Assembly: GCF_019303495.1 (NCBI RefSeq)
Contig: NZ_JAEVFI010000009.1
Span: forward strand, 1-64,000
Source: Streptomyces sp. JJ66
GTDB lineage: Bacteria; Actinomycetota; Actinomycetes; Streptomycetales; Streptomycetaceae
Direction: 5' to 3'
DNA: 64,000 nt
The position numbers were made by a program, and so were the translations under genes. Positions within the stretch are counted from its first letter, which is position 1, and the number at the start of each line of letters is the position of its first letter. This document shows, piece by piece, positions 1-64,000 of this stretch. The notes beneath the pieces were generated by a model, which worked only from the letters and a program-made list of their open reading frames with translations, was not told where the DNA came from and did not search any database.

Positions 1-462
1 GGGCGGCAGCGGGGCCGCCGGTTCCGGCGGCAGCGACCGGGCAGGCGGCGCGGGCGCCGTGCCAGCGGGCGCCGTCCCAGCGGGCGCCGTGGGCCGCCCG
101 ATGGCCGGTACAGCGGACTGGGCGGCGGCGGCAGCTGCGGCACCAGCGGTGGGAGCGGCGGGCGGCCGGGAGGCAGGCGGTGCCGGGGCGGCCTGCGCCG
201 GGTGCGGGGCGGGCGCGGGTGCGGTACGCGCGGGGGGCACGGGGTGCGGCGTCCGGCCCGCACCGCCGGACGCGGGCGTGCCGGGGGCCGGGGCGTCGCC
301 GCGCTGCGGCAGGACCCTGCGGGCAGGCCCCACGGCGCGCGGCTGGCCGGCGGGGGGCGGGGGCGTGGCCGGGCGGGGCGGGGCGGCAGGCCGGGGCGGG
401 GTGAAGGGGTGTCGGGGCAGCGTGGGCGGCGGTGCGCCCGCCGGGTCCGCCTCAGTGCTCAC
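1..462 (-). CDS. Partial Pro/Ala-rich protein, N-terminal part
   Basis: The minus strand is open from a GTG at 462 to the left edge: 154 codons without a stop and with high GC at third positions. A GAGGGGG ribosome site lies just upstream of the GTG. The visible part is almost entirely Pro, Ala, Gly and Arg, begins MSTEADPAGAPPPTLPRHPF, and includes a short APAGT tandem repeat near codon 135. Such low-complexity N-termini often precede a membrane or kinase domain in Streptomyces, but no folded domain is visible here, so no function is assigned. It is divergent from the deaminase gene. The opposite strand is also open in places, which is common in such GC-rich sequence. Confidence 0.55.
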   Translation of the reverse strand, partial: MSTEADPAGAPPPTLPRHPFTPPRPAAPPRPATPPPPAGQPRAVGPARRVLPQRGDAPAPGTPASGGAGRTPHPVPPARTAPAPAPHPAQAAPAPPASRPPAAPTAGAAAAAAAQSAVPAIGRPTAPAGTAPAGTAPAPPARSLPPEPAAPLPP

Positions 463-646
463 CGGCACCCCCTCGCGCTCGAAGCCGCCGCCACGGAACG
501 GGCCGGCCGTTGTCGGCGGCCGTCCGCGGTGGTGCGCACGGAGCCGTCAGTCCAGATGTGGGCGCCACTCTACGGGGGCTGCCGGTGGGTGCGGCAACCC
601 GCTCCGGGGGGTGACCGGGCGCACCTCGCTCTGGCAAGCTGCCCTG

Positions 647-1861
647 GTGCTCCCCGCGTTCACTCACCCCACAGCAGACCGGGCCCGCTACGACCGGGCC
701 ACCGCACACCTGGACGCTCCGCTGGCGGTGTGCGACCTGGCGGCTTTCGACGCGAACGCCGCTGACCTGGCGGCACGGGCGGGCGGCAAGCCCATCCGCG
801 TCGCCAGCAAGTCGGTGCGCTGCCGCGCGCTGCTGGAGCGGGCGCTCGCCCACGACGGCTTTCGCGGGGTGATGGCGTTCACCCTGGCCGAGGCGCTGTG
901 GCTGGCCCGCTGCGGCGTGCGCGACGTGCTGGTGGGTTACCCGTCGGTGGACCGCGACGCGTACGCCGAGCTGGCGGCCGACCCGAAGCTGGCGGCGGCG
1001 GTGACGATCATGATCGACGACCCGGCCCAGCTCGCCTGGATCGACGCGGCCCGGGCGGGCGGCGTCGAGGAGATCCGGGTCTGTCTGGAGCTGGACACCG
1101 CGCTGCGCCTGCTGGGCGGGCGGCTGCGGTTCGGCGCGCGGCGTTCGCCCCTGCACTCCCCCGGGCAACTGGCCGACGTGGCCCGCACGGTGCTGCGCCG
1201 CCCGGGGTTCGCGCTGGTGGGGGTGATGGCGTACGAGGGCCACGTCGCCGGGGTGGGCGACCGGGTGCCGGGGCGGCCGCTGCGCTCGGGCGCCGTCCGG
1301 CTGATGCAGCGGGCCGCGCGGGCGGAGCTGGCCGAGCGGCGGGCGGTGGCCGTGCGGGCGGTCCGGTCGGTGGCGCCCGGCCTGGAGTTCGTCAACGGCG
1401 GTGGCACCGGCAGCGTGCAGCACACGGCCGCTGAGGACGCGGTCACTGAGATAGCGGCCGGTTCGGGGCTGCTCATGCCACGGCTGTTCGACCACTACAC
1501 CTCCTTCCGGGGACGGCCCGCCTCGCTGTTCGCGCTGCCGGTGGTGCGCCGGCCGGGGTTCGGCGTGGTGACGGTGCTCGGTGGCGGCTACCCGGCGTCG
1601 GGAGTCGCCGGGGCGGACCGGCTGCCGGTGCCGTGGCTGCCCGAGGGCCTGCGCTACGACCCGGCCGAGGGGCCCGGCGAGGTGCAGACGCCGCTGCTGG
1701 GCCCGCCCGCCGACGACCTGCTCGTGGGTGACAAGGTGTGGTTCCGGCACGCCAAGGCCGGGGAGCTGTGCGAACGTTTCGAGAGCGTGCACCTGATAGC
1801 GGACGACCACGTGGTCGGTACCGTCCCGACGTACCGTGGGGAGGGCCACGCCTTCCTGTGA
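647..1861 (+). CDS. PLP-dependent amino acid deaminase/aldolase (alanine racemase N-domain fold)
   Basis: Predicted 404-aa enzyme of the D-threonine aldolase / D-serine dehydratase-like family, cytoplasmic. The N-terminal alanine-racemase-type barrel carries the PLP lysine motif GKPIRVASKSVR around residues 45-56. The C-terminal part has the beta-domain with the HxxxxGELCERF pattern typical of the family. The frame is open far upstream to 59, but the upstream translation is low-complexity Gly/Ala/Arg opposite another gene. GTG 647 is preferred because the product then begins directly before the conserved THPTADRARYDRATAHLDAP stretch; GTG 611 is the alternative. No clear ribosome site is seen, so a leaderless transcript is possible. 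Substrate is not known; deamination or aldol cleavage of a hydroxy-amino acid is the family expectation. Confidence 0.85.
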   Translation: MLPAFTHPTADRARYDRATAHLDAPLAVCDLAAFDANAADLAARAGGKPIRVASKSVRCRALLERALAHDGFRGVMAFTLAEALWLARCGVRDVLVGYPSVDRDAYAELAADPKLAAAVTIMIDDPAQLAWIDAARAGGVEEIRVCLELDTALRLLGGRLRFGARRSPLHSPGQLADVARTVLRRPGFALVGVMAYEGHVAGVGDRVPGRPLRSGAVRLMQRAARAELAERRAVAVRAVRSVAPGLEFVNGGGTGSVQHTAAEDAVTEIAAGSGLLMPRLFDHYTSFRGRPASLFALPVVRRPGFGVVTVLGGGYPASGVAGADRLPVPWLPEGLRYDPAEGPGEVQTPLLGPPADDLLVGDKVWFRHAKAGELCERFESVHLIADDHVVGTVPTYRGEGHAFL

Positions 1862-1897
1862 CCGTGGCCCTCCCCGCGTCCCGGCGCCCCAGGGGCG

Positions 1898-2623
1898 TCA
1901 GGGCGAGACGGCCTCCTCGACCTCCGCGAACGTCTCCGGGTCCACCAGGCCGGTGTCCTCCAGGACTTCCATGTGGTCCAGCACGGTCTGGTTGGCCTGC
2001 CGGGAGTGGCGGCGGATGAGATCGTTCTGTGTGGCGGCGCGCACCTCGCCGATGGTGGCGAAGATCTTGCCGTGCGAGGCGCGCAGCACGTTGGCGAACA
2101 GCTTGTCGAACTCCGCGCCCTTGGCCGCGCGCAGGTCCTCCACCCACTGCTGCTGTTCCGCCGTCGCCTCGTCGGGGATCTCGACGCCGAGGAGCTTCGC
2201 GTCCTCGCGGACGAGCTGGTCCAGCTTGGCGTGGCCGTCGATGAGGTGGTGCCCGGCACGCTTGACGGCCTCGCTGGAGGCGTTGGTCTGGGCGAGGCGG
2301 CCGGCCGGGATCTCCCACAGCCCGGCCTGTCGGACGGCGACGAGGAACTGGCGGTCCACGTCGGTGACCGTGCCGATGTCTCCCACGGCTTCGGCGTCCT
2401 GCGTGCCCTCCGCGTCCTGGTGCGCGTCTGAGCCGTCGTGCAGTCCTCCGGCGGGTACGGCCGCCGGGTCGCTGCCGGGCGCGCTGGTGACATCGGCCCG
2501 GCTGCTGCCGTTCTGCAGGGCCAGCACTCCCACGGCAACGGCGATCAGGACGATCGCGACGACGCTGACCACGCCGAGCCTCGTCGGTATTGCGGTGCGT
2601 ACCGCACGTCGGTTGGGTCGCAT
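1898..2623 (-). CDS. DUF4142 domain protein, membrane anchored
   Basis: A 241-aa protein with a basic N-terminus, one hydrophobic segment at about residues 17-37 (VVSVVAIVLIAVAVGVLAL), a short acidic linker and a helical DUF4142 (ferritin-like four-helix) domain from about residue 90. Typical features are the HHLIDGHAKLDQLV helix and a late LDHMEVLEDTGLVDPE segment. It is probably an extracytoplasmic protein held by its N-terminal helix. ATG 2623 is chosen over the longer frame because AAGGAGGAACG precedes it. Function of the family is unknown; some members are stress-linked. It converges with the deaminase gene and lies 36 bp from its stop. Confidence 0.85.
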   Translation of the reverse strand: MRPNRRAVRTAIPTRLGVVSVVAIVLIAVAVGVLALQNGSSRADVTSAPGSDPAAVPAGGLHDGSDAHQDAEGTQDAEAVGDIGTVTDVDRQFLVAVRQAGLWEIPAGRLAQTNASSEAVKRAGHHLIDGHAKLDQLVREDAKLLGVEIPDEATAEQQQWVEDLRAAKGAEFDKLFANVLRASHGKIFATIGEVRAATQNDLIRRHSRQANQTVLDHMEVLEDTGLVDPETFAEVEEAVSP

Positions 2624-2791
2624 CGTTCCTCCTTCGTCACACGTACCCCCCGGCACGAGCGGCAGCTTGCCGAACGGGGCGGCGGCGGTGGGGAAGTTGC
2701 GCACAAACGCACGACGACCGTCCCGGCGCGGCGCCGATGGGGTACGGTCACGCGCGGCGGGACGGCCTCAGGCGGCCCGGCTGCGCCGGTG

Positions 2792-3583
2792 CTACAACGG
2801 GGTGACGTAGGCGCCCGCGATGCCGCCGTCCACCAGGAACTCGGCGGCGTTGACGAAGGAGGCGTCGTCGCTGGCGAGGAACGCCACGGCCGCCGCGATC
2901 TCGGCCGGTTCGGCGAACCGGCCCACCGGCACGTGCACCAGACGGCGCTGGGCCCGCTCGGGGTCCTTGGCGAACAGTTCCTTCAGCAGCGGAGTGTTGA
3001 CCGGCCCGGGGCACAGCGCGTTGACGCGGATGCCCTCACGGGCGAACTGCACGCCCAGCTCGCGGGACATCGCCAGCACCCCGCCCTTGGAGGCGGTGTA
3101 GCTGATCTGCGAGGTGGCCGCGCCCAGCTTGGCGACGAAGGACGCGGTGTTGATGATCGAGCCGCGCCGCTGCTCGCGCATGTAGGGGATGACGTGCTGG
3201 CAGCACAGGTAGACGGAGGTCAGGTTGACGTCCTGGACGCGGCGCCAGGCGTCCAGGGAGGTGTCCAGGATGGAGTCGTCGTCGGGCGGTGAGATGCCCG
3301 CGTTGTTGAACGCGACGTCCACCGAGCCGTAGGTGGCGTGCGCGGTGGCGAACAGCGCGGCGACCTGCCCGGGGTCGGTGACGTCGGTGGCGACGAACAG
3401 GCCGCCGGTCTCCTCGGCCGCGGCCTTGCCGCGGTCGGCGTCCACGTCGGCGCAGACCACCCGCGCGCCCTCGGCGGCGAGACGGCGCGCGGCGGCCAGG
3501 CCGATGCCGCTGCCCGCTCCGGTGACGACGGCGGTACGGCCCACCAGACGGCGGCAGACGGGCGCCTGGGCTGCTTCGGTCAC
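2792..3583 (-). CDS. Short-chain dehydrogenase/reductase (SDR)
   Basis: A 263-aa classical SDR. It has the TGAGSGIG cofactor motif near residue 20, NNAG, a Ser catalytic position in the NTAS segment and YTASK (Tyr-Lys pair). A Rossmann acidic residue (CADVDAD) after beta-2 suggests NAD preference. GTG 3583 is preceded by AGGAG and overlaps the upstream aldehyde dehydrogenase stop by 4 bp, so the two are translationally coupled. With the glutamine-synthetase-like gene it forms a three-gene operon. It probably oxidises or reduces an intermediate in the gamma-glutamylated amine pathway; the exact substrate cannot be read from sequence. Confidence 0.9.
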   Translation of the reverse strand: MTEAAQAPVCRRLVGRTAVVTGAGSGIGLAAARRLAAEGARVVCADVDADRGKAAAEETGGLFVATDVTDPGQVAALFATAHATYGSVDVAFNNAGISPPDDDSILDTSLDAWRRVQDVNLTSVYLCCQHVIPYMREQRRGSIINTASFVAKLGAATSQISYTASKGGVLAMSRELGVQFAREGIRVNALCPGPVNTPLLKELFAKDPERAQRRLVHVPVGRFAEPAEIAAAVAFLASDDASFVNAAEFLVDGGIAGAYVTPL

Positions 3584-5061
3584 GGCTGCTCCTGGGGGTG
3601 CTCGGGGTCCTGGGTGTCGAGGAAGACGTTCTTCGTCTCGGTGAAGGCGGCCAGCGCGCCGGGACCCAGCTCGCGGCCGAGGCCGGAGTGCTTGTAGCCG
3701 CCGAACGGCGTCCAGTAGCGCACGGACGCGTGGGAGTTGACGGAGAGGTTGCCGGCCGCGACGGACTGGGCCAGGCGCAGGGCACGGCCGGTGTCGCGGG
3801 TCCAGATCGAGCCGGACAGGCCGTAGGGCGTGGCGTTGGCGAGGCGGACGGCGTCGGCCTCGTCGGTGAAGGGCAGCACGACGGCGACGGGGCCGAACAC
3901 CTCTTCCACCGCCACCCGGTCCGCGGGCTCGCGCTCCAGCACGGTGGCCGGGTACCAGTAGCCCTTGCCCTTGGGGGCGGTGCCACGGATGGCGGCGGGC
4001 GCGTCCTCGGGCACGTAGCCGCGCACCCGCGTGCGCTGGGCGGCGGAGACCAGCGGACCCATGGCGGTGCCGGGGTCGGTGGGGTCGCCGCAGGTGAAGG
4101 CGTGCACGGCCGGCTCCAGCAGCTCCAGGAACCGGTCGTAGACCTGGCGCTGGACCAGGATGCGGCTGCGGGCGCAGCAGTCCTGTCCGGTGTTGTCGAG
4201 GAAGGAGCCGGGTGCGGCGGCGGCCGCGCGCTCGATGTCGGCGTCGGCGAAGACGATGTTGGGGCTCTTGCCGCCCAGTTCGAGCGTGACCGCCTTGATC
4301 TGGGCGGCGCAGCGGGCCATCACCTCGCGGCCGGTGGCGGTCGAGCCGGTGAAGACGACCTTGGCGACGCCCGGGTGGTCCACCAGCGCCCGCCCGGTAC
4401 CGGCTCCGGAGCCGGGCAGCACCTGGAACAGGCCCTCGGGCAGCCCGGCCGCCAGCGCGAGCCCGGCCAGGCGCAGCGCGGTCAGCGGGGTCGTCTCGGC
4501 GGGCTTGAGCAGGACGGCGTTGCCCGCGGCGAGCGCCGGTGCGGTGCCCCAGGCGGCGACGGGCATCGGGAAGTTCCACGGGGCGATGACGGCGACGGTG
4601 CCGAGCGGTTCGCGGAAGGTGAGGTTGACCCCGCCGGACACGGGGATCTGCTGCCCGGTCAGGCGTTCCACTCCCCCGGCGGCGTAGTCGAGCAGGTCGC
4701 GGACGTTTCCGGCCTCCCAGCGGGCGTTGCCCACGGGGTGCCCGGCCTCGGCGACCTCCAGCTGGGCGAGTTCTTCCCGGTGGGCGTCCACGGTGGTGGC
4801 GAAGCGGCGCAGCAGGCGGGCGCGGTCACCGGGGGCAAGGGCGGCCCAGCGGGCCTGCGCGGCGGCGGCGCGGCGGACGGCGGCATCGACGCCGGCGGCG
4901 CTGGTGGCGGGGACGGTGGTGATCAGCTCCTCGGTGGCGGGGTTGACCACCTGGTGCTCGGCGGGCGGTGCGCCGGTGTTGGGCGCGGCGTGCGGCGCGG
5001 GGCCGGGCGCGGTCGGCGGGGCGGCGGCGTGCGGCGCGGGTGCGGCGTGCGGGTCGGTCAC
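3580..5061 (-). CDS. NAD(P)-dependent aldehyde dehydrogenase
   Basis: A 493-aa aldehyde dehydrogenase with an Ala/Pro-rich N-terminal tail of about 35 residues. Core motifs are APWNFPM near 160, FTGSTATG near 237, the general-base Glu261 in LELGGKS and the nucleophile Cys295 in GQDC. Start GTG 5061 has GAGGA 8 nt upstream; an alternative GTG at 5076 overlaps the upstream stop but lacks a good ribosome site. Middle gene of the glnA4-ALDH-SDR operon. By context it would oxidise the aldehyde formed after gamma-glutamylation of an amine such as ethanolamine or a polyamine. That role is inferred from gene order, not shown. Confidence 0.93.
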   Translation of the reverse strand: MTDPHAAPAPHAAAPPTAPGPAPHAAPNTGAPPAEHQVVNPATEELITTVPATSAAGVDAAVRRAAAAQARWAALAPGDRARLLRRFATTVDAHREELAQLEVAEAGHPVGNARWEAGNVRDLLDYAAGGVERLTGQQIPVSGGVNLTFREPLGTVAVIAPWNFPMPVAAWGTAPALAAGNAVLLKPAETTPLTALRLAGLALAAGLPEGLFQVLPGSGAGTGRALVDHPGVAKVVFTGSTATGREVMARCAAQIKAVTLELGGKSPNIVFADADIERAAAAAPGSFLDNTGQDCCARSRILVQRQVYDRFLELLEPAVHAFTCGDPTDPGTAMGPLVSAAQRTRVRGYVPEDAPAAIRGTAPKGKGYWYPATVLEREPADRVAVEEVFGPVAVVLPFTDEADAVRLANATPYGLSGSIWTRDTGRALRLAQSVAAGNLSVNSHASVRYWTPFGGYKHSGLGRELGPGALAAFTETKNVFLDTQDPEHPQEQP

Positions 5062-5072
5062 GTGCGGCGTCC

Positions 5073-6440
5073 TCACATGCGCTCGAAGGAGCGGTAGCGC
5101 TCCCAGTCGGTGACGGCGGTGTCGTAGGCGTCCTGTTCGACGCGGGCCATGGTGCGGTAGTGCTCGACGACCTCGTCGCCGAACGCCGCGCGGGCCAGCG
5201 TGCTGTGCTCCCACAGCGCGGCGGCCTCGCGCAGGGTGGTGGGCACGTGCGGCGCGGCACCGGTGTAGGCGTTGCCGGTGCACGGCTCGGGCAGGTCGAG
5301 GCGTTCGTCCACACCGTGCAGCCCGGCGGCGATCATCCCGGCGACGGCGAGGTAGGGGTTGACGTCGCCGCCGGGGAGCCGGTTTTCCAGCCGGTGGCTT
5401 TTGCCGTGGCCGATGACGCGCAGCGCGCAGGTGCGGTTGTCCGGGCCCCAGGCGGCGGCGGTCGGGGCGAAGGAGCCGGGGCGGAAGCGCTTGTAGGAGT
5501 TGATGTTGGGGGCGTAGAGCAGGGTGAACTCGCGCAGCGCGGCGAGCTGTCCGGCCAGGAAGTGCCGCATGGTGGCGGACATGCCGTGCGGGCCCTGCCG
5601 GTCGGCGAGCACGGCGTGGCCGTCGGCGTCGCGCAGGGAGAGGTGGATGTGGCAGGAGTTGCCCTCGCGCTCGTCGTACTTGGCCATGAAGGTGAGCGCG
5701 TAACCCTCCTGGGCGGCGATCTCCTTGGCCGCGGTCTTGTACAGCGCGTGCTGGTCGCAGGTGGTGAGCGCGTCGGCATAGCGGAAGACGATCTCGTGCT
5801 GGCCGAGGTTGCACTCGCCCTTGGCGGACTCCACGGCCAGCCCGGCGGCGCCCAGCTCGTTGCGGATGCGGCGCAGCAGCGGCTCGATCCGGCCGGTGCC
5901 GAGCACCGAGTAGTCGGAGTTGTACTGGTTGGCCGGGGTCAGGCCCCGGTAGCCCTGGTCCCAGGCCCGCTCGTAGGTGTCGCGGAAGACCATGAACTCC
6001 AGCTCGGTGCCCGCCTGGGCGGACCAGCCGCGCTCAGCGAGCCGGTCGAGCTGACGCCGCAGGATCTGCCGCGGCGAGGCGACGACCGGGGAGCCGTCGT
6101 GCCAGGTCAGGTCGGCGGTGATCATCGCGGTCCCGGGGTGCCACGGGGTGCGGCGCAGGGTGTCGGCGTCGCCGGTGAGGACGAAGTCGCCGTAGCCGTG
6201 GTCCCAGGACGCCATGGCGTAGCCGTCCACGGTGTCCATCTCGACGTCCACGGCCAGCAGGTAGTTACAGCCCTCGGTGCCGTGGTGCAGAACCTCGTCC
6301 AGGAAGTAGCGCGCGGCGAACCGCTTGCCCTGGAGCCGGCCTTGCATGTCGGTGAAGGCGAGGACCACCGTGTCGATGTCCCCGGTATCGACGAGCCCGC
6401 GTAGTTCGCCGACGGAGAGCGGGGGTGTGCGGTCTGCCAC
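5073..6440 (-). CDS. glnA4: Glutamine-synthetase-like gamma-glutamyl-amine ligase (GlnA4 type)
   Basis: A 455-aa protein of the glutamine synthetase fold. It has metal and ATP motifs such as GTELEF, ESAKGECNLGQHE, the NSCHIHLSL segment and the ENRLPGGDVNPYL active-site region. It lacks the standard GlnA C-terminal adenylylation site. Members of this actinobacterial clade, including S. coelicolor GlnA4 (SCO1613), gamma-glutamylate ethanolamine rather than ammonia; this assignment rests on overall resemblance and on the adjacent aldehyde dehydrogenase, SDR and amidohydrolase. GTG 6440 is chosen because AGGAGG lies 7 nt upstream. First gene of the operon and divergent from the C26 gene over 81 bp, which must hold both promoters. 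Confidence 0.85.
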   Translation of the reverse strand: MADRTPPLSVGELRGLVDTGDIDTVVLAFTDMQGRLQGKRFAARYFLDEVLHHGTEGCNYLLAVDVEMDTVDGYAMASWDHGYGDFVLTGDADTLRRTPWHPGTAMITADLTWHDGSPVVASPRQILRRQLDRLAERGWSAQAGTELEFMVFRDTYERAWDQGYRGLTPANQYNSDYSVLGTGRIEPLLRRIRNELGAAGLAVESAKGECNLGQHEIVFRYADALTTCDQHALYKTAAKEIAAQEGYALTFMAKYDEREGNSCHIHLSLRDADGHAVLADRQGPHGMSATMRHFLAGQLAALREFTLLYAPNINSYKRFRPGSFAPTAAAWGPDNRTCALRVIGHGKSHRLENRLPGGDVNPYLAVAGMIAAGLHGVDERLDLPEPCTGNAYTGAAPHVPTTLREAAALWEHSTLARAAFGDEVVEHYRTMARVEQDAYDTAVTDWERYRSFERM

Positions 6441-6521
6441 GTGCGGACCTCCTGTCGGTGCCATCAAGAGCCATAAGGTAGAACACACCCAGCACCAGCA
6501 CGCCGCGTTCGGAGGTTCCCG

Positions 6522-7301
6522 GTGACCGTCCCGCTCGTCGGTGTCAGCACCTACCTGGAGGATGCCGCCCGCTGGGGCGTGTGGGAGCTGCCCGCCGCGC
6601 TGCTGCCCGCCGCCTACCACCGGCTCGTCCAACGCGCCGGGGGCCTGGCCGCGCTCCTGCCGCCGGACGCCACCCCCGGGGCGGCGGCTGCCGTGGTGGG
6701 CCGGCTGGACGCGCTGGTCATCGCGGGCGGCCCGGACGTGGACCCGGCCCGCTACGGCGCCGGGCGCGACCCGCGCACCGGCCCGCCCGCCGCCGCGCGG
6801 GACGCCTGGGAGCTGGCGCTGCTCGACGCCGCCCTGGCCGCCGGGGTACCGGTGCTGGGTGTGTGCCGGGGCATGCAGCTGCTCAACGTCGCCCGCGGCG
6901 GCACGCTCGCGCAGCACCTTGACGGCCACAGCGGCCCGCCCGGCGTGTTCGCCGCGCACCGGGTGACGCCGGTCGCGGGCACGCTGCTGGGCGGCCTGCT
7001 GGGTGGCCCGGTGGACGTGCCCACCTACCACCACCAGGCGGTGGACGCGCTGGGCGAGGGCCTCATCGTGTCCGCGCACGCTGTGGACGGCACCGTGGAG
7101 GCCATCGAGGCACGGGACGGCTTCGTGCTCGGCGTGCAGTGGCACCCGGAGGCGGGCACCGACGTCCGCGTGCTGCGGGCGCTGGTGCGGGCGGCCGCCG
7201 ACCGGGCTCAGGCGCGGCCCGGACTCCTGGGGGCCGCCGCCAGCGCCGCGCCCAGCACGGCGGGAGCCTCGGTCAGCGAGGGGCCGTACCAGGTGAGGTG
7301 A
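6522..7301 (+). CDS. Gamma-glutamyl-amine hydrolase, peptidase C26 family (PuuD-like)
   Basis: A 259-aa class-I glutamine amidotransferase-like hydrolase with the full triad: nucleophile Cys115 in GVCRGMQ, His208 and Glu210 in QWHPE. GTG 6522 is preceded by GGAGG. PuuD-type enzymes release gamma-glutamate from gamma-glutamyl-GABA or related products, which fits its place divergent from the GlnA4-like operon: ligase first, oxidations next, hydrolysis last. After the HPE motif the protein has about 50 extra residues. The last 94 bp overlap the end of the convergent BtuF-like gene. Confidence 0.88.
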   Translation: MTVPLVGVSTYLEDAARWGVWELPAALLPAAYHRLVQRAGGLAALLPPDATPGAAAAVVGRLDALVIAGGPDVDPARYGAGRDPRTGPPAAARDAWELALLDAALAAGVPVLGVCRGMQLLNVARGGTLAQHLDGHSGPPGVFAAHRVTPVAGTLLGGLLGGPVDVPTYHHQAVDALGEGLIVSAHAVDGTVEAIEARDGFVLGVQWHPEAGTDVRVLRALVRAAADRAQARPGLLGAAASAAPSTAGASVSEGPYQVR

Positions 7302-7954
7302 CGCCCGCTCACCAGTGCGGCGGGCAGGCCGGGAAAGCTCTCCGGGCCGTCGTCCGCCCCGAACGCGTACGGCTCGTCGGGCAGCACGACCAGCTCGGCG
7401 CCGACGGCGTTGAGTTCGGCCAGCGGCACCCGCGGGTAGCGCTCGGCGTGTCCGGCGTAGGCGTGCGACACGCCGAGCCGGGCCAGCACGTCACCGGCGA
7501 AGGTGTCCCGGCCCAGCACCATCCACGGCCGCCGCCAGACCGGCACCACGGCCCGCACGGGCGGGTGCGGCACCGTCACATCCCGCCACGCCGCCTCGGC
7601 CTGCGCCAGCCAGGCCACACGCCGCACCCCGCACGCCGCGTCCAGCACCCGCGCCAGCTCGGTGAACGCCTGCGGCAGCGTACGGATCTCGGTGACCAGC
7701 ACCCGCAACCCGGCCGCGCGCAGTGCCGCGAGGTCGGCGGGCCGGTTCTCCTCCTCGTTGGCTACCACCACGTCCGGCGCCAGCGCGGCGACGCGGGCGG
7801 TGTCCGGGTTCTTGGTGCCGCCGACGCGCACGACCTCCAGCCCGGCCGGGTGGCTGCACCAGTCGGTCGCGCCGACCAGCACGTCCGGCGCGGTGACCGC
7901 GACGGCCTCGGTCAGCGACGGCACCAGCGACACGACCCGGCGAACGCCACCCAT
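7208..7954 (-). CDS. BtuF-like helical-backbone metal/cobalamin receptor
   Basis: A 248-aa protein of the periplasmic-binding-like type III family (SLVPSLTEAV start, LxPDVVVANEEENR, later LGRDTFAGDVLARLG). It has no signal peptide or lipobox, so it is likely cytoplasmic, unlike true BtuF. No transporter genes adjoin it. ATG 7954 is supported by a -10-like TAGGGT at 7962-7967 exactly 7 nt upstream, which suggests a leaderless transcript. A longer in-frame N-terminus through 21-bp repeats is possible but less likely. Its 3' end overlaps the C26 gene on the other strand by 94 bp. Ligand unknown; cobalamin or a metal chelate by family. Confidence 0.82.
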   Translation of the reverse strand: MGGVRRVVSLVPSLTEAVAVTAPDVLVGATDWCSHPAGLEVVRVGGTKNPDTARVAALAPDVVVANEEENRPADLAALRAAGLRVLVTEIRTLPQAFTELARVLDAACGVRRVAWLAQAEAAWRDVTVPHPPVRAVVPVWRRPWMVLGRDTFAGDVLARLGVSHAYAGHAERYPRVPLAELNAVGAELVVLPDEPYAFGADDGPESFPGLPAALVSGRHLTWYGPSLTEAPAVLGAALAAAPRSPGRA

Positions 7955-8017
7955 GGCCGCCACCCTATCCCCGCCGGAAGCCACCGCATCCCCACCGGAA
8001 GCCACCGCGTCCCGCCG
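7955..8017. repeat. Three imperfect 21-bp tandem repeats in a divergent promoter region
   Basis: On the minus strand three 21-bp units run GGACGCGGTGGCTTCCGGT-type, GGGGATGCGGTGGCTTCCGG and a diverged GGGGATAGGGTGGCGGCC. The core CCGGAAGCCACCGC (plus strand) is exact at 7974-7987 and 7995-8008. The third unit contains the likely -10 TAGGGT of the BtuF-like gene, so the promoter seems to sit within the repeat array. The region lies between divergent genes. Confidence 0.6.
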
Positions 8018-8062
8018 CAAGCGCGGCGCGCCGCTGTCGGAGGTCTGCGGCATCATCAGGGG

Positions 8063-8995
8063 GTGACCACGCGACGCCTGATGCTGCTCGACACCGCCTC
8101 CCTGTACTTCCGTGCCTACTTCGGCGTGCCGGAGTCCGTGCGCGCCCCGGACGGCAGCCCGGTCAACGCCGTGCGCGGTCTGCTGGACTTCGTCGCCCGC
8201 CTGGTGCGCGACCACCGTCCCGACGCCCTGGTCGCCTGTATGGACGCCGACTGGCGCCCGGCCTGGCGGGTGGAGCTGATCCCCTCCTACAAGGCACACC
8301 GCGTCGCCGAGGAGCGCGCGGCGGGTCCGGACGAGGAGGTCGTGCCCGACACGCTCGCGCCGCAGGTGCCGGTGATCGAGCAGGTGCTCGACGCGCTCGG
8401 CATCGCCCGCGCCGAGGCCGCCGGGTACGAGGCGGACGACGTGATCGGCACCCTCGCCACCCGCGCCACCACCCCGGTGGACATCGTCACCGGCGACCGC
8501 GACCTGTTCCAGCTCATCGACGACGACCGGGAGGTGCGTGTGCTCTACCCGGTCAAGGGCATGGGCACGCTCGCCGCGTTCGACGAGGCGGCGCTGCGCG
8601 AGAAGTACGGGGTGGACGGCCCGGGTTACGCCCACCTGGCCGTGCTGCGCGGCGACCCGAGCGACGGCTTGCCCGGCGTGCCCGGCATCGGCGAGAAGAC
8701 GGCCGCCAAGCTGCTGGCCGCACACGGCGACCTGCCCGGCATCCTCGCCGCCGCCGAAGACCCGCGCTCCGGCATCACCCCGGCCCAGCGGCGCCGCCTG
8801 CGGGAGGCGATGCCCTACCTCGCCGTCGCGCCGACCGTGGTGCGCGTGGCGCGCGATGTCCTGCTGCCGGAGGCCGACGCGCGGCTTCCCGCCGAGCCGG
8901 AGGACGCGGTCCGGCTGAATGAGCTGGCCGAGCGCTGGGGGCTGGGCAGCTCGCTCGACCGCGTGCTGTACGCGCTGGACCGCTCGGCCCGGTGA
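8063..8995 (+). CDS. 5'-3' exonuclease (PolA N-terminal-like)
   Basis: A 310-aa stand-alone 5'-3' exonuclease of the FEN/Pol I N-domain family. It shows LLDTASLYFRAYFG, the arched region, the metal-binding AAGYEADDVIGTLA and VTGDRDLFQLI motifs, and the helix-hairpin-helix DGLPGVPGIGEKTAAKLL. Role: removal of RNA primers or flaps during replication and repair in the cytoplasm. In mycobacteria the counterpart also sits beside helY, which agrees with the layout here. GTG 8063 is taken because conserved residues start right after it; no convincing ribosome site is seen. ATG 8081 is an alternative. It converges with helY, 46 bp apart. Confidence 0.88.
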   Translation: MTTRRLMLLDTASLYFRAYFGVPESVRAPDGSPVNAVRGLLDFVARLVRDHRPDALVACMDADWRPAWRVELIPSYKAHRVAEERAAGPDEEVVPDTLAPQVPVIEQVLDALGIARAEAAGYEADDVIGTLATRATTPVDIVTGDRDLFQLIDDDREVRVLYPVKGMGTLAAFDEAALREKYGVDGPGYAHLAVLRGDPSDGLPGVPGIGEKTAAKLLAAHGDLPGILAAAEDPRSGITPAQRRRLREAMPYLAVAPTVVRVARDVLLPEADARLPAEPEDAVRLNELAERWGLGSSLDRVLYALDRSAR

Positions 8996-9041
8996 CGGGT
9001 GAGCGGCTCAGCCCGCGTCCGCAGCGGCCGTAGCGGCCGGT

Positions 9042-11858
9042 TCAGCCCACCGACGAATAGGCGACGACGCCGCGCAGCATGGCGTCCACCGCCTTGCGGG
9101 CGCTGCGCCGCACCGTGCCGCCCTCCGGCGCCGCCGCGGCGAGCTGGCCGAGCACGTCCACGACCTGCTTGCACCAGCGCACGAAGTCGCCCGCGGGCAT
9201 CTCGGCCTCCCGCAGCACGGCGTCCAGCCCGTCGCCCTCGGCCCAGCGGTAGGCGGCCCAGGCGAAGCCGAGGTCCGGCTCGCGCTGGCCCACGCCCTCG
9301 CTCTGGTTGACCCGGTGTTCCTCCTCCAGCGCGTCCAGCCGCCCCCAGATGCGGACCATCTCGCCCAGGGCGGCCTTCGCCTTGCCACCGGGCAGCGTCG
9401 GCGCCAGCGCGTCGTCCGGGGTGCGTGCCTCGAACACCAGCGCCGAGGCGCAGGCGGCCAGTTCGGAGGCGCCCAGGCCCTCCCAGACGCCCTCGCGCAG
9501 GCACTCGGCGGCCAGCAGGTCCAGCTCGCCGTAGAGCCGGGCGAGCCGCCTGCCGTCGTCGGTGACCTGGTCCCCGTCCAGATAGTCCAGGTCGGACAGC
9601 AGGGCGTAGACGCGGTCGAAGGTGCGGGCGATGGTGTTGGTGCGGCCCTCGATACGCCGCTCCAGCTGCCGGGTGTCGCGCCGCAGCCGGTAGTAGCGCT
9701 CCGCCCAGCGGGCGTGGTCCTCGCGCTCGTCGCAACCGTGGCAGGGGTGGGCGCGGAGCTGGGCCCGCAGCCTGCTGATCTCGGTGTCGTCGGCGGCGGC
9801 CGGGCGTTCGCGACGGCGGCGGTGCGGCGGCGGCCCGGCGTGCTCGGCGGCCCCGGCCTTGGTGCGCAGCGCGGAGGCCAGATCGCGGCGGGACTGCGGG
9901 CTGCGCGCGTTGAACGACTTGGGAATGCGCATGCGGCCCAGTGCTTCCACCGGCACTGGGAAGTCCATGCCGGCCAGCCGCTTGACCTGGCGGCCCGCCG
10001 TCAGCACCAGCGGGCGCTGTCCGTCGTGGTGGTCGAACTGGCGGTGCCCGGTGCTGCGTCCGGCGGGCAGGCCCGGGTCCAGGACGAGCGCGAGCCCGGC
10101 GAACTTGCCGGTGGGCACGTGGATGATGTCGCCGGAGCGCAGCTTCTCCAGCGCGGCGGCGGCCTGGGCTCGGCGCTGCGCGGCGCCCTGCTTGGCCAGT
10201 TCCGTCTCGCGGTCCTTCAGTTCCCGGCGCAGCCGCGCGTATTCGGTGAAGTCGCCGAGGTGGCACGTCATCGCCTCGCGGTAACCGGCCAGGCCCGTCT
10301 CGTTCTTCTGCACCTGCCGGGAGATGCCGACGACGGAGCGGTCCGCCTGGAACTGGGCGAAGGAGGTCTCCAGCAGCTCGCGGGAGCGGTGCCGCCCGAA
10401 CTGTCCGACCAGGTTGACGGCCATGTTGTAGGACGGCTTGAACGACGAGCGCAGCGGGTAGGTGCGTGTCCCCGCCAGCCCGGCGAGCGCGCCCGGGTCC
10501 ATGCCGCGCTGCCACAGCACCACCGCGTGGCCCTCGATGTCGATGCCGCGCCGCCCGGCCCGGCCGGTGAGCTGGGTGTACTCCCCCGGCGTGATGTCGG
10601 CGTGCTGCTCGCCGTTCCACTTGACGAGCTTCTCCAGGATCACCGTGCGGGCGGGCATGTTGATGCCCAGGGCGAGCGTCTCGGTGGCGAACACGGCCTT
10701 CACCAGGCCGCGCACGAACAGCTCCTCGACGACCTCCTTGAACGTCGGCAGCATGCCCGCGTGGTGGGCCGCGATGCCGCGCTCCAGCCCCTCCAGCCAC
10801 TCGAAGTAGCCCAGCACGTGCAGGTCCTCGTCGGGGATGGCCTCGGTGCGCTCCTCCACCAGCTCGCGGACCTGCGCGCGGGCCTTGGCGTCGTTCAGCC
10901 GCAGCCCGGCGACCAGACACTGCTGCACGGCGGCCTGGCAGCCCGCGCGGCTGAAGATGAACGTGATCGCCGGGAGCAGCCCCTCGGCGTCCAGCTTGTC
11001 GATGACCTCCGGGCGGCTCGGCGTCCAGATGCGGCGCTGCTGGCGGCGCTCGCGCTCGCGGTCCGCCTCCCGGCGCGGGCCGCCGCGGCGGCGGTCGCGC
11101 GGGCCGGTGAGGCTGTTCTGCATCCGGGCCATGCGCTCCAGGTCCGGGTTGACCTCGCGCCGCCCGCCCTTCTCCTCGAACAGGTCATACATCCGGCGCC
11201 CGGCGAGCACGTGCTGCCACAGCGGCACCGGGCGGTGCTCGGAGACGATGACCTGGGTGTCACCGCGCACCGTGTCCAGCCAGTCGCCGAATTCCTCGGC
11301 GTTGGAGACGGTGGCCGACAGGGACACCAGCGTCACCGCGTCCGGGAGGTGGATGATCACTTCCTCCCACACCGCGCCGCGGAACCGGTCGGAGAGGTAG
11401 TGCACCTCGTCCATCACGACGTAGCCGAGCCCGCCCAGCGTCTGCGAACCGGCGTACAGCATGTTGCGCAGTACCTCGGTGGTCATCACGACCACGGGTG
11501 CCTCGGCGTTGATGCTGTTGTCACCGGTGAGCAGGCCGACGCGCTCGGCTCCGTAGCGGCGTGCCAGGTCGGCGTACTTCTGGTTCGACAGTGCCTTGAT
11601 CGGCGTGGTGTAGAAGCATTTGCGGCCCTGGGTGAGGGCCAGGTGGACGGCGAACTCGCCCACGATCGTCTTGCCGGAGCCGGTGGGCGCGGCCACCAGG
11701 ACTCCCTTGCCGGCCTCCAGCGCCCGGCAGGCGTCGAGCTGGAACGCGTCCAGCTCGAAGTCGTACATCTGACGGAAGGGCGCCAGTGCCGTGGCCTCTT
11801 CCGCGGCCCGTCGGCGCGCGGCGGCGTAGCGCTCAGCGGGGGACATGTCCTCGGTCAT
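9042..11858 (-). CDS. helY: Ski2/Mtr4-like superfamily 2 RNA helicase HelY
   Basis: A 938-aa DExH helicase. Visible motifs: Q-type FELDAFQ near 34, Walker A APTGSGKT at 57-64, DEVH at 150-153, SAT at 181-183 and motif VI TGRAGRRG in the second RecA domain. A long C-terminal part resembles Mtr4/Ski2 winged-helix and ratchet regions. HelY in actinobacteria is thought to act on RNA. ATG 11858 is used rather than 11891 because the product then starts with the usual short MTEDMSPAERY segment; TAGGCT 10 nt upstream could be a -10. It sits next to tatC as in Mycobacterium. Confidence 0.93.
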   Translation of the reverse strand: MTEDMSPAERYAAARRRAAEEATALAPFRQMYDFELDAFQLDACRALEAGKGVLVAAPTGSGKTIVGEFAVHLALTQGRKCFYTTPIKALSNQKYADLARRYGAERVGLLTGDNSINAEAPVVVMTTEVLRNMLYAGSQTLGGLGYVVMDEVHYLSDRFRGAVWEEVIIHLPDAVTLVSLSATVSNAEEFGDWLDTVRGDTQVIVSEHRPVPLWQHVLAGRRMYDLFEEKGGRREVNPDLERMARMQNSLTGPRDRRRGGPRREADRERERRQQRRIWTPSRPEVIDKLDAEGLLPAITFIFSRAGCQAAVQQCLVAGLRLNDAKARAQVRELVEERTEAIPDEDLHVLGYFEWLEGLERGIAAHHAGMLPTFKEVVEELFVRGLVKAVFATETLALGINMPARTVILEKLVKWNGEQHADITPGEYTQLTGRAGRRGIDIEGHAVVLWQRGMDPGALAGLAGTRTYPLRSSFKPSYNMAVNLVGQFGRHRSRELLETSFAQFQADRSVVGISRQVQKNETGLAGYREAMTCHLGDFTEYARLRRELKDRETELAKQGAAQRRAQAAAALEKLRSGDIIHVPTGKFAGLALVLDPGLPAGRSTGHRQFDHHDGQRPLVLTAGRQVKRLAGMDFPVPVEALGRMRIPKSFNARSPQSRRDLASALRTKAGAAEHAGPPPHRRRRERPAAADDTEISRLRAQLRAHPCHGCDEREDHARWAERYYRLRRDTRQLERRIEGRTNTIARTFDRVYALLSDLDYLDGDQVTDDGRRLARLYGELDLLAAECLREGVWEGLGASELAACASALVFEARTPDDALAPTLPGGKAKAALGEMVRIWGRLDALEEEHRVNQSEGVGQREPDLGFAWAAYRWAEGDGLDAVLREAEMPAGDFVRWCKQVVDVLGQLAAAAPEGGTVRRSARKAVDAMLRGVVAYSSVG

Positions 11859-12004
11859 CGTGGCTACGAGCCTACCGGCCACCGGTGACACGAGCTGATC
11901 ATTTCATCGCCCCGGCTCCTGGCCCCGACTCCCGGACCGGTGGCTGCCGGACGTCTCCCGTCCGCCCGGCGCCGCATGGGCCACCGCCACCGTCCCCGGG
12001 GACG

Positions 12005-12934
12005 CTACGTCGCGTCGTCGAAGCCGTCGTGGCGGGCGGCGTCGGACTGGCCGGGCACCCTCGGCGACGCCCGGACGGGCTCCGGCGTCAGGTCCAGCTC
12101 GGACGCCTCGTCGTCGGCGAGGTGGGCGTCGGGGTCGCTGGCCTGCCGGCGCCGGTCGTTCAGCAGGGCAAAGCCGGTGGCGCCGAAGTACAGCGCGGTG
12201 ATCGGCACGGCGAGCACGAGCATCGACAGCGGGTCCGTGGGCGTGACCATCGCGGAGAAGATGGAGATGCCCAGCACCATGCCGCGCCACCAGCCCAGCA
12301 TGCGCTTGCCGGTGATCACGCCGCCGAGGTTAAGCAGCACGAGCACCAGCGGCAGCTGGAACGCCAGGCCGAAGGCGAGGACCAGTTTGATCGAGACGTC
12401 GATCATGTCATCGACGGTGACGAGGTTCTCGGAGTCGTCCAGGCTGAAGCCGAGCAGCACGGGAATGGCGTGCGGCAGCACCCAGCGGGCGAGCGCCGCG
12501 CCGGTGAGGAACAGCGGGGTGCCGAAGGCGACCGTGGACATCGCGTACTTCTTCTCGTGCCGGTGCAGGCCCGGCGCGATGAACGCCCACATCTGGTAGA
12601 GCCACACGGGCGCGGCGGCCACCAGGGCCGTGATGAGGGCGATCTTCACGTAGGTGCCGAACGGAGACGTCAGCCCCTGGTGAGTCAGGCGCGCGCAGCG
12701 CTCACCCTGCTCGGCCAGAGCCCTGGCCTCCGCGTCCGAGGTGCACAACGGCAGCGGGTCGGTGATGAAGTCACCGATGTCCTTGGCGACGAACAGGGCG
12801 ATGATCATCAGCGGCACGATGGCCAGCAGCGCCTTGACCAGGCGATTGCGCAGCTCGCGCAGGTGTTCCACCAGGGGCATCCGCCCCTCGGGGTCCTTGG
12901 GAGCCTTGTTCGCTGTGCGGGCGGACTTGAGCAA
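12005..12934 (-). CDS. tatC: Sec-independent translocase subunit TatC
   Basis: A 309-aa polytopic membrane protein with about six helices. It has the characteristic N-terminal MPLVEHLRELRNRL segment, which binds the twin-arginine motif, and a conserved FSAMVTPTDPLSML region near helix 5-6. The C-terminal 60 residues are hydrophilic. It uses a TTG start at 12934, supported by GAGGA 6 nt upstream. It forms the Tat translocase with the adjacent TatA (76 bp upstream); TatB is not in this window. The pair exports folded proteins across the cytoplasmic membrane. Confidence 0.97.
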   Translation of the reverse strand: MLKSARTANKAPKDPEGRMPLVEHLRELRNRLVKALLAIVPLMIIALFVAKDIGDFITDPLPLCTSDAEARALAEQGERCARLTHQGLTSPFGTYVKIALITALVAAAPVWLYQMWAFIAPGLHRHEKKYAMSTVAFGTPLFLTGAALARWVLPHAIPVLLGFSLDDSENLVTVDDMIDVSIKLVLAFGLAFQLPLVLVLLNLGGVITGKRMLGWWRGMVLGISIFSAMVTPTDPLSMLVLAVPITALYFGATGFALLNDRRRQASDPDAHLADDEASELDLTPEPVRASPRVPGQSDAARHDGFDDAT

Positions 12935-13010
12935 CCCACGTCCTCATCTCATGGGACGGCGGCCCGCCACAGCGGGGCCGCCGATGCAGGTGACCGGGAG
13001 AGCGGGCGCC

Positions 13011-13301
13011 TCAGCCCTGCGTGGTGCGCCTGGGCTCGTCCACCGGCCGGGAGCTGGCGACGTCGCCGGGGGCGGCCTGGATGGTCCGCGGCGTGTGCGT
13101 CTCGGAAGCGTCCGCGGAGTCGGCGCGGCCGTCGTGGTCCGGGGAGCCGGACTCCTTCTTCATCTGGGACGCTTCGCTCTTGAGGATGCGCATCGACTTG
13201 CCAAGAGCGCGGGCCGTGTCGGGAAGCCGCTTGGCACCGAAGATCAACAGCACCAGACCGATGATGATCAGGAGCTGCCAGATGCCGATCTGACTGGGCA
13301 T
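13011..13301 (-). CDS. tatA: Twin-arginine translocase pore subunit TatA
   Basis: A 96-aa TatA: one N-terminal transmembrane helix (IGIWQLLIIIGLVLLIFG), the hinge FGAKRLP, an amphipathic helix with the usual GKSMRILKSEA, and a flexible polar tail of about 45 residues. The start ATG 13301 has AAGGTAGG upstream. It oligomerises to form the passage for Tat substrates recognised by TatC next door. The 190 bp upstream likely hold its promoter and a terminator for the pafBC side. Confidence 0.96.
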   Translation of the reverse strand: MPSQIGIWQLLIIIGLVLLIFGAKRLPDTARALGKSMRILKSEASQMKKESGSPDHDGRADSADASETHTPRTIQAAPGDVASSRPVDEPRRTTQG

Positions 13302-13357
13302 GAGTGCCTACCTTCTCGCCGAGGCCACGTGTCGTGCTGTTCCGGTGCGGACCGCAC

Positions 13358-13384
13358 GGTCACCGGCTGCTGGTCACCGGCTGC
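13358..13384. repeat. Two direct 13-bp repeats upstream of tatA
   Basis: GGTCACCGGCTGC occurs at 13358-13370 and again at 13372-13384, one base apart, in the intergenic region upstream of tatA. It could be a binding site for a regulator acting on the tat promoter, or chance in GC-rich DNA. Confidence 0.45.
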
Positions 13385-13441
13385 CGCACGAACAGCCATC
13401 GTAACGCCCGGGGGTGAACACCCGGCAATGACCTGGCAGCA

Positions 13442-13465
13442 CCGCGGTGGACGTCCGCACCGCGG
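13442..13465 (-). terminator. Hairpin after the pafB-pafC-small gene set
   Basis: CCGCGGTG at 13442-13449 pairs perfectly with CACCGCGG at 13458-13465 around an 8-nt loop, 27 bp after the stop of the small membrane protein gene on the minus strand. There is no U-tract, which is usual for Streptomyces terminators. Confidence 0.45.
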
Positions 13466-13491
13466 AGGGTGAGCAGCGGGTCACGGGTGGG

Positions 13492-13728
13492 TCAGCGCCC
13501 GGTCAGCGACCGGGTGCGGGCAGCGAGCGGTGCGGCGGCCCGCTCCAGGTCCTCGGTAGCCCGCGCGATGCGCTCGGCACCGTCCCCGACGGCCTGGGAC
13601 AGCCGCCGCACCTGGAGCGCGACCCGCACGCCGAGCACGCCCAGGACGGCGATTCCGCAGCAGGCGAGGACGAGGAAGAACATCGGCCAGAGCATGGAGG
13701 GAGCGTAGTGCACGCTGTCCGGAATCAC
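13492..13728 (-). CDS. Small membrane protein of the tatA-pafC interval
   Basis: A 78-aa protein with one strongly hydrophobic segment (about residues 13-36) followed by an amphipathic helix with repeated Arg/Ala/Glu (GDGAERIARATEDLERAAAP), probably coiled. Starts at GTG 13728, 10 bp after the pafC stop, with a GGGGGA just upstream; ATG 13695 would give 67 aa. A small protein is usual at this position in Streptomyces. No function is known; it is likely a single-pass inner-membrane protein with a cytoplasmic helical tail. Confidence 0.7.
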   Translation of the reverse strand: MIPDSVHYAPSMLWPMFFLVLACCGIAVLGVLGVRVALQVRRLSQAVGDGAERIARATEDLERAAAPLAARTRSLTGR

Positions 13729-13738
13729 TCCCCCGTGC

Positions 13739-14698
13739 TCACTCCCCGTAGGCGGCCAGGGCAGCCCGGGCGGCCTCGCGCGCGCTGTCGGCCAGCTCGG
13801 GCGGCTCGGTGATGCGGCCGTCGGCGCCCAGCCGCAGCGCCAGGCGGCGCAGCTGCGCCGGGTCGGGGGTGCGCAGGGTGACGCGCAGGCCGCCGTCCGG
13901 CAGCTCCTCGGCGCTGTCGTGCGGCCAGTACTCGGCGACCCACCGGCCGCGCGGCCCGACCTCGATCACTACCCGCGGGTCATCGGCCGCGGGCTGCACC
14001 AGCCCGGCCGACAGGTCGCGCGGCGTCACCGGCGGCGGGTCGGACTCCTCGTCCAGCAGCCGGATCTCCGCCACCCGGTCGAGCCGGAAGGTGCGGCGGG
14101 CCTCCGACAGGCGGCACCAGCCCTCCAGGTAGGTGTGGCCCACCACGAACAGCCGGATCGGATCCACCTCGCGCTCGGTCAGCTCATCGCGACCGGGCGA
14201 GTAGTAGCGCAGCCACAGCCGGCGCCGCTCGGACAGCGCCCGGTCAACCTCGGCGAAGGCGCCGCCCTCGGACTCGAAGGTCACCGACAGCCGGGAGCTG
14301 GCGCGGGCGTGCTCACCCGCGGCCTCCTCCAGCTTGGCTTCGGCCCGCCGCAGCGCCTCCCGGTCGCTCTCCCGCAGCCCGGGCAGCGTGGCGACGGCGC
14401 GGGCGGCCACCAGCAGGGCGGTGGCCTCGTCAGCGGCCAGCCGCAGCGGCTGGCCGCTGGAGTCGACGGCACCGGCGTTGTGCCACCAGATGTGCTCGCC
14501 GTCGGTGTCGATGTCCAGCAGGTCCCCGCCACGGAAGCTGGTGCCGCACAGGGGCAGCACCTGGAGGTCGGACACCAGCTCCTCATGGCTGATGCCGAAC
14601 GCCCGGGCCACCTCGTCCACCCGGGCGCCGGGACGCTCGCGCAGGTAGGTCACCAGCGACAGCATGCGCCGGGTCTGGTCGATGGCGTTGGTCGCCAC
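13739..14698 (-). CDS. pafC: WYL-domain transcription regulator PafC
   Basis: A 319-aa protein with an N-terminal winged helix-turn-helix (VDEVARAFGISHEELVSDLQVL) and a WYL domain carrying LWLRYYSPGRDE and the later WYL C-terminal extension. PafB and PafC form a heterodimer that activates DNA-damage genes in mycobacteria, apparently via single-stranded DNA sensing by the WYL domains. GTG 14698 follows AGGAGGAGG. Located 14 bp after pafB and doubtless cotranscribed. It is named for proximity to pafA; in this genome pafA is separated by two FKBP genes. Confidence 0.93.
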   Translation of the reverse strand: MATNAIDQTRRMLSLVTYLRERPGARVDEVARAFGISHEELVSDLQVLPLCGTSFRGGDLLDIDTDGEHIWWHNAGAVDSSGQPLRLAADEATALLVAARAVATLPGLRESDREALRRAEAKLEEAAGEHARASSRLSVTFESEGGAFAEVDRALSERRRLWLRYYSPGRDELTEREVDPIRLFVVGHTYLEGWCRLSEARRTFRLDRVAEIRLLDEESDPPPVTPRDLSAGLVQPAADDPRVVIEVGPRGRWVAEYWPHDSAEELPDGGLRVTLRTPDPAQLRRLALRLGADGRITEPPELADSAREAARAALAAYGE

Positions 14699-14712
14699 GT
14701 CCCGCCTCCTCC

Positions 14713-15663
14713 TCAGCTCTTGGCGACGGCACGCAGCCGGTCGACGATGTCGGCCCGCAGCTCGGCGGGTTCCAGCACGACGACGTCGGGCCCGAATTCC
14801 GCGAGCCAGGCGTCGAGCCCGTGCCCGTGGGGAATGCGCAGCTCCTCCCAGGTTCCGGCGTCCACGATCTCCACCGCGCGGGCCCGCAGCGGGTAGCCGC
14901 AGCCCTTGCGCAGCCGGATGCGTGCGGTGGCGGTGGCGTGGTCGCCCGCCCAGCGTTCGACGGTCTCGCGGACGCGTACCTGGTCGGGCACGGGCACGGT
15001 GTAGGCACCGGCACGCGAGCGCACCGGACCGGCGATGCGCGAGAGGCGGAAGACGCGCTCGCCCCGCCGGTCGCGGTCCCAGCCCGCGAGGTACCAGTGG
15101 CCGCGCCAGCACTCCAGCGCCCACGGCTCCACGTGTCGTCTGGCGGCCTGCGGTGCGTCCGGCTTGCGGTAGGGGAAGACGACCGGGCGGCGGTCGCGGC
15201 AGGCGAGCATCAGCGGTTCGAACGCCGCCTCCTGGGCCGGAATGCGCGGCTCCAGCGCGCCGGAGGAACCGTAAGTCTCCTCGGCCTCCGGCATCCCGGC
15301 GGCGCGCAGTTTCTGCAGGGCACCGTGGGCCGCTCCGGCGAGCCGGGCCTGCTGCCACACCCGGGCGGCGAGTCCGAGTGCGGCCGCCTCGGCGGGGTCG
15401 AAGGTGATGGGCGGGAGCTGGTTGAGGTCGCGGCGGGCCTGGTAGGCGGCCTCGCCGTCCACGTTCTCGCCGATGTCGATGATCAGGCCGAGTTCCCGCA
15501 GGTCGTCCTTGTCGCGCTCGAACATCCGGTTGAAGGCATCGTCGCTGACGGCTTCCAGGTAGGCCTCGATGGAGGTCCGCAGCTCCCGCTTGGTCAGCGG
15601 GCGCCGGGTACCCAGCAGGCACAGCGCCAGGTTCATCAGCCGCTCGGCCTTGGCAATGGCCAT
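14713..15663 (-). CDS. pafB: WYL-domain transcription regulator PafB
   Basis: A 316-aa partner of PafC. It has an N-terminal HTH (LTKRELRTSIEAYL ... DAFNRMFERDKDDLRELG), a WYL core with VVFPYRKPD and WYLAGWDRDR, and a C-terminal WCX-type extension. The start ATG 15663 (MAIAKAERLMNLALCLL) is preferred over the longer frame to 15732 because all relatives begin here and a GAGAAGAGGG lies upstream. It heads the pafB-pafC-small-protein transcript. Confidence 0.93.
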   Translation of the reverse strand: MAIAKAERLMNLALCLLGTRRPLTKRELRTSIEAYLEAVSDDAFNRMFERDKDDLRELGLIIDIGENVDGEAAYQARRDLNQLPPITFDPAEAAALGLAARVWQQARLAGAAHGALQKLRAAGMPEAEETYGSSGALEPRIPAQEAAFEPLMLACRDRRPVVFPYRKPDAPQAARRHVEPWALECWRGHWYLAGWDRDRRGERVFRLSRIAGPVRSRAGAYTVPVPDQVRVRETVERWAGDHATATARIRLRKGCGYPLRARAVEIVDAGTWEELRIPHGHGLDAWLAEFGPDVVVLEPAELRADIVDRLRAVAKS

Positions 15664-15742
15664 CGATCGACGCCCTCTTCTCTTCCCCGCTCCCGTCGCC
15701 CGACCGTACCGCTCGGCGTCACGGCGGGCCAAATGCGTCCGA

Positions 15743-15769
15743 GCCCCACGTCCTTGGGGGACGCGGGGC
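15743..15769 (-). terminator. Terminator hairpin after the FKBP gene
   Basis: GCCCCACGTCC at 15743-15753 pairs with GGACGCGGGGC at 15759-15769 with one mismatch and a 5-nt loop, 36 bp beyond the stop of the small FKBP isomerase on the minus strand. Confidence 0.5.
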
Positions 15770-15804
15770 CCGGGGCGGCTCGTGCGGGATGGCCCGGGGG
15801 CCGG

Positions 15805-16179
15805 TCAGACCGCGACCAGGTCGCAGACGAAGATCAGGGTCTCGCCCGGGGCGATGCGGCCGCCGCCAGCGCCGTGGTCGCCGTACGCGAGGTGGGCGGG
15901 GATGGTCAGGCGGCGCCGGCCGCCGACCTTCATGCCCTGCACGCCCTGGTCCCAGCCCGCGATGACCTGGCCGGCGCCGAGCTGGAACTGCAGCGGCTTG
16001 CCACGGTTCCAGGAGGCGTCGAACTCCTCGCCGGTGCTGAAGGCGACACCCACGTAGTGCACGGAGACGGTGTCCCCGGCCTTGGCCTGCGGGCCGTCAC
16101 CCTCCCAGATGTCCACGATCTCAAGATCGCTCGGCGCCGGGCCCTCCGGAAAGTCAACCTCGGGCTTGTCGATGTTCAC
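15805..16179 (-). CDS. FKBP-type peptidyl-prolyl cis-trans isomerase, cytoplasmic
   Basis: A 124-aa single-domain FKBP. Binding-pocket residues are visible in VSVHYVGVAFSTGEEFDASW, QVIAGWDQGVQGMKVGGRRRLTI and AYG. It has no signal peptide. GTG 16179 has AAGGAG 8 nt upstream. It follows the two-domain FKBP lipoprotein gene by 61 bp on the same strand, so the cell has a cytoplasmic and an exported isomerase side by side. It catalyses proline isomerisation in protein folding. Confidence 0.93.
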   Translation of the reverse strand: MNIDKPEVDFPEGPAPSDLEIVDIWEGDGPQAKAGDTVSVHYVGVAFSTGEEFDASWNRGKPLQFQLGAGQVIAGWDQGVQGMKVGGRRRLTIPAHLAYGDHGAGGGRIAPGETLIFVCDLVAV

Positions 16180-16240
16180 GAAAACTGCTCCTTCTGCCGC
16201 AGGTGGCTGCTCGGGCGGCTGTGGACGGCTGCGACGGCCG

Positions 16241-17233
16241 TCAGACGGCGGTGACGGCGAGGATGTCCACGCTGAACACGATCGTGGCCCCGCCCGGGAT
16301 GCCGTCCGTCCCCTCCTCACCGTATCCCAGCTCCGGCGGAACGACGATCATGACCCGGCTGCCCACCTTCTGACCGGTGAGTCCCTGCGCCCAGCCCTGA
16401 ATGACCTGGCCGAGACCGAACTGGGTGATCTCCCCGCGGGCGTAGGTGGAGTCGAACTCCTTGCCGCCGTCCCACAGCACACCCTTGTACTGGACGACGA
16501 CGCCGTCGCTCTCGGTGACCTCGGGCCCGTCGCCCTCCAGGACGTAGGCGGACACCAGCTCCTTCGGCGGCGCGGCCTTGGGCACCTCGATGGCCGGCGC
16601 CTTGCCGTCCGTGTTGGTGCCGATCTTCGGCAAGGCGGCGTCGTCCTGGGCAGCCCGCTTTCCCTTCGCGGAGCTGCTGGCGTTGAAGGTGTCGTGGACG
16701 TCCATGACGAACACGAGGGTGTCGTCGCCCTTGATGGTGCCGCTGGGGTCTCCTTGCTCGCCGTAGCCGAACTGTGGCGGCACCGCCATCAGCACCCGGG
16801 AGCCGACTTGCTGGCCCACCATGACCTGGTCCCATGCGGGGATCAGGAACCTCTCGCCGATCGGGAAGACGGAGGGCTTGCCACGGTCGAAGGAGTTGTC
16901 GAAGACCTCGGCGGTGTCCCACTTCTGCCCGAGGTAATCGACCTGGAGCAGGTCGCCCTCGGCCACCTTCGCACCCGTACCGGCCACGACGACCTGGACG
17001 GCGATGTCCCCGGACGGATCGCCCTCGCCCTTGGCGATGGTCGGCTTCTGCCCGAACTCCCTGCCCTCGGTGATCTCCGGCAACGGGCCATCGACGATCT
17101 TGCCCGTGGCCTTGACCTCCTTCCCGGTGGGCAGGCTGGTGGAGCCGCCGTCGCCCTCGCCGCCGTCATCGCCGCAGGCGGCGAGGGTGAGCAGACCGGC
17201 AGGAAGGGCTAGGAGTACGGAGCGTCGGCGCAC
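16241..17233 (-). CDS. Two-domain FKBP-type isomerase lipoprotein
   Basis: A 330-aa protein with a basic start, hydrophobic signal and lipobox LAAC near residue 20, so it is lipid-anchored outside the membrane. Two FKBP domains follow: one at about 75-205 (LLQVDYLGQKWDTAEVFDNSF, IPAWDQVMVGQQVGSRVLM) and a second at about 225-330 (VVVQYKGVLWDGGKEFDSTY, GWAQGLTGQKVGSRVMIV). GTG 17233 is chosen since GAGGACC precedes it and it gives a proper signal peptide. Likely an extracytoplasmic folding factor. The pafA hairpin lies upstream. Confidence 0.93.
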   Translation of the reverse strand: MRRRSVLLALPAGLLTLAACGDDGGEGDGGSTSLPTGKEVKATGKIVDGPLPEITEGREFGQKPTIAKGEGDPSGDIAVQVVVAGTGAKVAEGDLLQVDYLGQKWDTAEVFDNSFDRGKPSVFPIGERFLIPAWDQVMVGQQVGSRVLMAVPPQFGYGEQGDPSGTIKGDDTLVFVMDVHDTFNASSSAKGKRAAQDDAALPKIGTNTDGKAPAIEVPKAAPPKELVSAYVLEGDGPEVTESDGVVVQYKGVLWDGGKEFDSTYARGEITQFGLGQVIQGWAQGLTGQKVGSRVMIVVPPELGYGEEGTDGIPGGATIVFSVDILAVTAV

Positions 17234-17310
17234 GTCGGTCCTCGTTCGGTTCGGAGGGTTCGGTGGGGGCTTCTTCACCGGTAGCGGTGCGCGCCACTCT
17301 ACGGGCACGA

Positions 17311-17342
17311 CAGGGCCCGCGCGGAAGACCGTGCGGGCCCTG
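17311..17342 (-). terminator. pafA terminator hairpin
   Basis: CAGGGCCCGC at 17311-17320 pairs perfectly with GCGGGCCCTG at 17333-17342 downstream of the pafA stop on the minus strand and before the FKBP lipoprotein start, so pafA and the FKBP genes are probably separate transcripts. Confidence 0.6.
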
Positions 17343-17422
17343 CTCTTGGGGTTCTTGGCTCTGGGTTCTTGGGGTCCGGTCCCCGGCGACGTGCTCCGTT
17401 TCTCCCGCGCGTGCGGGGAACC

Positions 17423-18784
17423 TCACATTCCGGCGATCAGCTTCTCCACTCGCTCGTCCACCGAGCGGAACGGGTCCTTGCACAGCACGGTGCGCTGCGC
17501 CTGGTCGTTGAGCTTGAGGTGTACCCAGTCCACGGTGAAGTCGCGGCGCTGTTCCTGGGCGCGGCGGATGAAGTCGCCGCGCAGCCGGGCCCGGGTGGTC
17601 TGCGGCGGCACCGACTTGCCCTCGAAGATCTTCAGGTCGTCGCAGATCCGCTTGGCCTGGCCGTTGCGCTCCAGCAGGTAGTACAGGCCGCGCCTGCGGT
17701 GGATGTCGTGGTAGGCGAGATCTATCTGCGCGATGCGCGGGTGGGACATGGTGATGTTGTTCTTGGCCCGGTAGCGCTCCAGGAGCTGGTACTTCATCAC
17801 CCAGTCGATCTCGGTACCGACCCGGTCCAGGTCCTGCTCCCGCACGGCCTGGAGGGTGCGGCCCCACAGCTCCAGGACCTGTTCGACGACGCCGGTGCGG
17901 ATGCCGCGCCGGTCACAGAAGTCGGCCGCCTTGTCGAAGTACTCCTGCTGGATCTCCAGCGCGGACGCCTCCCGGCCGCTGGCCAAGCGGACCTTGCGCT
18001 GCCCGGTGGTGTCGTGGCTGACCTCGCGGATCGCCCGGATCGGGTTCTCCAGGGTGAGATCGCGCATGACGGTGCCTGCCTCGATCATGCGCAGCACCAG
18101 GTCGGTGGCGCCGACCTTCAGCAGCATCGTCGTCTCGGACATGTTGGAGTCCCCGACGATGACGTGCAGGCGGCGGTAGCGCTCGGCGTCCGCGTGCGGC
18201 TCGTCGCGGGTGTTGATGATCGGCCGCGAGCGCGTCGTCGCCGAGCTGACGCCCTCCCAGATGTGCTCGGCCCGCTGGCTGACGCAGTAGACCGCGCCGC
18301 GCGGCGTCTGCAGCACCTTTCCGGCGCCGCAGACCAGCTGACGGGTGACGAGGAAGGGGATCAGGACATCCGCCAGGCGGGAGAACTCCCCGTGCCGCGC
18401 CACCAGATAGTTCTCGTGACAGCCGTAGGAGTTGCCCGCCGAGTCGGTGTTGTTCTTGAACAGGTAGACGTCGCCGGCGATGCCCTCCTCGTGCAGCCGG
18501 CGCTCGGCGTCCACGAGCAGCCCCTCAAGGATGCGCTCGCCGGACTTGTCGTGGGTGACCAGCTCGACCACGTTGTCGCACTCGGGAGTCGCGTACTCCG
18601 GGTGCGAGCCGACGTCGAGGTAGAGCCTGGCGCCGTTGCGGAGGAAGACGTTGCTGCTGCGTCCCCAGGACACGACACGGCGGAAGAGGTACCGCGCCAC
18701 CTCGTCAGGAGACAGCCGCCGCTGCCCCCGGAACGTACATGTGACGCCGTACTCGTTCTCCAGCCCGAAGATTCGGCGATCCAT
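17423..18784 (-). CDS. pafA: Pup--protein ligase PafA
   Basis: A 453-aa carboxylate-amine ligase of the glutamine-synthetase superfamily that joins the C-terminal Glu of Pup to target lysines. Key residues are present: Glu9 in GLENEYG and catalytic Asp57 in [15 protein letters not shown], plus [15 protein letters not shown] and the [14 protein letters not shown] nucleotide-binding region. The ATG at 18784 opens with the invariant [13 protein letters not shown]. It works with Dop, Pup, Arc and PrcAB encoded 3-8 kb away. It lies 9 bp downstream of the MFS gene stop. Confidence 0.97.
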
Positions 18785-18793
18785 GCATGAACA

Positions 18794-20068
18794 TTACGCC
18801 TGATGACCGGTTCTGAAACCGGCTTCACCCGCACCACCTCGATCAATTTCCGTGCGTGGCGCGACGGTGACGGGCTTGGCCGGCCGCACCCGGGGGTCCG
18901 CCATCGCCCGCCGGGTCAGCAGCAGGACGAGCAGCGCGGCGAACCCGGCGGCGGCGGGGACGAGGAAACCGGCCGCCGGGCCGCCCCGTTCGATGGCCGG
19001 TCCGACCACGGCCGTACCCAGTGCCGCGCCGACCCCGAAGACGGTCACCAGCCAGGAGAACGCCTCGGTGACGGTGCCGCGCGGGGCGTGCCGGTCCACC
19101 ACGACGAACGCACAGGTGAGCGCAGGGGCGAGGAACAGCCCGGCGAGACAGGCGAGCACCGTCATCGGCACCGGAGCGGGCACCAGCGCCAGCGGCAGGT
19201 AGCCGAGGGCGAGCAGCGCGATCAGCAGCCGCAGCCGGGACTCGGGCGCGCCGGGCCAGGTGCGGGCGCCGTAGGCCAGGCCGCCCACCAGGGCGCCGAA
19301 TCCGATGCCCGACATGATCAGCGCGTACACCAGGTCACCGCCGTTGCCGTCGTCGGAGTAGGCCACCGCGGCCACCGTGATGGAGCCGAGCGCGACGCCG
19401 ACGAACAGGAAGCAGCCGAGCAGCGAGAGCAGGCCCGGCGAGCGCAGGGCACCCAGCCAGTGCGCTTCGCGCGGCGCGCTGCGCCAGGTCCGTGACGGCG
19501 CGGAGACCACCACGGACAGCGCGCCCAGCACTCCGAGGGCGTTGATGGCCAGCAGGGCGCCCGCCTCCGACCACACCGCGACGGCCAGCGTCACCAGCAG
19601 CGGGCCGACGGTGAACATCACTTCCTGGGCCACCGAGTCCAGCGCGTAGGCCCGGTGCACCCGGTCCTGGCGCTTCAGCACGCTCGGCCACAGGGCGCGC
19701 AGCCCACCCTCCAGCGGCGGGGTGGCCAGACCGGCGACCAGCACGGCGGCGGCGGCGAGCGGCAGCGGGTCGATACCGACGGCGGCGAAGGCGGCCATGC
19801 CCAGGGCGGAGACCACCGCGGCGGGCAGCATCACCCGCGGCTGCCCGAACAGGTCCACGGCACGGCCCAGCACGGGTTGCCCGACGGCTGTGGCCAGGCC
19901 GTAGACGGTCGCCAGCACACCGGCGAGCGTGTAGCTGGCGCCTTCGGCGCGGGCGAAGAGCACGATGGCGATGTGGGCGGTGGCGTTCGGCAGGCGGCCT
20001 ACCAGCGTTCCGGCCAGGAGCCGCGCGGCGTGTCTGGCCCGGAGCAGTTCGGCGTAGCCCGTCGCCAT
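18794..20068 (-). CDS. MFS transporter
   Basis: A 424-aa major-facilitator-type permease with about 12 hydrophobic helices. The usual MFS loop GRAVDLFGQPRV follows helix 2. Its substrate is not deducible; family resemblance is to drug or sugar efflux permeases. ATG 20068 has AAGGGG upstream. It is divergent from a LacI-type gene with two TACGTA half-sites between them, so that regulator probably controls it. Confidence 0.88.
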   Translation of the reverse strand: MATGYAELLRARHAARLLAGTLVGRLPNATAHIAIVLFARAEGASYTLAGVLATVYGLATAVGQPVLGRAVDLFGQPRVMLPAAVVSALGMAAFAAVGIDPLPLAAAAVLVAGLATPPLEGGLRALWPSVLKRQDRVHRAYALDSVAQEVMFTVGPLLVTLAVAVWSEAGALLAINALGVLGALSVVVSAPSRTWRSAPREAHWLGALRSPGLLSLLGCFLFVGVALGSITVAAVAYSDDGNGGDLVYALIMSGIGFGALVGGLAYGARTWPGAPESRLRLLIALLALGYLPLALVPAPVPMTVLACLAGLFLAPALTCAFVVVDRHAPRGTVTEAFSWLVTVFGVGAALGTAVVGPAIERGGPAAGFLVPAAAGFAALLVLLLTRRAMADPRVRPAKPVTVAPRTEIDRGGAGEAGFRTGHQA

Positions 20069-20094
20069 GCGCGACCCCTTCAGCTGATCAGTTT

Positions 20095-20121
20095 TACGTA
20101 TAACCTGCGCCAGCATACGTA
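20095..20121. promoter_or_regulatory. Paired TACGTA operator between MFS and LacI genes
   Basis: The palindrome TACGTA occurs at 20095-20100 and 20116-20121, 21 bp apart (two helical turns), in the 100-bp divergent intergenic region. A -10-like TATAAC at 20099-20104 on the plus strand overlaps the first copy. LacI-type dimers bind such CG-centred palindromes, so this is the likely operator for both genes. Confidence 0.5.
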
Positions 20122-20168
20122 CCATGTCCGCTGTCCGCGCGTCCATGCCGACGGGAGAGCACACCGCC

Positions 20169-21185
20169 GTGGCCCCTGCACCATCCCGGCCCACCAGCCG
20201 CGACGTGGCACGCGCCGCCGGGGTCTCCCAGGCGACCGTCTCGCTGGTGCTGCGCGACAAGTGGCACGGCCGGGTCTCCCCCGGTACCGCCGAGACCGTG
20301 CGCGCCGCCGCCCGCGACCTGGGCTACCGGCCGAACATCGCCGCCCGCGACCTGCGTCTGGGCCGCCGCCGTACCGCACTGCTCGTCGTGCCCGCGCTCA
20401 CCAACGAGTTCTTCGCCCGCGTCTATACCGGCGCGGCCCAGGCCGCCGCGCAACGCGACGTCGGCGTGGTGCTCTACCCCTCCCCGGAGGGGCTGGGGCC
20501 CGCCCGCGACCCGTTCGAGTCGGCGCGCGCCACGCTGGACGGCGTCATCGCCTCCTCCATGGCCGCCGACGCCCTCACCGCCCTGCACGACGGCAGCCTG
20601 CCGCTGGTCATGCTCGACAGCAGCCCCGTGGACACGCCCGCGGCCGCCACCGTCAACCTCGACCTCGCCGACGGCATGCGCCAGGTCGTCCGCCACCTGC
20701 TGGCACTCGGCCACCGCCACCTCGCCCACCTCACCGCAGGCGTGGACAGCTGGACGTTCGCCCTGCGCGCCCGGGCACTGGACGCGGCGCTGGAGGGGGC
20801 CACCGGAGTGCGGCTGACGCGGGCACCGGCCGACGAGCTGAGCGTCACCGGCGGCCTGCGCACCGCCGAGTGCCTGCTGACCGGCTCGCCCCGGCCCAGC
20901 GCGCTCATCTGCGACGACGACCTGCTGGCCGCGGGCGCGTGCAAGGCGGCGCGGCGGCTGGGGCTGCGCGTGCCTCAGGAGGTGTCCGTCACCGGCTTCG
21001 ACGACCTGTCGCTGGCCACGGCGGTGGAGCCGGAACTGACCACGGTGCGGCTCGCGGCGGAGGACTTCGGTGCCGCGGGCATGCGGGCGCTGCTGGCCGT
21101 CCTGGACGGCCGCGACCCCGACACGACACCGCTGCCGGTACAGCTGCTGACCCGCGCCTCAACGTGCCTGGCACCCCAGCGTTAG
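20169..21185 (+). CDS. LacI-family transcription regulator
   Basis: A 338-aa LacI/GalR repressor. The N-terminal HTH reads SRDVARAAGVSQATVSLVL with hinge helix YRPNIAARDLR, followed by a periplasmic-binding-like sensor domain (LVVPALTNEFFARV, FDDLSLATAVEPELTTVRL). GTG 20169 is preferred since GGAGAG lies 9 nt upstream and the HTH follows closely; the ATG at 20124 would add 15 residues. It probably autoregulates and represses the divergent MFS gene via the TACGTA pair. The effector, usually a sugar, is unknown. Confidence 0.9.
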   Translation: MAPAPSRPTSRDVARAAGVSQATVSLVLRDKWHGRVSPGTAETVRAAARDLGYRPNIAARDLRLGRRRTALLVVPALTNEFFARVYTGAAQAAAQRDVGVVLYPSPEGLGPARDPFESARATLDGVIASSMAADALTALHDGSLPLVMLDSSPVDTPAAATVNLDLADGMRQVVRHLLALGHRHLAHLTAGVDSWTFALRARALDAALEGATGVRLTRAPADELSVTGGLRTAECLLTGSPRPSALICDDDLLAAGACKAARRLGLRVPQEVSVTGFDDLSLATAVEPELTTVRLAAEDFGAAGMRALLAVLDGRDPDTTPLPVQLLTRASTCLAPQR

Positions 21186-21328
21186 CGGTGCTGCCCACGG
21201 GCGGCCAGAGCGCGCCGAACCGGACGCGGCGGGCGGCGCCGGGGCAGGCGCGCGGCCCGGGTACGCGGTGGCCCCGGCGCGGCGTTACCCCCCTGCCGGA
21301 GCCACCGCGAGCGGTGAGCGGCGCGCTG

Positions 21329-22129
21329 TCACGCCTCCGCGCCCGGCCCGGACGAACCGGACGCGTCGTCGCTGGCGTCGGAGGCGTCGTCGGACGCCGG
21401 GGTTTTCGCGGCCGGGGCCGAGGTGGCCGGGGGCTGCTCCAGCAGGCGGGCCAGGTGGGTACCCAGGAGGCGCTTGAACTTGCGCTGCTGCCCACGCGTG
21501 CGGTCCAGCACCGCCACCTCCAGCTGGTCGGCCGTGAGCGTGCGTTCGCCGTTGCCGGTGTCCCGGCCGAGCGCCTCGACGGCCAGCCGCAGCGCCTCGC
21601 CGAGCGTCATGTCGTCACGCTGGCGCTGATCGAGGTAGCTGCCGATCTGGTCGGAGTTGCCGCCCACCGCCACCGAGCCGTGCTCATCGACGATCGAGCC
21701 GTCGTGCGGCAGGCGGTAGATCTGGTCCTCCGCCCGCTCCGCGCCCACCTCGGCGACGATCAGCTCCACCTCGTACGGCTTCTCGCCGGCGCTGGAGAAG
21801 ATCGTCCCGAGCGTCTGCGCGTAGACGTTGGCCAGGCCGCGGGCGGTGACGTCCTCGCGGTGGTAGGTGTAACCGCGCAGGTCGGCGTAGCGGACGCCGC
21901 CGATGCGCAGGTTCTCGAACTCGTTGTACTTGCCGACCGCCGCGAACGCGATGCGGTCGTAGATCTCGCTGACCTTGTGCAGGGAGCGGGAGGGGTTCTC
22001 CGCGACGAACATGATGCCGTCGGCGTATTGCAGCACTACCACGCTGCGGCCGCGCGCGATGCCCTTGCGGGCGTACTCGGCGCGGTCGGCCATGGCCTGC
22101 TGGGGTGAGACATAGAACGGCGTGGACAC
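21329..22129 (-). CDS. prcA: 20S proteasome alpha subunit
   Basis: A 266-aa alpha subunit. The N-terminal [22 protein letters not shown] is the gate and first helix, followed by the typical Ntn fold ([40 protein letters not shown]). It lacks a catalytic Thr, as expected. The last 40 residues are a low-complexity Ser/Asp/Ala tail. GTG 22129 is preferred over ATG 22141 because the family begins at VSTPFYVSP. It is 37 bp after prcB, with which it forms the 28-mer core gated by Arc. A regulatory role of the long tail is not known. Confidence 0.96.
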
Positions 22130-22166
22130 CGGCGTTCCCATTCCTTCCTGGGGCTCAGACCTGGCT

Positions 22167-23012
22167 TCAGACGACCGGGGCCTGCGGCCCGTCGGGGTGC
22201 TGGAGGCGGCCCTGGTGGATCGCCTGGGCGATGTCGGAGACGTCGGCCTCTGTCAGCCGCCGGTATCCCTCGTCGTTGATCACGGCGACCACTGGATAGA
22301 TGCGCCGGACCAGGTCCGGGCCGCCGGTGGCGGAGTCGTCGTCGGCGGCGTCGTAAAGTGCCTGCACGGCGACGGTGGTGGCCTGCTCCTCGCTGAGGTC
22401 CGCGCGGTGCAGCTTCTTCAGCGAACCCCGGGCGAACACCGAGCCCGAGCCGACAGCGGCGAAGCCCAGCTCCTCGGACCGGCCCCCGGTGATGTCGTAG
22501 GAGTAGATGCGGCCCTTCTCCCGCTCCGGGTCAAACCCGGCGAACAGCGGCACCACGGCCAGGCCCTGCATGGCCATGCCGAGGTTGCCGCGGATCATCG
22601 TGGACAGCCGGTTCGCCTTGCCCTCCAGGGACAGCTGGGCGCCTTCGATCTTCTCGAAGTGCTCCAGCTCCAGCTGGAAGAGTTTGACCATCTCTACGGC
22701 CAGCCCCGCGGTGCCCGCGATACCCACCGCCGAGTACTCGTCGGCGGGGAAGACCTTCTCGATGTCGCGCTGCGCGATCATGTTGCCCATCGTGGCGCGG
22801 CGGTCACCGGCGAGCACCACGCCGCCGGGGTAGGTGGCCGCGACGATGGTGGTGCCGTGCGGCGCCTCCAGTGCCCCCTTCACCGGCGGCAGCGGGCGGT
22901 GGCCCGGCAGCTGGTCCGGCGCGTGCGCCGCCAGGAAGTCCATGAAAGAGGACGAGCCCGGCGTCAGGAAGGCAGCCGGCAGACGCCCGGTGCTACGAGT
23001 GTTGGCTTCCAC
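22167..23012 (-). CDS. prcB: 20S proteasome beta subunit (catalytic)
   Basis: A 281-aa precursor with a 53-residue propeptide ending HG before Thr54, the N-terminal nucleophile after autocleavage ([11 protein letters not shown]). Catalytic Lys and Asp are in the GDRRATMGN and later segments of the Ntn fold. GTG 23012 has GGAAGGAAACGC upstream. Its first 49 bp overlap the 3' end of the frameshifted endonuclease VII-like gene, read in a different frame. The product degrades pupylated proteins in the mature core particle. Confidence 0.96.
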
Positions 23013-23195
23013 GCGTTTCCTTCCGGATAGGCGATCGCCCCGGCGCGGGACGCCGGGAACATCTCTGAACGTGCCAAGTGCCGCGTCGCGGTTGAAGCAC
23101 AGCACTCCCCGGACCTTACCCGTCTGATGATCGTGGTCCACAGGTCCGGGACCGGCGGCCAGGCAGAACGGGCACAAGGCCCGCTGCTTGGCCAC
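22964..23195 (-). pseudogene. Frameshifted endonuclease VII-like gene
   Basis: From GTG 23195 the frame encodes a zinc/HNH-type core (CPFC, then [23 protein letters not shown]) like recombination endonuclease VII. The family's CFNC becomes CFNR, losing a zinc cysteine. The expected last helix [19 protein letters not shown] and end VCRLPS-stop (22964) lie in the next frame. Removing one C from the CCCC run at 23038-23041 would restore one frame. The 3' end overlaps prcB. The N-terminus may extend to about 23280. Such a gene commonly precedes prcB in Streptomyces by my recollection. A sequencing error in the homopolymer is possible, but the lost cysteine supports real decay. Confidence 0.65.
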
Positions 23196-23395
23196 CTCCC
23201 GTCCCGCTCCGTGTCGGTGATGCTTCGGGTGGGTCGCGGCTGCCCCCCGCCAGCCGCGTGCCTGGACATGCCGGGCATCGCGTGGCCAAGCTGCCCCGAC
23301 GCACCCGCTCACCCGCGAAGTTCTCGCGACCTCAGGTCCACTGACACCGAGTGCGGCTCCTTCCCGGCGCCCCACCCCACCTCGAAGGGCTGGCC

Positions 23396-23614
23396 CTACT
23401 GGCCGCCCTTTTGCACAAAACTCTTCACGAACTCCTCGGCGTTCTCCTCCAGGACGTCGTCAATCTCGTCCAGGACCGCGTCAACGTCTTCCGAGAGCGC
23501 TTCCTGGCGCTCCTTGAGGTCCTCCGAAGCCTGCGCTTCCGCTGCCTGCTCCTCGGTCTCCTCCGTCGTCCGCGTGGCCTTCTGCTGCCCGCCGCCGGTG
23601 TCCTTGGTAGCCAT
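23396..23614 (-). CDS. pup: Prokaryotic ubiquitin-like protein Pup
   Basis: A 72-aa intrinsically disordered tag, rich in Glu, Gln and Asp, ending in GGQ. The C-terminal Gln must be deamidated to Glu by Dop before PafA attaches it to lysines. The helical Arc-binding region is [23 protein letters not shown] 23614 follows GAGGTG closely and gives [14 protein letters not shown] 23623 would add three residues. It lies 150 bp downstream of dop, with a -10-like TAGGGT at 23652-23657. Confidence 0.97.
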
Positions 23615-23764
23615 GCACCTCACCCCGCTCCGATTCGACGTTCAAGATCAGACCCTACTCCCCGGGACTGACTTCAGCCCCGCAGTCGCTATAACGCCCG
23701 GGAACCACCTCGGTCATTCCCCGGAAAGCGACAGGTTTACCGCTGGTCCGTGGCCGGGCACAGA

Positions 23765-25276
23765 TCAGTGGCCGGACAGCGCCCGCACCAGGTCCTCGGC
23801 CGAACGGCACCGGTCCAGCAGGTCCTGCACGTGCTGCCGCGTGCCCCGCAGGGGTTCCAGCGTGGGCACTCGCTGCAGGGAGTCCCGGCCCGGCAGGTCG
23901 AAGATCACCGAGTCCCAGGAGGCCGCGGCCACGTCGTCGGCGTACTGCTCCAGGCAGCGGCCACGGAAGTACGCCCGGGTGTCCTCCGGCGGCTTGTGCT
24001 CGGCTTCCCGGACGTCCGCCTCCTTAAGCAGGCGCGTCATCTTGCCCCGGGCCGCCAGACGGTTGTAGAGGCCCTTGTCCGGCCGCACGTCGGCGTACTG
24101 GAGATCCACCAGGTGCAGCCGCGCGGCGTCCCAGTCCAGGCCGTCACGACGCCGGTAGCCCTCCAGGATCTCCCGCTTGGCGACCCAGTCCAGCTCCCCG
24201 GACAGGCTCATCGGGTCGCGCTCCAGCCGGGTGAGCACGTCTTCCCACCGGGTGAGGACGTCGGCGGTCTGTTCGTCGGCGTCCGCGCCGTACCGCTCCT
24301 CGACGTACTTGCGGGCCAGTTCGTAGTACTCCATCTGGAGCTGTACCGCGGTGAGGGTCCGGCCGCTGCGGAGTGTGACCAGGTGACGCAGCTCCGGGTC
24401 GTGGCTGACCTGGTGCAGCGTGCGCACCGGCTGCTCGACCGCGAGATCGACGGCGATGAACCCGTCCTCGATCATGGAGAGCACCAGCGAGGTGGTGCCG
24501 AGCTTGAGGTAGGTGGAGACCTCCGACAGGTTGGCGTCCCCGATGATCACGTGCAGCCTGCGGTACTTCTCGGCGTCGCAGTGCGGCTCGTCGCGGGTGT
24601 TGATGATCGGCCGCTTGAGGGTGGTCTCCAGACCCACCTCGACCTCGAAGTAGTCCGCGCGCTGGCTGATCTGGAAGCCGTGCTCACCGCCGTCCTGGCC
24701 CAGCCCCACCCGCCCGGCACCGGTGATCACCTGGCGGGAGACGAAGAAGGGCGTCAGGTGGCGCACGATGTCGGAGAACGGGGTCTCCCGCGTCATGAGG
24801 TAGTTCTCGTGCGTGCCGTAGGACGCGCCCTTGTTGTCGGTGTTGTTCTTGTACAGGTGGATGGGCTGGGCGCCGGGAACCTCGGCGGCGCGTTCGGCCG
24901 CCGCGGCCATGATCCGCTCCCCCGCCTTGTCCCACAGCACCGCGTCGCGCGGATTGGTGACTTCGGGCGCGCTGTACTCGGGGTGGGCGTGATCGACGTA
25001 GAGCCGGGCGCCGTTGGTGAGAATGACGTTGGCTAGGCCGATGTCCTCGTCGGTGAGCTGGCTGGCGTCGGCGGCCTCCCGGGCGAGGTCGAAGCCGCGC
25101 GCGTCCCGCAGGGGGTTCTCCTCCTCGAAGTCCCAGCGGGCGCGGCGCGCCCGGTGCATCGCCGCCGCGTAGGCGTTGACGACCTGGGACGAGGTGAGCA
25201 TGGCATTGGCGTTGGGGTGCCCGGGGACGGAGATCCCGTATTCCGTCTCGATGCCCATCACGCGCCGTACGGTCAT
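23765..25276 (-). CDS. dop: Pup deamidase/depupylase Dop
   Basis: A 503-aa PafA homologue that deamidates the C-terminal Gln of Pup and also removes Pup from substrates. Conserved Glu10 (MGIETEYG) and the key Asp95 in [15 protein letters not shown] are present. The Dop-specific insert after residue 40 (the Dop loop, [21 protein letters not shown]) separates it from PafA. ATG 25276 has AGGAGGGCCGC upstream. The arc terminator hairpin lies upstream, so dop may have its own promoter in the 231-bp gap. Confidence 0.97.
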
Positions 25277-25449
25277 GCGGCCCTCCTAGCCCGGGCGCCG
25301 GCCGTCGCCCGGCCGACGCTCACGTCCCGCTCGCGCATCCGCCCGTATGCGGTACCCGCCGCACTGCGCCTGGCGTCAGTAGCCCCGAGCCTAGAGGGAC
25401 GCCGGGGCGGGCGGGAGCCCGCATCGGGGCGGATGGGAGTCACACGTCG

Positions 25450-25495
25450 AAAAACGGCCCGGCTGCGGCGGCCCGCGCGGGGCTGCCGCAGCCGG
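25450..25495 (-). terminator. Intrinsic terminator downstream of arc
   Basis: A perfect 11-bp stem, CCGGCTGCGGC at 25459-25469 with GCCGCAGCCGG at 25485-25495, is followed on the minus strand by GGCCGTTTTTCG. A stem plus T5 tract just 12 bp after the arc stop is a strong Rho-independent terminator. Confidence 0.8.
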
Positions 25496-25507
25496 ACGGT
25501 GTCGTCA

Positions 25508-27274
25508 CTACAGGTACTGACCGGTGTTGGCCACCGTGTCGATGGAGCGCCCGGTGTCCGCGCCCTGCTTGCCGGTGACGAGGGTGCGGATGAACACGAT
25601 CCGCTCGCCCTTCTTGCCGGAGATGCGGGCCCAGTCGTCCGGGTTGGTGGTGTTGGGGAGGTCCTCGTTCTCCTTGAACTCGTCCACGCAGGCGGCGAGC
25701 AGGTGGGAGACGCGCAGGCCCTTCTGGCCGTGGTCGAGGAAGGCCTTGATGGCCATCTTCTTCGCCCGGTCCACGATGTTCTGGATCATGGCGCCGGAGT
25801 TGAAGTCCTTGAAGTACAGCACTTCCTTGTCACCGTTGGCGTAGGTGACCTCCAGGAAGCGGTTCTCCTCGGACTCCGCGTACATCTGCTCCACGACCGA
25901 CTGGATCATGCCCGCCACCGCCGCCTTGGCGTCGCCGCCGTGCTCGGCCAGGTCGTCGGTGTGGATGGGCAGAGTGGAGGTGAGGTACTTGGAGAAGATG
26001 TCCTTGGCCGCCTCGGCGTCCGGACGCTCGATCTTGATCTTCACGTCCAGTCGGCCCGGGCGCAGGATCGCCGGGTCGATCATGTCCTCGCGGTTGGAGG
26101 CACCGATGACGATGACGTTCTCCAGGCCCTCCACGCCGTCGATCTCGGAGAGCAGCTGCGGGACGATGGTGTTCTCCACGTCCGAGCTGACGCCGGAGCC
26201 ACGGGTGCGGAACAGCGAGTCCATCTCGTCGAAGAAGACGATGACGGGCGTGCCCTCACCGGCCTTCTCCCGCGCCCGCTGGAAGACCAGGCGGATGTGC
26301 CGCTCGGTCTCGCCCACGTACTTGTTCAGCAGCTCCGGGCCCTTGATGTTGAGGAAGAAGCTCTTGCCCGCGGGCCTGCCGGTGACCTCGGCGACCTTCT
26401 TGGCCAGCGAGTTCGCCACCGCCTTGGCGATGAGCGTCTTGCCGCAGCCGGGCGGGCCGTAGAGCAGGACGCCCTTGGGCGGGCGCAGCTCGTGCTCCCT
26501 GAACAGGTCGGGGTGAAGGTAGGGCAGCTCGACCGCGTCCCGGATCAGCTCGATCTGGCCGCCCAGACCGCCGATCTTGGTGTAGTCGATGTCCGGCACC
26601 TCTTCGAGGACCAGCTCCTCGACCTCGCTCTTGGGCACGACCTCGTAGACGTAGCCCGAGCGGGTCTCCAGCAGCAGGGCGTCCCCGGCGCGCAGCGTGG
26701 TCCGCATCAGCGGCTCGGCGAGCCGCACCACCCGCTCCTCGTCGGTGTGCCCCACGACCAGGGCCCGCTCGCCGTCCTCCAGGACCTCCTTGAGCGTGAC
26801 GATGTCCCCGGCGCGCTCGAATTCCATGGCCTCGACCACGTTGAGCGCCTCGTTGAGCATGACCTCCTGGCCGCGCCGCAGGTCACCGAGCTCGACACTG
26901 GGGCTGACGTTCACCCGCAGCTTGCGGCCGCCGGTGAAGATGTCGGCCGTGTCGTCCTCGTTGGCGTGGAGGAACACGCCGAAACCGGCCGGCGGCTGGG
27001 CGAGCCGGTCCACCTCTTCCTTCAGCGCTACGATCTGGTCACGCGCCTCACGGAGCGTGCTCGCCAGGCGTTCGTTCTGTGCGGAGACGCCGGCCAGGTT
27101 CGTCTGGAGCTCGACGATCCGCTCCTCGAGAATCCGAGTGTGCCGCGGAGAGTCGGCGAGCTTGCGGCGCAGGACGGCGATTTCCTGCTCAAGATAGGCG
27201 ACCTGACCGGCCGGGTCTTCCGATCCCCGGCCCAGCCGGGAGCCGCGGTTGATGTCGTCGTCGTGGGCTGCCAC
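25508..27274 (-). CDS. arc: Proteasome-associated AAA ATPase Arc/Mpa
   Basis: A 588-aa AAA protein. A coiled coil at about 20-92 recruits Pup; two OB folds at about 95-225 follow; the AAA domain carries Walker A GPPGCGKT at 273-280, Walker B VFFDEMDS near 347 and an arginine-finger region. The C-terminus ends GQYL, the Gln-Tyr-Leu motif that docks on the alpha ring to open the gate. GTG 27274 has AGAGGAGG 8 nt upstream; GTG 27283 would be too close to that site. It unfolds pupylated proteins into PrcAB. Confidence 0.97.
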
Positions 27275-27324
27275 GGTCCTCACCTCCTCTGGGGGGAGCT
27301 GGACGCTTCCTGACCCTACCTGTG

Positions 27325-27350
27325 GATCTCGGGGTTGAAACCCCTAGATC
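27325..27350. promoter_or_regulatory. 26-bp inverted repeat in the arc upstream region
   Basis: GATCT at 27325-27329 and GGGGTT at 27331-27336 mirror AACCCC at 27339-27344 and AGATC at 27346-27350, with one mismatch and a GA centre. It lies just upstream of a -10-like TAGGGT (27313-27318, minus strand) before arc, the right place for an operator. The binding protein is unknown. Confidence 0.5.
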
Positions 27351-27518
27351 ACCATCACGGCCAGAGTGTGTCCGATCTTCACCCTTGCGCACTCCCTCAC
27401 GCCAGGGAGATACCCACCCGCCAAACATCGCCCTGGCCACGGCGATAGGGTCGGAGGGGTCAACGCCCGTCAGGGCTGGCGCCCGTGAGACTCACGCACG
27501 CAGGATGGGGCAGGCGAG

Positions 27519-27842
27519 ATGACCGTGCAGCACACCACGCAGAACGCTGCGGAGCACGCCATGGAGACCAGCGAGCTGGAGGTCTGGATCGACCAGGACC
27601 TCTGCACCGGTGACGGCATCTGCGCCCAGTACGCCCCGGAAGTCTTCGAGCTGGATATCGACGGCCTGGCCTATGTGAAGGGCGAGGACGACGAGCTGCG
27701 CACCGAGGCGGGGGCCACCGTCCCGGTCCCGCTGCCGCTGCTGCGCGACGTGGCGGATTCGGCCAGGGAGTGCCCCGGGGAGTGCATCCACGTGCGCCGC
27801 GTGGACGACGGCGCCGAGGTCTACGGCCCGGACGCGGCCTGA
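27519..27842 (+). CDS. Ferredoxin, 3Fe-4S type
   Basis: A 107-aa small acidic ferredoxin. Cluster ligands are Cys29-x5-Cys35 in CTGDGIC, with Asp32 where a 4Fe-4S ferredoxin would have its second cysteine, and a distal Cys in ECPGECI (Cys85, Cys89). This pattern fits the single-cluster 3Fe-4S ferredoxins that feed electrons to cytochromes P450. No P450 or reductase is adjacent. ATG 27519 has GGGGCAGGCGAG upstream. Only one base separates its stop from that of the convergent secreted protein. Divergent from arc. Confidence 0.88.
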   Translation: MTVQHTTQNAAEHAMETSELEVWIDQDLCTGDGICAQYAPEVFELDIDGLAYVKGEDDELRTEAGATVPVPLPLLRDVADSARECPGECIHVRRVDDGAEVYGPDAA

Positions 27843-27843
27843 G

Positions 27844-28419
27844 TCACACCTCGGCGCCCGCGTTCGCCCGGTCACCGTCGGCCCTGGGTCTCCCGCCGGC
27901 CGGGCTCAGAGCGAAGCCGTCCCCCTGCCACTGCCAGCGGACGCCGCGCTGTTCGTCCGGGCAGCACCGGGGCACCGACGGCGAGGAGTAGCCCAGCAGG
28001 GTCGCCGTCACCGCGTCCCCGCGGACCCGGAAATCGCTGACGGTCTGCGCGTCGGCGGGTTCCACCAGCGCCGCGGCGATGCGCGGGGTGTCGCCCCGGG
28101 CGGGGTGGGTGAGCACGTACATGCCGCTGGGTGGGGTTCCGGTTCCGCTCGCACAGCGGACCAGGGCGACGGTCTCCGCTGTCCCGTCGGCGTCGAAGTC
28201 GGCTCCCGCGTGGTCGGTGACGGTCAGCTCCCACGGGCCGCAGTCAACCGGGTAGGCGGCAGCGGCCGGGTCGGGCCCGGGGGCGGGCGCGGGCGGGGTC
28301 GCGCTGGCCCGGGCACCGGGGGGCTGGAGCAGGGCGACGGCGGCGAGGAGCGCGGCGAGCGCGGCCGCAGTGGCGAGCCAGTGGGTCAGCGAGGGGCGGC
28401 TGTGCGGGAGGGTCTGCAC
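27844..28419 (-). CDS. Secreted or membrane-anchored hypothetical protein
   Basis: A 191-aa protein with a hydrophobic N-terminal segment (HWLATAAALAALLAAVALLQ) ending PGARASA, a plausible signal-peptidase or anchor site, then a Pro/Ala linker and a globular part with cysteine pairs (VDCGPWELTV, VRCASG, RCCPDEQ). GTG 28419 is supported by AGGAG 9 nt upstream; the ATG at 28464 has no ribosome site. No family is recognised with certainty. It ends one base from the ferredoxin stop. Confidence 0.72.
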   Translation of the reverse strand: MQTLPHSRPSLTHWLATAAALAALLAAVALLQPPGARASATPPAPAPGPDPAAAAYPVDCGPWELTVTDHAGADFDADGTAETVALVRCASGTGTPPSGMYVLTHPARGDTPRIAAALVEPADAQTVSDFRVRGDAVTATLLGYSSPSVPRCCPDEQRGVRWQWQGDGFALSPAGGRPRADGDRANAGAEV

Positions 28420-28572
28420 GCGGGGAGTCTCCTGGGACGGCGCGGGCACGGGAGGTGCGTGCATCGTGCCACACGTCACACCAGCAGGGCCGCCCGGGGG
28501 CGGCCGGAGCGTCGCTCCCGGTCACCGCCACCCGTCGCGTCACCGCCCCCGTCGCGCGAAAGGCTCGGCGTC

Positions 28573-29454
28573 CTACGCCGGGGGCTTGTAGTCCTCGCCG
28601 TAGGCGCCCTTGGCGGGACGGCGGCGGCGCAGCGGCGGCTCGACGCCGTCGGCCAGGCGGCGGGCGGTGAGGAGGAAGCCGGTGTGCCCGATCATGCGGT
28701 GGTCCGGGCGGACGGCCAGACCCTCGATGTGCCAGTTGCGCACCATCGTCTCCCAGGCCGCGGGCTCGTTGAACGTGCCGTGCTCGCGGAGGGCCTCGAC
28801 GGTGCGCGCGAGCTGCGTGGTGGTGGCGACGTAGGCGCACAGCAGACCGCCGGGGACGAGGGCCTTGGAAACGGCGTCCAGGCACTCCCAGGGGGCGAGC
28901 ATGTCGAGGATGACGCGGTCCACGTCGCTCTCGTCGAGGTGGTCCTGGAGGTCGCCGACGGTCAGCCGCCACGCCGGGTGCGCGCTGCCGAAGTAGCGCT
29001 CGACGTTCTGCCGGGCGATGTCGGCGAAGTCGGCTCGCCGCTCGTAGGAGTGCAGCATGCCCTGGTCGCCGATGGCGCGCAGCAGGAAGGTGCTGAGCGA
29101 GCCCGAGCCGACGCCCGCCTCGACGACGCGCGCGCCGGGGAAGATGTCGGCCATCGCGAGGATCTGGCCAGCGTCCTTGGGGTAGACGACGGCCGCGCCG
29201 CGCGGCATGGACAGGACGTAGTCGGGGAGCAGGGGGCGCAGCGCCAGGTAGGCGACGTTTCCAGTGGTTCGGACGACACTGCCTTCGGGAGCACCGATCA
29301 GCTCGTCGTGCGGGAAGGCACCCTTGTGGGTGTGGAAGCTCTTCCCGGCTTCGAGCGTGATGGTGTAGTGGCGTCCCTTGGGGTCGGTGAGCTGGACCTG
29401 GTCCCCGACCTGGAAGGGCCCGCGACGGCGGGCGGCACCGGTCGGTTCGGACAT
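28573..29454 (-). CDS. trmI: tRNA (adenine-58-N1)-methyltransferase TrmI
   Basis: A 293-aa class-I SAM-dependent methyltransferase that makes m1A58 in the tRNA T-loop. It has the N-terminal beta domain, SAM motif VVEAGVGSGSLSTFLL near 106, the acidic YERRADF, and motif IV VILDMLAPWECLD. ATG 29454 is supported by a -10-like TAGGCT at 29462-29467 exactly 7 nt upstream, suggesting a leaderless message. Preceded on the same strand by the site-2 protease gene. In other actinomycetes this gene also lies close to the proteasome cluster. Confidence 0.94.
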   Translation of the reverse strand: MSEPTGAARRRGPFQVGDQVQLTDPKGRHYTITLEAGKSFHTHKGAFPHDELIGAPEGSVVRTTGNVAYLALRPLLPDYVLSMPRGAAVVYPKDAGQILAMADIFPGARVVEAGVGSGSLSTFLLRAIGDQGMLHSYERRADFADIARQNVERYFGSAHPAWRLTVGDLQDHLDESDVDRVILDMLAPWECLDAVSKALVPGGLLCAYVATTTQLARTVEALREHGTFNEPAAWETMVRNWHIEGLAVRPDHRMIGHTGFLLTARRLADGVEPPLRRRRPAKGAYGEDYKPPA

Positions 29455-29525
29455 GGTCGTCAGCCTAGTCGAGCCGGTGCGCGGTACCGAATCGAGGGCT
29501 GGACCGAGAGCTAGGGCCGCGTCTG

Positions 29526-30800
29526 TCAGCGGGTGGTGGTGCGGGGGCGGCCGGGGGCCGTGGCGGGCTTGGCCATGGCGGCGACGAAGGCCCGCTCGAC
29601 GTCCCCGGTGGACAGCACACCGTAGATCTCGCCCGTCTCCTCCACCACGAGATACTCGGTGGCCGGGATCTCGCGCAGGTAATCCAGCAGTTCCTCGCCC
29701 GCCAGCGCGGCGTTCACCCGCAGGTCGTCGGTGAGGTCCTGGGAGAGCGTGGAGACGGCGACCCAGGGGCGGCGGTGCTCGGGGACGGAGACGATGCCCG
29801 CCTCGCGCACCAGGCCGATGGGCGCGCCCTGCCCGTCCACCACGACGAGGGCGCGGGCACCCGCCTCGTTGGCGCGGCGCAGCGCCTCGGACAGCGGGAC
29901 GTCGGCAGTGACGGGCACGGCGCGGCGGGTCAGCGCACGGGCGCTCAGCTCCGGCAGCCGGGCCCGCAGCCGGGCCACGCGCAGGCTGTTCCCGGCACCG
30001 GTCCAGATGATCGCCGCGAGGATGGCCGCGAGCAGGGCGTCGGTGACCGAGCCGGTGCCGTTCTCGCCGCCCAGGCCGCCGGCGTAGGTGGCCAGCGGCA
30101 GGCCGATGAGGACGGCGACGGCCAGCGCGCGTCCGGTCCAGGCGGCGGCGACGGTACCGGTCATCGCATCGCCGCTGACCTTCCAGACGGCGGCGCGCAG
30201 CATCCGCCCGCCGTCCAGTGGCAGGCCGGGCAGCAGGTTGAACACGGCGACGATGAGATTGGAGATCATCAGCCCGGCCAGCAGCACGCCGGGGACCGTA
30301 CGGGCCTGGACGCCCTGCATGCCGAGGTAGAAGGCACCGGCCAGGGCGAGCGAAAGCAGCGGCCCGACGAAGGCGAGCCAGAACTCCCGGCCCGGCGTCT
30401 CGGACTCCTTCTCGATCTCTGAGACGCCGCCGAAGAACTGGAGCTGGATGCGGCGTACCGGCAGCTTGAAGCGCAGCGCGGCCACGGTGTGGGCCAGCTC
30501 GTGCACGAGTACGGAGGCGTAGAAGGCGACGGCGAAGAACAGCGCGATGAGATAGCGCGCGCCGCCGAGCCCCGGCAGGACGCGGTCGATCTGGCCGCCG
30601 AAGACCCAGGTGATGAGCGCGGCGACCAGGAACCAGCTGGGCGCGACGTACACCGGCACCCCGAAGGGGCGGCCCATGAGGATGCCGCCGCCGCGTTCGC
30701 GGGGACGCCGCTCGCCCGGCCGCTTGCCGCCCGGGCGCCTGCCGCCCGGCAGGCGGGGCGGGGTGCCGCCGTCTGCGCCGTTGTGACCCGTGTCTGCCAC
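29526..30800 (-). CDS. Site-2 type zinc metalloprotease (M50) with CBS pair
   Basis: A 424-aa intramembrane protease. Zinc motif His100-Glu101-x2-His104 (VHELAHTVAAL) and the second motif NLLPGLPLDGGRMLR near 190 lie in a bundle of about six helices. Two CBS domains occupy about 290-410 (RRAVPVTADVPLSEALRRAN; LREIPATEYLVVEETGEIYG). The N-terminal 45 residues are Pro/Arg/Gly-rich. GTG 30800 has GGGGAGCC upstream. CBS domains suggest control by adenosine nucleotides; substrates, probably anti-sigma factors or membrane proteins, are unknown. Confidence 0.93.
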   Translation of the reverse strand: MADTGHNGADGGTPPRLPGGRRPGGKRPGERRPRERGGGILMGRPFGVPVYVAPSWFLVAALITWVFGGQIDRVLPGLGGARYLIALFFAVAFYASVLVHELAHTVAALRFKLPVRRIQLQFFGGVSEIEKESETPGREFWLAFVGPLLSLALAGAFYLGMQGVQARTVPGVLLAGLMISNLIVAVFNLLPGLPLDGGRMLRAAVWKVSGDAMTGTVAAAWTGRALAVAVLIGLPLATYAGGLGGENGTGSVTDALLAAILAAIIWTGAGNSLRVARLRARLPELSARALTRRAVPVTADVPLSEALRRANEAGARALVVVDGQGAPIGLVREAGIVSVPEHRRPWVAVSTLSQDLTDDLRVNAALAGEELLDYLREIPATEYLVVEETGEIYGVLSTGDVERAFVAAMAKPATAPGRPRTTTR

Positions 30801-30891
30801 TGGCTCCCCTCTGTTCCTGTGCTGCCGGTGTGCCCGGTGCTTTAGATGGTAGGTGTCCGCGTGTCAGTGGCGGGCCGTAGGGTCGTGCCTC

Positions 30892-31854
30892 ATGGGAACC
30901 CCCGCAAGCCGTCCCGCCGTTCCGTCGCGGTCGCTCTCGCCGTCCCGGGCTGCTGATTTCCTGCGGTGCCCGTTGCTCTACCGCTTCCGCGTGATCGACA
31001 AACTGCCGCAGAAGCCCAACGCGGCGGCGGCGCGCGGCACGGTGGTGCACGCCGTACTGGAGCGGTTGTTCGACACTCCGGCGGCGCAGCGGGACGCGCC
31101 ACGGGCCCGGGCGCTGGTACCCGGGGAGTGGCAGCGGCTGCTGGAGCGGCGTCCGGAGCTGGCGCAGTTGTTCGCGCCCGAGGGCGCCGATCCGGCGTCG
31201 GGGGCGGTGGACGGCGCGGAGCTGGCGCGCTGGCTGGCGGAGGCCGAGGCGCTGGTGGAGCGCTGGTTCACGCTGGAGGACCCGGCGCGGCTGGAGCCTG
31301 CCGAGCGCGAGCTGTTCGTGGAAGTGCGGCTGGAGTCGGGGCTGCGGCTGCGCGGCATCATCGACCGGGTGGATGTGGCGCCCACCGGCGAGATCCGCAT
31401 CGTCGACTACAAGACCGGCAAGGCGCCCCGTCCGGAGTACGCGGACGAGGCGCTGTTCCAGATGAAGTTCTACGCGCTGGTGCTGTGGCGGCTGAAGGGG
31501 GTGGTGCCCCGGCGGCTCCAGCTGGTGTACCTGGGCAGCGGGGACGTACTGACCTACGACCCCACCGAGGCGGACCTCGCGGGCGTCGAGCGCAAGCTGC
31601 TGGCGCTGTGGGCGGCGATCGAGCGGGCGACGGAGTCCGGGGACTGGCGGCCGCGGCCGAGCAGGCTGTGCGGGTGGTGCGACCACCAGGAGCACTGCCC
31701 GGAGTTCGGCGGCACTCCCCCGCCCTACCCGCTGGTGCTGCCGCTGGCACGCGGCCCGCTGGAGGAGGGCGCGGGTGAGGAGGGTGACGCGCCCGGCGGG
31801 GCCGACATGCCGGCGCCGCGGACGTCACCGGAGGCAGCGCCGCCGGAGGGGTAG
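30892..31854 (+). CDS. RecB-family PD-(D/E)XK nuclease with Fe-S cysteines
   Basis: A 320-aa stand-alone nuclease of the RecB/Cas4-like PDDEXK_1 family. Motifs: FLRCPLLYRF (Cys26), GTVVHAVLERLFD, then the active-site GIIDRVDV and VDYKTGKAP with QMKFYALVL. The C-terminal LCGWCDHQEHC supplies three cysteines that with Cys26 could bind a 4Fe-4S cluster. ATG 30892 is preceded at 8 nt by a -10-like TAGGGT (30878-30883), which implies a leaderless message. Role in DNA repair is probable. No cas genes or CRISPR array accompany it, so this is not Cas4 of a CRISPR locus. Confidence 0.9.
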   Translation: MGTPASRPAVPSRSLSPSRAADFLRCPLLYRFRVIDKLPQKPNAAAARGTVVHAVLERLFDTPAAQRDAPRARALVPGEWQRLLERRPELAQLFAPEGADPASGAVDGAELARWLAEAEALVERWFTLEDPARLEPAERELFVEVRLESGLRLRGIIDRVDVAPTGEIRIVDYKTGKAPRPEYADEALFQMKFYALVLWRLKGVVPRRLQLVYLGSGDVLTYDPTEADLAGVERKLLALWAAIERATESGDWRPRPSRLCGWCDHQEHCPEFGGTPPPYPLVLPLARGPLEEGAGEEGDAPGGADMPAPRTSPEAAPPEG

Positions 31855-31898
31855 GCCAGAATGGGGCGACCGTCCGTCACCCTCAGGGGGAGTTACTT

Positions 31899-32567
31899 GT
31901 GGCCATCCGCGTACTGCTCGTTGACGACCAGCCGCTGTTGCGGACCGGGTTCCGGATGATCCTGGAGGCGGAACCGGACGTGGCCGTCGTCGGGGAGGCC
32001 GGGGACGGGCAGCAGGCGCTGGAGCAGGTGCGCGCGCTGCAGCCGGACGTGGTGCTGATGGACATCCGCATGCCGCGCATGGACGGCGTGGAGGCCACGC
32101 GGCAGATCACCGGCCCGGCGAAGGACGGCCCGGCCAAGGTGCTGGTGCTGACGACGTTCGACCTGGACGAGTACGTCGTGGAAGCGCTGCGGGCCGGAGC
32201 CAGCGGCTTCCTGCTCAAGGACGCGCCAGCCCAGGAGCTGGTGCAGGCGATCCGGGTGGTGGCCGACGGCGAGGCGATGCTGGCCCCGAGCATCACCCGC
32301 CGCCTGCTGGACAAGTACGCCGGTCAGCTGCCAGCGGGTGAGCAGCCGGTGCCACAAGCGCTGCACACCCTCACCGAGCGTGAGGTCGAGGTGCTGAAGC
32401 AGGTGGCCAAGGGGCTGTCGAACGCGGAGATCGCGGCGGAGCTGTTCGTCAGCGAGACGACGGTGAAGACGCACGTCGGGCACGTGCTGACGAAGCTGGG
32501 GCTGCGGGACCGGGTCCAGGCCGCGGTGTACGCGTACGAGTCCGGGCTCGTACGGCCCGGCGGCTAG
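31899..32567 (+). CDS. Orphan NarL/LuxR-type response regulator
   Basis: A 222-aa two-domain regulator. The receiver domain has acidic pocket Asp9-Asp10, phospho-acceptor Asp55 (VVLMDIRMP) and Lys in FLLKDAP; the C-terminal LuxR HTH is LTEREVEVLKQVAKGLSNAE to TVKTHVGHVLTKL. GTG 31899 has GGGGGAG upstream. No histidine kinase adjoins it, so it is an orphan here. It is 44 bp after the RecB-like gene and could be cotranscribed with it. A strong two-way hairpin follows. Confidence 0.92.
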   Translation: MAIRVLLVDDQPLLRTGFRMILEAEPDVAVVGEAGDGQQALEQVRALQPDVVLMDIRMPRMDGVEATRQITGPAKDGPAKVLVLTTFDLDEYVVEALRAGASGFLLKDAPAQELVQAIRVVADGEAMLAPSITRRLLDKYAGQLPAGEQPVPQALHTLTEREVEVLKQVAKGLSNAEIAAELFVSETTVKTHVGHVLTKLGLRDRVQAAVYAYESGLVRPGG

Positions 32568-32591
32568 CGCGCAGCCGCGCGCGGGAGTGGG

Positions 32592-32617
32592 GCGTGCGGG
32601 GCTGGCGCCCCGCACGC
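32592..32617. terminator. Bidirectional terminator hairpin
   Basis: GCGTGCGGGG at 32592-32601 and CCCCGCACGC at 32608-32617 form a perfect 10-bp stem with a 6-nt loop, midway between the convergent response regulator and substrate-binding protein genes. Confidence 0.7.
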
Positions 32618-32623
32618 GGTGGG

Positions 32624-34219
32624 TCACTCCTCGGGGTTCTTGCCGATCTCCCAGAAGCGGAAGACGGTGGAGGCGTCCAGGGTCCACTCCAGGCCGGAGA
32701 CGCTGTCCTGGGCGACGGCGTACTGCTTGCCCTGCCACACGGGCAGCATCGGCAGGTCCTTGGCGACGACGTCCTGGATGGCGCCGAAGTCCTCGACGGT
32801 CGCGGCGCGGCTGGCCTCACCGGCGGTGCGCGGCAGCAGCTCCTCGGTGATCCGTTCCGCGTCGTAGCCGTTGTGCAGGACGTTGCCCTCGCCGAAGAAG
32901 GGCGCGGTGAAGTTGTCGGCGTCCGGGTAGTCGGGCACCCAGCCCTTGACGTAGACGCCGTACTTGCCCGCCTCGATGTCCTTCTCGTACTGCTCCAGCT
33001 CGACGCTCTTCATCTCGGCTTCGAACAGGCCGCTGGCGTTGAGCTGCTCGGCGAGGGCGGCCATCTCCCGGTCGGTCTGTGCGCCGTAGCGGACCGGCGT
33101 GGACCACAGGGTGAGCTTCACCGGATCGGTGATGCCCTCGGCGCGCAGGGCTTCCTTCGCCTTGTCGGGCTGCGGGCGCTCGCCGTAGCGGTCGAAGAAG
33201 GCGGTGTTGTGGCCGGTGATGCCCGCCGGGACGATCGAGTACAGCGGCTCGGCGGTGCGCTCGTAGACGTCGCGGATGAGCGTCGAGCGGTCGATCAGGT
33301 AGGCGATGGCCTCGCGGACGGCGAGCTGTCCGGTGACCTCGTGGTCCATGTTGAACACCAGGTGGTGGACCTCGGCGCTGTTGCCCTGGACGACCTGGAT
33401 GTCCTGCCGGGAGCTGCTGGTGCTGGCTTCCAGCTCGGCGAGGTCCTCGGTGGCCAGGTGGCGGTAGGCGACATCGACGGCCTGGGTCTGCACGGCTTCT
33501 TTGAGCTTGGCCGGGTCGTCGAAGAACTTCATCGTCATGCCGGAGTTCTGCACCTCGGCGGGGCCTTGGTAGCCGGGGTTGACCGAGAAGGCGGCTTCCT
33601 GCTCGCTGAAGCTGTCCAGGGTGTAGACGCCGGATCCGACGGCCTCGCCCTTGGTGCGCAGCTCGTCGGCGGGGTACTCGCGGTGGTCAACGATGGAACC
33701 GGCGCCCGAGGCGATCTTCTGCGGGAAGGTGGCGTCGGGCTCGTTGAGGTGGAAGACGACGGTCTTCTCGTCCGGTGTCTCGATCCGCTCGATCGTCTGC
33801 AGCATGACGGCGGGGCCGCCGGGGTCGTTGATGCGCAGGGTGCGGTCGAAGGAGTGCTTGACGTCCTCGGAGGTCAGCTCGTTGCCGTTGGAGAACTTCA
33901 GCTTGTCCTTGAGGGTGCAGGAGTACACCTGGCTGGCGTTGTCCTGGAAGCCGCACTTCTCGGCGGCCTCGGGCTGGGGCTGGGTGCCGCCCTTGGGGAA
34001 GCTGAGGAGCGACTGGAAGACGTTGTTGAAGACGAGCCAGGAGCCGGGGTCGTAGCCGGAGGCGGGGTCGGTGGCGAGCACGTCATCGGTCATGCCCATG
34101 ACGATGGGTTCGCCCTGGCCCGCCCCGCCGTCGTCCGCTCCGCAACCGCTGAGCAGCGCGGCCGCCACGGCCACGCTGGTCGGGAGCGCCACCCAGGTGG
34201 CCCGATTCCTCACACGCAC
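32624..34219 (-). CDS. ABC transporter substrate-binding lipoprotein, family 5
   Basis: A 531-aa extracytoplasmic solute-binding protein of the oligopeptide/dipeptide type (SBP family 5). Signal peptide ends in lipobox LLSGC near residue 25; family landmarks include ELTSEDVKHSFDRTL and REAIAYLIDRSTLI. GTG 34219 has AAGG at the right distance; a second GTG lies 6 bp inside. No permease or ATPase gene is adjacent, so it must share a transporter encoded elsewhere or act as a sensor. Ligand is presumably a peptide. Confidence 0.92.
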   Translation of the reverse strand: MRVRNRATWVALPTSVAVAAALLSGCGADDGGAGQGEPIVMGMTDDVLATDPASGYDPGSWLVFNNVFQSLLSFPKGGTQPQPEAAEKCGFQDNASQVYSCTLKDKLKFSNGNELTSEDVKHSFDRTLRINDPGGPAVMLQTIERIETPDEKTVVFHLNEPDATFPQKIASGAGSIVDHREYPADELRTKGEAVGSGVYTLDSFSEQEAAFSVNPGYQGPAEVQNSGMTMKFFDDPAKLKEAVQTQAVDVAYRHLATEDLAELEASTSSSRQDIQVVQGNSAEVHHLVFNMDHEVTGQLAVREAIAYLIDRSTLIRDVYERTAEPLYSIVPAGITGHNTAFFDRYGERPQPDKAKEALRAEGITDPVKLTLWSTPVRYGAQTDREMAALAEQLNASGLFEAEMKSVELEQYEKDIEAGKYGVYVKGWVPDYPDADNFTAPFFGEGNVLHNGYDAERITEELLPRTAGEASRAATVEDFGAIQDVVAKDLPMLPVWQGKQYAVAQDSVSGLEWTLDASTVFRFWEIGKNPEE

Positions 34220-34430
34220 GTTCTCACCTTGTCTCGAATGCGGGGTCGGCTTGGTATCGCGGGTACGCCCGGTCGGGGACGGCCGCGACCCGGTGACGTC
34301 GGCCGGTGGGCCTCAGGGACGCCCGGGGCCTTCCCCGGTGCTGCTGTCGCGGGCTGCGACGGGGCTGGGGCAGCGGGCCGGCTGACGCGGTGGCGTCCGC
34401 GCGGCGCGCTGGGATGGCGGGCGGGCATGC

Positions 34431-34586
34431 TCAGGGCATGCCCAGGGCCAGGGCGGGGCACCGGTGGCGGCGCGCGGACCGGCCAGCGGGTTCCGCGTAC
34501 GCGATGCCAGGCGCGTCCACGGTCGGGGAAGCCGGGGCCGGGGAACTGGGCGCGCACGCTCGGGGAAGCGGCGTGGTGCGGTTCAT
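34431..34586 (-). CDS. 51-aa small protein or leader peptide
   Basis: A short frame from ATG 34586 to TGA 34431 has a GGGAG ribosome site 11 nt upstream and clearly coding third positions (mostly G or C, in contrast to neighbouring frames). The product begins MNRTTPLPRAC and is rich in Ala, Pro and Arg with two Cys. Its stop codon is flanked by the 8-bp inverted repeat GGGCATGC (34423-34430) / GCATGCCC (34436-34443). It is on the same strand as, and about 210 bp upstream of, the binding-lipoprotein gene. No family is recognised; it may be a regulatory leader or a real small protein. Confidence 0.45.
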   Translation of the reverse strand: MNRTTPLPRACAPSSPAPASPTVDAPGIAYAEPAGRSARRHRCPALALGMP

Positions 34587-34948
34587 GGTCAGTGGTCTCC
34601 CTCGTGCGGCCCGGGGTGGTTCTGGGGGGTTGCGTGGGGCCGCAGCCAGACATTAGTAGTTGGCACTCAGGGCACCTGACCAGGGAACCACGCTCGCGGA
34701 GCGCACTGGAGGGGGCGTGCGCCGCCGATCCGCTATCCGGACGCGGGCACGTAGGCGGCGAGTGCGGGGAAACCGGGACAGATCGCTTCGCCGCGCCAGC
34801 GCCAGGCGCCCTGTGCGCACGGGCCGGGGGCGATGTCGACCGGTCGCACTGTGAGAAACATCACGTCTGGCGCCCGGGCAGCGAACGAAAAGTTTCAGCC
34901 ACGCTGTAGGGTCCCGTGACCGGGCCTGGGCGCCGGTGACGCGGACGG
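34587..34948. other. Intergenic stretch with a GTGA-N6-TCAC palindrome
   Basis: No gene is convincing in these 362 bp. It holds GTGAGAAACATCAC at 34851-34864, a symmetric site like those of Crp/FNR-type regulators, in an AT-richer patch with GAAAAGTTTCAG nearby. Frames crossing it on both strands are basic low-complexity shadows. Confidence 0.5.
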
Positions 34949-35656
34949 TCAGGCGGGGTCGCCGACGGGCACCAGCGAGCGCAGGAACGCGAGATCGACC
35001 TCTTCCAGCGAGGTGACGAAGGTGCGCCCGGCCCCCGGCGCGACCGTGGTCACGGTGGGCACGGCGACGACCGGGCACCCGGCCGTCTCCGCCGATGTCA
35101 CGCCGGTCTCGGTGTCCTCGACCACCACGCACCGGGCGGGCTCGGCGCCCAGCCGGCGGGCGGCCGTCAGGTAGGGCTCGGGGTGGGGTTTGGTGCGCTC
35201 AACCTCGTCCCCGGCGATGGTGACGGAGAAGTTCTCCGCGCCCAGCGAGCACAGCACCCGGTCCATGATGTGCCGGTGCGTGGCGGAGACCAGGGCCGTG
35301 GGCACCGCGTGGGCGGCCAGCTCGGTCAGGAGTCTGCGAGCGCCCGGCATCAGCTCCACGCCTTGCTCCAGCCGCTCGGCGAAGGCGGCGTTCAGCAGCG
35401 CCGACAGCTCCACAACGGTGATGTCGGCGCCGGTGACGCCGATGAGGTAGGCGGCGCTGCGCGTCATCGGGCCGCCCACCACCACCTCGCGGTGCTCGTC
35501 CGCCAGCTCGTGGCCGAGTTCGGCGAAGACCTGGACCTCCGCGTCCCACCAGAAGCCCTCCGAGTCGACCAGGGTGCCGTCCATGTCGAGCAGGACGGCC
35601 TGCAGGGCCGAGCCTTCGGCCGGACGGGTGGCGAGTGCCGGAATCGAGCTGGTCAT
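34949..35656 (-). CDS. HAD-superfamily hydrolase, beta-phosphoglucomutase-like
   Basis: A 235-aa HAD phosphatase of subfamily IA. Motif I is LLDMDGTLVDSE (nucleophile and acid Asp), motif II ALVSATH, motif III Lys in ERTKPHPEPYL, motif IV VVEDTETGVTSA. A helical cap lies between motif I and II. ATG 35656 has GGAGG upstream. Substrate is a phosphorylated small molecule that cannot be named. It lies 106 bp after metH on the same strand, with a -10-like TACAAT on the minus strand at 35747-35752 that may drive it. Confidence 0.9.
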   Translation of the reverse strand: MTSSIPALATRPAEGSALQAVLLDMDGTLVDSEGFWWDAEVQVFAELGHELADEHREVVVGGPMTRSAAYLIGVTGADITVVELSALLNAAFAERLEQGVELMPGARRLLTELAAHAVPTALVSATHRHIMDRVLCSLGAENFSVTIAGDEVERTKPHPEPYLTAARRLGAEPARCVVVEDTETGVTSAETAGCPVVAVPTVTTVAPGAGRTFVTSLEEVDLAFLRSLVPVGDPA

Positions 35657-35762
35657 CCGAAACCTCCGTGGGACACGAAGGCCGGTCCCCCACCCCACGC
35701 TCGCCTCGGCGGCGGGGGCGGACGACCGGCCGGTACCGGACTGATCATTGTACGACGACCGG

Positions 35763-38700
35763 CTAACGCGCGTTGAAGTACTTCGCCTCCGGGTGGTGGA
35801 TGACGATGGCGTCGGTGGACTGCTCGGGGTGCAACTGGAACTCCTCGGACAGCTTCACGCCGATGCGCTCGGGCTGCAGCAGGTCGGCGATCTTGGCCCG
35901 GTCCTCCAGGTCGGGGCAGGCCCCGTAGCCCAGGGAGAAGCGGGCGCCGCGGTATCTCAGGGCGAACATGTCCTCGACGTTGTCCGGGTCCTCGCCGGCG
36001 AAGCCCAGCTCAGCGCGGACGCGGGCGTGCCAGTACTCGGCCAGCGCCTCGGCGAGCTGGACGGACAGGCCGTGCAGTTCCAGGTAGTCGCGGTAGGAGT
36101 CGGACGCGAACAGCTCCGCCGTCGCCTCCCCGATCCGGGAGCCGACGGTGACCACCTGGAGTCCGACGACGTCCGTCTCGCCCGACTCCTTTGGCCGGAA
36201 GAAGTCGGCCAGGCACAGCCGGCGGCCCCGGCGCTGGCGCGGGAAGGTGAACCGGGTGCGCTCGGTGCCGTCCTCGGCCAGGACGACGAGATCGTTACCC
36301 TCGGCATGGCAGGGGAAGTAGCCGTAGACGACGGCGGCCTCCAGCAGGTTGTCCGTCTGCAGACGGTCCAGCCAGCCGCGCAGGCGGGGGCGACCCTCGG
36401 TCTCCACCAGCTCCTGATAGGACGGGCCGTCGCCGGTGCGGGCTTCCTTCAGGCCCCACTGCCCCTTGAACAGCGCGCCCTCGTCCAGCCAGGAGGCGTA
36501 CTCGGCCAGCTGGACGCCCTTGACGATCCGGGTGCCCCAGAACGGCGGGGCGGGCACCGGGTGGTCGGTGGCGACGTCGGAGCGGGTGGTGTCGTCCAGC
36601 GGGGCGGCCTCGGGCAGTCCGCCTTCCCGCCCCCGGACCCGGCGCTGCTTGAGCTCGGGCAGGGAGGCACCGGGAACGCCGCGCTTGACGGCGATCAGGG
36701 CGTCCATCAGGCGCAGCCCCTCGAAGGCGTCGCGCGCGTAGCGGACCTCGCCCTCGTACACCTCGTGGAGGTCCTGCTCGACGTAGGCGCGGGTGAGGGC
36801 GGCTCCGCCGAGGATGACGGGGTAGTCGGCCGCGAGTTTGCGCGCGTTCAGCTCCTCCAGGTTCTCCTTCATGATCACCGTGGACTTCACCAGCAGCCCG
36901 GACATGCCGATCACGTCCGCCTTGTGCTCGCCGGCGGCGTCCAGGATCGCCGAGACGGGCTGCTTGATGCCCAGGTTCACGACGTTGTAGCCGTTGTTGG
37001 AGAGGATGATGTCCACGAGGTTCTTGCCGATGTCGTGCACGTCCCCGCGCACGGTGGCCAGCACGATGGTGCCCTTGCCCGCCTCGTCCGTCTTCTCCAT
37101 GTGCGGCTCCAGGTACGCCACCGCGGTCTTCATCACCTCCGCGGACTGGAGCACGAACGGCAGCTGCATCTGCCCGGAGCCGAACAGCTCACCGACGGTC
37201 TTCATCCCGGCCAGCAGCGTCTCGTTGACGATCTCCAGGGCGGGGCGCTCGGCCAGCGCGGCGTCCAGGTCGGCTTCCAGCCCGTTGCGTTCACCGTCGA
37301 TGATGCGGCGCTGGAGCCGTTCGTCCAGCGGCAGCGCGGCCAGCTCCTCGGCCTTCGTCGCCCGCATCGCCTTGGTGTCCACGCCCTCGAACAGCGCGAG
37401 CAGCTTCTGCAGCGGGTCGTAGCCCTCGGCGCGCCGGTCGTAGATGAGGTCCAGCGCGGTGGTGACCTGCTCCTCTTCCAGCCGCGCGATGGGCAGGATC
37501 TTGGACGCGTGGACGATGGCGGAGTCCAGTCCGGCCTTGACGCACTCGTCCAGGAAGACGGAGTTCAGCACCATGCGCGCGGCCGGGTTCAAGCCGAAGG
37601 AGATGTTCGACAGCCCGAGTGTGGTCTGCACCTGGGGGTGGCGGCGCTTGAGTTCGCGGATGGCCTCGATGGTCTCGATGCCATCGCGGCGGGACTCCTC
37701 CTGGCCGGTGCAGATGGTGAATGTCAGGCAGTCGATGATGATGTCCGACTCGCGGATGCCCCAGTTGCCCGTCAGGTCGGCGATGAGGCGTTCGGCGATG
37801 GCGACCTTGTGCCCGGCGGTGCGGGCCTGGCCCTCCTCGTCGATGGTCAGTGCCATCAGCGCGGCGCCGTGTTCGGCCGCCAGGGCGGTGACCTTCGCGA
37901 ACCGGGAGTGGGGGCCGTCGCCGTCCTCGTAGTTCACGGAGTTGATCACCGCGCGGCCGCCCAGCTTCTCCAGGCCCGCCTGGATCACCTCCACCTCCGT
38001 GGAGTCCAGGACGATCGGCAGGGTGGAGGCGGTGGCGAAGCGTCCGGCGAGTTCCCTCATGTCCGCCGCGCCGTCCCGGCCGACGTAGTCCACGCACAGG
38101 TCCAGCATGTGGGCGCCCTCGCGGATCTGGTCGCGCGCCATCTCCACGCAGTCCTCCCACCGGCCCTCCAGCATGGCGGTGCGGAACTTCTTCGACCCGT
38201 TGGCGTTGGTGCGCTCGCCGATCGCCAGGTACGCGGTGTCCTGGCGGAAGGGCACCGCCTGGTAGAGCGAGGACGCCGACGGCTCCGGGCGCGGGGTGCG
38301 CTCGGCGGGCCGCAGGTCCCGGACGCGCTCGACGACCTGGCGCAGGTGCTCGGGCGTGGTGCCACAGCAGCCGCCGACCAGGGACAGGCCGAAGTCGGTG
38401 ACGAACTGCTCCTGGGCGTCGGCCAGCTCCGGCGCCGTCAGCGGGTAGTGCGCGCCGTCCTTGCCCAGCACCGGCAGACCGGCGTTCGGCATACACGCCA
38501 GCGGGACGCGGGAGTGGCGGGCCAGGTAGCGCAGGTGCTCGCTCATCTCGGCGGGGCCGGTGGCGCAGTTCATGCCGATCATGTCGATGCCCAGCGGTTC
38601 CAGCGCCGTCAGCGCGGCACCGATCTCCGAGCCGAGCAGCATCGTGCCGGTCGTCTCGACGGTGACCGAACAGATGATGGGCAGCTCCAGGCCGGTGGCG

Positions 38701-39290
38701 GCCAGGGCGCGCCGGGCGCCGATGACCGCCGCCTTGGTCTGGAGCAGGTCCTGGGTGGTCTCCACCAGCAGCGCGTCCGCACCACCGGCGATCATGCCCT
38801 CGGCGTTGCGCTGGTAGGCGTCGCGCAAGACGTCGTAGGAGGCGTGGCCGAGGGTCGGCAGCTTGGTGCCGGGGCCCATCGAGCCGAGCACCCAGCGGGG
38901 CCGCCCGTCGCCGTCGGTGAACTCGTCGGCGACTTCCCGGGCCAGCCGGGCTCCGGCCTCGGACAGCTCGAAGACCCGCCCGGTGATGTCGTACTCCCCC
39001 AGCGCCGCGTGGTTCGCGCCGAAGGTGTTCGTCTCCACGCAGTCCACCCCGGCCGCGAAATACTCCTGGTGCACGGAACGCACGATGTCCGGCCGGGTGA
39101 GGTTGAGGATCTCGTTGCAGCCTTCCAGCTGCTCGAAGTCGTCCAGTGTCGGGTCCTGCGCCTGCAGCATGGTGCCCATCGCGCCGTCGGCGACCACCAC
39201 GCGTGAGGCCAGTGCGTCCCGGAAGGACTGGACGCGGTCTGCGTGGGTCGCTCGCGTGGGCGAGGCGGAGGTGGGCGACGTCGAGGACAT
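35763..39290 (-). CDS. metH: Cobalamin-dependent methionine synthase
   Basis: A 1175-aa modular enzyme that methylates homocysteine from methyltetrahydrofolate. Order: homocysteine domain with zinc cysteines including Cys308-Cys309 (GGCCGTTPEHL); pterin domain from about 345 (YLAIGERTNANGSKKF); cap and B12-binding domain with the lower-ligand His752 in DVHDIGKN; SAM-binding reactivation domain near the C-terminus. ATG 39290 has AGGGAG upstream. Length fits full MetH. Divergent from gylR. No cobalamin riboswitch box is seen in the leader. Confidence 0.97.
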   Translation of the reverse strand: MSSTSPTSASPTRATHADRVQSFRDALASRVVVADGAMGTMLQAQDPTLDDFEQLEGCNEILNLTRPDIVRSVHQEYFAAGVDCVETNTFGANHAALGEYDITGRVFELSEAGARLAREVADEFTDGDGRPRWVLGSMGPGTKLPTLGHASYDVLRDAYQRNAEGMIAGGADALLVETTQDLLQTKAAVIGARRALAATGLELPIICSVTVETTGTMLLGSEIGAALTALEPLGIDMIGMNCATGPAEMSEHLRYLARHSRVPLACMPNAGLPVLGKDGAHYPLTAPELADAQEQFVTDFGLSLVGGCCGTTPEHLRQVVERVRDLRPAERTPRPEPSASSLYQAVPFRQDTAYLAIGERTNANGSKKFRTAMLEGRWEDCVEMARDQIREGAHMLDLCVDYVGRDGAADMRELAGRFATASTLPIVLDSTEVEVIQAGLEKLGGRAVINSVNYEDGDGPHSRFAKVTALAAEHGAALMALTIDEEGQARTAGHKVAIAERLIADLTGNWGIRESDIIIDCLTFTICTGQEESRRDGIETIEAIRELKRRHPQVQTTLGLSNISFGLNPAARMVLNSVFLDECVKAGLDSAIVHASKILPIARLEEEQVTTALDLIYDRRAEGYDPLQKLLALFEGVDTKAMRATKAEELAALPLDERLQRRIIDGERNGLEADLDAALAERPALEIVNETLLAGMKTVGELFGSGQMQLPFVLQSAEVMKTAVAYLEPHMEKTDEAGKGTIVLATVRGDVHDIGKNLVDIILSNNGYNVVNLGIKQPVSAILDAAGEHKADVIGMSGLLVKSTVIMKENLEELNARKLAADYPVILGGAALTRAYVEQDLHEVYEGEVRYARDAFEGLRLMDALIAVKRGVPGASLPELKQRRVRGREGGLPEAAPLDDTTRSDVATDHPVPAPPFWGTRIVKGVQLAEYASWLDEGALFKGQWGLKEARTGDGPSYQELVETEGRPRLRGWLDRLQTDNLLEAAVVYGYFPCHAEGNDLVVLAEDGTERTRFTFPRQRRGRRLCLADFFRPKESGETDVVGLQVVTVGSRIGEATAELFASDSYRDYLELHGLSVQLAEALAEYWHARVRAELGFAGEDPDNVEDMFALRYRGARFSLGYGACPDLEDRAKIADLLQPERIGVKLSEEFQLHPEQSTDAIVIHHPEAKYFNAR

Positions 39291-39454
39291 CTGGGTGCTC
39301 CCTGTGGTGCGACGGCTGTCGGCTTTGCCCGGCGCGTGGGCGGCGGGCACCACGTCAGGGTATCGGGGCGGCGAACGCGGCCCGGGGGCGTTCCGCAGCG
39401 TGGACGGCCGTACCATCTGGTCGGCTACCGGCCATCGGCATGATCCGCTACCGT

Positions 39455-39467
39455 TCGGCAATGCCGA
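39455..39467. promoter_or_regulatory. Probable GylR operator upstream of gylR
   Basis: TCGGCAATGCCGA is a perfect 6+1+6 palindrome 68 bp before the gylR start. It matches the palindrome in the glpF promoter in the shared form TCGRCAWTGYCGA, so autoregulation by GylR is likely. Confidence 0.6.
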
Positions 39468-39534
39468 CCGAGGGTGTCGGCGGTGCTGGGAGCCGGAGCC
39501 AGGTGTCCAGCGGAAAGCGAAGAGAGGTTGTCCG

Positions 39535-40299
39535 ATGGCCCGGAGCATTCAGTCTCTGGAGCGGGCGGCAGCGGTGCTGCGGCTGCTCGCGGGCGGTGAG
39601 CGCCGCCTCGGCCTCTCCGACATCGCCTCCACGCTCGGGCTCGCCAAGGGCACCGCGCACGGGCTGCTGCGGACGCTGCAACAGGAGGGCTTCGTCGAGC
39701 AGGACGAGGCGTCCGGGCGCTACCAGCTCGGCGCGGAGCTGCTGCGGCTGGGCAACAGCTACCTGGACGTGCACGAGCTGCGGGCGCGGGCCCTGGTGTG
39801 GTCCGACGACCTGGCCCGCAGCAGCGGTGAGGCGGTGTACCTGGGCGTGCTGCACCACGGCGGCGTGCTGGTGGTGCACCACGTCTTCCGGCCCGACGAC
39901 AGCCGCCAGGTGCTGGAGATCGGTGCCATGCAGCCCCTGCACAGCACGGCGGTGGGCAAGGTGCTGGCGGCCTACGACCCGGTGGCGCACAGCGAACTGG
40001 TCGAGGCCGGGCGGGAATCGTTCACCGAGCGGACGGTGACCTCGCTGGCCGGGCTGGAGGAGTGCCTGGACCTCACCAGGGCGCGGGGCTGGGCGTCCGA
40101 TGTGGAGGAGACGTGGGAGGGGGTGGCGTCCATCGCCGCCCCCATCCACGACCGGCGCCGGCTGCCGGTGGGCGCGGTGGGTATCACCGGCGCGGTGGAG
40201 CGGGTGTGCGTGGACGGCGCGCTCCGCCCGGAGCTGGTGGCCGCCGTCCGTGACTGCGCCCGCGCGGTCTCCCGCGACCTGGGCGCCAGCCGCTTCTAG
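39535..40299 (+). CDS. gylR: IclR-family glycerol operon regulator GylR
   Basis: A 254-aa IclR-type protein: N-terminal winged HTH (RRLGLSDIASTLGLAKGTAH) and a C-terminal effector domain with LHSTAVGKVLAAY and SIAAPIHDRR. ATG 39535 has GAGAGG upstream. In S. coelicolor the GylR product represses the downstream glycerol operon, is relieved by glycerol or glycerol-3-phosphate, and mediates catabolite repression. The divergent/adjacent palindromes found here support the same circuit. glpF begins 211 bp downstream, after a strong promoter. Confidence 0.95.
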   Translation: MARSIQSLERAAAVLRLLAGGERRLGLSDIASTLGLAKGTAHGLLRTLQQEGFVEQDEASGRYQLGAELLRLGNSYLDVHELRARALVWSDDLARSSGEAVYLGVLHHGGVLVVHHVFRPDDSRQVLEIGAMQPLHSTAVGKVLAAYDPVAHSELVEAGRESFTERTVTSLAGLEECLDLTRARGWASDVEETWEGVASIAAPIHDRRRLPVGAVGITGAVERVCVDGALRPELVAAVRDCARAVSRDLGASRF

Positions 40300-40406
40300 C
40301 CAGTCCCGCGTCAGCCAGGGTTCGCCCCGCCGTGGCGCCCGGGCACGGCGCCTCGTGCCGCATGAGCACGATTTGGAAACGGGGTGGAGAGGGGGTGACT
40401 GGAGTC

Positions 40407-40434
40407 TTGACGGGGGTGAGTGGGAGGATAAAAC
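40407..40434 (+). promoter_or_regulatory. Glycerol operon promoter
   Basis: TTGACG at 40407-40412 and TAAAAC at 40429-40434, with a 16-bp spacer, form a good vegetative promoter about 80 bp before glpF. The -10 is directly followed by the palindrome expected to bind GylR. Confidence 0.65.
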
Positions 40435-40438
40435 TGCC

Positions 40439-40462
40439 GTTCGGCGGTCGACATTGTCGAAC
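40439..40462. promoter_or_regulatory. Probable GylR operator of the glycerol operon
   Basis: The perfect palindrome TCGACATTGTCGA (40448-40460) is nested in a wider GTTCG...CGAAC pair (40439-40462), immediately downstream of the -10. Bound repressor would block transcription start of glpF-glpK-glpD. Confidence 0.65.
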
Positions 40463-40510
40463 ACCGGACGGGACCGGTTCCGCCTTCCCCTGTGAACAAA
40501 GGAGTCGCGA

Positions 40511-41290
40511 GTGTCTAACTCCGACATTTTCCTCGGCGAGGTCATCGGAACCGCTGTCCTCATCCTGCTCGGCGGCGGCGTCGTCGCCGGTGTCGTCCTC
40601 AAGCGCAGCAAGGCGTTCAACGCGGGCTGGCTGGCGATCACCTTCGGCTGGGGCTTCGCCGTCCTGACCGGCGCCTACGTGTCCGTGGGCACCTCCGGCG
40701 CCCACCTGAACCCGGCCGTCACCGTGGGCCTGGCGATCAAGGAGAACGCCTGGGAGACGGTGCCGTACTACTTCAGCGGACAGCTGCTCGGCGCGATGAT
40801 CGGCGCCTTCCTGGTGTGGGTCGCCTACTACGGCCACTTCGCCGCCCACCTCAGCGACCGGGAGATCGTCGGCGGTCCGGGTGCGCAGGCCACCAAGACC
40901 GCCGTCAGCGACGCGCCCGGCCCGGTGCTCGGCGTCTTCGCCACCGGCCCGGAGATCCGCAACCCCGTGCAGAACCTGGCCACGGAGATCATCGCGACGT
41001 TCGTGCTGGTCATCGCCATCCTGGTGATGGGCACCAACGAAGGGCTCGCCCTGTCCGGCGCCGGTGTGCTGATGGTCGCCCTGGTCGTCGTCGGTATCGG
41101 CCTCTCCCTCGGTGGGCCAACCGGGTACGCCATCAACCCCGCGCGCGACCTCGGCCCGCGAATCGTGCACGCGCTGCTCCCCCTGCGCAACAAAGGCGGG
41201 TCAGACTGGAGCTATGCCTGGGTACCGGTCGTCGGCCCGCTGATCGGCGGCGCCCTCGCCGGCGGGCTGTACCAGCTCGCGTTCGCCTGA
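40511..41290 (+). CDS. glpF: Glycerol uptake facilitator (aquaglyceroporin)
   Basis: A 259-aa MIP-family channel with six helices and two half-helices. The two pore motifs are HLNPAVT and [10 protein letters not shown]; the Asp after the second NPA-type motif is typical of glycerol-conducting members. GTG 40511 has AAGGAG 7 nt upstream. First gene of the operon, followed by glpK after 35 bp. It allows passive glycerol entry, which GlpK traps by phosphorylation. Confidence 0.96.
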
Positions 41291-41325
41291 CCGCCGCCCA
41301 CTGAAAGAGGAACAGGAGCACCGCC

Positions 41326-42864
<1,539 letters not shown>

Positions 42865-42869
42865 TCGAC

Positions 42870-44483
42870 ATGAACACCATCCCGCAGAGCGTCCCCTCGC
42901 TGGGGGCGCACCCGAGCGCCGGTGCCAACCCGGGACGTGCCGAGACCCGGGACGTGCTCGCCCGGGCGACGTACGACCTGCTGGTGGTCGGCGGTGGCAT
43001 CCTGGGCACCTCGGTGGCCTGGCACGCGGCGCAGTCGGGGCTGCGGGTGGCGATGGTGGACGCCGGTGACTTCGCCGGCGCCACCTCCTCCGCGTCCTCG
43101 AAGCTGGTGCACGGCGGGCTGCGCTACCTGCAGACCGGTTCGGTGAAGCTGGTGGCCGAAAACCACCACGAGCGGCGGGTGCTGGCCAAGGACGTGGCGC
43201 CGCACCTGGTCAACCCGCTGACGTTCTACCTGCCGGTCTACAAGGGCGGTCCGCACGGCGCGGCCAAGCTGGGCGCGGGCGTGTTCGCCTACTCGGCGCT
43301 CTCCGCGTTCGGTGACGGCGTGGGCCGGGTCATCTCCCCCGCCCGCGCCGCCGCCGACAACCCGGGGCTGCGCACCGACAACCTCAAGGCGGTGGCCGTC
43401 TACGGCGACCACCAGATGAACGATGCGCGGGTCGCGGTCATGACGGTGCGGGCGGCGGTGGCCGCCGGTGCCGTGGTGCTCAACCACGCCGAGGTGACCG
43501 GCCTGCGCTTCACCCGTGGGCGGGTCACCGGCGCGGAGCTGCGCGACCGGACCGACGGCACCGAGTTCGGCATCGACGCCCGGCTGGTGCTGAACGCGAC
43601 CGGCCCGTGGGTGGACCACCTGCGCCGGATGGAGGACACGGGCGCGGCGCCCAGCATCCGGCTCTCCAAGGGCGCCCACCTGGTGCTCAAGCGCAAGGCG
43701 CCGTGGCGGGCGGCGATGGCGACGCCGATCGACAAGTACCGCATCACCTTCGCCCTGCCGTGGGAGGACATGCTGCTCCTGGGCACCACCGACGAACCGT
43801 ACGAGGGCGACCCGGGCGAGGTGAGCGCGACCGGGGACGACATCGAGCAGATCCTGTCCGAGGCCGCCGTCTCGGTCCGCGACGAGCACCTGAACCCCGA
43901 CCTGATCACCTACGCCTTCGCGGGCCTGCGGGTGCTGCCGGGCGGTCCTGGCGGCGTGGAGTCCGCGAAGCGGGAGACCGTCGTCACCGAGGGCAGCGGC
44001 GGGATGCTGTCAGTGGCTGGCGGCAAGTGGACGACGTACCGGCACATCGGCCGCACGGTGATGAACCGGCTGGCGAAGCTGCCGGGCGGGGCGCTGGCTG
44101 AGGACATGCAGCCGGTCTCCGCGCTCCCCCGCCGGACGCCGCTGCCCGGGGTGGCGAACCCGAACGCCGTCGCGCACCGCCTGCTGGTGGACCGCGAGCC
44201 CGGCGGCCGTATCGACCCGCTGACCGCGCGTCACCTGGCCACCCACTACGGGTCGCTGGCCTTTGACATCGCCCGTCTGGTGGCCGAGGACCCGGCGCTG
44301 GGCGAGCGCATCCACCCGGACGGGCCGGAGATCTGGGCGCAGGCTGTCTACGCCCGGGACCACGAGTGGGCTGTCAGCGCCGACGACGTGCTGCGCCGCC
44401 GCACCACACTCACGGTGCGCGGCCTGGACACCCCGGAGGTCAGGACCCGCGTCGAGGAGCTGCTGGAGCAGCGCCCGGCCTGA
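42870..44483 (+). CDS. glpD: Glycerol-3-phosphate dehydrogenase, FAD-dependent
   Basis: A 537-aa flavoprotein oxidising glycerol-3-phosphate to dihydroxyacetone phosphate, peripheral on the membrane and feeding the quinone pool. FAD motif is LLVVGGGILGTSVAWHAA at about 42-59, then SSASSKLVHGGLRYLQ, the substrate region near RLSKGAHLVL and the C-terminal helical domain. ATG 42870 is 5 bp after glpK and uses the GAGGAG at the glpK end. Last operon gene; a hairpin follows. Confidence 0.96.
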   Translation: MNTIPQSVPSLGAHPSAGANPGRAETRDVLARATYDLLVVGGGILGTSVAWHAAQSGLRVAMVDAGDFAGATSSASSKLVHGGLRYLQTGSVKLVAENHHERRVLAKDVAPHLVNPLTFYLPVYKGGPHGAAKLGAGVFAYSALSAFGDGVGRVISPARAAADNPGLRTDNLKAVAVYGDHQMNDARVAVMTVRAAVAAGAVVLNHAEVTGLRFTRGRVTGAELRDRTDGTEFGIDARLVLNATGPWVDHLRRMEDTGAAPSIRLSKGAHLVLKRKAPWRAAMATPIDKYRITFALPWEDMLLLGTTDEPYEGDPGEVSATGDDIEQILSEAAVSVRDEHLNPDLITYAFAGLRVLPGGPGGVESAKRETVVTEGSGGMLSVAGGKWTTYRHIGRTVMNRLAKLPGGALAEDMQPVSALPRRTPLPGVANPNAVAHRLLVDREPGGRIDPLTARHLATHYGSLAFDIARLVAEDPALGERIHPDGPEIWAQAVYARDHEWAVSADDVLRRRTTLTVRGLDTPEVRTRVEELLEQRPA

Positions 44484-44504
44484 CCGCCACCGCGCACCCC
44501 CGGA

Positions 44505-44544
44505 CCTGTGTGGCAGAGTGCCTCCCCAACTGCTGCTACACAGG
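44505..44544 (+). terminator. Possible terminator of the glycerol operon
   Basis: CCTGTGT at 44505-44511 pairs with ACACAGG at 44538-44544, with inner CAG/CTG pairing. It lies 21 bp after the glpD stop and has no U-tract. Weak but well placed. The remaining 200 bp to the next gene contain a -10-like TAGGCT and no gene. Confidence 0.4.
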
Positions 44545-44747
44545 GCCGGGGGGTCACAGCGTGGGCTCGCGCGACGGTGTCCCTGGCGAGCGCGCGCACC
44601 GTGCTGGAGCTGGGCTTCGACGGCGTCCACCGGCGCGGCTGGGTGACGCCTGGTGGACAGCGGTATGGCCGGTCTCGGACTGCGGCGCTGACGATCCCAC
44701 GCCGTAGGCTGACTCCGCGAAACTGTCCGCGACGAAGGAGGCGCTGG

Positions 44748-45635
44748 GTGATCGAGCTGGAGGGTGTTCCCGAGCTGGTCGACCCGGTCATGGTGGCCGC
44801 GTTCGAGGGCTGGAACGACGCGGGTGACGCGGCCTCCAGCGCGGTGGGACACCTGCACGAGGAGTGGAAGGGCGAGGTGTTCGCCGCGCTGGACGCGGAG
44901 GACTACTACGACTTCCAGGTGAACCGGCCGCAGGTGTGGCTCGACCACGGCGTGCGTAAGATCACCTGGCCGACGACGCGGCTGTCGGTCGTGCGCGTGA
45001 GCGGGGACAAGCCGCGCGACCTGGTGCTGGTGCGCGGCATCGAGCCCAGCATGCGGTGGCGTTCGTTCTGCAACGAGCTGCTGGGGTTCGCGCACGAGCT
45101 GGGCGTGGAGATGGTCGTGGTGCTGGGCGCGCTGCTCGGCGACACACCCCACACCCGGCCCGTGCCGGTCACCGGCGTCACCTCCGACCCGGATCTGGCG
45201 CGCACGCTGAACCTGGAGGAGTCGCGGTACGAGGGGCCGACGGGCATCGTCGGCATTCTTCAGGAGGCGTGCACACACGCCGGGGTACCGGCGGTGAGCC
45301 TGTGGGCCGGGGTGCCGCACTACGTCTCGCAGCCGCCCAACCCCAAGGCGACGCTGGCCCTGCTGAACCGGCTGGAGGACCTGCTGGACGTGCGGGTCCC
45401 GCTGGGCGACCTGGCGGAGGACGCGCGGGCCTGGCAGGTGGGTGTGGACCAGCTCGCGGCCGAGGACAGCGAGGTGGCGGAATACGTGCAGTCGCTGGAG
45501 GAGGCCCGCGACACGGCGGAGCTGCCGGAGGCGTCGGGCGAGGCGATCGCCCGGGAGTTCGAGCGGTACCTGCGACGGCGGCCGCCGTCCTCGCGCGGTG
45601 ACGACGCCGACGACCCGGGCGAGCCGCCCGCCTAG
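44748..45635 (+). CDS. parJ: PAC2-family protein, ParJ-like
   Basis: A 295-aa PAC2 (proteasome-assembly-chaperone-like) protein, an actinobacterial signature family. Landmarks: VMVAAFEGWNDAGDAAS at the start, LGALLGDTPHTRPVPVTG, and the SLWAGVPHYVSQPPNPKATLAL segment. In S. coelicolor the gene in this place, SCO1662, encodes ParJ, which affects ParA polymerisation and spore chromosome segregation; I assign it by position and family. GTG 44748 has AAGGAGG upstream. The frame is open further left, but without coding character. Confidence 0.85.
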   Translation: MIELEGVPELVDPVMVAAFEGWNDAGDAASSAVGHLHEEWKGEVFAALDAEDYYDFQVNRPQVWLDHGVRKITWPTTRLSVVRVSGDKPRDLVLVRGIEPSMRWRSFCNELLGFAHELGVEMVVVLGALLGDTPHTRPVPVTGVTSDPDLARTLNLEESRYEGPTGIVGILQEACTHAGVPAVSLWAGVPHYVSQPPNPKATLALLNRLEDLLDVRVPLGDLAEDARAWQVGVDQLAAEDSEVAEYVQSLEEARDTAELPEASGEAIAREFERYLRRRPPSSRGDDADDPGEPPA

Positions 45636-45701
45636 CGTGCCCGGCCGGTGCCCGGGGTGCGCGTCGCCTGACGCGCCCGGCCCGGCTGACACGGGATGGT
45701 C

Positions 45702-45743
45702 CACCCGCTCGCCCGCGACCGGTGTGGGCCGGGCGAGCGGGTG
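45702..45743. terminator. Strong bidirectional terminator between parJ and mshC
   Basis: CACCCGCTCGCCCG (45702-45715) pairs perfectly with CGGGCGAGCGGGTG (45730-45743) over 14 bp. It sits between the convergent parJ and mshC genes. Confidence 0.75.
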
Positions 45744-45787
45744 CGGCACACTACGCGGCGGGTGGCGTTGACGAGCCCGGGGCGCCG

Positions 45788-47017
45788 CTACAGGGCGACG
45801 CCCAGCAGCGCGTCCACCGCGCGGGAGACCAGGCCCGGGGCACCCTCGTCCGTGCCGCCGTCCGCGTGCTGGCGCTGCGCCCACGCGTCCACGGCCGCCA
45901 GCGCGCGGGGCGCGTCCAGGTCGTCGGCGAGAGCGGCGCGGATCTGCTCGACGAGCTCCTCCGCGGGCGGTCCGTCGGGCCGGGAGACGGCCGCGCGCCA
46001 GCGGGCGAGGCGGGCGACGGCGGCGTCCAGTACCGCGTCGGTGTACTCCCAGTCGGCCCGGTAGTGGTGGGCCAGCAGGGCCAGCCGGATCGCGGCGGGA
46101 TCAGTGCCGTCGCGGCGCAGGGTGGAGACGAAGACGAGGTTGCCCCTGGACTTCGACATCTTCTCGCCGTCGAGGGCCACCATCCCGGCGTGCACGTAGG
46201 TCTGCGCGAAGGGGTGGCTGCCGGTGAGGGCCTGGGCGTGCGAGGCGCCCATCTCGTGGTGCGGGAAGGCCAGGTCGGAGCCGCCGCCCTGGAGATCGAA
46301 GCCCATGCCGAGGTGTTCCAGCGCGATGGCGACGCACTCGATGTGCCATCCGGGCCTTCCCTGGCCCAGGGAGCCGCCGTCCCAGTGTGGTTCGCCGTCG
46401 CGGGCGGCCACCCACAGCAGCGGGTCGAGCGGGTTCTTCTTGCCCGGGCGTTCCGGGTCGCCGCCGCGTTCGGCGGACAGGGCGCGCATGGTGGCGGCGT
46501 CCAGCCCGGAGACCTCGCCGAAGTGCGCATCGGCCGCCACGGAGAAGTAGATGTCGCCGTCGAGTTCGTAGGCGGCACCGGCCTCGCGGAGCCGTTCGAC
46601 GATCGGCACGATGGCCGGTATCGACTCCACGGCGCCGATGAACTGGCGCGGCGGGAGCATGCGCAGGGCGGTCATGTCCGCGCGGAACAGGGCCGTCTCG
46701 CGCTCGGCGATCTCGGTCCAGTCCTGGCCGGTGGCCACGGCCCGCTCCAGCAACGGGTCGTCGATGTCGGTGACATTCTGCACGTAGTGGACCTGGCGCT
46801 TGGTGTCGAGCCACACGCGCTGGACGAGGTCGAACGCGTTGTAGGTCGCCGCGTGACCCAGGTGGGTCGCGTCGTACGGCGTGATGCCGCAGACGTAGAG
46901 GCGGGCGACGGGACCGGGGGTGAGTCTCACCCGACCGCCGGAGGCGGTGTCGTGGATCGCGAGGTCGCGGCCGCTGCCAGGCAGGGCGGGGACCTCGGAT
47001 GCGGGCCAGGCATGCAT
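45788..47017 (-). CDS. mshC: Mycothiol ligase MshC (cysteinyl-tRNA synthetase-like)
   Basis: A 409-aa enzyme that joins cysteine to GlcN-inositol in mycothiol synthesis. It resembles CysRS: zinc Cys43 in [15 protein letters not shown], the HIGH-type THLGH at 51-55 and the KMSKS loop in GEKMSKSRG, but it lacks the anticodon-binding tail, as MshC does. ATG 47017 gives the usual [10 protein letters not shown] start and lies 7 nt after a -10-like TACGCT (47025-47030), so it is probably leaderless. Confirms an actinobacterial host. Confidence 0.95.
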
Positions 47018-47153
47018 GGTCATGAGCGTAACCGCACGGCGGTTCTGGCATCGAACGGGCCGGGCCTGGCGGATGCGGCTGGCCGAAAAGGCGTTCTTGC
47101 GCGCGGACGCCGGTGTGGCCGGTGGAAAGTTCCGGGGCAGAGCCGGGGCTGGG

Positions 47154-48020
47154 TCACACCGGCGGCCACGGGATGGCGGGCCAGTCGCCGCTGGGCAGCG
47201 GGTGCCGCCCACTGCTGAGCAGACCCGCCACCCGCTTGCGCAAGGCCTCCAGCTCGACGTCGCTGAGCAGTGCGGCCAGCTGTCCGGCCAGGGGCGCGCC
47301 GGGCGTGAGGGCGCTCGTCAGACGGTGCAGGGGGTCGCGGAGAGCGTCGGGCAGCGGCTCGCCCGCCCAGCCCCACAGCAGGGTGCGCAGCTTGTCGTCG
47401 GTGTGGAAGGTGACGCCGTGGTCGATGGCGTAGAGCCGCCCGTCGGGCAGGGGCAGCAGGTGGCCGCCCTTGCGGTCGGCGTTGTTGATGACGGCGTCCA
47501 GCACGGCCAGGCGGCGCAGGCGCGCGTCGTCGGCGTGCACCAGCAGCGCGGTATGCCCGGGTTCGGTCTCCGCGAAACCGATCGCCTTCCAGCCGGGCTC
47601 GGGCTGGTCACCGGCGACGAGCGCGAGCAGGCCGTCGGCACCGCTGGGGGGCGCCTCGTCGGCGTCGGGAGGCGGGCCGATCCACTGCTGGCACATGCCC
47701 TGGCCGAACGGGCCGTCGCGCAGCACCGTGGGCGGCACCAGCTCCCAGCCCAGCGCCCGGCACACCGCGTAGGCGGCGACCTCGCGGGCGGCGAGCGTGC
47801 CGGACGGAAAGTCCCACAGCGGGCGCTCTGCGGCGACGGGCTTGTACACGCAGGGCAGGGTGGTGCCGTCGGCGGTGACGGTGCCGTAGAAGACGCCGTT
47901 GGACGCGTCGGCGATGCGCCCGGCGAGCGTCAGCTCACCGTCGGCAAGCAGCCGGGCCGCGGCCTCGGGAGCGGGACCCGGGGCGGCACCGGCGGGCTGC
48001 GGAGACTCGGGGTGGTTCAC
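47154..48020 (-). CDS. PI3/4-kinase-like conserved actinobacterial protein
   Basis: A 288-aa protein of the SCO1664-type family, annotated from a weak resemblance to phosphatidylinositol kinases. The kinase-like parts are [20 protein letters not shown], the Glu helix [19 protein letters not shown] and IDHGVTFH, which looks like a DHG variant of the metal-binding DFG. GTG 48020 overlaps the DUF3090 stop by 4 bp (GTGA), so the two are coupled. Upstream tail is Pro/Ala-rich. Actual activity is unknown; linkage to DUF3090, a phosphatase and mshC is conserved by recollection. Confidence 0.85.
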
Positions 48021-48610
48021 GCTTCCCCGCGGCGGTACCCGTTCTGGCGCGGGCAGACGTGACCCTCCGGGTCCAGCGGGAGGCTGCACAGCGGGCACGG
48101 CGGGCGGCCCGCGTTGACGACCTCCATGGCGCGCTTGGCGAACGCCCGCGCCATCGGCCCGGTGATGCGCACGCGCAACATCGGCGGCCCGTTCTCGTCG
48201 TCGTGCAGCAGCCGCTCCTCGGCCTCGGCCATCGACTCCTCGGACTCGGCCTCCACCGCGACGAGCGCCTGCGCCTCGACGACCATGCGCTCGCTGTCAC
48301 TGTCCCAGGCCAGCGCCATCGTGCCCACGCGGAACTCCTCGTCCACCGGCGAGTGCAGCGGCTCGCTGTCGGTCAGCTCGCTGGGCGCGACGGCCGGGAC
48401 GGCGGTGCTGCCGCCGCTGCGCCGCACCACCTCGTCCAGCAGCTCGTCGATCCGCTCGGCCAGCGCCTCCACCTGGGCCTTCTCCAGCGCGACGCTCGTC
48501 GTGCGGCCCTCGGCGGAGGCTTGGAGGTAGAAGGTGCGCCGTCCGGGCAGCCCGACCGTGCCGGCGACGAATCGGTCCGGCGGGTCGTAGAGGAACACCT
48601 GACGGGACAC
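48017..48610 (-). CDS. DUF3090 protein with C-terminal zinc knuckle
   Basis: A 197-aa protein of unknown function found across actinobacteria. It has an N-terminal MSRQVFLYDPPDRFVAGTVG segment, a helical middle and a C-terminal CPLC...HVC cluster that probably binds zinc. GTG 48610 has GGAGCAGGAC upstream. It is translationally coupled to the kinase-like gene and likely forms one functional unit with it and the upstream phosphatase. Some relatives are annotated as repeat proteins, without evidence. Confidence 0.88.
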   Translation of the reverse strand: MSRQVFLYDPPDRFVAGTVGLPGRRTFYLQASAEGRTTSVALEKAQVEALAERIDELLDEVVRRSGGSTAVPAVAPSELTDSEPLHSPVDEEFRVGTMALAWDSDSERMVVEAQALVAVEAESEESMAEAEERLLHDDENGPPMLRVRITGPMARAFAKRAMEVVNAGRPPCPLCSLPLDPEGHVCPRQNGYRRGEA

Positions 48611-48677
48611 GTCCTGCTCCAGAGCACTAGATAATTGGGGTTCAGTGGCACCCTACTGCGCCGGGTGATCCACTGAC

Positions 48678-49388
48678 TCACGCACCGCCCCCGACCGCGG
48701 CGTCACTGTCGCTGCCCGGGGCGGGTGCGGTGCCCCCGGCCTCCCCCTCGGGCTCACGCGGGGCGAGCGCGGCGAGGCTGCCGGTGTCGCCCAGGCGCAC
48801 CAGGAAGGGGCGCAGCGGGGTGTAGCGGATCGCGGTGACGGAGCCGGGCTCGACGCTCACCCGCTGGAAGAGGTCCAGGTGCAGGCCGAGGGCGTCGGCG
48901 ACGACCGATTTGATGATGTCCCCGTGGGAACACATCAGGTACACGGCATCCGCGCCGTGCTCGGCGGTGACGCGCTCGTTCCAGTCGCGCACGGCGTCCA
49001 CGGCACGCTGCTGCATGCCGCGCATCGTCTCCCCGCCGGGGAACGTGACGGAGCTCGGATGCTGCTGGACGGCGGCCATCAACGGCTCCCCGGCCAGCTC
49101 GCTGAGCTTGCGGTTGGTCCAGTCGCCGTACGCGCATTCGGCGATCCGCTCATCCTCGTACAGCGGCAGGTCCGGGCGGGCGTCGGCCAGCGGCTGGAGC
49201 GTCTGGCGGCAGCGCAGCAGCGGGCTGTGGACGGCCAGGGCCAGCGGCAGGTCGGCGAGCCGGGCGGTCAGCGCGGCGGCCTGGGCCTCACCCTGGTCGT
49301 CTAGGGCGACGCCGGGAGTGCGGCCCGCGAGCAGGCCGGAGGTGTTCGCGGTCGATCGGCCGTGGCGCACGAGCAGCAACGTGGGCAT
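48678..49388 (-). CDS. Histidine phosphatase family protein (phosphoglycerate mutase-like)
   Basis: A 236-aa histidine phosphatase. The phospho-acceptor is His in LLLVRHGRSTAN (residue 9 of the chosen start region), with the second His in CSHGDIIK. ATG 49388 is favoured by a -10-like TACCCT at 49396-49401 exactly 7 nt upstream. Upstream of DUF3090 by 67 bp on the same strand, first of a probable three-gene unit. The C-terminal 30 residues are low complexity. Substrate unknown. Confidence 0.9.
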   Translation of the reverse strand: MPTLLLVRHGRSTANTSGLLAGRTPGVALDDQGEAQAAALTARLADLPLALAVHSPLLRCRQTLQPLADARPDLPLYEDERIAECAYGDWTNRKLSELAGEPLMAAVQQHPSSVTFPGGETMRGMQQRAVDAVRDWNERVTAEHGADAVYLMCSHGDIIKSVVADALGLHLDLFQRVSVEPGSVTAIRYTPLRPFLVRLGDTGSLAALAPREPEGEAGGTAPAPGSDSDAAVGGGA

Positions 49389-49574
49389 GGGTGCCAGGGT
49401 AGGCGCCGCCGACACGCGGCGGGCAGCGGTGCCGCTGGGGCGGGTGTCCGGGTGGTGCCCGTAACCCGGGGCGGGGGGCGGGCGTTGGGATGGTGACGGC
49501 CGTGGCGGGGTTGACCCCGAGCCCCCACCACGGCCGCAGATCTGCCCGGGGCGCGTTGCGCGGTGCCGGAGGCG

Positions 49575-50630
49575 TCACGCGGTGCCGGAGCGCTCCAGGG
49601 CCTCGACGCCAGCGCGGAGTGCGGCGATGCGCTCGTCCAGGGTGAACCCGGCCGGGGCGAGGGACAGCGTGGTGACACCGGCTTCGGCGTAGGCGCGCAT
49701 GCGGTCGGCGACGCGCTCGACGCTGCCCAGCAGCGTGGTGGAGTCGATCAGCTGCTGCGGGACGGCCGCGGCGGCGCCGTCCTTGTCGCCAGCCAGGTAC
49801 CTGTCCTGGATCTCGGCGGCTTCCTTCTCGTAGCCCATGCGCTGGGCGAGCTTGTTGTAGAAGTTCTGCTTGCGGCTGCCCATGCCGCCGACGTACAGCG
49901 CGGTGTAGGGCCGGAAGAAGTCGGCGAGGGCGCTGATCTGGTCGTCGTCGCCGATGGCCATGGGGACGGTGGGGCAGATGTCGAAGCCGTCCAGGTCCTT
50001 GCCCGCGGTGGCCCGGCCCGCGCGCACCGGGCCGAGCGTGGTGGCTTCGGCGTGCTCGGGGGCGAAGAAGACCAGCAGGGCGCCGTCGGCGATCTCACCG
50101 GTCTGCTGGAGGTTCTTCGGGCCGATCGCGGCGATGTAGAGCGGTACGTGATCGCGCACCGGGTGGACGGTGAGCTTGATCGGCTTGCCGGGCCCGTCGG
50201 GCAGCGGCAGGGTCCAGTGCTCGCCAACGTGGGTGAGGCGCTCGCGGGACAGCGCCTTGCGGACGATCTCGACGTACTCGCGGGTGCGGGAGAGCGGCTT
50301 GTCGAACTTCACCCCGTACCAGCCCTCGGAAACCTGCGGCCCGGAGACGCCCAGGCCCAGGCGGAACCGGCCGCCGGACAGTGAGTCCAGCGTGGCGGCG
50401 GTCATCGCCGTCATGGCCGGGGTGCGGGCGGGGATCTGGAAGATGCCCGAGCCGACGTCGATGCGTTCGGTCTGCGCGGCGACCCACGCCAGCACCGTGG
50501 GCGCGTCCGAGCCGTAGGCTTCGGCTGCCCAGCACACGGAGTAGCCGAGCCGGTCGGCTTCCTGAGCGACAGCGAGGTTGTCCTGGTCCATCCCGGCGCC
50601 CCAGTAGCCGAGGTTGATCCCGAGCCTCAT
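49575..50630 (-). CDS. LLM-class F420-dependent oxidoreductase
   Basis: A 351-aa luciferase-like TIM-barrel oxidoreductase. It starts MRLGINLGYWGAGMD and contains the family segments GRFRLGLGVSGPQVSEGWYG and VPLYIAAIGPKNLQQ. Such proteins in actinomycetes use coenzyme F420. ATG 50630 has AGGGAG upstream; the longer frame adds nine unlikely residues. Monocistronic, divergent from the aldo/keto reductase relic. Substrate unknown. Confidence 0.92.
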   Translation of the reverse strand: MRLGINLGYWGAGMDQDNLAVAQEADRLGYSVCWAAEAYGSDAPTVLAWVAAQTERIDVGSGIFQIPARTPAMTAMTAATLDSLSGGRFRLGLGVSGPQVSEGWYGVKFDKPLSRTREYVEIVRKALSRERLTHVGEHWTLPLPDGPGKPIKLTVHPVRDHVPLYIAAIGPKNLQQTGEIADGALLVFFAPEHAEATTLGPVRAGRATAGKDLDGFDICPTVPMAIGDDDQISALADFFRPYTALYVGGMGSRKQNFYNKLAQRMGYEKEAAEIQDRYLAGDKDGAAAAVPQQLIDSTTLLGSVERVADRMRAYAEAGVTTLSLAPAGFTLDERIAALRAGVEALERSGTA

Positions 50631-50705
50631 AACCACTCCCTTACTTTCCAGTAACACGGTGGTGTGCGGGACTGTACGCGACCGGCGGAAGCACTCTCAA
50701 CGGTC

Positions 50706-50966
50706 ATGAAGCCGCGCCAGCGCGCCGCGGTGGCCTGCGCGCGTCGCGGCTCGGTCTGGGTTCCCCTGGCTTCGGCCAGGCAGCCCGGCGGGCAGGACGG
50801 GGCAGCGCGGCGGACGGCGACGCTGGCGGGCGCGCGGACGACCGAGCAGTTCACGGAGGCGCTGTCGGTGGAGACGCTTAGTCTTCCAGACGAGATCATC
50901 CGGACGCTGGAGGACGGGTCGGCCCCGGTGCACCGCCAGCCCGACCACGACTGGAGCACGCTGTGA
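50706..50966 (+). pseudogene. C-terminal relic of an aldo/keto reductase
   Basis: The last 45 codons read GARTTEQFTEALSVETLSL then PDEIIRTLEDGSAPVHRQPD and HDWSTL, the typical tail of actinobacterial aldo/keto reductases. Upstream, only about 40 unrelated-looking codons remain open before a start, so the TIM barrel is gone. Codons such as CTT AGT CTT CCA near 50878 are atypical and fit decay. Its stop overlaps the next gene's GTG by 4 bp, probably the old translational coupling. A short functional product is possible but has no catalytic residues. Confidence 0.5.
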
Positions 50967-53230
50967 GCACCTCCGAGGACACGCCCCGCGAGACCGGCCA
51001 CGCGGGCCTGACGGACCGCCGCGCGGGCGGGGAAGGGGACGCGCGGAGCGGGGACGGCGCACCGGACGCGCGGGGCAGCCAGGGCGCGGCCAGGGCGGAC
51101 GAAGCTGAGCGCGGGCCGGGTGCCGGGAGTGGTGGGCCGGCCGGCAAGGCCGCGGAGCTGATGGCCGCCGTGCGGGCGGTGGAGAGCGGGGAGCGGTCGG
51201 CGGCCGAGTTCTACGCCGCGCCCGAGCCGCCGCGCGCGCCCCGCCCGGCCCCGGCCGCCCCGGCGCGTCCCGGACCCGCGCGATCCGGCCCGGAGGCGGG
51301 CGCGGGCGAACCGGTGGCGGTGCCGCCGGAGGTGCCGCAGGTCCTCGCCTCCGGTGGCGCACCCGAGTCGCTGGCCCCGGCCGTGGCCCACGCCCTGGGT
51401 CCTGGCGCCGCGAAGGAGCTGCGGGAAGACCCGTGGCGGCTGCTGGCCGTCGCGGGCGTGCGGCCCGAGCAGGCGGACGCGTTCGCCACGGCGCTGGGGG
51501 CCGAGAGCAGCCCGGGCGAGCCCCGGCGGGCGCAGGCGCTGGCGCAGTGGCTGCTGGAGCGCGCGGCCCGCTCCGGCCACACCGTGCTCGGCGCCGGGGC
51601 GCTGGCGCGCGGGCTGGCCCAGTACGGCGTCCCGCAGCCGGAGGAAGCGGTGCGCGAGGCGGTGGACACCGGGGCGCTCCTGGTATTCGAGGGCGAGCCG
51701 GAGGACGCCGAGGCGCCGGTGCCGCTGTTCGTGGGTCTGGAACGCTGGGCGCTGGCGGAGGAAAGCCTCGCGGACGGCCTGCACCGCCTCCTGAGCACCT
51801 TCGCGGCCCCCGGGGAGGAGGAGACGCGGCGCTGGGCCACGGCGGGCGGGGCCGCGCCCTCGCCCTCGGCGGCCGAGCTGGTGCGGGCGGTGGCGGGCAG
51901 CGGGCTCGTGGTGCACACCGGCGGCGAGGCGGCCCGGGGGGAACCGGCGGCCGTCGTGGCCGCCGCCCGGGCCGTGGGGCTGCGCGCCTGCGCGGCGGTG
52001 CACACGGTGCAGGGCAGGCAGCGGACGGCGGCGCTCATTCCGGCAGCCCCGCGGGCTAGCTCCTCGGACGCCTCGGCGGACCCGGGCGCGCCCGGGGGCA
52101 CGGAACCGCCCGACCCGTCCGGCGGCCAGGGGGCAGGGGCCGCGCACCCCGGCCCCGGTGTGCGGACGGCGGACGAACCGGGCAGGCAGGCAGCGGAGGA
52201 GCCCGGCGGGGAGGCTGCCGTGACCGTCGCCGGGCTGCTGAGCGGGCGGGAGGGCCCGGGGCGGCAGGAGGACGGCACGCTCGCGCTGGACGTGCTGGCC
52301 GTGCTCGACGCGCCGCTGCTGGACGTCGAGACCGCCGCCGCGCTGGTGGAGGCGCTGCCGGACGGGGCACGGCTGGTCCTCAGCGGTGACCCGGCGCTGC
52401 TCGGCTCCGCTGGCCCCGGTGAGGTGCTCGGCGACGTGCTGGCGGCACAGGTGTGCCCGCGGGTGGTGTCCCGCACGCCCGATCCGGGCCCGCTGGGCGA
52501 GCTGGTGTCGGAGGTCGGCGTCGGCGAGCTGACGCAGGTGGAGGCGCCGGGCAGGGAGGTCGTCATCGTGCCGGTGCGGGAGGCGGCCGAGGCCGTGCAC
52601 CGCACCGTGCAGCTGGTGGCCGACTCGGTGCCGCGCGCGCTGGGCATCGAGGCCGCCGACACCCAGGTGATCACGCCGGGGCACGGAGGCGGGGCGGGCA
52701 CGCGGGCGCTGAACGCCGCGCTGAAAGAACGGCTCAACGCTGGCCCCGGCCGCTTCGGCGGTTTCGACCCGGGCGACCGGGTGGTCTATTCCGTGGCGCC
52801 GGGCCGAGTCGTGCTCGGGGCCGTGGCGGGCGCGGACGAGCGCGGGCTGCGGGTGGCGGGGGCGGACGGCTCGGCGTGGACGGTGGCCAGGGACCGCGTG
52901 GGCGTGACCCTGCGGCACGGCTGGGCGATCACCGCGCACCAGGCCGCGGGCCTGCGCTGGCCCGCGGCGGTGGTGGTGCTGCCGGGCGACGCGGTGGAGG
53001 CGCTGGACCGGCCGTGGGTCTACACCGCGTTCGGGCGGGCAGAGCGGCACCTGTCGGTGGTGCATGGCGTGGACTCCGCGCTGCCGCGTGCGGTCGCGGA
53101 GCGGCCGGGGGCGCAGCGCACGACGCGGCTGCGGACGCTGTTGCGCCCCCGGCCGGGGGCGGAGGATCAGCGGGCTGAGACGGCCGGTGCGTCATCCTCC
53201 GGTTCCTCGTCGCCTTCCTCGTCACCGTAA
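50963..53230 (+). CDS. RecD2-like helicase with degenerate ATPase motifs
   Basis: A 755-aa protein built like RecD2. Helix-hairpin-helix-like WRLLAVAGVRPEQADAFA (about residue 160), an ATPase-like core, an SH3-like insert (GDRVVYSVAPGRVVLG), motif V analogue GWAITAHQAAGLRWPAAVVV, motif VI WVYTAFGRAERHLSVVHG. The Walker A position (VVHTGGEAARGEP) lacks GKT, and Walker B reads LDAPLLD where active enzymes have DEAS. It is therefore probably not an ATPase. Long Ala/Pro/Gly linkers fill the N-terminus. GTG 50963 has GGAG 6 nt upstream. Role in DNA metabolism is a guess. Confidence 0.82.
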   Translation: MSTSEDTPRETGHAGLTDRRAGGEGDARSGDGAPDARGSQGAARADEAERGPGAGSGGPAGKAAELMAAVRAVESGERSAAEFYAAPEPPRAPRPAPAAPARPGPARSGPEAGAGEPVAVPPEVPQVLASGGAPESLAPAVAHALGPGAAKELREDPWRLLAVAGVRPEQADAFATALGAESSPGEPRRAQALAQWLLERAARSGHTVLGAGALARGLAQYGVPQPEEAVREAVDTGALLVFEGEPEDAEAPVPLFVGLERWALAEESLADGLHRLLSTFAAPGEEETRRWATAGGAAPSPSAAELVRAVAGSGLVVHTGGEAARGEPAAVVAAARAVGLRACAAVHTVQGRQRTAALIPAAPRASSSDASADPGAPGGTEPPDPSGGQGAGAAHPGPGVRTADEPGRQAAEEPGGEAAVTVAGLLSGREGPGRQEDGTLALDVLAVLDAPLLDVETAAALVEALPDGARLVLSGDPALLGSAGPGEVLGDVLAAQVCPRVVSRTPDPGPLGELVSEVGVGELTQVEAPGREVVIVPVREAAEAVHRTVQLVADSVPRALGIEAADTQVITPGHGGGAGTRALNAALKERLNAGPGRFGGFDPGDRVVYSVAPGRVVLGAVAGADERGLRVAGADGSAWTVARDRVGVTLRHGWAITAHQAAGLRWPAAVVVLPGDAVEALDRPWVYTAFGRAERHLSVVHGVDSALPRAVAERPGAQRTTRLRTLLRPRPGAEDQRAETAGASSSGSSSPSSSP

Positions 53231-53919
53231 TCGCCGTCGTCATCGCCGTCGTCCTCGTCGGCTCCGCCCTTGGCGGGGATGCTCTCGTCCTCGTCGAAGA
53301 CGGTGCTGATGTCATAGCGGCAGACGACGCGGGCGGGGTCGGCTCCGTCGAAGGGCTGGTCAAGCCACTCCCCCGGCTCGGCGGGCTCGTCGTCGGCGAC
53401 GACCCACAGGGTGGAGTCGCCCTCCTCCAGGCCGAACTCCCGGTGCCGGGTGGCCAGCTCGTCGGGCTCGAACTCACCGAAGATCACCCCGAGCGCGGCG
53501 TGCACGCTGCTGCCCGGGGTCTCCGCCTCGCCCTGCGTCAGGTCCACGGCGTCCGGGTCCAGATCGGTGACGCGCTGGGCCTGGGCGAGCAGGCGCAGGG
53601 TGTCGCTGACGGTGTAGTCGCGCCGCATGTAGACGCTCAGCGCGGTCGGTTCGTCAGGTCCGAGGTAGGCGTGGGTGCTCTCGTCGTTCGGGATTTCGAA
53701 GGGCGTGACCTCGTCGTAGGCGCCGTACAGCAGCGCGTCATACGCCTCCCCGGCGGCAGCGAGGGCGTCGTAGGCGGCGTTGACGGCGGCGTCGGCGGCA
53801 GCCCCGCGGGTGCCGCGGGCGCGGCGTTCGATAGCGGCGAGGTGACGGTCGAGGGCGGACTTCAGGGCTTCCACGGACGCGCGTACCTCGGCAGCGGTGG
53901 GCTGCGCAACATCAGACAT
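53167..53919 (-). CDS. Conserved hypothetical protein with acidic C-terminus
   Basis: A 250-aa protein with an N-terminal helical segment, a middle beta-rich domain containing YGAYDEVTPFEIPNDESTHA and YLGPDEPTALSVYMRRDY, and a C-terminal 40-residue run of Asp, Glu and Gly. ATG 53919 lies 7 nt after a -10-like TAGCGT (53927-53932), suggesting a leaderless message. The acidic tail is encoded opposite the Ser-rich end of the RecD-like gene, with a 64-bp overlap. No function known; likely cytoplasmic. Confidence 0.85.
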   Translation of the reverse strand: MSDVAQPTAAEVRASVEALKSALDRHLAAIERRARGTRGAAADAAVNAAYDALAAAGEAYDALLYGAYDEVTPFEIPNDESTHAYLGPDEPTALSVYMRRDYTVSDTLRLLAQAQRVTDLDPDAVDLTQGEAETPGSSVHAALGVIFGEFEPDELATRHREFGLEEGDSTLWVVADDEPAEPGEWLDQPFDGADPARVVCRYDISTVFDEDESIPAKGGADEDDGDDDGDYGDEEGDEEPEDDAPAVSAR

Positions 53920-53966
53920 ACAGCAGACGCTATCCGTAGCCGGGCCCCATCCGCACAATGGATGCG

Positions 53967-54155
53967 ATGCCGGAATATGAATTTCGCGATGTGTACGTAC
54001 CGCGTGGGGTCTCCCGGAGCGCCGCCACGCGTCTGCTGACCGACCAGGCCGAGTACGGCCACTGGGAGCTGGACCGGCTGCGCCTGAACCCGGACGGCAG
54101 CCGCCGGGTGCGGCTGCGCCGCCGGATCATCCGCCAGCTGCGGGCGACGTGGTGA
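53967..54155 (+). CDS. DUF5703 small basic protein
   Basis: A 62-aa protein beginning MPEYEFRDVYVPRGVSR and ending with a strongly basic helix (RRVRLRRRIIRQLRATW). Start ATG 53967 is chosen over ATG 53958 because CACAAT (53954-53959) lies exactly 7 nt upstream as a -10 for leaderless transcription, and the family starts at MPEYEF. Divergent from the acidic protein. A nucleic-acid-binding role would fit the charge but is unproven. Confidence 0.82.
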   Translation: MPEYEFRDVYVPRGVSRSAATRLLTDQAEYGHWELDRLRLNPDGSRRVRLRRRIIRQLRATW

Positions 54156-54188
54156 ACCGCACGGGTCGGCGTCCCCCCTGAACAGCCC

Positions 54189-54219
54189 TGCGGGCCCCGC
54201 CGTGACGGCGGGGCCCGCA
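54189..54219. terminator. 14-bp stem bidirectional terminator
   Basis: TGCGGGCCCCGCCG (54189-54202), loop TGA, CGGCGGGGCCCGCA (54206-54219): a perfect inverted repeat between the convergent DUF5703 and long chaplin genes. Confidence 0.75.
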
Positions 54220-54239
54220 AGGGGCGTGCGCGCGTGGGG

Positions 54240-55070
54240 TCAGCGCTGGGCGGCGACGCGGGCGCGGCGGTACAGCACGTAGCCGCCGAGCATCATGCCG
54301 ACGCCCACCGGGAGCACGGTGCTCAGGCTGGACGCGCCGGTCTCGGCGAGCTGGCCGTGCGGCTCGGAGCGGTCACCGGCCGGGGTGAGGTTGTCCTTCC
54401 CGGCGTCGTGCTCCTTGTCCTCGGGCTGGTTGACACGCGGCGCCTCGGGCTTCTCACCCTCGGGCTTCTCACCCTCGGGCTTCTCGTGGTCCGGCTTCTC
54501 GTGATCGGGCTTCTCGTGATCGGGCTTCTCGTGGTCCGGCTTCTCGTGATCGGGCTTCTCGTGGTCCGGCTTCTCGTGGTCCGGCCACTCGTGGTCCGGC
54601 TTCTCCGGAGAGCCGTTGTTCACGCACTTGTTGCCGAACGCCGGGTTGAGGACGCCGATGACGTCAACACTGTTGCCACAGGCGTTCACCGGCACGTGGA
54701 TGGGGGCCTGGATGGTGTTGCCCGAGACCACGCCGGGCGAGTTCGCCGCCACGCCGTCGGCATCGGCGCCGCCGCCACTGCGGTCACTGGAGCCGTGGTG
54801 GCCGTGGTGCCCGTAGTGGTCGTGGTCGCCGTCGTTCTCGCACCTGTTGCCGAACGCCGGGTTGAGGATGCCGATGACGTTCACGGTGTTGCCGCAGATG
54901 TTCACCGGCACGTGCACTGGCACCTGGATGGTGTTGCCCGAGCCCACACCGGGCGAGTTGGCGGCGGCACCGTCGGCGTCCGCGTCCGCTTGGGCCGCGC
55001 CGCCGGTGAGGGCGAGCACCCCGCCCGCGGCCACGATGGTGATCAGGCCCTTCCTGGTGACCTGTCGCAT
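54240..55070 (-). CDS. chpC: Long chaplin with sortase signal and KPDHE repeats
   Basis: A 276-aa cell-wall chaplin. After a signal peptide (to about residue 28, GGAAQA) come two chaplin domains (NSPGVGSGNTIQVPVHVPVN ... and NSPGVVSGNTIQAPIHVPVN), each with a Cys pair for a disulfide. Then 11 pentapeptide repeats (KPDHE, one WPDHE, KPEGE), a linker, the LAETG sortase motif, a hydrophobic helix and a basic tail. ATG 55070 has AGGAAG upstream. It should be anchored to the wall to carry short chaplins and help aerial hyphae escape the surface. The charged repeat tract is not something I recall in S. coelicolor ChpC. Confidence 0.9.
   Translation of the reverse strand: MRQVTRKGLITIVAAGGVLALTGGAAQADADADGAAANSPGVGSGNTIQVPVHVPVNICGNTVNVIGILNPAFGNRCENDGDHDHYGHHGHHGSSDRSGGGADADGVAANSPGVVSGNTIQAPIHVPVNACGNSVDVIGVLNPAFGNKCVNNGSPEKPDHEWPDHEKPDHEKPDHEKPDHEKPDHEKPDHEKPDHEKPEGEKPEGEKPEAPRVNQPEDKEHDAGKDNLTPAGDRSEPHGQLAETGASSLSTVLPVGVGMMLGGYVLYRRARVAAQR
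54451..54605. repeat. 15-bp tandem repeat coding KPDHE/KPEGE pentapeptides
   Basis: Seven consecutive 15-bp units TTCTCGTGRTCSGGC (54481-54585), a W-coding variant unit (54586-54600) and two TTCTCACCCTCGGGC units before them. Two sub-variants, GGTCCGGC and GATCGGGC, are interspersed, which suggests duplication by slippage or unequal recombination. Confidence 0.85.
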
Positions 55071-55148
55071 GGTTGCTTCCTGTCTTCTTGCTGGCGGGAC
55101 GGCGAGCGGTTCCGCGTAGGCCGCGGGCCTCGGCTCGCCGGAACTGAC

Positions 55149-55181
55149 AGCCCCGGAGCGCATGGCTCGCGCTCCGGGGCT
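55149..55181 (-). terminator. chpH terminator hairpin
   Basis: AGCCCCGGAGCGC (55149-55161) pairs perfectly with GCGCTCCGGGGCT (55169-55181), 13 bp with a 7-nt loop, between the chpH stop and the long chaplin start. The two chaplins thus appear to be separate transcripts. Confidence 0.7.
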
Positions 55182-55218
55182 CGGCATCAAACCCTCACGG
55201 GCTCAGTCAACTGCGACG

Positions 55219-55452
55219 TCAGTCGTTGATGCAGACGTTGCCGAAGGTCGGGTTCAGCACGCCGATGACATCGATCGTGTTGCCGCACAGGTTGATCGGC
55301 ACGTGGACCGGCACCTGGATCACGTTGCCGGACACGACGCCCGGGGAGTTGACAGCGGCACCGTCGGCGTCGGCGTCGGCGACGGCAACGCCCGCACCCG
55401 CGAGAACCAGGCCACCGGTGGCAGCCGCAGCGGCGACGACCTTCTTGATCAT
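55219..55452 (-). CDS. chpH: Short chaplin ChpH
   Basis: A 77-aa secreted short chaplin: signal peptide up to AVADADADGAA, then one mature chaplin domain NSPGVVSGNVIQVPVHVPIN, LCGNTIDVIGVLNPTFGNVC with two cysteines that form the disulfide, ending IND. It assembles into amphipathic amyloid fibres that coat aerial hyphae and lower water surface tension. ATG 55452 has AAGGAGGAACA upstream. Length and the adjacent long chaplin match chpC-chpH of S. coelicolor. Confidence 0.95.
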   Translation of the reverse strand: MIKKVVAAAAATGGLVLAGAGVAVADADADGAAVNSPGVVSGNVIQVPVHVPINLCGNTIDVIGVLNPTFGNVCIND

Positions 55453-55500
55453 TGTTCCTCCTTGTTGGCAATGCGATCCCAGCCACGGACCGCACCCCAT

Positions 55501-55528
55501 GTAACGAGGAGTGCAGGGTGGGGCTACG
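55501..55528 (-). promoter_or_regulatory. Possible BldN-type ECF sigma promoter of chpH
   Basis: On the minus strand CGTAGC (55523-55528) and CGTTAC (55501-55506) are separated by 16 bp, 49 bp before the start. As I recall the sigma-BldN consensus is near CGTAAC and CGTT, and chaplin genes depend on it. The match is by eye. Confidence 0.4.
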
Positions 55529-55625
55529 TTTCAGAGGCGGCATTCACCCGTGATAGTGAAGGTCGCACAGACGCGCGAGGGCCAGCATCCGCACGCGTCC
55601 GGCGAAACGCCTGGTCAGGACGGTT

Positions 55626-56969
55626 TCAGCACTGGTCGATGAACCGGTCGAGCACCCGCACGCCGAACTTCAGCCCCTCCACGGGGACGCGCTCGTCCAC
55701 CCCGTGGAACATCCCGGCGAAGTCCAGCTCCGGCGGCAGCTTGAGCGGCGCGAAGCCGAAGCAGCGGATGCCCAGGTCGTCGAACTGCTTGGCGTCGGTG
55801 CCGCCGGAGAGCATGTAGGGCACCGCCCGGGCGACCGGGTCCTCGGCGACGAGCGAAGACTGCATCGCCGCCACCAGGTCGCCGTCGAAGGTCGTCTCCA
55901 GCGCCTTGTCCGCGTGCACGTCCTCGCGCCGGACGCGGGGACCGAGCACCCGGTCGAGGTCGGCCAGGAACTCCTCCTCGTGCCCGGGCAAAAAGCGCCC
56001 GTCCACATGCGCGGTGGCCTGGCCGGGGATGACGTTGACCTTGTAGCCCGCGCCGAGCTGGGTGGGCGCGGCGGTGTTCTGCAGGGTGGCGCCGATGATC
56101 TTGGCGATGCCGCCCAGCCTGGCCAGCGTCTCCTCCATGTCCTCCGGGTCGAGTTCGACGCCGAGCGCGTCGGAGAGCTCGTCGAGGAAGGCGCGGACCG
56201 TCTTGGTCACGCGGACGGGGAACTTGTGCCGCCCCAGCCGTCCGACGGCCTCGCACAGTTCGGTGATGGCGTTGTCGTTGTTGGTCATCGAGCCGTGCCC
56301 GGCGGTGCCGTCCACGGTGAGCCGCATCCAGTGCATGCCCTTCTGCGCGGTCTCGATCAGGTACAGGCGCAGGTTCTCGTTGACGGTGAAGGAGAAGCCG
56401 CCCACCTCGCCGATGCCCTCGGTGACGCCCTCCAGCAGCTCGGGCCGGTGATCGACCAGGTAGCGGGAGCCGAGGCGTCCGCCAGCCTCCTCGTCGGCCA
56501 GGAAGGCGAGCACGATGTCGCGCGGTGGTGTGCGGCCGGTGCGCACGCGGTCGCGGATAACGGCGAGCGTCATGGCGTCCATGTCCTTCATGTCCACCGC
56601 GCCGCGCCCCCACACGCAGTCGTCGGCGATCTCACCGGAGAACGGGTGGTGCCGCCAGTCGTCGGCGTTGGCCGGGACGACGTCGAGGTGGCCGTGGATG
56701 AGCAGTCCGGGGCGGGACCGGTCAGCTCCGGGGATGCGTACGACCGTCGAAGCCCGGCCGGGGCGGGACTCGAAGATCTCCGGTTCCAGCCCCACGTCGG
56801 CGAGCTGCGCCGCGACGTACTCGGCCGCCGCCCGCTCACCGGGTCCGCTGTCGTCGCCGTAGTTGCTGGTGTCGATGCGGATGAGGTCGCGGCAGATGCC
56901 GACAACTTCCTCCTCACCGGTGACGCCGGGGACGCCGCTTAGGGCCGGGGTCGCGCTCGACTCGCTCAC
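55626..56969 (-). CDS. M20/M28-type zinc peptidase
   Basis: A 447-aa M20 (ArgE/DapE/carboxypeptidase) family hydrolase. Metal ligands lie in IHGHLDVVPA, GRGAVDMKDMDA and FLADEEAGG, with a later lid/dimerisation domain and a C-terminal FHGVDERV. GTG 56969 has GGAGGC upstream. Cytoplasmic. A peptide or N-acyl amino acid is the expected substrate. The tRNA-Leu gene lies on the opposite strand 140 bp upstream. Confidence 0.93.
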   Translation of the reverse strand: MSESSATPALSGVPGVTGEEEVVGICRDLIRIDTSNYGDDSGPGERAAAEYVAAQLADVGLEPEIFESRPGRASTVVRIPGADRSRPGLLIHGHLDVVPANADDWRHHPFSGEIADDCVWGRGAVDMKDMDAMTLAVIRDRVRTGRTPPRDIVLAFLADEEAGGRLGSRYLVDHRPELLEGVTEGIGEVGGFSFTVNENLRLYLIETAQKGMHWMRLTVDGTAGHGSMTNNDNAITELCEAVGRLGRHKFPVRVTKTVRAFLDELSDALGVELDPEDMEETLARLGGIAKIIGATLQNTAAPTQLGAGYKVNVIPGQATAHVDGRFLPGHEEEFLADLDRVLGPRVRREDVHADKALETTFDGDLVAAMQSSLVAEDPVARAVPYMLSGGTDAKQFDDLGIRCFGFAPLKLPPELDFAGMFHGVDERVPVEGLKFGVRVLDRFIDQC

Positions 56970-57110
56970 ACTGCCTCCAGGGGGTGACTTCGTTCCGTTC
57001 CCCATCCTGACCCGTCCCGCGCCCCGCCCCAAGACCAGGGTGATCAGCGGGCCGGTATCCAGTGCTATCGTGGGCGGCGCGCCGAGCGGCACGGCCCGCA
57101 CGGCCCACCG

Positions 57111-57197
57111 GTCCGGGTGGCGGAATGGCAGACGCGCTAGCTTGAGGTGCTAGTGCCCGTTAAGGGCGTGGGGGTTCAAGTCCCCCCTCGGACACCA
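57111..57197 (+). tRNA. tRNA-Leu (GAG)
   Basis: An 87-nt class-II tRNA with acceptor GTCCGGG/CTCGGAC, D-loop GGAATGGCAGAC, anticodon stem CTAGC/GCTAG with loop TTGAGGT (anticodon GAG), a long variable arm GCCCGTTAAGGGC, T-loop TTCAAGT and encoded CCA. It is the left boundary of a likely genomic island: its 3' half and terminator recur in diverged form at 62741-62817. Confidence 0.97.
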
Positions 57198-57202
57198 ACT
57201 AG

Positions 57203-57236
57203 GACCCCGGCTCGCCTGGGGTCTTTCTGTTTCTTT
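57203..57236 (+). terminator. tRNA-Leu terminator
   Basis: GACCCC (57203-57208) pairs with GGGGTC (57218-57223), followed by TTTCTGTTTCTTT. Typical intrinsic terminator right after the tRNA. Confidence 0.8.
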
Positions 57237-57247
57237 GGCTGTGGCGT

Positions 57248-57310
57248 GTCCAACCACGTGACGGAATCTCCCGGGCCACCTTGTACCGGCACATCGGTGA
57301 GAGTGCCTGA
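57248..57310 (+). pseudogene. C-terminal relic of a serine recombinase/resolvase
   Basis: The frame ending TGA at 57308-57310 reads RDGISRATLYRHIGESA, which resembles the resolvase HTH (G-x-SRATLYRxL). No longer frame precedes it, as the tRNA terminator lies just upstream. It fits a leftover of the element that inserted at the tRNA. Short, so caution is needed. Confidence 0.4.
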
Positions 57311-57385
57311 GGCAGGGGTACGGAAGCCGGACGCCAGGCCCCGGCGGAGGGAAGCCCGCCAGGGCTCCGGGATCAGTTCGTCACC

Positions 57386-57928
57386 TCAGAGGGCAGCGGG
57401 AAATTCTTCCGCTACCGCGTCCATCAGGAGTTCATCGCAGGGCCGACCGCGCCAGTAGCCGGACTGACGCAGGCGACCGGCGGGTTTGAACCCGGCCTTC
57501 TCATAGGCGGCGAGCCCTCCTGCGTTGGGCTCCAGTACCTTCAGCCAGACCATCCGCAGCGCGGCGTACTCGAATGCCCACCGCAGCGTCAGGGCCGTCG
57601 CCTCCGTGGCCAGCCCTTTGCCTCGCGCGTCCGGCGCGAGCAGGATGACGTACTCGGCGGTTCGAACGGCTGGGTCGATCTGGAGGGTGGTGAGACCGAC
57701 CGGAGTGCGCTCCTCAGTCGTGATCACCTCGAACTGGGGGAAGTCCCGGTTCCGTCCGGCCGCTTCCCATCCGCCGGCACGGACCTCCCAGGACTGGGGG
57801 ACCTGTGTCCCGAAGCCCAGGATCGTGCCGGGGTCGTTCTCCCAGCGGTGGTAGTCGGGCAGGTGGTCGCGGTCCGGCATGGCCAGGCTGACGCGCTTGC
57901 CCGGGAGCAGGATGTACGGGTCGGTCAT
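57386..57928 (-). CDS. GNAT N-acetyltransferase of the lasso-peptide operon
   Basis: A 180-aa GNAT. It has the acetyl-CoA motif PDARGKGLATEA (RxxGxG/A type), a helix RWAFEYAALRMVWLKVLEPN and AAYEKAGFK near the end. ATG 57928 overlaps the stop of the lasso B gene by 4 bp (ATGA), so it belongs to the operon. It resembles ribosomal-protein-alanine acetyltransferases, but the context points to acetylation of Lys10 in the predicted lasso core, as described for albusnodin. Last gene of the operon. Confidence 0.88.
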   Translation of the reverse strand: MTDPYILLPGKRVSLAMPDRDHLPDYHRWENDPGTILGFGTQVPQSWEVRAGGWEAAGRNRDFPQFEVITTEERTPVGLTTLQIDPAVRTAEYVILLAPDARGKGLATEATALTLRWAFEYAALRMVWLKVLEPNAGGLAAYEKAGFKPAGRLRQSGYWRGRPCDELLMDAVAEEFPAAL

Positions 57929-58563
57929 CGATACCTCTTCGACGTTGGCTCTGGCCCGTTGATGGGCGAGTAGTCCCCAGTGTGAGCCGGTTCCTCGACG
58001 GGCTGACCGTGAACGTCACAGATCCACGCGTGCATCCGAATCGGATCGGTGGCGACGCCGTGCCGCCAGGCTCCTCCACGACCGCCAGCCGCCAGCAGGA
58101 GCGCGGCTGTCGTGGACTCCTCCAGACATGCCACACGGGCGGGGAACAGGCGCGCGGCCCAGCGGACTGACCGGACTGCCAGGCTGGCGTGCGCCCGGGT
58201 CGGGCGAGGGAGGTTGCCGCCTGCTTCCGCCAGCCGTACCAGGCGGCCGAAGCTCGTGCGCCCTCGTCCCAGATGGCGCGTTGCGAGGGTGCCCGCGAGA
58301 AGCACGCTCGCCGCGATGCGCCACGACCACGGGGGCGGTGCCAGAGCGGCCAGCCGTGCGGCTGACTCACTCGTCCCCCATGAGGTTTCCGAAGGACGGA
58401 CCGTGACGGGGGCGGGTGCTTCGCTGTGTTCCAGGCTGTCGAGCCAGCGCGAGAGGGAATCGCCGGTAAGGACCATGGTTGTTCCGGTCCGGTAGTTCAC
58501 GACTACGCCCGCCGCTCCGGTCAGTGCGGTACGGGTGTGACGGCCCGGAGCGGGGACCTTCAC
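57925..58563 (-). CDS. Lasso peptide B protein (fused RRE and leader peptidase)
   Basis: A 212-aa protein. Residues about 1-50 look like a PqqD-type leader-recognition element (GVVVNYRTGTTMVLTGDSLSRW); residues about 110-200 are the transglutaminase-like lasso protease domain with Cys146 (FPARVACLEESTTAALLL) and His178 (RMHAWICDVHG). A likely Asp completes the triad. Actinobacterial B proteins are often split in two genes; here the parts are fused. GTG 58563 overlaps the C-gene stop by 4 bp and has GGAGG upstream. It removes the leader so that the Gly1 amine is free for cyclisation. Confidence 0.88.
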   Translation of the reverse strand: MKVPAPGRHTRTALTGAAGVVVNYRTGTTMVLTGDSLSRWLDSLEHSEAPAPVTVRPSETSWGTSESAARLAALAPPPWSWRIAASVLLAGTLATRHLGRGRTSFGRLVRLAEAGGNLPRPTRAHASLAVRSVRWAARLFPARVACLEESTTAALLLAAGGRGGAWRHGVATDPIRMHAWICDVHGQPVEEPAHTGDYSPINGPEPTSKRYR

Positions 58564-60257
58564 GGCCTGTCCTCCCAGCGGACTCGTTCGGTTGCGGTGT
58601 CGCTGATACGTAGCCATAGCTCGGTGCCGAGCAGCGGTTCGAGTAGTCCCCAAGGAATGTCCACTCCGAGCACGGCGCGCCGGAGAAGCGAGCGGAGGAC
58701 CGCCGGGTGTACAAGTCCGAGGTCCGCCAGGTACCCGTCAGCCAGCTCCAGGACGTTCGCCTGGTTAGCACGTAGGCCGTGGTGGTGGTCCACCGCGAAC
58801 AGCCCTTTTGAGCCGCGCCGCACCACCTCCCCGGGCAGAAGGCCCACGACCGCATCGGCAAGCAGCGGCTTGTACCGGCGGGCCGACCATCGGTCCGAGG
58901 CAGGGACCGACATCACCGCTTCCAGAACCCGGGCGTCCGTGTACGGGTTGTGCATCTCGATGCCGTACGCCCCGGCAAGCTGGTTCTCCGTCGCGGCGGT
59001 ACGGCCGACGTACCGTGCTTCGGCGAGAAGGTGGCGGTCGGCGTAGTCCAAGCCGTCAACGTCCGTCTCCGGCGAGATGACCGACGCGGCCAGGGTGGTC
59101 GCCTGGTGGGTGAGCCAGGGCTTCGGGAGCGCTACGCCTGCCAGCCGATCGGGCGCGTTCCAGGCCGCCGCCACAGCAGGCCAGGGGCTCGAACGGTAGA
59201 GGCGGCTCCACGCCTGAGCATCACGCGCTAGGCGGACAAGGCGGCCGGAGCGGGCCAGATCTGCCAGGTGGACCGGAGGCGGCATGAACAGGGTGTCACC
59301 ACCATCCCCGGTCAGATGCACGGAAGCACCCTCCTCCGACAGTAGAGCGAACTCGTGGCAGAGCTGCGCGACGGTCACGGCGGACGGTGCCGGCTCGTCG
59401 GTCAGGACCAAGGCGTCCAGGTCGGTGAACGGAAGGTGCTCGCGCCCCAGGGCCATGAACCGGTGCCGGATGGAGGGGAACGCACGGGCCACTGTGCGGG
59501 CGTGGTCCACGTCCCCACCCGACTCCCGGTCCTTGGGGTGGAAGGTGACTCCCAGGACTGGCCCGCACTGCGCGGCATAGGCCGTGAGAGTGCTGGAGTC
59601 CAGACCGCCGGACAGGTCAGAGGAGACTTCCCGCCCGCTCACCCGGACCAGCACGCCGCCCGACAGGTCGAGTCGTAACCTTTCCACCACCTCCGACCAC
59701 GTGGAAGAACATGGCCGCCAGTACGGCACGGAGAACGGCGACCCGTCACGCGGAGCCGTCCACCGGAAGCCCGGCGGTATCTGCACTACCCCGGTCCATG
59801 CCGACCGCCCCGGGACACAGGCGGTCGGGTGTGCGAGGTGGGCTGCCAGCCAGGCCGTGTCCGGCCGACTCCCCAACAGGGAGGCGAGCGCCAAGGAACT
59901 GGAGGCCCACACGGGCACGCCATCGACTTCTGCCACGTACAGGGGGCAGGAGCCTGCCGGGTCGGCCCACAGGGTGAACGATCCCGCGCCGTCGTCCAGG
60001 GCAAGGGCATAGGAGCCAGGCCAGGCCGATGCCGCCGCGTCGAACTCTCGCAAGTCCGTGGAACGGACCAGCCGCTCAAGTTCCGGGTTCGTCGCTCCGC
60101 ACGGGCCGAACACCCCCAACCTCCGCCCGCCCTCGCTCTCCGCCTGACGCACCGTAGTGCCCACGGCCCAGGCGTCCGGCTTCTGCCATAGGGCATCAGC
60201 GCCCACGGGTCTCGGGGCCTTGCCATAGGGGGCGAGTGCCCCACCGAACCAACGCAT
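58560..60257 (-). CDS. Lasso peptide macrolactam synthetase (asparagine synthetase-like C protein)
   Basis: A 565-aa asparagine-synthetase homologue. The N-terminal glutaminase-like domain lacks a catalytic Cys2 (starts MRWFGG), as in lasso cyclases; the PP-loop SGGLDSS is at 216-222. It adenylates the ring Glu/Asp side chain and forms the isopeptide bond with Gly1. ATG 60257 has AAGGAGGTGACGGC upstream. Codon 194 is TTA (59676-59678), rare in Streptomyces and needing bldA tRNA. It lies 67 bp after the precursor gene. Confidence 0.92.
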   Translation of the reverse strand: MRWFGGALAPYGKAPRPVGADALWQKPDAWAVGTTVRQAESEGGRRLGVFGPCGATNPELERLVRSTDLREFDAAASAWPGSYALALDDGAGSFTLWADPAGSCPLYVAEVDGVPVWASSSLALASLLGSRPDTAWLAAHLAHPTACVPGRSAWTGVVQIPPGFRWTAPRDGSPFSVPYWRPCSSTWSEVVERLRLDLSGGVLVRVSGREVSSDLSGGLDSSTLTAYAAQCGPVLGVTFHPKDRESGGDVDHARTVARAFPSIRHRFMALGREHLPFTDLDALVLTDEPAPSAVTVAQLCHEFALLSEEGASVHLTGDGGDTLFMPPPVHLADLARSGRLVRLARDAQAWSRLYRSSPWPAVAAAWNAPDRLAGVALPKPWLTHQATTLAASVISPETDVDGLDYADRHLLAEARYVGRTAATENQLAGAYGIEMHNPYTDARVLEAVMSVPASDRWSARRYKPLLADAVVGLLPGEVVRRGSKGLFAVDHHHGLRANQANVLELADGYLADLGLVHPAVLRSLLRRAVLGVDIPWGLLEPLLGTELWLRISDTATERVRWEDRP

Positions 60258-60324
60258 GCCGTCACCTCCTTCTGCGAGTGGCAAAGGGCGCGGCGGCACC
60301 CCGCGGGAATGCCGCCGCCGGGCG

Positions 60325-60453
60325 TCAGGCCCCGTAGGGCGAGCGCTTGTTCTCCACGCTGGAGTTGGTGTTGCCCTTCGTCAGGCGCGTCGCGTCCTCC
60401 AAGGGCACGACCTCCTCCTCCGGCTCGGTGTCGAGCTGGGAGCGGTTCTCCAT
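60325..60453 (-). CDS. Lasso peptide precursor
   Basis: A 42-aa peptide with a GGAGGTG ribosome site before ATG 60453. The 26-residue acidic leader (EPEEEVVPLED) ends in Thr-Lys, with Thr at the -2 position that lasso proteases require. The predicted core is GNTNSSVENKRSPYGA: Gly1, Glu8 for an 8-residue macrolactam ring, Lys10-Arg11 in the loop, Tyr14 as a possible plug. Gly1, Glu8, Lys10, Arg11 and Tyr14 agree in position with the albusnodin core as I recall it. First gene of the operon. Confidence 0.9.
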   Translation of the reverse strand: MENRSQLDTEPEEEVVPLEDATRLTKGNTNSSVENKRSPYGA

Positions 60454-60626
60454 GGTGTTCACCTCCGTTCGATATCCGTAGGGCGTGGAGGGGCGGCAGC
60501 CCCTGCACGGTGGTGCAACCTCCCGGTGCGAGTGATGCGGCCCGGGAGGAGCGTGGGCTGGATCGCTGCGTGCTCCACGCAGCTCCCCTCAGCCGGTCGG
60601 TTTCTGGTCCGGTACCGACCGATCGG

Positions 60627-60812
60627 TCAGGGCGACATGAGGTCTTCCACTTCGCTGTGCTGAGTCACGGTGACGCCGAGGAGGAACGGAGCCAGGACGT
60701 GGCCCAACACCCAGGTGGCGGTCAGCGCCGATCCGATGGGGTCGTGCCGTTCCCCACGATGCCGGCACCTGGCCCGGCCCGGCCCAAGATCCACCTCGTT
60801 CTCCGCTGCCAT
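60627..60812 (-). CDS. 61-aa small protein upstream of the lasso operon
   Basis: A short frame from ATG 60812 has AGGAG 8 nt upstream and coding-like third positions. The N-terminal half is polar, the second half is hydrophobic (IGSALTATWVLGHVLAPFLLGV), perhaps one membrane segment, ending EVEDLMSP. On the same strand as the lasso operon, 173 bp before the precursor, and divergent from the XRE regulator. No family recognised. Could be a regulatory or immunity factor; this is only inference from place. Confidence 0.5.
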   Translation of the reverse strand: MAAENEVDLGPGRARCRHRGERHDPIGSALTATWVLGHVLAPFLLGVTVTQHSEVEDLMSP

Positions 60813-60893
60813 GTCCGCACTCCTCCACAGGTTCACCACCGTGTCCGTTTGCGACAACCCCAAGAAAAGCGGAGGGAGTCCAAGCGCTCCACG

Positions 60894-60917
60894 GCATCAA
60901 TGCGCCAGTCTTGATGC
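60894..60917. promoter_or_regulatory. Inverted repeat upstream of the XRE regulator
   Basis: GCATCAA (60894-60900) and TTGATGC (60911-60917) with 10 bp between, flanked by CACGG and CCGTG. It lies 50 bp before the regulator start and between divergent genes, the expected place of its operator. Confidence 0.5.
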
Positions 60918-60967
60918 ACCTCCGTGCACGGGGATGCCACACGTTCAGGTCAGGGGAAGGGACCGTC

Positions 60968-62221
60968 ATGGGACTGGCGGAACGACGCAAAGCCCTGGGC
61001 TACAGTCAGGAGAAGCTGGCCGAGTTACTCGGGGTGGACCGAACCACGGTCGGGCGCTGGGAGAGCGGCAGGATCAAACCTCAGCCACCGCAGCGACGGG
61101 GCTTGGCCATCGCCCTCGAAGTCACTCTCGCCGAACTCGACGCCCTCCTGGCGCAGCCACGAGCAGCCATCCAGGAGGCCACAGCGCACCAGTCCAGTGA
61201 CCACCCAGGCCCGGGAGACCCCGACGAAATGATCCGCCGCGAATTCCTCCGCATCCTCACCGTCAGCGGAGCCCTCACCGCCCTGCCGTTGGAGGAGGCG
61301 GAAGCCCTCACCGAGGGAGTACGCAGGGGTGCACCCGCCGACTTCACGCGGATGAACAGCCACCTGTGGCAGGTCTACCAGCTAGCCCGCTCCAAAGGCT
61401 CCGTCTACCCCATCGTCCGCGACCAGCTCTCGACACTGAACGAAGCCCTGGCGGACACCCGTGGCAACTCACGCCCTCTCCTCAGCGCGGCAGCCGACCT
61501 CTTCCAGCTCGCCGGAGAAGTCGCCTTCGACGCCAACCGATACACCGACGCGGCAGCGTCCTACTCCCTGGCGGCGTCCGTCAGCAAGGACGCCCAAGCC
61601 TTCGACCTGTGGGCATGTGCCCTCGTCCGGCACGCCTACGTGGACGTGTACGAACACCGTTACGAGCAGGCGGCACAGATACTCGGAGCGGCGGAGACAC
61701 TGGCTCAGCGGGGAGACAGCAGCCTCGCCACTCGTCATTGGGTCGCCGCTGTCCAGGCCGAGGCGTACGCCGGCATGGGCGACCTGACCTCGTGCGAGCG
61801 CGCGCTGGACGAGGCCGAGCGGGTGTTAGAGCTGGGCACGGACAGCACCAACGGAGGCTGGCTGCGCTTCGACGGCACTCGGCTGGCCGAGGAACGGGGA
61901 GCCCGCTACGTACAGCTTGGCCGCCTTGACCTGGCAGAAGAGACCTTGAAGCAGGCACTGACCCAGACCGCCCTTGCCTCTGGGCAGTCGTACCGGCGCA
62001 GGGGCGCCGTACTAGCCGATCTTGCCGCCGTCGGGGCGAAGCGGCGTGACCCGGAACAAGTCGTCGTATACGGGCGGGAAGCCATCCGGTTGGCCCAAGC
62101 ATCATCGTCCGGGTACGTCGCCCGTAGACCCCAAGCCTTGTGCGATGAGTTCGGCCCCCTGAGCAGGGACCGCCGGGTAGCGGAGCTGGGGGCGGAGATC
62201 GCCACGCTGAGCACGCCGTGA
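60968..62221 (+). CDS. XRE-type regulator with TPR-like domain, two TTA codons
   Basis: A 417-aa protein with an N-terminal XRE HTH (YSQEKLAELLGVDRTTVGRW) and a long helical TPR-like region, the plan of many Streptomyces cluster regulators. Leu codons 20 (61025-61027) and 287 (61826-61828) are TTA, so translation should require bldA tRNA and be late. ATG 60968 has GAAGGG upstream. Divergent from the 61-aa gene and the lasso operon, so it is the probable cluster regulator. Followed by an overlapping or close small gene. Confidence 0.88.
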   Translation: MGLAERRKALGYSQEKLAELLGVDRTTVGRWESGRIKPQPPQRRGLAIALEVTLAELDALLAQPRAAIQEATAHQSSDHPGPGDPDEMIRREFLRILTVSGALTALPLEEAEALTEGVRRGAPADFTRMNSHLWQVYQLARSKGSVYPIVRDQLSTLNEALADTRGNSRPLLSAAADLFQLAGEVAFDANRYTDAAASYSLAASVSKDAQAFDLWACALVRHAYVDVYEHRYEQAAQILGAAETLAQRGDSSLATRHWVAAVQAEAYAGMGDLTSCERALDEAERVLELGTDSTNGGWLRFDGTRLAEERGARYVQLGRLDLAEETLKQALTQTALASGQSYRRRGAVLADLAAVGAKRRDPEQVVVYGREAIRLAQASSSGYVARRPQALCDEFGPLSRDRRVAELGAEIATLSTP

Positions 62222-62235
62222 CGAGAGGGGTTGGC

Positions 62236-62595
62236 ATGTCGCAGGTCGAAGGCGCACGAGTGTTCCGGGAATCCTGGATCGAAGGAGTGCACCGCCACTT
62301 CCCGGGGGAGCCGAAGCCCGGGTACGTCACCCCTTGGGAGGACACGCCCCAGTGGGAGCGGGAGGCCGCAGGCGCCGTGTATGACCAAGTCCGCCAGTTC
62401 ATCGAGATCAGCGGCGGTCACACGGCGAAGCTGTCTCGTGAGCAGAAGGGCCGGTTCGTGGCGGTGTGCTGGACGGCGCAGATGTTCAAGCACTTCGAAA
62501 GCCCCAAGCCGGGGTACGTCGCCGACTGGCCCGACCTCCCGGCATGGCAGCAGGAGACCGACGCCGATATCTTCGAGGTCATCGAAAAGTCCTGA
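62236..62595 (+). CDS. Hypothetical protein with an internal duplication
   Basis: A 119-aa protein. Two copies of the pattern PKPGYVxxWxDxPxWQxE occur (about residues 26-43 and 90-107), each followed by a short helix ending in IxExI or QVRQFI. ATG 62236 has GAGAGGGG upstream; a GTG at 62218 overlaps the regulator stop. Cotranscribed with the regulator. The repeated motif is unfamiliar to me; it may be a tandem small domain. No function assigned. Confidence 0.75.
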   Translation: MSQVEGARVFRESWIEGVHRHFPGEPKPGYVTPWEDTPQWEREAAGAVYDQVRQFIEISGGHTAKLSREQKGRFVAVCWTAQMFKHFESPKPGYVADWPDLPAWQQETDADIFEVIEKS

Positions 62596-62615
62596 TCGAG
62601 CCCATGGCCCGAGGA

Positions 62616-62631
62616 TTGGTCACGTGACCAA
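62616..62631. other. 16-bp perfect palindrome
   Basis: TTGGTCACGTGACCAA is an exact 16-bp inverted repeat with a partial direct copy CGTGACC right after. It lies downstream of the 119-aa gene and before the tRNA remnant. It may be a recombination or regulator site. The intergenic stretch 62596-62740 has no gene. Confidence 0.5.
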
Positions 62632-62740
62632 CGCGTGACCAGCACAGGTCCGAGAGAGCCCGATACAGCAGCCAAGAACAGGGGAAACGCCTACCGAAAC
62701 CAAGCCTGTATACGGCCTTTCTCCAGGTCGGAGCGGTTGC

Positions 62741-62817
62741 GTGTTGGTGCCCGAGCGGAGAGTTCAAGTCCTTCTCGCACACCTGCTAAGACCCCTGCTC
62801 ACCTGGGTTTTTCTGTT
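62741..62817 (+). repeat. Diverged copy of tRNA-Leu 3' half and terminator (att-like)
   Basis: GTGTTGGTGCCCG (62741) and GTTCAAGTCC onward to TTTCTGTT (62817) align with 57147-57231 of tRNA-Leu and its terminator at about 80% by eye. The T-stem no longer pairs, so it is not a working tRNA. It looks like an old attachment-site duplicate at the right end of a 5.6-kb insertion. Confidence 0.65.
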
Positions 62818-62912
62818 GCCGGGAGGCAGCCGTGATCAGCGGCCGGGAGCCACCGGCCGGGCCGAGGGCCGGAGCAGGCGTTGAGGCCGGGGAGTCCGTG
62901 ACGGGCCGGGTA

Positions 62913-64000
62913 TCAGGCCCGGGAGATGGTGAGCCGGGAGTGGCGGTTGCTGACCACAATCCCGTCGAGTCCGTCCTCGGCGGCGTCTGGCGGGAAGACA
63001 CGGATGATCGGCTCCGGTGTCGCACCGCGCCCCAGGCTGTTCCAGGTCCGGATACTCTCCGCCATGGCGTGGGCCGGTGCTGCGTGGTCAGTGCCGTAGG
63101 CACGGACACCCAGTTCGAATCCGCCCGAGGAGCCGGGCCGCATGGTGAGGTAGGCAACCGTGTCGTGGGTCCAGGTGGCGGTCGCGGCGATAGTCCACCC
63201 CGACAGGCCCATTTCCGCCGCCTGCGAACTGGCATACACCGTTCCCGAGGGGTCGGTGGTGCTGGTGAGCCACAGCTCCAGTGACGGCAGCACACCCTCA
63301 TCACCCCGCAACACCACCCCGGTCCACTCCGTTGACTCCTCGCCCGAGGCAACGGCCTCCCGCAGGGCGTCTGAGTCAGCGGCTTGGTCGCGGCTGATCA
63401 CCAGCCGCAGATCGCTGCCTGCCAGTTCAATCGACTGTACCGAGTGGGTGTTATCCCCCTGCATACCGACGAAGCCACACCGGGTGGAGTCCCTGCTCAC
63501 CAGGTGGTCGCCCTCATGCTCGAACGTCAGGACGCGATGGGTCCCCCGAAACGTCAAGGGCACCACCAGGCGGCCGTTTGTCGCGAGCTGAGAACGCCAA
63601 GCGGCCGGGATGTCGGGGGCCTGCACCGTGACGATGATCGCGTCGAAGCCGCCCTCGGCTGCCAGCTCCGCAGCTCCGTAGGTGCCGTCCCCCGTCAGCA
63701 CCTTCACCCGGCCGTAGCCTGCCCTCGCCAACAGCTTCTCGGCGCGCTCGGTCACCTCGATATCAATGTCGAGGCTGACGACCTCTCCCTCCGACCCGAC
63801 TACCTCAGCCATGAGCGCGGCGTTGTACCCACCGGAACCGATCTCCAGCGCCCGCATCCCCGGCCGCAGCCCGGCCAGCTCCAGCATCCGCGCCTGTACC
63901 CACGGCGCGGACACCGTACTCAGCGCAACTCCCCGCACATCACGCTTCGTCGCGAAAGAATCATTCGTGTACGCCTGCTCCAGTGAGCATTCGGGGATGA
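62913..64000 (-). CDS. Partial FxLD-system PCMT-like methyltransferase
   Basis: Open from the stop at 62913 to the right edge; the N-terminus lies outside. A protein-isoaspartate-methyltransferase fold is seen: SVSAPW, the SAM motif ALEIGSGGYNAALMAEVV, VVSLDIDIEV and LLTGDGTYG-like segments, with a C-terminal extension of about 200 residues. The sequence upstream of GTG 63938 (LEQAYTNDSFATKRD) is the normal family continuation, so that GTG is not the start. FxLD-type methyltransferases accompany lanthipeptide-like RiPP genes, probably to the right of the window. Confidence 0.82.
   Translation of the reverse strand, partial: IPECSLEQAYTNDSFATKRDVRGVALSTVSAPWVQARMLELAGLRPGMRALEIGSGGYNAALMAEVVGSEGEVVSLDIDIEVTERAEKLLARAGYGRVKVLTGDGTYGAAELAAEGGFDAIIVTVQAPDIPAAWRSQLATNGRLVVPLTFRGTHRVLTFEHEGDHLVSRDSTRCGFVGMQGDNTHSVQSIELAGSDLRLVISRDQAADSDALREAVASGEESTEWTGVVLRGDEGVLPSLELWLTSTTDPSGTVYASSQAAEMGLSGWTIAATATWTHDTVAYLTMRPGSSGGFELGVRAYGTDHAAPAHAMAESIRTWNSLGRGATPEPIIRVFPPDAAEDGLDGIVVSNRHSRLTISRA

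What the first reader, a model, noticed from the sequence alone, without database searches (positions are those of the whole stretch)
57386..60453. Albusnodin-like acetylated lasso-peptide operon with core GNTNSSVENKRSPYGA
Precursor, cyclase, fused RRE/protease and GNAT gene lie in one operon with successive 4-bp overlaps. The 42-aa precursor is easily missed. The core fits a Gly1-Glu8 ring with Lys10 as acetylation target. Compared with albusnodin (from memory), Gly1, Glu8, Lys10, Arg11 and Tyr14 coincide but the rest differs, so the product is probably new. No exporter gene is present.
Basis: partly seen in the sequence, partly recalled or inferred. Interest (0 to 1): 0.92.

Follow-up and report, generated by a model that had tools for sequence, protein, structure and literature searches.

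The report
Albusnodin-family lasso peptide gene cluster
A Streptomyces-type genome carries a compact, apparently mobile set of genes for a knotted, probably acetylated peptide of a known family (albusnodin), and relatives in which only the acetylating enzyme survives suggest that acetylation may protect cells from the peptide rather than merely decorate it.

Summary
Precursor (60325-60453), cyclase (58560-60257), B protein (57925-58563) and GNAT (57386-57928) form one minus-strand operon. Precursor and cyclase exceed NCBI's curated cut-offs for the albusnodin family: a new member of a known kind. The core shares five of 16 positions with published albusnodin (G1, E8, K10, R11, Y14). G1, E8, K10, Y14 and Thr(-2) are invariant in the 25 family precursors collected. 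The core is recurrent: identical in 6 of 7 aligned relatives. The RRE half of B stays inconclusive. No ABC ATPase was found in 26 stretches scanned.

Beyond the finding: the operon lies in a 5.6-kb cassette between tRNA-Leu and a degenerate copy of its 3' end, and relatives carry it at other tRNA-Leu genes. And 12 of 26 GNAT homologues in 392 Streptomyces genomes lack a complete lasso set beside them, six with relics of one. Orphan GNATs show purifying selection, weaker in one clade. This favours a protective role, as reported for triculamin and lariocidin; counterexamples exist.

The parts
60325..60453 (-). lasso precursor (42 aa), leader MENRSQLDTEPEEEVVPLEDATRLTK, core GNTNSSVENKRSPYGA; Thr at -2
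   Evidence: NF033525 39.1 bits, cut-off 30; core identical in 6 of 7 aligned relatives of the same subtype; start and ribosome-binding site read
60262..60324 (-). hairpin between precursor and cyclase genes, a possible attenuator that keeps the precursor in excess
   Evidence: 13-pair stem in the window; a hairpin at the same place in all 6 loci folded, with paired changes between window and L012 seen by eye; z-score against shuffles -1.4 to -3.3
58560..60257 (-). lasso cyclase (565 aa): PP-loop SGGLDS at residue 216; starts MRWFGG, so no Cys2 glutaminase nucleophile
   Evidence: NF033561 651.7 bits, cut-off 300 (frame scanned from 60299); PF00733; motifs
57925..58563 (-). B protein (212 aa): C-terminal B2 cysteine protease with Cys146 and His178; N-terminal 80 aa possibly a reduced RRE
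   Evidence: NF033537 74.9 bits on residues 81-202 of the frame scanned; PF13471; C146 and H178 invariant in 9 aligned sequences; RRE not shown
57386..57928 (-). GNAT acetyltransferase (180 aa), motif A RGKGLA at residue 102
   Evidence: PF13302 and PF00583; PDB 9iy3/9iy4/9ubc E 2.3e-42; motif
60627..60812 (-). small ORF (about 60 aa, one hydrophobic stretch), upstream of the precursor gene; role unknown
   Evidence: kept in frame in the Streptomyces-type relatives L009-L013, L015 and L060; pairwise dN/dS 0.41-0.66 against the window in 6 pairs; no significant hit in Kitasatospora L014
60911..62221 (+). divergent NsdA-family regulator with XRE-type HTH, probable cluster regulator
   Evidence: NF053720 152.4 bits, cut-off 75; dN/dS 0.13-0.18 in 5 pairs
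62218..62595 (+). 125-aa protein of unknown function, overlapping the regulator's stop; travels with the cassette
   Evidence: 92-98% identity in L009-L013, L015, L017, L060 and L130, and a 48-aa fragment at 81% in L016; no hit in L014
57111..57197 (+). tRNA-Leu (GAG), one edge of the cassette
   Evidence: ARAGORN
62762..62817 (+). degenerate copy of the tRNA-Leu 3' end and its terminator, the other edge of the cassette
   Evidence: 47 of 58 alignment columns identical, blastn E 1e-10

Best explanation
An intact albusnodin-family lasso peptide cluster carried on a small tRNA-Leu-associated cassette. The precursor is recognised through its leader and cut by the B protein after Lys(-1) (Thr at -2). 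The cyclase activates Glu8 with ATP and closes a Gly1-Glu8 macrolactam around the tail. The GNAT transfers acetyl from acetyl-CoA to the side chain of Lys10, the only lysine of the core and the second residue after the ring. A 67-nt gap with a hairpin may let the precursor be made in excess, and the divergent NsdA-type gene probably regulates the operon. Shown here: the genes, family membership, and conservation of G1, E8, K10, Y14 and T(-2). Inferred from the family: cleavage, ring, threading and acetylation. Inferred and less certain: acetylation also, or mainly, disarms the peptide inside the producer.
For: Family models above curated cut-offs. G1, E8, K10, Y14 and Thr(-2) in 25 of 25 precursors printed (14 distinct cores; 23 parsed by the script, L020 and L097 read by eye), while ring positions 2-7 vary. 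A review states that albusnodin's cluster has albA, albB, albC and the acetyltransferase albT, that Lys10 carries the acetyl group and that Lys10 is highly conserved in similar clusters (passages of PMC9266682). Window GNAT matches PDB 9iy3 at E 2.3e-42; that chain groups with the GNATs of the albusnodin-core loci in the tree (100/100, on a long branch). The GNAT is the best conserved of the four proteins towards Kitasatospora L014: 82%, against 66% for the precursor and 62% for C and B; dN/dS 0.07-0.19 in 7 pairs, against 0.15-0.37 for C in 6 pairs and 0.18-0.38 for B in 5 pairs. Gene order A-C-B-GNAT recurs on 6 of 8 plasmids that hold the GNAT and is annotated there as albusnodin family.
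Against: No product has been seen. The RRE half of B is not demonstrated: AlphaFold2 mean pLDDT 44.5 (block means of 60-84 only for residues 1-50), no PDB match with E <= 0.001, the lasso RRE TbiB1 (5v1u) only at rank 16 with E 1.3, and no hhalign match to the PqqD-like protein of the same genome's other lasso cluster, a weak test with a thin profile. Core positions 2-7, 9, 12, 13, 15 and 16 differ from albusnodin, so ring size by analogy is not proof.
Confidence: 0.87

Rival explanations
1. The GNAT is chiefly an immunity enzyme. It acetylates Lys10 of the finished or nascent lasso to disarm it inside the producer (no ABC exporter is encoded), and orphan copies protect strains against neighbours' peptides. 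The bioactive form would be the unacetylated lasso, which I found no report of having been isolated in the passages seen.
For: 12 of 26 GNAT homologues (E <= 1e-40, 392 Streptomyces-genus genomes) have no complete A-C-B set beside them; 6 of the 12 keep relics of it (L081, L082, L083, L089, L090, L091). The stretches have no N and one search reports no stops inside. Cluster and orphan labels need 6 changes on the tree, at least 4 forced by well-supported branches (L089, L016 and L017 were labelled cluster there). Orphan pairs show dN/dS 0.19-0.53 (10 pairs of L084-L088) and 0.23 (L082-L083). Precursor hits over cut-off lacking a GNAT: 1 of 18 (L099); albusnodin-type cyclases lacking any GNAT: 0 of 17, Fisher p 0.001 against 12 of 26. 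Lys acetylation is reported as self-resistance for triculamin and lariocidin (passage of PMC13352647). Without albT no unacetylated albusnodin was seen (passage of PMC9266682), as expected if it were harmful to the host.
Against: If damaged GNATs count as lost, 3 of 17 cyclases lack an intact one (L057 and L065 read in two frames, contig C48 with a run of 15 N) and p is 0.10; both tests treat related loci as independent. In L015 and L099 the GNAT was deleted while the precursor stayed. In L057 and L065 the GNAT is broken along with an incomplete cyclase. In L016 and L017 B is kept with the GNAT. Selection is weaker in the relic-free clade L084-L088 (0.19-0.53) than among five pairs of cluster GNATs (0.11-0.22), and part of the L082-L083 divergence may predate the losses. 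The root inside the GNAT clade is unresolved, so L084-L088 might descend from a GNAT that never sat in a lasso cluster. L089 and L081 come from draft genomes. No resistance test exists.
Confidence: 0.38
2. The GNAT is purely biosynthetic: acetylation early in maturation is required for folding or stability and gives the active product; orphan GNATs have drifted to other amine substrates.
For: Loss of albT abolished detectable albusnodin, and the review infers an early step (passages of PMC9266682). An intact GNAT accompanies 14 of 17 albusnodin-type cyclases and a damaged one the other 3. The GNAT is related to spermidine acetyltransferases, so a change of substrate is plausible, and the L084-L088 clade is less constrained than cluster GNATs.
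Against: A review of 2026 counts acetylation among the modifications installed after threading; the passage does not say for which peptides (PMC13352647). Repeated survival of GNAT genes beside dead clusters needs another explanation for each case.
Confidence: 0.45
3. The operon is decayed or silent and makes nothing.
For: Three relatives of the same cassette are decayed (L015, L016, L017).
Against: All four window ORFs are open with catalytic motifs in place; dN/dS well below 1 for the three enzymes and a near-invariant core.
Confidence: 0.08

Closest known systems
Albusnodin (Streptomyces albus DSM 41398; Zong et al. 2018, paper itself not held; seen through passages of reviews PMC9266682 and PMC12427821)
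   Same: Gene set A, B, C and GNAT (review); order A-C-B-GNAT as in loci that carry albusnodin's exact core (L052-L054); core length 16; G1, E8, K10, R11, Y14; Thr at -2 in those loci
   Different: 11 of 16 core residues; C-terminal Gly-Ala instead of Asn-Cys; window cyclase 37-38% identical to those of L052-L054
Second albusnodin-family locus of the same genome (contig C48, locus L020)
   Same: A-C-B-GNAT order; cyclase 737 bits, precursor 69.1 bits
   Different: Core GQGMGSSEDKRRAYN, i.e. the albusnodin subtype without the final Cys; its GNAT is interrupted by a run of 15 N and matches in two frames
Triculamin and lariocidin (self-resistance by Lys acetylation; passage of PMC13352647)
   Same: A lasso peptide acetylated on Lys
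   Different: Lariocidin core SKKSKPGDGKFGRGVKRG starts with Ser and closes an 8-residue ring on Asp (passages of PMC12427821); here Gly1 and Glu8. Triculamin's core was not seen.
Lower-scoring cyclases of the same NCBI family, found here near a PIMT-like methyltransferase (L066-L070); lihuanodin-type by my reading
   Same: Cyclase family NF033561
   Different: Cyclase scores 344-368 bits for the five looked at, different cores, methyltransferase and no GNAT match

Membership tests
Albusnodin family lasso peptides | Precursor matches NF033525 over its curated cut-off | tested here: met
   39.1 bits against 30
Albusnodin family lasso peptides | Cyclase matches NF033561 over its cut-off and lies beside the precursor | tested here: met
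   651.7 bits against 300, 67 nt downstream
Albusnodin family lasso peptides | B2-type protease in the operon | tested here: met
   NF033537 74.9 bits against 33
Albusnodin family lasso peptides | GNAT of the albusnodin type in the operon | tested here: met
   Falls with the other cluster GNATs apart from five outgroup GNATs (97/99)
Albusnodin family lasso peptides | Gly1, Glu8 and Lys10 in the core | tested here: met
   Window core; same in the other 24 family precursors collected
Albusnodin family lasso peptides | RRE fused to the protease | tested here: inconclusive
   Low-confidence model, no significant fold or profile match
Albusnodin family lasso peptides | Threaded Gly1-Glu8 ring and acetyl on Lys10 in the product | not testable with these tools
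   Needs expression and MS/MS
Triculamin/lariocidin type | Core like lariocidin's, starting with Ser and closing on Asp8 | tested here: not met
   Core starts with Gly; position 8 is Glu
Triculamin/lariocidin type | GNAT confers self-resistance | tested here: inconclusive
   Comparative evidence only: orphan GNATs under purifying selection, with counterexamples
Methyltransferase-bearing lasso clusters of the same cyclase family | PIMT-like methyltransferase belongs to the cluster | tested here: not met
   The PIMT-like FxLD-system gene at 62913 gives no hit in 11 stretches with the cassette or its remains from 10 relatives

The most novel reading that the evidence does not exclude
In the whole albusnodin family the GNAT is a resistance enzyme rather than a tailoring enzyme. 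Acetyl-Lys10 albusnodin would be the disarmed form, the real weapon would be the unacetylated lasso, and orphan GNATs scattered through Streptomyces chromosomes and plasmids would be a cross-immunity pool against it.
Probability: 0.36. Interest if true: 0.75.

Novelty: new member of a known kind. Interest (0 to 1): 0.45.

Why it matters
The cluster itself adds a recurrent core subtype to the albusnodin family. The comparative result matters more: it gives a directly testable answer to why these peptides are acetylated and why the acetyltransferase-less cluster yields nothing, and it suggests looking for activity in the unacetylated form.

Tried and rejected
Methyltransferase-tailored lasso (the PIMT-like FxLD gene, 62913 to 64163 in contig coordinates): rejected, it does not travel with the cassette. 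Dedicated exporter: no ABC ATPase by a motif scan in 26 stretches around 25 clusters (the window's cluster twice; some stretches are short, 3.7-8 kb), with the ABC exporter of the same genome's other lasso cluster found as positive control; MFS and other exporters were not scanned. RRE test by AlphaFold2, Foldseek and hhalign: inconclusive. Search of 396 genomes across the phylum at E <= 1e-120: 1 of 396, the window's own genome. PDB entries 9iy3/9iy4/9ubc in papers: none. Three core fragments in papers: none. Lasso peptide + immunity + acetyltransferase + orphan: three papers, none on lasso acetyltransferases by title. PDB sequence searches with B and with the cyclase found nothing. Passages of PMC12637814 were seen and proved irrelevant.

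Own errors: one search failed on a wrong file path; one search used a misframed B query for contig C48 (corrected); one search used a misframed M20 query with stops removed (repeated correctly); one intended outgroup row (L137) was in fact the orphan L083 and another (L136) gave no hit, so the real outgroup is five rows. Precursors not in the core count: those of the plasmids L147 and L148, of L064 (on another contig), L065, L016 and L017 (not found), and L056, L058 and L059 (same genomes as L012, L011 and L010).
Full report
WHAT IS THERE. The minus-strand operon 60453 to 57386 encodes a 42-aa precursor, a 565-aa cyclase, a 212-aa B protein and a 180-aa GNAT. C/B and B/GNAT overlap by 4 bp (GTGA, ATGA); precursor and cyclase are 67 nt apart. 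The gap folds into a hairpin in the window and in the 5 relatives tried (L009, L011-L014); the stem differs between window and L012 by paired changes (read by eye; z-scores -1.4 to -3.3), which looks like the attenuator that often keeps a precursor in excess (general knowledge of RiPP operons).

FAMILY. NCBIfam puts the precursor (39.1 bits, cut-off 30), cyclase (651.7, cut-off 300) and B (74.9, cut-off 33) over curated cut-offs as albusnodin family lasso peptide, albusnodin/ikarugamycin family macrolactam cyclase and lasso B2 protein. The GNAT passes Pfam PF13302 and PF00583. The cyclase has the PP-loop SGGLDS and begins MRWFGG, so it lacks the Cys2 of glutamine-hydrolysing relatives; B has Cys146 and His178; the GNAT has RGKGLA (the meaning of these motifs is recalled). 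Albusnodin's Lys10 acetylation, its conservation, and the failure to detect product without albT are taken from passages of the review PMC9266682; the original paper is not held.

CONSERVATION. One scan of genome contigs with the window cyclase gave 10 loci, nine of them close relatives: complete A-C-B-GNAT in L009-L014, decayed in L015-L017; L018 is distant (26% identity). The window precursor and seven of the same subtype (L009-L013, L015, L060) were compared; the core is identical in 6 of the 7, with N4S in L012, while the leader varies more. Kitasatospora L014 has GSTSESVENKRSPYGG. Across 25 family precursors printed (14 distinct cores; two read by eye because the script's pattern missed them), G1, E8, K10, Y14 and Thr(-2) never vary; R11 is replaced by Q in L062 and L063. 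The set was collected by similarity to the family, so it shows what is conserved within the family only. Towards L014 the GNAT is 82% identical, the precursor 66%, C and B 62%, and the GNAT's dN/dS is the lowest of the three enzymes.

DISTRIBUTION. Of 392 Streptomyces-genus genomes, 34 have a cyclase over the cut-off; at E <= 1e-80 the scores fall in two groups, 17 places at 590 bits or more and the rest at 368 or less. In the five lower-scoring loci I looked at (L066-L070), a PIMT-like methyltransferase lies nearby and no GNAT match. A draw of 396 genomes across the phylum at E <= 1e-120 gave only the window's own genome. On plasmids, 8 records carry the GNAT; 6 have the complete set, 2 do not: H1, which is the same place as L091, and H8, whose neighbours are annotated without lasso genes and were not searched for relics. 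The window's genome holds a second albusnodin-family locus on contig C48 and two further lasso B2 genes.

NO ABC EXPORTER. A motif scan for ABC ATPases found none in 26 stretches around 25 albusnodin-type clusters, and did find the exporter of the other lasso cluster of the same genome. Some stretches are short and only ABC exporters were tested.

A MOBILE CASSETTE. The operon, a small ORF, the NsdA-type regulator and a 125-aa protein lie between tRNA-Leu (57111-57197) and a 58-column, 81% copy of its 3' end and terminator at 62762-62817 (E 1e-10). Among nine relatives of the window subtype (L009-L013, L015-L017, L060), a tRNA-Leu 3' fragment lies beyond the 125-aa gene in 7 (not L013 or L017), and a tRNA-Leu gene lies downstream of the GNAT in L011, L013 (anticodon CAG), L016, L017 and L060, and about 5 kb away for L012 (locus L130); none was found in the flanks held of L009 and L010. 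Within the flanks held, the M20 peptidase gene next to the window's tRNA is shared only with L016; in the genome of L012 the M20-linked tRNA-Leu is on another contig without the cassette (L131), while the cassette sits near a different tRNA-Leu. I saw no integrase among the cassette's genes. This is best read as an old tRNA-directed insertion unit, but the mechanism of movement is not shown.

THE GNAT OUTLIVES THE CLUSTER. A search of the same 392 genomes with the GNAT gave 26 places in 24 genomes (E <= 1e-40). Fourteen I take as complete clusters; two of these (G150, G292) are split across contigs, so completeness is inferred. Twelve are not: L081 (B frameshifted, no A or C found), L082 (a 50-aa piece of C fused to the tail of B), L083 (only the last codons of B), L090 (a B tail), L091 (the last part of B; a linear plasmid), L089 (C with an internal gap of about 209 residues, draft genome), and L084-L088 and L093 without recognisable relics. 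One search reports no stops inside any of the 26, and the orphan stretches hold no N. On a maximum-likelihood tree the cluster/orphan label needs 6 changes, at least 4 forced by well-supported branches (L089, L016 and L017 labelled cluster, L057 and L065 left out). With five outgroup GNATs added, cluster and orphan copies form one clade (97/99), but the root within it is not resolved. Orphan pairs have dN/dS of 0.19-0.53 (10 pairs of L084-L088) and 0.23 (L082-L083); five pairs of cluster GNATs have 0.11-0.22, so the relic-free clade is under weaker constraint. In the other direction, 0 of 17 albusnodin-type cyclases lack a GNAT entirely, although 2 have one read in two frames (L057, L065) and 1 has one interrupted by 15 N (contig C48), and 1 of 18 precursors over the cut-off (L099) has lost all but its tail. 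Fisher p is 0.001 for 12/26 against 0/17, but 0.10 if the three damaged GNATs count as lost, and both figures treat related loci as independent. Against the reading: L015 and L099 lost the GNAT but kept the precursor, and L016 and L017 kept B together with the GNAT. Of the 12 decayed clusters with relics (L015, L016, L017, L057, L065, L081-L083, L089-L091, L099), the GNAT is intact in 8; six of those eight were found by searching with the GNAT, so this share is biased upward.

MECHANISM. The steps from precursor to lasso follow the family. For the acetyl group there are two readings: an obligatory tailoring step, or disarming. The second has precedents in triculamin and lariocidin (one passage of PMC13352647), fits the absence of an ABC exporter and the failure of albT-less expression, and predicts what is seen in the genomes. 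I put it at somewhat over one in three; both can be true together.

NOVELTY. The cluster is a new member of an annotated family. None of three core fragments occurs in the held papers, and 17 held papers mention albusnodin, of which I saw passages of three (PMC13352647, PMC9266682, PMC12427821). I noticed no paper on orphan lasso GNATs in the listings, but most subscription papers are not held.

Noticed in passing
57198-62817: Seven-gene cassette between tRNA-Leu and a degenerate copy of its 3' end; relatives carry it at other tRNA-Leu genes, and three relatives (L015, L016, L017) show large deletions inside it.
   Followed up: partly
60262-60324: Hairpin between precursor and cyclase genes, at the same place in all 6 loci folded, with paired changes in the stem seen by eye.
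   Followed up: partly
60627-60812: Small ORF with one hydrophobic stretch, kept in frame in relatives of the window subtype (dN/dS 0.41-0.66), no significant hit in Kitasatospora L014; the window's stop lies earlier than in L011, L012 and L015.
   Followed up: partly
62218-62595: 125-aa protein of unknown function with an internal repeat (PKPGYV, seen by eye), overlapping the regulator and travelling with the cassette; no Pfam or NCBIfam match.
   Followed up: partly
62913-64000: Methyltransferase of the FxLD lanthipeptide type (TIGR04364, 331.4 bits for the part scanned in the window, cut-off 320), continuing past the window end; next to but not part of the cassette.
   Followed up: partly
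L020 (contig C48 of the same genome): Second albusnodin-family locus, core GQGMGSSEDKRRAYN without the terminal Cys; upstream lie a protein with an EgtB-like domain and an aminotransferase-like protein; GNAT interrupted by a run of 15 N.
   Followed up: partly
L135 (contig C17 of the same genome, 309-656): Fragment of a further GNAT nearly the same as the one on C48, whose match ends inside the frame.
   Followed up: no
L066-L070: Lower-scoring cyclases of NF033561 lie near a PIMT-like methyltransferase in 5 of 5 loci looked at, so the family name covers at least two tailoring types.
   Followed up: partly
L100 (contig C40 of the same genome): Another lasso-type cluster with its own B2 protein, PqqD-like protein and ABC exporter; a fourth B2 gene is on contig C9.
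   Followed up: no
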